Positions 1-11,931 of a DNA stretch of 11,931 nt are shown in pieces (position 1 is the stretch's first letter; every line of letters begins with the position of its first letter). A program made the position numbers and the translations under genes. The notes under the pieces are model-generated. The model was not told where the DNA came from and did not search any database. It worked only from the letters and a program-made list of their open reading frames with translations. This DNA is from JBFLXN01 sp040755715 [NCBI: Candidatus Edwardsbacteria bacterium]. GTDB taxonomy: Bacteria > Edwardsbacteria > AC1 > JBFLXN01. The DNA lies in the NCBI GenBank assembly GCA_040755715.1, contig JBFLXN010000074.1, positions 1 to 11,931 of the forward strand, read 5' to 3'.

Positions 1-24
1 TTTCTTATGCAACTGTTTTGCCAT
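1..24 (-). CDS. 5' end of a minus-strand gene leaving the window, product unknown
   Basis: An ATG on the minus strand (complement of 22-24) opens a frame reading MAKQLHKK before the window ends. A strong Shine-Dalgarno sequence, AGGAGGG (complement of 33-39), lies about 8 nt upstream, which is why I believe this start. Eight residues are too few to assign a function. From memory, some integrase or transposase proteins of uncultured bacteria start with similar basic residues. That idea fits the repeated motif upstream, but it is a guess. The gene is divergent from the lamin-tail-domain gene, so both would be expressed from the 25-219 spacer. Confidence 0.5.
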
Positions 25-63
25 AATCCAAACCCTCCTTTTTGGGTTAGATTATAGCAGTTT

Positions 64-121
64 AAGAGTTCACTTTTGAACTTTAAATTCGCTAAAAAGA
101 GTTCACTTTTGAATTTTAAAT
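64..121. repeat. Two 25-bp direct repeats with internal dyad
   Basis: Copies at 64-88 and 97-121 differ at one base and start 33 bp apart, about three helical turns. Each carries the dyad AGTTCA-CTTT-TGAACT; the second copy has TGAATT in the right half. They lie between two divergent genes. They could be paired operator sites, or the repeated transposase-binding sites at the end of an insertion element whose first gene is the one leaving the left edge. In the second case the element would end near 121-125 (TGACA), and read inward from there it starts with TG, as many elements do. Confidence 0.65.
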
Positions 122-141
122 GACAAAAATTAAAAAAATCC

Positions 142-170
142 TTGACAAATCTTTTGAAAAGTTGTATAAT
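142..170 (+). promoter_or_regulatory. Consensus sigma-70 promoter of the lamin-tail-domain gene
   Basis: A TTGACA box at 142-147 and a TATAAT box at 165-170 are both perfect and are separated by the ideal 17 nt. Transcription should begin near 177, giving a leader of about 43 nt before the ATG at 220. The -35 box starts 20 bp downstream of the second 25-bp direct repeat, so a protein bound there could regulate this promoter. Confidence 0.8.
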
Positions 171-219
171 TATAATAGAAATGGTTTCTGGGTTTAATGT
201 TAAAATAGGAGGCAAGAAT

Positions 220-888
220 ATGAAAAAAATAATGTGTGTTCTGGGATTTATCTTTTTGGTAGTAGAGACGCAAGCACAAGTGGTAATCAATGAAGTCTGT
301 TATGATACGCCTTATACGGAGTCAAGAACAGAGTGGATTGAATTATACAATAAAAGTGGTGCAGACATTACCTTAATAGGATGGTACATCAAGGACGATA
401 CGAGCACAGATACGATTCCTTCTGGTACCACTATTTCTGTAGGTGGATTTTTGGTGCTTGCCGCAGACAGAGATAGCTTTTTACTCTATTATCCTACGGT
501 TCCACCTGCTGTAGTAGTTGATATGCCCAGCAATACCCTGGGGAATGGTCTGACAAACACTGCCGATATGCTACAGATTTTTAATGGAAGTGGCACCAAG
601 ATTGACCAAATGAACTGGGGCACACCGAACCCTGCTTGGACAAACTACGATGCCACTCTTTGGAATCCGGCTTGTCCTGATGTAATAGAAGGGCATTCTT
701 TAGCCCGTTCTCCAAATGGGGCTGATACCGATTCGCCCTCAGATTTCGCAGATGCGTCTTCTCCTACGCCAGGGTCCAGCAATACGCTCACTGGAATTGA
801 AGAGCCTACCCTTTCTCCGAGTACCTGGGGTAGAATCAAAGCCCTCTATGCCGTTCCTCCTTATAAAAGAATACCAATACAAAACTAA
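220..888 (+). CDS. Secreted lamin-tail-domain (LTD) protein
   Basis: This is a 222-residue exported protein. I chose the ATG at 220 because AGGAGG at 207-212 sits 7 nt before it and a signal peptide follows at once: MKK, a hydrophobic stretch, and cleavage after A19 (TQA|QV). The longer frame opening at 142 would start inside the -35 box. The mature protein starts QVVINEV and continues with EWIELYN, IGWYIKD and a late SLARSPNGADTDSPSDF, the usual signature of the lamin-tail beta-sandwich, over about residues 20-180. LTD domains occur in secreted and surface proteins and often in nucleases; no catalytic domain is present here. After a Ser/Thr/Pro-rich linker the protein ends with STWGRIKALY plus about twelve more residues. 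From memory, a WGxIKxLY tail ends other exported proteins of such phyla, so the last residues may be read-through. The gene stands alone and is convergent with the lipoprotein gene. Confidence 0.8.
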   Translation: MKKIMCVLGFIFLVVETQAQVVINEVCYDTPYTESRTEWIELYNKSGADITLIGWYIKDDTSTDTIPSGTTISVGGFLVLAADRDSFLLYYPTVPPAVVVDMPSNTLGNGLTNTADMLQIFNGSGTKIDQMNWGTPNPAWTNYDATLWNPACPDVIEGHSLARSPNGADTDSPSDFADASSPTPGSSNTLTGIEEPTLSPSTWGRIKALYAVPPYKRIPIQN

Positions 889-900
889 CAAGCTCAAGTC

Positions 901-928
901 ATCCAGCACCTAGGCCTAGGTGCTGGAT
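901..928. terminator. Perfect 28-bp palindrome between convergent genes
   Basis: The two 14-nt arms (901-914 and 915-928) are exact reverse complements with no spacer, and the centre reads CCTAGG twice. It begins 12 nt after the LTD stop and lies 25 nt beyond the lipoprotein stop, so it could end transcription from both sides. Neither side has a clear U-tract, so intrinsic termination is uncertain. It could instead be a protein-binding palindrome or a cruciform-forming repeat. Confidence 0.5.
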
Positions 929-953
929 AAAATAGAGAATTTCTGGCTTGTTC

Positions 954-1460
954 TCATTTAATCTCTATATCCCCGTGACTTTCAAATAACTTGCTTTGGA
1001 AGTAGCAGCGGTAAATCCCTGGCGGAACCTGATTTCCTTCCTCATCTCTAATATCCCAGATTTGAAGATAATATCCGGGAGCTAATTTCCCCACCATCAT
1101 CTTTCGCACTATTTTGCCCTGTTCGTTAACAATAAACATACAAACCTTAGCACTCGCCGGCAGTTGACATTCAATGCGAACCTGGCCTGTAGCTGGATTG
1201 GGATAAGCTGGCCCTATTTTAAAAATTGTGGGGATAGGATAGATAGGATAGGAAGAGGGAAATTGCTGTTTGTCCTGAGAATTCTGGCTGCTCTCATTCC
1301 CACTTCGCCAGTCATCAGGGTCAGCAGAAATAATATCTCCCTCTTCATTTGTTTTGGTTATTCCCCAAAAGACTTGAGGTTCCCTTAAGAAGCGTTTGCT
1401 GCAACCGACAAGAAGCAATAGGGTTGTTATCAAAACTAAAACTATCAGTTTGTTCTTCAT
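954..1460 (-). CDS. Lipoprotein with FlgD/type A sorting-like C-terminal domain
   Basis: The protein has 168 residues. I chose the ATG at 1460 because it begins a lipoprotein signal: MKNK, a long Leu/Val core, and the lipobox LVGC with C20 as the lipidated residue. Longer frames would run into the upstream hppA gene. After a Ser/Asn/Gln-rich stretch the last 90 residues form a FlgD-Ig-like beta-sandwich, recognised by GPAYPNPATGQVRIE, the WDIRDEEGNQVPPGIY segment and a final beta strand. That domain is common at the C-terminus of surface proteins of Bacteroidetes-like and related phyla, where it can be a type IX sorting signal. A lipobox and such a domain in one small protein is unusual; it may simply be an anchored structural domain. 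The start lies 8 nt after the hppA stop, which suggests co-transcription. The partner is unknown. Confidence 0.75.
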   Translation of the reverse strand: MKNKLIVLVLITTLLLLVGCSKRFLREPQVFWGITKTNEEGDIISADPDDWRSGNESSQNSQDKQQFPSSYPIYPIPTIFKIGPAYPNPATGQVRIECQLPASAKVCMFIVNEQGKIVRKMMVGKLAPGYYLQIWDIRDEEGNQVPPGIYRCYFQSKLFESHGDIEIK

Positions 1461-1467
1461 CAGTGAT

Positions 1468-3618
1468 TCACTCTTCGCCTTTCCCTTCCCGCTTGCTATA
1501 CCAGACTGCACCAATTACCACTAAAATAGCAAAACCTACAGAAAACCCAAGCGGCACGGTCATTACCTCGTGTCTGACAATCAGAGGTGCAATCAGAAGC
1601 GAAACTAAGTTGATGACTTTAATCATTGGATTCAAGGCTGGTCCTGCTGTGTCTTTCAAAGGGTCGCCTACAGTATCTCCGACGACCGACGCCTTGTGTG
1701 GTTCTGAACCCTTTCCACCATAGAGCCCATCTTCAATAGATTTCTTGGCATTATCCCAGGCACCACCAGCATTAGCCATAAAGACGGCCAAGAGTTGACC
1801 GGTGAGAATAATCCCACCGAGAAAACCACCCAAAGCTTCTGCTTTCAATACAAAACCAACAATTATTGGAGTCAAAACCGCCAATAATCCCAAACCCAAT
1901 AATTCCTTCTGGGCGGCGGCGGTGCAAATAGAAACTACCCGACTATAATCAGGATCGGCCTTGCCCTCCCATAAGCCCTTGATTTCCGCAAATTGGCGCC
2001 TCACTTCATAGACAATCAAATAGGCGGCTCGGCCAACTGAACGGATAGCCAGTGAACTGAACAAGAAGGGAATTGCCCCCCCAATCAATAGGCCGATGAA
2101 GACAACTGGTTTGGCCACATCAATATATCCCAATTTCAAATCTATAGTAAAGGCCCCAAAGAGACTAACTGCGGCAATAACCGCTGAACCAATAGCAATT
2201 CCCTTGGTAATCGCTTTTGTAGTATTACCTACAGCATCCAAATCAGCCATAATCTGTCTTGCCTTTGGCTCCATATGGGTCATCTCACCAATACCATTGG
2301 CATTGTCAGAGACGGGTCCAAAGGCATCCATAGAAATATTATTACCAGTTAAGGTCAACTGGCCAATGCCACAGAGGGCAACGCCATAGAGAACATACTG
2401 AACTGGCTCACCGTGAAAGATGATGGCGGAAGTAATAATTGCCGCCGCAATCACAAAGATTGCCCAGACTGTGCTTTCGTAGCCAACGGCTAATCCCTGC
2501 AAAAGTGAAGTGGCCGCCCCAGTCTGAGTTGATTTAGCAATCTCTTTTACCGGTCGGCGAAAAGTAGAAGTAAAATAATCGGTCAAATAATTGAACGAAA
2601 CTGCCATGCCAACTCCGGCTAAAGTTGCCCAGAAGACCCGTAAATCCCCAAAATAAAATTTCGCAAAGATATAAAAAATGACAATAGAAATCATTGCTGA
2701 AAGCCCGTAGCCCCGGTGAATGGATTTCATAGCATCTTCACCCGTGCGCATTGTTCTCACCGCATAAGTTCCAATAATGGAACTAAAGACACCAGAGGCA
2801 CGGACTAAAAGCGGAAAGAGAATCCAGCGCAATTCAAAAGTCGGCAAAAGAGCGGCAATGGAAAGGCCCAAAATCATGGCCGAAACAATGGTCACTTCAT
2901 AAGATTCAAATATATCAGCGGCCATACCGGCGCAATCCCCAACATTATCGCCAACTAAATCAGCTACTACGGCCGCATTTCTCGGGTCATCTTCGGGAAT
3001 GCCTTTTTCAATCTTGCCCACTAAGTCAGCCCCCACATCAGCGGCTTTGGTGTAAATCCCCCCCCCGACTCGCATAAACAGAGCAATCAGACAGCCGCCA
3101 AACCCAAAGCCCAAAAGGACTTCCGGAGCTTCTTTACCAAAAACCATAAAAATAATGGTGCCGCCTAAAAGTCCCAAGCCATCAGTCAGCATTCCGGTGA
3201 TTGTCCCCGTCCGATAGGCAATCTTTAAAGCATCATTAAAACTCTTCCTTGAGGCAGAGGCAACCCTCACATTCCCTTGAACGGCCATATTCATTCCGAT
3301 ATAGCCGACAAGCCCTGAGAAAATAGAACCCATCAGAAAGGCACAGGCACGACCGACAGCAATGAACTTAGTCAGAGTGGTAGTGAGATAAAGCCCGATA
3401 GCTAAAATCACAATGAGAAAGATAATAGTCTTAAACTGGCGATTGAGGTAGGCATTGGCTCCGATGCGGATTGCTTTGGAGACTCTTTGCATTTCCTGTG
3501 TGCCCTGGTCAGCTCTTAAGATTTGAACGGTTAAGAAGACCGCATAGGCCAAGCCCAAGATAGCTGTGGCTAAGACGCCCCAGATGGCGTAAAATTCAAA
3601 TGGTGATGCTCCGTGCAT
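1468..3618 (-). CDS. hppA: Membrane-bound proton-translocating pyrophosphatase, K+-independent type
   Basis: This 716-residue, many-spanning membrane protein hydrolyses pyrophosphate and uses the energy to pump protons out of the cytoplasm. Its length is normal for the family and it looks complete. The substrate-site motifs are all present: DVGADLVGKIE (the D-x7-K-x-E motif) followed by GIPEDDPRN, the DNVGDCAGMAADIFESY segment near residues 224-240, and a late AGGAWDNAKK and GDTVGDPLKDTAGP. The segment GNTTKAITKG carries Lys468 and Thr471. In the well-studied clades, Lys and Thr at these two places mark K+-independent pumps, whereas K+-dependent pumps have Ala and Gly; this therefore predicts a K+-independent H+ pump. 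The ATG at 3618 has a strong Shine-Dalgarno sequence (complement of 3627-3632) 8 nt upstream. The lipoprotein gene follows 8 nt downstream. A hairpin-forming heptad array lies just upstream. Confidence 0.96.
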   Translation of the reverse strand: MHGASPFEFYAIWGVLATAILGLAYAVFLTVQILRADQGTQEMQRVSKAIRIGANAYLNRQFKTIIFLIVILAIGLYLTTTLTKFIAVGRACAFLMGSIFSGLVGYIGMNMAVQGNVRVASASRKSFNDALKIAYRTGTITGMLTDGLGLLGGTIIFMVFGKEAPEVLLGFGFGGCLIALFMRVGGGIYTKAADVGADLVGKIEKGIPEDDPRNAAVVADLVGDNVGDCAGMAADIFESYEVTIVSAMILGLSIAALLPTFELRWILFPLLVRASGVFSSIIGTYAVRTMRTGEDAMKSIHRGYGLSAMISIVIFYIFAKFYFGDLRVFWATLAGVGMAVSFNYLTDYFTSTFRRPVKEIAKSTQTGAATSLLQGLAVGYESTVWAIFVIAAAIITSAIIFHGEPVQYVLYGVALCGIGQLTLTGNNISMDAFGPVSDNANGIGEMTHMEPKARQIMADLDAVGNTTKAITKGIAIGSAVIAAVSLFGAFTIDLKLGYIDVAKPVVFIGLLIGGAIPFLFSSLAIRSVGRAAYLIVYEVRRQFAEIKGLWEGKADPDYSRVVSICTAAAQKELLGLGLLAVLTPIIVGFVLKAEALGGFLGGIILTGQLLAVFMANAGGAWDNAKKSIEDGLYGGKGSEPHKASVVGDTVGDPLKDTAGPALNPMIKVINLVSLLIAPLIVRHEVMTVPLGFSVGFAILVVIGAVWYSKREGKGEE

Positions 3619-3640
3619 TTAAGAAACCTCCTTTTTTAAA

Positions 3641-3718
3641 ATGGAAAATGGAAGATGGAAGATAGAAAAACTGAGAAAATCTTCATATGTATTTCATTTT
3701 CTATCTTCCATTTTCTAT
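3641..3718. repeat. Palindromic array of 7-nt words (array 1)
   Basis: The spacer between the tricorn and hppA genes holds the words ATGGAAA, ATGGAAG, ATGGAAG, ATAGAAA in exact 7-nt phase (3641-3668). On the other strand it holds ATAGAAA, ATGGAAG, ATAGAAA, ATGAAAT in phase (3718 back to 3691). The arms form a 15-bp perfect stem (3655-3669 with 3697-3711) around a 27-nt loop. It nearly fills the 102-nt gap and reaches the tricorn stop codon, so it could be the transcript end of tricorn or a processing hairpin before hppA. Confidence 0.75.
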
Positions 3719-3720
3719 TC

Positions 3721-6700
3721 TCACCTTGGCAATGTCCTCTTTGGTCTCTTGTTGAAGTCGGGTTTGAGCGGTGGGTTTTTCTTCATCTCTTTCAGAACTT
3801 CTTCAATTGCCCGGTCTAATTGGGTATCTTTCCTCTTTGCATACTCTTGAGGTGTAATGTCCACCTCTATGTCTGGCTCAGTGCCATAGTTTTCAACACC
3901 CCAACCAACATCTTTGAACCAAAACGAGAATTCAGGTTGGGTCGTCAATGTTCCATCCGCCAACCAGTGGCGCGGCCATATACCAATCACTCCGCCCCAG
4001 GTGCGTCGACCAAGAAGTTTGCCGAGTTTCATCAGTTTAAACGAATGACTGAAAATATCTCCATCAGAACCCGCATGTTCATTAGTAAGAGCAACGATTG
4101 CCCCCCCCACGGATTCCTGAGGATAAGGTATATGTCCCATCCATCTGGTCAAATCATAACCGATTCTTTTCCGTGCTATTTTTTCTAACAAAAGTTGTGA
4201 AACATGCCCGCCACCGTTAACACGCACATCTACAATTAGCCCTTCATAGCCAAGTTCAGCCAGAAAATATCTATGGAACTCTGCATAGCCTTCAGCAGAC
4301 ATATCAGGTATATGTATATATCCCACTCGTCCTTCAGTAACTTTGTGCACATATTTTCTGTTCTGTTCAACCCAATGACGATACCTGAGTGGTGTCTCGT
4401 CCTTCAAAGTCTTCACACAAACAGTGCGGGGAGAACTACCGTCAGGTTCTGCTACTGTAAGTTGCACTTCTTGCTCACCCTGATTTACTAATAGTTTATG
4501 GGGAGGACAGTCCTTACCTAACCTTTGACCACCTATGCCAAGAAGTAACATACCTTCCTTTATATTCACGCCGGCTCGTTTTAATGGCGGTGGATTCTTT
4601 TCATCCCAGACATCACCATTAAGAATGCGAGTAAAACGATAAGCACGATGTTTAGAGTCATAAGTCAAGTCTGCCCCTAAAAAGCCAATTTTATATTCGG
4701 GTGCTGGTCTATAATCACCACCCAGCTCGTAGGCATGGGAAGTGCCAAGTTCTCCTTGCATCTCCCAGAGCAGGTCTGAAAATTCACTGCGGGAGGCAAC
4801 GCGCATCACCAGGGGATAATACCTCTCAAAGACCTTTTTCCAATTTACCCCAGACATATCCTCTACCCAGAAATAATCTCTCTGCAAATGCCATGCTTCT
4901 TTAAACATTTGTCGCCATTCAGCTATTGGCTCAATAGATATCTTCATCCGTGATAAATCTATCCAGCCGGTCTTTCTACTCGGTTTCTCCTCTTTTGGCA
5001 GTTCTTCTTTTGGTTCCTTCTTTGTGGATATAACCCGGAGACGATTGCCTACCCTATAAATCAATGCAGAGCCGTCACCGGATAACTTGAAACTGGTTAT
5101 TTTGTCCACAAATACTTGTTCCTCAAGTTTTTTCAGGTCAAAAATTTTTATACAAGCTTTTGCCGGCGGTTCCTTTTCAAACCAGGGTATACCACGGGCA
5201 CCCTCAACTGGATAAACCGTATAGAATACCTTATCCTTTGCCGCGGCAATATCCCCATAGATTCCTTCCTCTACCGGAAATGGAACGATTCGTTCGGCAA
5301 TGCCATCAAAATCAATATTGACCTTTTTTAATTTCTCCTCCCTCTCCCCTGATTCCTCTCCCTGTGGGAGCGAGGAGGGTTCCTCAAATCCGTGTGGTTT
5401 GGGCACAAATGGTGATGGTAAATCCTTTCGTAAAGCGATAAAATACGGACGCATACCCTTAGGAAAATTCAAGTCAAAATGCATATTGTCATAAACCGGA
5501 TTGAACACCCGACAAGAGAGAAAATAGAGATATTTCCCAGTTGGGTCAAATACAGGTGAGAAATCCCGAAGCACTGGTTCGGTGACTTGATATATTTTCC
5601 TGTTCTTTGTGTTATAAATCTTGATTACCAACACTTGATGGTTAATGGCAAACGAATAGACAATCCAGTCCCCGTCCGGCGACCAATCAAAACCAGCAAT
5701 CGGAAGATATTTGTTCTGTTCAATCTTTTTTAATTTACCTGTTGCCAGATTTACCCAGATAATTTCAAGTCTATGATTAGTTAAAGCTATCTCATCCTTT
5801 TTAGGTGATACCTTCATCTCATAGACTCTGCCAATATCTAAGCCGATGAACTTTTCCGGCGGAGTGGTGCCATCAATGTCGTGTATTTCCAGATGTTCCT
5901 TCTCTCCTTCATCACTTATTAAAACCACACGCTTCCCATCATTTAGAAAGCGGGTTAAACGATAGCGAATCCCGTTAGGAACACCTTGTTGGATAACCGG
6001 GCCTTCCCAATTGCCCATAGTTAAGGACTTACCCCGAATAACCAGAGCAGATAAACTGCCGTCTTTAGATAATGTATAATCCTCTGCGTATTTACCCGGT
6101 TCCACAAATTTCCTACTACGCTGTATGCGAGGGCTGGAGTATTCAATTTCAACTTTGGTATTCTCTTTCATTTTTGGGTCAAATCTGTAAATATCTGCGC
6201 CACTGTGATAAACGATACGGTTGCCGTCGGTAGTGGCATTTCTTGCATAGAACTCTTTATGATTAGTATGCTGTTCTAAGCCTTTGCCACTCGGCAGGCA
6301 TGAATAAATATTCCCAATACCTTTGTGGTCAGAGATAAAGTATATTCTATCACCGAGCCACATCGGATTGGCGAGGTTACCCTTGAGTTCAATAAGTCTA
6401 TGAAATTCACCGGTTCCACCTTCATCTATCCAGATTTCACCGGCCGTACCACCGCGATATCGCTTCCATCGGGCAAGGTCTCCAGTATTTCTGCCAATTA
6501 CAACTCCCTTTTTGCCAAAACTTATATTGCGTGCAGGACCTAAAGGAAGTATTTTGGGTCCGTTACCTTCCATATCTACTACATACAGCCAGAAAATGCG
6601 TTTAAATGGTTGACCAAAATTACTGGCGAACACAATGCTTTTGTTACGCCAGCCCACCACCATACTGTCACTGCCAACATAGGTTAATCTTTTGGCTGGT

Positions 6701-6936
6701 CCACCTGAGGCAGACATCAGATAGACTTCTGAGTGACCTTCTTCACGGCCGATAAAGGCGAGCCATTTGCCATCTGGAGAGAAAAAAGGATGCGAAACTT
6801 CACTAAGATTTGCGGTCAGCCGATGGGCTACGCCACCACTTGAGTTAACTAACCAGAGGTCATCTTCGGCGACAAAGACTATCTTGTCTGCGTGTATCGT
6901 AGGATACCGATAGTAACCTTTAATCTGTAGACTCAT
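3721..6936 (-). CDS. Tricorn protease homologue
   Basis: This 1071-residue cytoplasmic serine peptidase (MEROPS family S41) is expected to trim oligopeptides released by larger proteases. I use the ATG at 6936 because GGAGG lies 8 nt before it; the longer frame starts at a TTG inside that site. No signal peptide is present. Domains in order are an N-terminal beta-propeller (FSPDGKWLAFIGREEGHSEVYLM repeats, about residues 5-290), a second propeller (about 290-640), a helical region (about 665-740), a PDZ domain (about 750-850) and the catalytic C-terminal domain. All expected catalytic residues are visible: Ser733-His734 in GTSHAYE, the nucleophile Ser957 followed by Asp958 in AGSDGD, and Glu1020 in GTEPDIE. 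These correspond to Ser745/His746, Ser965 and Glu1023 of the Thermoplasma enzyme. A repeat-derived acidic linker near residues 515-535 is the one oddity. The length is normal. Confidence 0.95.
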   Translation of the reverse strand: MSLQIKGYYRYPTIHADKIVFVAEDDLWLVNSSGGVAHRLTANLSEVSHPFFSPDGKWLAFIGREEGHSEVYLMSASGGPAKRLTYVGSDSMVVGWRNKSIVFASNFGQPFKRIFWLYVVDMEGNGPKILPLGPARNISFGKKGVVIGRNTGDLARWKRYRGGTAGEIWIDEGGTGEFHRLIELKGNLANPMWLGDRIYFISDHKGIGNIYSCLPSGKGLEQHTNHKEFYARNATTDGNRIVYHSGADIYRFDPKMKENTKVEIEYSSPRIQRSRKFVEPGKYAEDYTLSKDGSLSALVIRGKSLTMGNWEGPVIQQGVPNGIRYRLTRFLNDGKRVVLISDEGEKEHLEIHDIDGTTPPEKFIGLDIGRVYEMKVSPKKDEIALTNHRLEIIWVNLATGKLKKIEQNKYLPIAGFDWSPDGDWIVYSFAINHQVLVIKIYNTKNRKIYQVTEPVLRDFSPVFDPTGKYLYFLSCRVFNPVYDNMHFDLNFPKGMRPYFIALRKDLPSPFVPKPHGFEEPSSLPQGEESGEREEKLKKVNIDFDGIAERIVPFPVEEGIYGDIAAAKDKVFYTVYPVEGARGIPWFEKEPPAKACIKIFDLKKLEEQVFVDKITSFKLSGDGSALIYRVGNRLRVISTKKEPKEELPKEEKPSRKTGWIDLSRMKISIEPIAEWRQMFKEAWHLQRDYFWVEDMSGVNWKKVFERYYPLVMRVASRSEFSDLLWEMQGELGTSHAYELGGDYRPAPEYKIGFLGADLTYDSKHRAYRFTRILNGDVWDEKNPPPLKRAGVNIKEGMLLLGIGGQRLGKDCPPHKLLVNQGEQEVQLTVAEPDGSSPRTVCVKTLKDETPLRYRHWVEQNRKYVHKVTEGRVGYIHIPDMSAEGYAEFHRYFLAELGYEGLIVDVRVNGGGHVSQLLLEKIARKRIGYDLTRWMGHIPYPQESVGGAIVALTNEHAGSDGDIFSHSFKLMKLGKLLGRRTWGGVIGIWPRHWLADGTLTTQPEFSFWFKDVGWGVENYGTEPDIEVDITPQEYAKRKDTQLDRAIEEVLKEMKKNPPLKPDFNKRPKRTLPR
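5333..5390. repeat. REP-like hairpin embedded in frame in the tricorn gene
   Basis: A C/T-rich run (CTCCTCCCTCTCCCCTGA) is followed by TTCCTCTCCC, TGT and GGGAGCGAGGA, which fold into a stem with a small bulge. The core TGTGGGAGCG at 5363-5372 matches the head of the REP-like hairpins at 11561-11581 and 11747-11768 (read on the minus strand). In the protein it encodes the Glu/Ser/Gly-rich linker HGFEEPSSLPQGEESGERE, which separates the conserved LRKDLPSPF and VNIDFDGIAERIV blocks. This linker is naturally variable in tricorn proteins, so an insertion there would be tolerated. Confidence 0.55.
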
Positions 6937-6960
6937 ATATTTATCCTCCAAGATATTTAG

Positions 6961-7106
6961 CCACAGATTGACCCAGAAATATGGAAACTAATAGAAATTT
7001 ATTGAAATTGATAGAAACTTGTAGTAAAGAACAATAAATTTCCACAAGTTTCCAAAAATTTCTATGAATTTCTATTTACTCTGTGTTATTCTGTGTAATT
7101 CTGTGG
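6961..7106. repeat. Palindromic array of 10-nt words (array 2)
   Basis: The 263-nt spacer upstream of the tricorn gene is dominated by about fifteen degenerate decamers in unbroken phase. The left arm reads CCACAGATTG, ACCCAGAAAT, ATGGAAACTA, ATAGAAATTT, ATTGAAATTG, ATAGAAACTT. The right arm, on the other strand, reads CACAGAATTA, CACAGAATAA, CACAGAGTAA, ATAGAAATTC, ATAGAAATTT, TTGGAAACTT, GTGGAAATTT. The arms are imperfect reverse complements centred near 7033, with the CACAGA words at both outer ends. A transcript would fold into one long hairpin. Nothing recognisable is left in 7107-7199 except AT-rich sequence. Confidence 0.8.
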
Positions 7107-7199
7107 CTTTATTCAATTTCCGAAGCGGGAAGGAAATTTGATTTTTTTTGCATCTTTCTCATATTATAACCTAATTACTAAGATTTTTTCAATATTTTT

Positions 7200-7559
7200 T
7201 TATTCAATCCTCTTTTGAAAACGCAAGGAACTAAAGATGAAAAAGAAAAGACCAAATAATAGAAGAATAAATATCTCTTTGTAAAGTTCAAAAAAACCTG
7301 CTCCTTTTAATAAGATATTCCTCACAATAATTAAAAAATAAGTGAAAGGGTTAATATATGCAACCCATCTTAAAATGTGAGGGATGCTGGCAATAGGAAA
7401 GAAAAGACCGGAAAGCAAAAAAATCGGCATTATCACCGGGAAGACAGTCAACATCACCTGGGCTTGGGTCTTAGAAACGGTGGTGGCCAGAAGTCCAATC
7501 CCGAGCGTCGTGAAAAGGAATATAATAGTAGTAAAGAAGAGTAGTAATAGACTACCCCT
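7200..7559 (-). pseudogene. C-terminal third of an ABC-2 type transporter permease
   Basis: The frame starts at RGSLLLLFF, the usual start of the fourth membrane helix region of DrrB/YhhJ-like permeases. It runs through GIGLLATTVSKTQAQVM, then LLSGLFFPI, then HILRWVAYINPFTYFLIIVRNILL and a last hydrophobic segment, ending FQKRIE. All these are typical of the C-terminal 120 residues of a protein of about 370. The first two thirds, including the first helix and the periplasmic domain, are absent. Upstream the frame stays open to 7607 but reads nothing permease-like. The missing part has been replaced directly by an ABC ATPase fragment in another frame. The protein would not work as a transporter. 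The next gene on this strand (tricorn) lies beyond array 2. Confidence 0.8.
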
Positions 7560-7650
7560 CTTCTCTCTTTTTGCGGACCTGTAACTCCATATATGCCAGA
7601 AAAAAAATCAATGTTTTCGGAAACCGTTAAATCCTGATACATTATAGAGC
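7559..7650 (-). pseudogene. Internal fragment of an ABC transporter ATPase
   Basis: About thirty codons read SIMYQDLTVSENIDFFSGIYGV, which matches the segment just after the Q-loop in drug- or polysaccharide-type ABC ATPases (commonly LYxDLTVxENLxFFAGIYGL). The Walker A region, the signature motif, Walker B and everything else are missing on both sides. The fragment runs at TGPQKERR straight into the permease remnant in a different frame. ABC ATPase and ABC-2 permease genes are usually adjacent, so this looks like the relic of one operon collapsed by an internal deletion. Confidence 0.65.
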
Positions 7651-7838
7651 CAGCCCTCGCCAATATATCTTATCCCCCAGCCGCATAACGGTGAATTGCG
7701 AACAATAGTGCAGGATAATACCTCAGAAACAGAAATGGTCTTTTGAATCACTCCAATGCCAAATATAAGACGAATGGAAGTCCCATCTACCGTGACGGTG
7801 AGTGAAAAGAAAAGGGTTTCAATCAAAAAAAACAAAAC
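7632..7838 (-). pseudogene. Fragment of a PH-domain-like membrane protein
   Basis: The frame encodes a hydrophobic end of a membrane segment (VLFFLIETLFFSLTV), then VDGTSIRLIFGIGVIQKTISVSEV, VRNSPLCGWGIRYIGEGWLYNVSG. The pattern (Leu/Arg-x-Phe-Gly-x-Gly, then VRNxxxxGWGIRxxxxGWLYNVSG) is one I recognise from small bacterial membrane proteins with a PH-like fold. In those the sequence continues with a strand ending in a GTDEPE-like motif; here it breaks off after NVSG, where the ABC ATPase fragment takes over in another frame. The N-terminal membrane helices are also missing. The reading frame formally runs 7901-7608, but its first residues are Lys/Arg-rich and unlike the family. The function of the family is unknown. 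Confidence 0.6.
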
Positions 7839-7870
7839 GTCTTTGTTCCCTTTAAACTTTTTTGCATTTT

Positions 7871-8053
7871 TTAGCCTTTTTCTTTTCCGCATTTTGGACA
7901 TTTTTTTAGTTTTTCATTGAACATCTGTCCGCATTTTTTGCAGAAAACAAATTTAATTTTACAAGTTTGGCAAAAGGGCGGTTCAAAACAAGTCATTTTT
8001 AACTCATTTTCGCAGAATGGACATTTGCATTTGGCAGATTTTTTCGTCTTCAT
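7871..8053 (-). CDS. Small 10-cysteine zinc-ribbon protein
   Basis: This 60-residue protein has ten cysteines, eight of them in four CxxC pairs: C11/C14, C28/C31, C38/C41 and C52/C55. The last two pairs form a classic zinc-ribbon (FCKKCGQMF...KKCPKCGKEKG); the first two may form a second ribbon. The rest is Lys-rich. Its ATG overlaps the iscU stop as ATGA, so it is translationally coupled to iscU. That suggests a role in metal or Fe-S handling, or simply an accessory in the same operon. I do not recognise it as a named family, and metal binding is inferred from the cysteine pattern alone. Confidence 0.8.
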   Translation of the reverse strand: MKTKKSAKCKCPFCENELKMTCFEPPFCQTCKIKFVFCKKCGQMFNEKLKKCPKCGKEKG

Positions 8054-8433
8054 CTTGCCCCCTTCTGTTTCTGAAGGTAATCTTCAATCGCCTTGTGTAA
8101 TGCATCTGCACCTAAATTTGAGCAGTGCATTTTGTTTGGCGGAAGCCCACCGAGTTCTTGAGCCACCAGTTGGTTTGTGATTTTTAATGCGTCTTCTATT
8201 GTCTTTCCTTTTGCCATTTCAGAAACTATGGAAGAAACAGCGATGGCCGCTCCGCAACCAAATGTCTTGAATTTTACATCTTCAAGTTTGTTATCTTTTA
8301 CTTTGAGGTAAAAACTCATCACATCCCCGCACACAGGATTACCCATTTCTCCAATTCCATCTGGGTCTTCTATTTCTCCAACATTCCTTGGATTCTTGAA
8401 ATGCTCCATCACTTTTTCTGAATAAAATGGCAT
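8050..8433 (-). CDS. iscU: Fe-S cluster assembly scaffold IscU/NifU-like
   Basis: The 127-residue protein is a scaffold on which Fe-S clusters are built before transfer to target proteins. Its length equals that of typical IscU. The three ligand cysteines are Cys35 in NPVCGD, Cys60 in TFGCGAAIAVSS and Cys104 in MHCSNLGADAL, and the conserved Asp37 is present. LPPNK at 97-101 corresponds to the LPPVK site bound by the HscA chaperone in proteobacterial IscU. It starts MPFYSEKVMEHFKNPRN as usual, and AGGAGGAG lies just before the ATG. The usual cysteine desulfurase partner is not in the window. Upstream (28 nt) lies the hybrid-cluster protein remnant; downstream the zinc-ribbon gene overlaps by 4 nt. 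It is complete, unlike most genes around it. Confidence 0.95.
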   Translation of the reverse strand: MPFYSEKVMEHFKNPRNVGEIEDPDGIGEMGNPVCGDVMSFYLKVKDNKLEDVKFKTFGCGAAIAVSSIVSEMAKGKTIEDALKITNQLVAQELGGLPPNKMHCSNLGADALHKAIEDYLQKQKGAR

Positions 8434-8461
8434 ATACTCCTCCTCGTATTTATGTCGTCTC

Positions 8462-9340
8462 TCAACTTTTTAATATCTGTTTTATATCTTCTTCTGGCTC
8501 ACTTATTAGTTTTAAGTTATATTGTTCTTTCAAGACTTTCAGCATATCCTCATTCACCCAGGCTGGAATTATAGGACCTAGGTATATACTTTTGATTCCG
8601 AGTGCCAGCAGGCTCCAAAGAATAGCCACAGACTTTTGCTCCATCCAACTCAACACTAAAGTGAGGGGAAGTTCGTTGATTCCTACGCCAAAAATCTCAG
8701 CCAGGGCAGCGGCTATCTCAATGGCCACGATAGCATCATTGCACTGTCCAAGGTCAATCAACCGGGGGACACCTTCAATGTGGCCAAGATTCAAATCATT
8801 AAACCTGAACTTACCGCAGGCAAGTGTAAGAACAATAGTGTGTTTTGGCAATTTCTCCACAAAGTCCCAGTAATACTGCCCTTTTTTAAACGGTGAATCA
8901 CAGCCTCCTATAAGAAAGAAATGGCGGAGCAAACCTTTAGACACTAATTGTTTAATCTTGTCTTTTAAGGACAAAACTAAAGACTTAGAAAACCCGGTGG
9001 TTAATACAGCCTCTCCCGCTTCCTTATTTAGTTCTGGTAGAGATTTTGCTTTCTCTATTACCGGTGTATAGTCATAGCCGGCGATGTGTGGCACACCAGG
9101 CACCCGCACCGGTCCGGTGGTAAACATTCTATCTCTATAATCTTCTCTGGGAATCATTACACAATTTGAAGTTATTAGAATAGCCGCAGGATACTTTGAG
9201 AATAACTGCTTCTGGTCATGCCAGGCTTTCCCTAAATTCCCGACCAGATGGTTGTATTTCTTTAGTTCAGGGTAGCCGTGAGCAAGGAGAAGTTCTGAAT
9301 GAGTATAGACATTTATTCCGTTTCCTTCAGTCCTTATAAT
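8462..9340 (-). pseudogene. hcp: C-terminal part of hybrid-cluster protein (hydroxylamine reductase)
   Basis: Intact Hcp reduces hydroxylamine or nitric oxide in anaerobes, using an N-terminal 4Fe cluster and a C-terminal Fe-S-O hybrid cluster. Here the frame begins [14 protein letters not shown] and runs to the natural end. Visible hybrid-cluster ligands are Glu in YTHSE, Cys in ITSNC, Cys in GGCDS (the persulfide site), Cys in LACGKF, Cys in GQCNDA, and Glu plus the following Lys in SWMEQK. Missing are the His ligand of the GHD motif, which would lie about 24 residues before that Glu, and everything upstream, including the N-terminal cysteine cluster and the helical domain. Internal ATGs such as the one at 9157 come too late to be starts. 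Upstream it joins a flavin reductase fragment in another frame, with 14 bp of frame overlap. It is very probably inactive. Confidence 0.85.
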
Positions 9341-9620
9341 TTACACCTTTGAATTTATCCAGTTCCCTTCCAGATTTAAAGCCAAAATTTCCAATAAATT
9401 TCATCGGCGTTTCTTTTAATAAAATTGAAACGGTAAAAACCTTACTTTCCTGAATATATTGGTGGGTTAAATTCTGTTTATTTATGCTCACCGCTATTGT
9501 GGGAGGCTCTGCAGTTATTTGAAATACAGTATTGGCGATTTGTCCATTGAGTTTCTCCCCTGTTTTTGAACTAACTACATAAAATCCGTAACTAATTTTG
9601 TAAAGGGTTTTGGGATTCAT
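9327..9620 (-). pseudogene. N-terminal half of an FMN-binding flavin reductase
   Basis: The ATG at 9620 begins MNPKTLYKISYGFYVVSSKTG, the start of the flavin reductase-like (split-barrel) family found in anaerobes, often fused to or near rubredoxin. It continues with LNGQIANTVFQITAEPPTIAVSINKQNLTHQYI and [18 protein letters not shown], then stops after 97 residues. Intact members have about 150-210 residues, so the second half of the barrel is missing. The preceding GAGGG is a fair ribosome site. A longer frame starting at 9698 would translate a repeat element and is not credible. In anaerobes such reductases sit next to hcp, so the fusion to the hcp remnant looks like a deletion within one operon. 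Confidence 0.8.
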
Positions 9621-9641
9621 CAAGATAACCCTCACTTCGTT

Positions 9642-9710
9642 CCTGACCGTCGGTCTCGCCCGTAGGTCTACGACCGAGGGCTTTGCATCTCGGAGCAACG
9701 GACAGGTCGG
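9642..9710. repeat. Hairpin repeat element, long form (A)
   Basis: The element begins CCTGACCGTCGG and ends CAACGGACAGGTCGG, like the shorter copy at 9850-9891. Its ends are imperfect inverted repeats. It carries an extra inner block of about 27 nt with nested arms CGGTC/GACCG and CGTAG-GT-CTACG. It lies just upstream of the flavin reductase start. Confidence 0.7.
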
Positions 9711-9719
9711 TTTGATTAC

Positions 9720-9839
9720 GGCGATAAAATCACTAACCGCTATCCGTCAACCGCTTACCGCTAAACAATATGCGCATAGCGGAAAGCGGATAGCGAAAAG
9801 CGATGTTTTTGTATCGCTGTCATCGTTTTTTTATCGCTG
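9720..9839. repeat. Palindromic array of 7-nt words (array 3)
   Basis: From 9734 the sequence reads in unbroken 7-nt phase: TAACCGC, TATCCGT, CAACCGC, TTACCGC, TAAACAA, TATGCGC, ATAGCGG, AAAGCGG, ATAGCGA, AAAGCGA, up to 9803. The second half is the reverse complement of the first, with the centre near 9768. Outside, GCGATAAAA (from 9721) and the TTTTTTATCGC ending at 9837 extend the dyad. It fills the space between hairpin elements A and B. Confidence 0.8.
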
Positions 9840-9849
9840 AAATCAGTAT

Positions 9850-9891
9850 CCTGACCGTTGGCTCTGCATCCTAGCTCAACGGACAGGTCGG
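9850..9891. repeat. Hairpin repeat element, short form (B)
   Basis: This 42-bp copy shares CCTGACCGTYGG at one end and GCATC...CAACGGACAGGTCGG at the other with element A, but lacks A's inner 27-nt hairpin. The end arms CCTGACCGTTG and CAACGGACAGG pair with one mismatch. Same orientation as A. Confidence 0.7.
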
Positions 9892-9925
9892 ATTGAAATT
9901 CCTAGAGGGTGAAATAATGCTTGGA

Positions 9926-9970
9926 GCCACAGAGAAGACTCAACTGTGCTCTCTGTGGTCTTTGTGGTTA
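9926..9970. repeat. Palindromic array of 9-nt words (array 4)
   Basis: CTGTGCTCT, CTGTGGTCT and TTGTGGTTA follow each other in 9-nt phase (9944-9970). A left arm with CCACAGAG (9927-9934) pairs with CTCTGTGG (9951-9958) over a 16-nt loop. The CACAGA word is also the outer word of array 2, so the two arrays are related. Confidence 0.6.
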
Positions 9971-10024
9971 AATCAACATCCTAAATAGAATAAAAATTAG
10001 CGATGCCCTTGCACAAGATAAGCC

Positions 10025-10042
10025 TCCCCCGATTTTCATCGG
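10025..10042. repeat. Short GC hairpin CCCCGAT/ATCGGGG
   Basis: CCCCGATTTTCATCGGGG folds with a 7-bp stem and a TTTC loop. A similar hairpin, GTCCCGAT-TTT-ATCGGGAC, occurs at 11519-11537, and a relative, CCCCCGA-CAAG-TCGGGGG, at 11894-11911. No U-tract follows, so these are more likely a dispersed repeat than terminators. Confidence 0.55.
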
Positions 10043-10050
10043 GGTCGGCA

Positions 10051-10170
10051 AGTAGCGAGAATTGGGTTTACGGGGTTTTCTCGGTTTATTGAGTTTATCG
10101 GGTTATTAAAACCCAATGAACCCAAAAAACTCAACAAACTCAATTAACCTAATACTTTCTACTCGCTACT
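10051..10170. repeat. Palindromic array of 9-nt words (array 5)
   Basis: Five nonamers on one arm (GGGTTTACG, GGGTTTTCT, CGGTTTATT, GAGTTTATC, GGGTTATTA; 10064-10108) are followed without a break by five complementary ones (AAACCCAAT, GAACCCAAA, AAACTCAAC, AAACTCAAT, TAACCTAAT; 10109-10153). The whole is bounded by the perfect 9-bp inverted repeat AGTAGCGAG (10051-10059) and CTCGCTACT (10162-10170). It ends 7 nt from the dnaN stop codon, so a dnaN transcript would run straight into this 120-nt hairpin. Confidence 0.85.
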
Positions 10171-10177
10171 ATTTTAT

Positions 10178-11338
10178 TCAAGTTTCTTCCGGCAATCTGA
10201 TAGGCATAAGAAGGTAGAGCAATTCTTCACCTTCCTTTTGGACTGAAGGGGTAATAATTCCAGCAGAAAGAGAAGTATTGAGTGAGAAGAGAACCTCATC
10301 TGATTCAATATTTCGCAAAATGTCCAAAAGATAAGTGGCATTATACCCAACAGCCATTTCATCTCCAGCATAATCGCAAGACAGAACTTCCTTAGCCTCA
10401 CCCACATCAGGGGTAGAACTAGAGAGTTGCACTAAATTAGAAGATAAATCCAAGCGAATCTGATGGCTGAAAGTTTCAGACAACACCGAGACTCGCCGAA
10501 CTGCACTAATCAGTGCCTCACGATTAACTAAAAGTCTTTTAGAAGATTCCTTAGGAATTGCCTCTTCGTAGGAAGGGTAAGGACCTTCAACTAAACGAGA
10601 ATAAATCTGTGTCTCCCCTAAGTTAAAGAGAACAAATCTCTCATCAAAATTTATTTCCATCTCTTCTACTGTTTCACTTATTACTCGAATTAGTTGATTT
10701 AACCCTTTAGCCGAAATAATTAATTGCCCCTTCTGCTCCGTCTTGGGTAATGGTTCGGCTTTGCTCACCATAAAATGAATCTTCACTCGTCCCAAACGGT
10801 GTCCGTCAGTAGTTACAATCTCCATTTCTTCACCTTTTCCTCCGGGACAAGTTATTAGCCTCCAGAAACTACCACAGAGAGCGGGTCTACTTGTATCTGT
10901 AGAAACAGCAAAGATTGTTCGGCGAATAGCACTCTGAATTAGTGGTGAACTAACTTTTATTTTTAAGCCTTTTTCAACCTTAGGTAATTCAGGAAATTCC
11001 TCTTTAGCAATACCTACTATCTTAAATTCACCTTTTTCATAGCGTAAGGTTACTTTTTGCTCTTCTACCGCCACTTCTACTGGAACATCAGGTAATTCTC
11101 TCACAATGCCAAAAAATTGCTTAGCGGGCACGGTAATTGAACCTGTTACTGAAACTTCTGCCTTTGTCTTGCTTGTAATCGCCACATCTAAATCGGTTGT
11201 AGTAAGAAATAATTCTTTATTAGATTTTGCCTCTAAAAGAATATTAGAAAGAATAGGAAAGGTAGTCTTACTAGGAACTACCCCTATTACTGTTTGAAGA
11301 GCATTCACCAGGTTTTCCTGACTGATAGTAAATTTCAT
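10178..11338 (-). CDS. dnaN: DNA polymerase III beta subunit (sliding clamp)
   Basis: The 386-residue protein is the ring that holds the replicative polymerase and repair enzymes on DNA. Three clamp domains are visible: residues 1-120 (MKFTISQENLVNALQTVIGVVPSKTTFPILSNILLEA), about 125-255 (with SRPALCG and TTDGHRLGRVK) and about 255-386. It ends with YLLMPIRL, the usual MPxRL terminus that shapes the partner-binding pocket. A short insertion (WRLITCPGGKGEEME) makes it slightly longer than typical clamps. AAAGGAG lies 6 nt before the ATG. Neither dnaA nor recF is adjacent here: the minus-strand downstream side is repeats and then the flavin reductase remnant, and the upstream side is repeats and tail remnants. 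No DnaA boxes are obvious nearby. Confidence 0.96.
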   Translation of the reverse strand: MKFTISQENLVNALQTVIGVVPSKTTFPILSNILLEAKSNKELFLTTTDLDVAITSKTKAEVSVTGSITVPAKQFFGIVRELPDVPVEVAVEEQKVTLRYEKGEFKIVGIAKEEFPELPKVEKGLKIKVSSPLIQSAIRRTIFAVSTDTSRPALCGSFWRLITCPGGKGEEMEIVTTDGHRLGRVKIHFMVSKAEPLPKTEQKGQLIISAKGLNQLIRVISETVEEMEINFDERFVLFNLGETQIYSRLVEGPYPSYEEAIPKESSKRLLVNREALISAVRRVSVLSETFSHQIRLDLSSNLVQLSSSTPDVGEAKEVLSCDYAGDEMAVGYNATYLLDILRNIESDEVLFSLNTSLSAGIITPSVQKEGEELLYLLMPIRLPEET

Positions 11339-11396
11339 TTTTTGCTCCTTTGTTTAATTCTGTAATGAGACCATGGAAAAAGTTATAGATGGTTTT

Positions 11397-11426
11397 CTAC
11401 CGCACTAAAATCATCTTCCTCTTTCG
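11397..11426 (-). pseudogene. C-terminal tail remnant ending KMILVR (copy 1)
   Basis: The minus strand reads RKRKMILVR then TAG. The frame is cut a codon further upstream by the heptad array at 11424-11451. The sequence CACTAAAATCATCTTCCTC (11403 onward) is nearly the same as the one coding the longer tail at 11462-11509. I read it as the last codons of a gene for a surface protein with a FlgD/type A sorting-like domain, with its body gone. Confidence 0.45.
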
Positions 11427-11461
11427 CTATTCGCTATTCGCTATTCGCTTTAAAGAAAGAG
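11419..11461. repeat. Array of 7-nt words TCGCTAT with inverted flanks (array 6)
   Basis: TCGCTAT occurs three times perfectly (11424-11444), then TCGCTTT (11445-11451). The array is flanked by the inverted repeat CTCTTTC (11419-11425) and GAAAGAG (11455-11461). The word resembles the CCGCTAT/ATAGCGG word of array 3. It separates the two tail remnants. Confidence 0.75.
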
Positions 11462-11509
11462 CTACCTCACCAAAATCATCTTCTTCGTCGCCGTGAAATC
11501 ACCTGCAGG
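11462..11509 (-). pseudogene. C-terminal tail remnant ending AGDFTATKKMILVR (copy 2)
   Basis: The minus strand encodes PAGDFTATKKMILVR followed by TAG. This matches the last strand of type A sorting/FlgD-Ig-like domains, which often ends in ...GxFTxTKKMILVR or close variants. Upstream, within about ten codons, the coding similarity gives way to the repeat hairpin at 11519-11537, so the rest of the gene is missing. It is a remnant, not a gene. Confidence 0.6.
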
Positions 11510-11775
11510 TTTGCAGCGGTCCCGATTTTATCGGGACGGGTTTTATAATCTTGATAAATCGCACCCAGAAGGGTGCTCCCACACAGCGTCGGATTAAATA
11601 CCGTGCGACCCCGCTGGAAATTGCATTTCCTACGGGGCAAGTAAATCGCACCATTACTTTTATTTTATAAATGTTAATTTTTGTGTTTGTGATTTGTTGT
11701 TGACTTGTAAATGCAGCAAATAGACGCCTGACGGGCACGATAATCGCGGGCAGAAGCCCGCTCCCACCTGTCCTA
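11503..11775. repeat. Cluster of REP-like hairpins
   Basis: Several hairpins lie in a row. GTCCCGAT-TTT-ATCGGGAC is at 11519-11537. GCACCC-AGAA-GGGTGC followed by TCCCACA starts at 11561. CCCCG-ct-GGAAAT-tgc-ATTTCC-ta-CGGGG is at 11609-11637. GCGGGC-AGAA-GCCCGC followed by TCCCACC starts at 11747. On the minus strand the second and fourth read GTGGGAGC-stem-TTCT-stem-GCGATT, the layout of REP elements known from many bacteria. GTGCGATTTA also recurs at 11556-11565 and 11642-11651. No credible coding region is present here; the open frame on the minus strand at 11499-11738 translates these repeats. Confidence 0.65.
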
Positions 11776-11931
11776 CTAATTTACACGACTTTGTTAAAAT
11801 TTTTTCTAAAATTGGCACGATTTATCCTGAACGGAGTGAAGGAAAATCAACACTGACAAGCGTTTAAGCCTTCTGGGCTTGTTCTTCTCTTGTCCCCCGA
11901 CAAGTCGGGGGAAGAAAGACAGCCCAAGCCC
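11776..11931. repeat. Gene-free right edge with dispersed-repeat motifs and a GC hairpin
   Basis: TTTATCCTGAACGGAGTGAAGGA (11821-11843, given here without extension) resembles the widespread intergenic motif TCCTGAGCGAAGTCGAAGGA. AAGCC/GGCTT arms near 11866-11880 and ACAAG/CTTGT arms around them form a small stem. CCCCCGA-CAAG-TCGGGGG at 11894-11911 is a strong hairpin, itself nested in GGGCTTG (11875-11881) and CAAGCCC (11925-11931). No gene is visible; the outer palindrome may continue past the window. Confidence 0.5.

Follow-up and report, generated by a model that had tools for sequence, protein, structure and literature searches.

Spacers of this window (the whole stretch of 11,931 nt that was analysed) hold short degenerate words repeated in phase, and the arrays so formed are a variant, unusually diverse, nested and fast-changing, of the STRR/heptamer arrays already known. 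The account that we favour, and consider probable, is of degenerate tandem arrays of the STRR/heptamer-SSR type, with units of 7–10 nt, that arise by slippage with occasional fold-back and some dispersal in spacers under weak constraint.

The phase signal is the firmest part of the evidence. With the best +1/−1 lag-match segment for periods 5–13 set against 500 dinucleotide shuffles per spacer, all six places that the sequence-only reading had put forward as phased surpassed their shuffles (P = 0.002 each, the floor of the test), while four further stretches of the window gave no phase by the same test (P 0.098 to 0.89). Between an hppA-like gene and a tricorn-like protease gene, both on the minus strand, lies a period-7 ATGGAAR array with an inverted partner (3638–3720; phased segment 3638–3667). 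At 6959–7108 phase, inverted-repeat scan and fold all mark a nested palindrome (period 10, phased segment 6981–7105), with an outer shell of period-10 CACAGA/CTGTG arms (6959–6978 and 7089–7108, 85%) around an inner period-10 palindrome (6990–7027 and 7039–7076, 82% over 38 nt). The period-7 ACCGCTA array at 9720–9839, its arm mirrored and its phased core at 9728–9803, is flanked on its two sides by direct 44-nt copies of one family, D5 (9672–9715 and 9853–9896, 80% identity), and the RNA fold of 9850–9900, over the second copy, has z of −2.2 and −3.8. There follow a short and weak period-9 stretch, CTCTGTGGT/CTTTGTGGT, with a 9-bp stem (9926–9970; phased segment 9944–9968) and, downstream of the minus-strand dnaN, a second nested palindrome (10048–10170), whose outer stem AGTAGCGAG...CTCGCTACT (10051–10059 and 10162–10170) encloses period-9 arms of GGGTTTATT type (phased segment 10064–10153). 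The last place, identified by the phase test, has about four perfect TTCGCTA heptamers, period 7 and unmirrored (11423–11449). Rfam gave no match at gathering score anywhere in the window.

Mirroring is less general than phase. When ungapped inverted repeats were sought and compared with 100 shuffles, arms stood out at 3647–3669/3697–3719 (P = 0.02) and, each with P = 0.01, at 6990–7027/7039–7076, 9738–9763/9777–9802 and 10048–10104/10110–10166; mirroring, earlier stated for five arrays, thus stands for four of the six places. At 9926–9970 the inverted repeat is no better than in shuffles (P = 0.11), and in 11339–11500 the scan gave no significant arms (P = 0.66). Folded as RNA and scored against 100 dinucleotide shuffles on both strands, the four palindromes have z between −4.1 and −9.9: −7.5 (plus) and −4.1 (minus) for 3638–3720 and, for the two strands, −9.9 and −9.0 for 6959–7108, −6.8 and −5.1 for 9720–9839, and −6.8 and −7.3 for 10048–10170. 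The values for 9921–9974 are −3.0 and −3.2, and 11395–11455 shows no fold excess (+0.5 and +0.8). Since the unphased stretch 889–953 also carries an inverted repeat (P = 0.01), a hairpin by itself is nothing special here.

What made the second arm? Slippage alone leaves the mirror unexplained, and fold-back templating proper, in which strand switching at the array copies arm 1 into arm 2, is a possible answer that we entertain with some reserve. Fold-back of adjacent arrays would yield concentric shells; in other genomes the mirror register outscores a one-unit shift in 18 of 19 palindromes (the register having been picked as the best), and four of these 19 beat simulations of independent arms (P ≤ 0.05). 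Within the window, however, none of the four palindromes does so (P 0.21, 0.41, 0.66 and 0.74). The window mirror is word-level, the arms pairing no better than expected of independent arrays of the same word: a one-unit shift of the arms retains much of the pairing (the window rows include one base beyond each arm), and in the nonamer palindrome the mirror register (0.68) falls below the best in-phase register (0.79). The length difference between sister genomes described below, confined to one arm, is a further point against such copying. Hairpin templating as the earlier reading had proposed it is therefore not borne out for the window, and elsewhere the four of 19 are above chance without making it general, though some palindromes may have arisen by templating. 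Nor do many arrays stand out for mirroring: only 18 of 116 surpass a null drawn from their own genome at P ≤ 0.05, about six being expected, in the seven sources that also furnished the placement counts given below (the window, G152, G151, G148, G149, G150 and G019), and the test is conservative because the null pool included the array's own spacer.

Judged by DnaN, the window appears to lie nearest to WOR-3. In a comparison set of 147 WOR-3 genomes and 21 others its best WOR-3 match is 48%, the best among 16 genomes from other phyla 38%, and three cyanobacterial genomes give 32–34%. Recoding was considered for the in-frame TGA in the DnaN genes of G004 and G006 and rejected, the TGA there being a double stop at the end.

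The proposed scan of related genomes for periodic spacers brought arrays far in excess of shuffles: 26 intergenic arrays versus 1.0 in 114 loci from many phyla, and 35 versus 0.2 in 60 WOR-3 loci, a few of which overlap the first set (L126 in the latter scan and some short G152 contigs read as N only). With shuffles beaten in the window and elsewhere, and with no array in 50 kb scanned of E. coli K-12, chance or base composition is refuted at this sensitivity and has next to no probability left. Array counts vary with the gene mask, G152 having 53 or 48 arrays by scan, and G017 has none in two scans and one period-10 stretch (L119) under another gene caller. Periods of 7 or 8 account for 70 of 90 arrays, and period 7 for 46 of the 90, in a tally that excludes loci L081–L114. 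As a sign of a templating core, side-by-side variable unit positions were looked for: they occur in 19.8 of 43 heptamer arrays versus 14.3 expected, with no clear excess at period 8 (5.5 versus 6.0), 9 (1.5 versus 1.0) or 10 (0 versus 0.7).

The words are not strictly locus-specific; they recur between loci and across the phylum. That they were unrelated or only loosely related was half right, for two pairs are shared within the window, a CGCTA heptamer between 9720–9839 and 11423–11449 (27 nt, 85% complementary) and, by eye, CACAGA/CTGTG between 6959–7108 and 9926–9970. The nonamer part of 10048–10170 has matches in at least nine of the 147 WOR-3 genomes and 9926–9970 in at least six, both lower bounds from a search that scored four candidates per genome, and nearly three TTCGCTA units (at most one mismatch) occur in two of the 147.

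STRR are degenerate tandem heptamers, intergenic and with several words per genome, whose original definition was cyanobacterial; Mazel et al. reportedly described them in 1990 as heptamer repeats of filamentous cyanobacteria. The likeness to them is plain in the fixed short-unit tandem arrays at all six places. Words may recur within the genome as well, CGCTA being present at two places of the window and recurrence being seen in the genomes of relatives. The differences are that the window mixes periods 7, 9 and 10 (relatives also have 8), with three of the six places at period 7, that mirrored arms are found in four of its six arrays and nesting in two, and that its host is nearest WOR-3; because by DnaN the host is not cyanobacterial, the arrays are filed as an STRR variant and not as STRR proper. 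The sequence-only reading had found no class to name for mirrored arrays, yet heptamer arrays are known and, in the parts of these papers available, mirrored ones are published for Xanthomonas (PMC4692102) and for the P6b element of the Nostoc trnL intron (PMC4476775). The former paper, which also mentions Calothrix heptanucleotides, counts 186 GGGNATC repeats in Xcc, among them 70 convergent pairs, and gives array lengths that differ between Xcc and Xac, and few such pairs in Nostoc, at least in its available part; these too are intergenic heptamer arrays, but of one G-rich word, whereas the window type has many words and unit lengths (PMC4692102). Nostoc P6b, as far as the available text describes it, is a hairpin on a degenerate 7-nt motif (TDNGATT or NNTGAGT) in which units change on one or both sides and motif classes replace each other in place; it resembles the present arrays in its degenerate-heptamer hairpin, unit change and word swap, but is a single locus inside a group I intron, where these occupy ordinary spacers (PMC4476775). 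The TAACTGA repeats of Beggiatoaceae are likewise intergenic heptamer arrays, patchy across distant phyla, but of one word, nearly always direct and often right before start codons, according to the accessible sections of PMC4679880.

How fast the pattern turns over is seen in relatives, principally the sister genomes G151 and G152, which are mostly 92–96% identical to each other and not close to the window genome. At matching places the sisters differ in array length, word and nesting. The proposed comparison of orthologous spacers for unit number bore fruit at the hypC end, where the unit number of one arm is about 16 in G151 and about seven in G152, that of the other about four in both (counted by eye). 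The palindrome at the hypF-hypC junction is built of GTAATGT/ACATTTA in G152, but in G151 and in G148, which is more distant, of another word, of AAATCTAAA type; the latter two palindromes can be aligned, and their homology rests on a loose alignment and a weak nhmmer match (E = 7e-4). The idea of a common way of building spacers is upheld, since a single genome carries several words and unit lengths and change among relatives is fast. The companion statement that this is not one repeat family copied around fails as written, since in G150–G152 some arrays belong to dispersed nested palindromes and others do not. A palindrome family with octamer arms is present in these three genomes (the search, over 29 arrays, dropped octamer arrays without a GTNATT-type word and counted a few places in both sisters), and clear constant ends were not found for their nested family.

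Such dispersal raises the possibility, which we regard as unlikely, of miniature mobile elements: a Y1 transposase (RAYT/TIRYT-type) or some other enzyme would move the palindromes, whose periodic arms would be a by-product or a recognised structure. Besides the dispersed nested palindromes of relatives, a 302-bp insertion with arrays of CACAGAG type is cleanly missing from the corresponding site of the sister and has TATTAA at both ends; for a MITE reading this stands beside the lack of clear constant ends in the nested family (of the 13 intervals listed, two, L179 at 989 and 1039, result from chaining across arrays and are artefacts). Of 44 genomes, 32 have a Y1_Tnp match and 14 of these hold arrays, whereas the other 12 hold none (one-sided Fisher P = 0.004), and Spearman correlation is 0.55 over the 41 with at least 8 kb, genomes without a match row counting as 0; both statistics ignore kinship, and for most genomes the sample was 20 kb or less. 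REP-like hairpins (partly by eye) and Y1 transposase insertions share spacers with arrays in relatives, and REP, small intergenic palindromes thought mobile, are in that respect similar (PMC3733652). Against this, G017 has seven Y1_Tnp matches and no array in about 113 kb, G150 has 15 and one array in 31 kb, and around 30 of 42 matches (eight genomes, 95 kb) seven arrays were counted, no more than the background of these genomes, and even the nearest lies some 400 nt away from the domain that was matched. The REP tag, GTAG or CGTC, sits outside the pairing, and REP are described without periodic arms in the available part of PMC3733652; in the window the outer ends of 10048–10170 carry GTAG (10052) and CTAC (10166), both within the paired stem, and the other five places have neither GTAG nor CGTC at their ends, one GTAG and one CGTC being internal to two of them. 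RAYT as direct agent was accordingly rejected, its presence correlating with arrays yet the Y1 genes sampled in relatives not being array-flanked, and is retained only as a rival.

It is more doubtful still that the arrays are selected RNA structures, whether transcript ends, processing sites or stabilising hairpins between co-transcribed genes. The four window palindromes fold strongly on either strand, and co-directional spacers hold 82 arrays against 67.6 expected by length. Fold strength is, however, alike on both strands, orthologous junctions can be unphased (G139, G021), and divergent spacers have six arrays against 17.0 expected. By spacer, 6 of 33 divergent ones hold an array, much like 49 of 223 tandem ones. 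The proposed transcript-end role, and with it the intrinsic terminator, is rejected on placement because convergent spacers hold no array excess (two against 5.4 expected by length; one of 22 spacers, so the numbers are small).

Under slippage with occasional fold-back, replication slippage would lengthen the arrays, while mirrored ones would come from occasional fold-back (quasi-palindrome) synthesis or from the same word arriving reversed nearby, and nested shells from neighbouring arrays mirrored together. Some palindromes may then disperse as families via a copying activity; the spacers are probably weakly constrained, and their hairpins would need no specific function. Slippage and fold-back are both inferences, no mutation having been caught in progress. 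A bolder view, improbable though worth stating, is that concentric short-period shells, decamer or heptamer outside and octamer or nonamer inside, make up, in WOR-3 and other phyla, a class of their own of intergenic elements that renew themselves; a copying or templating activity would build and exchange each one whole from a limited phylum-wide word set, such that orthologous junctions keep an array-hairpin and swap its word.

Bacterial repeats with units of 5–9 nt are little studied, to judge from the available part of PMC4692102. The hairpins of array-bearing spacers are not necessarily regulatory, and caution is due in reading them so. Cyanobacteria and Xanthomonas were already known to have this type of repeat, which the findings extend, and with array-rich sisters that differ in length, word and nesting, slippage, fold-back and an enzyme become alternatives that can be tested by strain sequencing.

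Phase, which the sequence-only reading had called strict, is confirmed at each of six intergenic stretches of the window where a short word recurs as an array, with P=0.002, the floor of 500 dinucleotide shuffles each, for the period-7 arrays at 3638-3667, 9728-9803 and 11423-11449, the period-9 arrays at 9944-9968 and 10064-10153 and the period-10 array at 6981-7105; four further window stretches gave no phase under the same test. Five of the six had been read as mirrored, i.e. followed by their own reverse complement, and this stands for four, where mirroring exceeds shuffles, but not for 9926-9970, with a 9-bp stem only and an inverted repeat not above shuffles (P=0.11), nor for 11339-11500, where no inverted repeat is above chance (P=0.66). 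A plain, unphased inverted repeat at 889-953 also exceeds shuffles (P=0.01). On each strand the four palindromes give strong folds (z -4.1 to -9.9), and two of them are nested: at 6959-7108 an outer CACAGA/CTGTG decamer pair encloses a decamer palindrome, and at 10048-10170 an outer AGTAGCGAG...CTCGCTACT stem encloses a nonamer palindrome. A hairpin-like sequence of 44 nt occurs twice in direct orientation (9672-9715 and 9853-9896; 80% identical), one copy on each side of the 9720-9839 palindrome. Rfam gave no family at gathering score in the window, and ARAGORN no tRNA.

With a detector of phased intergenic arrays (score at least 15, low-complexity filter), 26 arrays were found against 1.0 in shuffles at 114 loci from many phyla, and 35 against 0.2 at 60 WOR-3 loci, a few of them common to the larger set and one of them N only. 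E. coli K-12 had none in 50 kb. Periods of 7 (46/90) and 8 (24/90) are frequent. At least one array is present in 14 of 44 sampled WOR-3 genomes, at uneven density, there being 5.0 per 10 kb in the window, 3.4 in G151 and 2.5 in its sister G152. By DnaN, the single gene on which kinship of the window rests, its nearest relatives among 147 WOR-3 genomes (129 with a match) are G017 (48%) and G019 (45%), identity being at most 38% to sixteen genomes from the part of the other phyla compared and 32-34% to the three cyanobacteria among these. Since G017 has no array in about 113 kb, or one period-10 stretch under another gene caller, the array habit is not tied to close kinship with the window. The dnaN surroundings of G149 (L088) and G148 (L089) are about 97-98% identical, the longest other match seen being 80%; recent transfer or a binning mix-up is possible.

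Pfam domains in the window comprise a lamin tail, a FlgD-type tail, an ABC-2 membrane fragment, a prismane fragment and a flavin reductase, and further genes we take, from their sequences, to be hppA, dnaN and those for IscU and a tricorn-like protease. Because only the C-terminal parts of an ABC-2 membrane protein (7200-7457) and of a prismane/CO-dehydrogenase family protein (8462-9157) match Pfam, this region may contain decayed genes. The presumed protease (3721-6951) is 69% and 68% identical to MAG proteins labelled Thermotogae and Mesoaciditogaceae (L001, L002), in contrast with the WOR-3 affinity of DnaN, and its gene was perhaps transferred.

The earlier statement that mirrored arrays with locus-specific words match no nameable class is not supported as it was put, since heptamer arrays are of an already known kind, the STRR being heptamer arrays of cyanobacteria. 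PMC4692102 mentions a Calothrix heptamer case and Xanthomonas GGGNATC arrays (70 convergent pairs in Xcc), PMC4476775 has Nostoc P6b hairpins built on 7-nt motifs, with class replacement, and PMC4679880 has Beggiatoaceae TAACTGA heptamer arrays and relays the idea of a 7-nt unit as a mark of polymerase contact. No account of mixed-period, nested, mirrored WOR-3 arrays was found, a weak negative with subscription literature mostly outside the search.

Judged by sequence comparison, the words are not strictly locus-specific. A search with window 9614-10177 (four candidates scored per genome, part counts taken from result rows) matched 17 of 147 WOR-3 genomes, the nonamer in 9, CTCTGTGGT in 6 and the heptamer in 4, two genomes being counted twice, and similar phased nonamers were seen in G148, G149, G034 and G132. 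Repeated TTCGCTA (up to one mismatch) is present in only 2 of the 147. In G151 and G152 a CAGA-type decamer precedes 14 of 29 octamer arrays within 60 nt, against a background of 18%; related octamer-arm palindromes, several with such a decamer outside, recur at seven loci of G150-G152, the loop being similar in five and different in two (L244, L248). Some arrays are therefore members of dispersed families and others are not, and the denial of one copied repeat family is not supported in its original form.

Was one arm copied from the other? At the level of words the hairpins are genuine. Only 18 of 116 arrays show mirroring above the level of same-genome spacers, with about 6 expected, in a test that is conservative because the pool included the array's own spacer. 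Nineteen palindromes were taken from other genomes, 18 of them WOR-3 and the last a Cloacimonadota contig; in 18 of the 19 the best register, preselected as such, beat a one-unit shift, and four exceeded, at P<=0.05, a null in which independent arms were simulated from the same unit profile. None of four window palindromes did so (P 0.21, 0.41, 0.66, 0.74), and the mirror register of the window nonamer palindrome is outscored by another in-phase register. Growth by hairpin templating, as had been suggested, is not supported in general, and arm-by-arm copying is shown for at most a few palindromes. Repeat elongation via a hairpin by thermophile polymerases in vitro (Ogata, as cited in PMC13061963) is a mechanistic lead, as distinct from a test.

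Spacers with a called gene on either side hold 90 arrays, of which 82 are in co-directional, 2 in convergent and 6 in divergent spacers, against 67.6, 5.4 and 17.0 expected by length; no P is given because arrays cluster within spacers. Counted as spacers holding arrays the figures are 49/223, 1/22 and 6/33, so the deficit in divergent spacers concerns array density per base rather than the number of spacers occupied. With no excess in convergent spacers the placement, on small numbers, does not resemble that of terminators, which speaks against the proposal of transcript-end structures.

A candidate agent is the RAYT-type transposase, associated with REP palindromes, whose Y1_Tnp genes match in 87 of 147 WOR-3 genomes. 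Arrays occur in 14 of 32 sampled genomes with Y1_Tnp and 0 of 12 without (one-sided P=0.004, a statistic that ignores relatedness), with a Spearman correlation of 0.55 across 41 genomes. Y1_Tnp genes are numerous in G017 and G150, where arrays are few or absent, and the 95 kb around 30 Y1_Tnp loci held 7 arrays, no excess; the correlation may reflect repeat-tolerant lineages. By eye, arrays in spacers of L089 (G148) and L246 (G151) are accompanied by GTAGGG palindromes of REP-like form and by whole or partial Y1 transposase genes; a Y1_Tnp match is listed for the contig of L246 and none for that of L089.

Turnover is visible between G151 and G152, whose blocks are 88 to 98% identical, mostly 92-96%. 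Their chained alignment, 26.8 kb in all, has 13 intervals with a difference of at least 12 bases, of which two are chaining artefacts; by eye, the intervals contain arrays, hairpins of REP-like form, a transposase gene or combinations of these. Two of seven blocks, and an eighth (4.0 kb), had no such difference. At the 3' end of what we take to be hypC the heptamer word is identical in both, with about 7 units in the left arm in G152 versus about 16 in G151 and about 4 in the right arm in both, a unit-number difference of the kind looked for between orthologous spacers. In G152 (L179 1090-1320) the hypC frame terminates within the array, with a tail unlike its sister's (76 versus 73 codons). 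The junction with the presumed hypF carries a GTAATGT/ACATTTA palindrome in G152 and AAATCTAAA-type palindromes, alignable with each other, in G151 and the more distant G148. A period-8 array lies there in G020, phase is marginal in G022 (P=0.05), and G139 and G021 have none. The alignment suggests that the G151 and G148 palindromes are homologous; if so, it is in G152 that one word has replaced another. That array-bearing DNA can also be gained or lost as a block is shown by a 302-bp insertion in G152, which is bounded by TATTAA on either side and has a clean empty site as its counterpart in G151.
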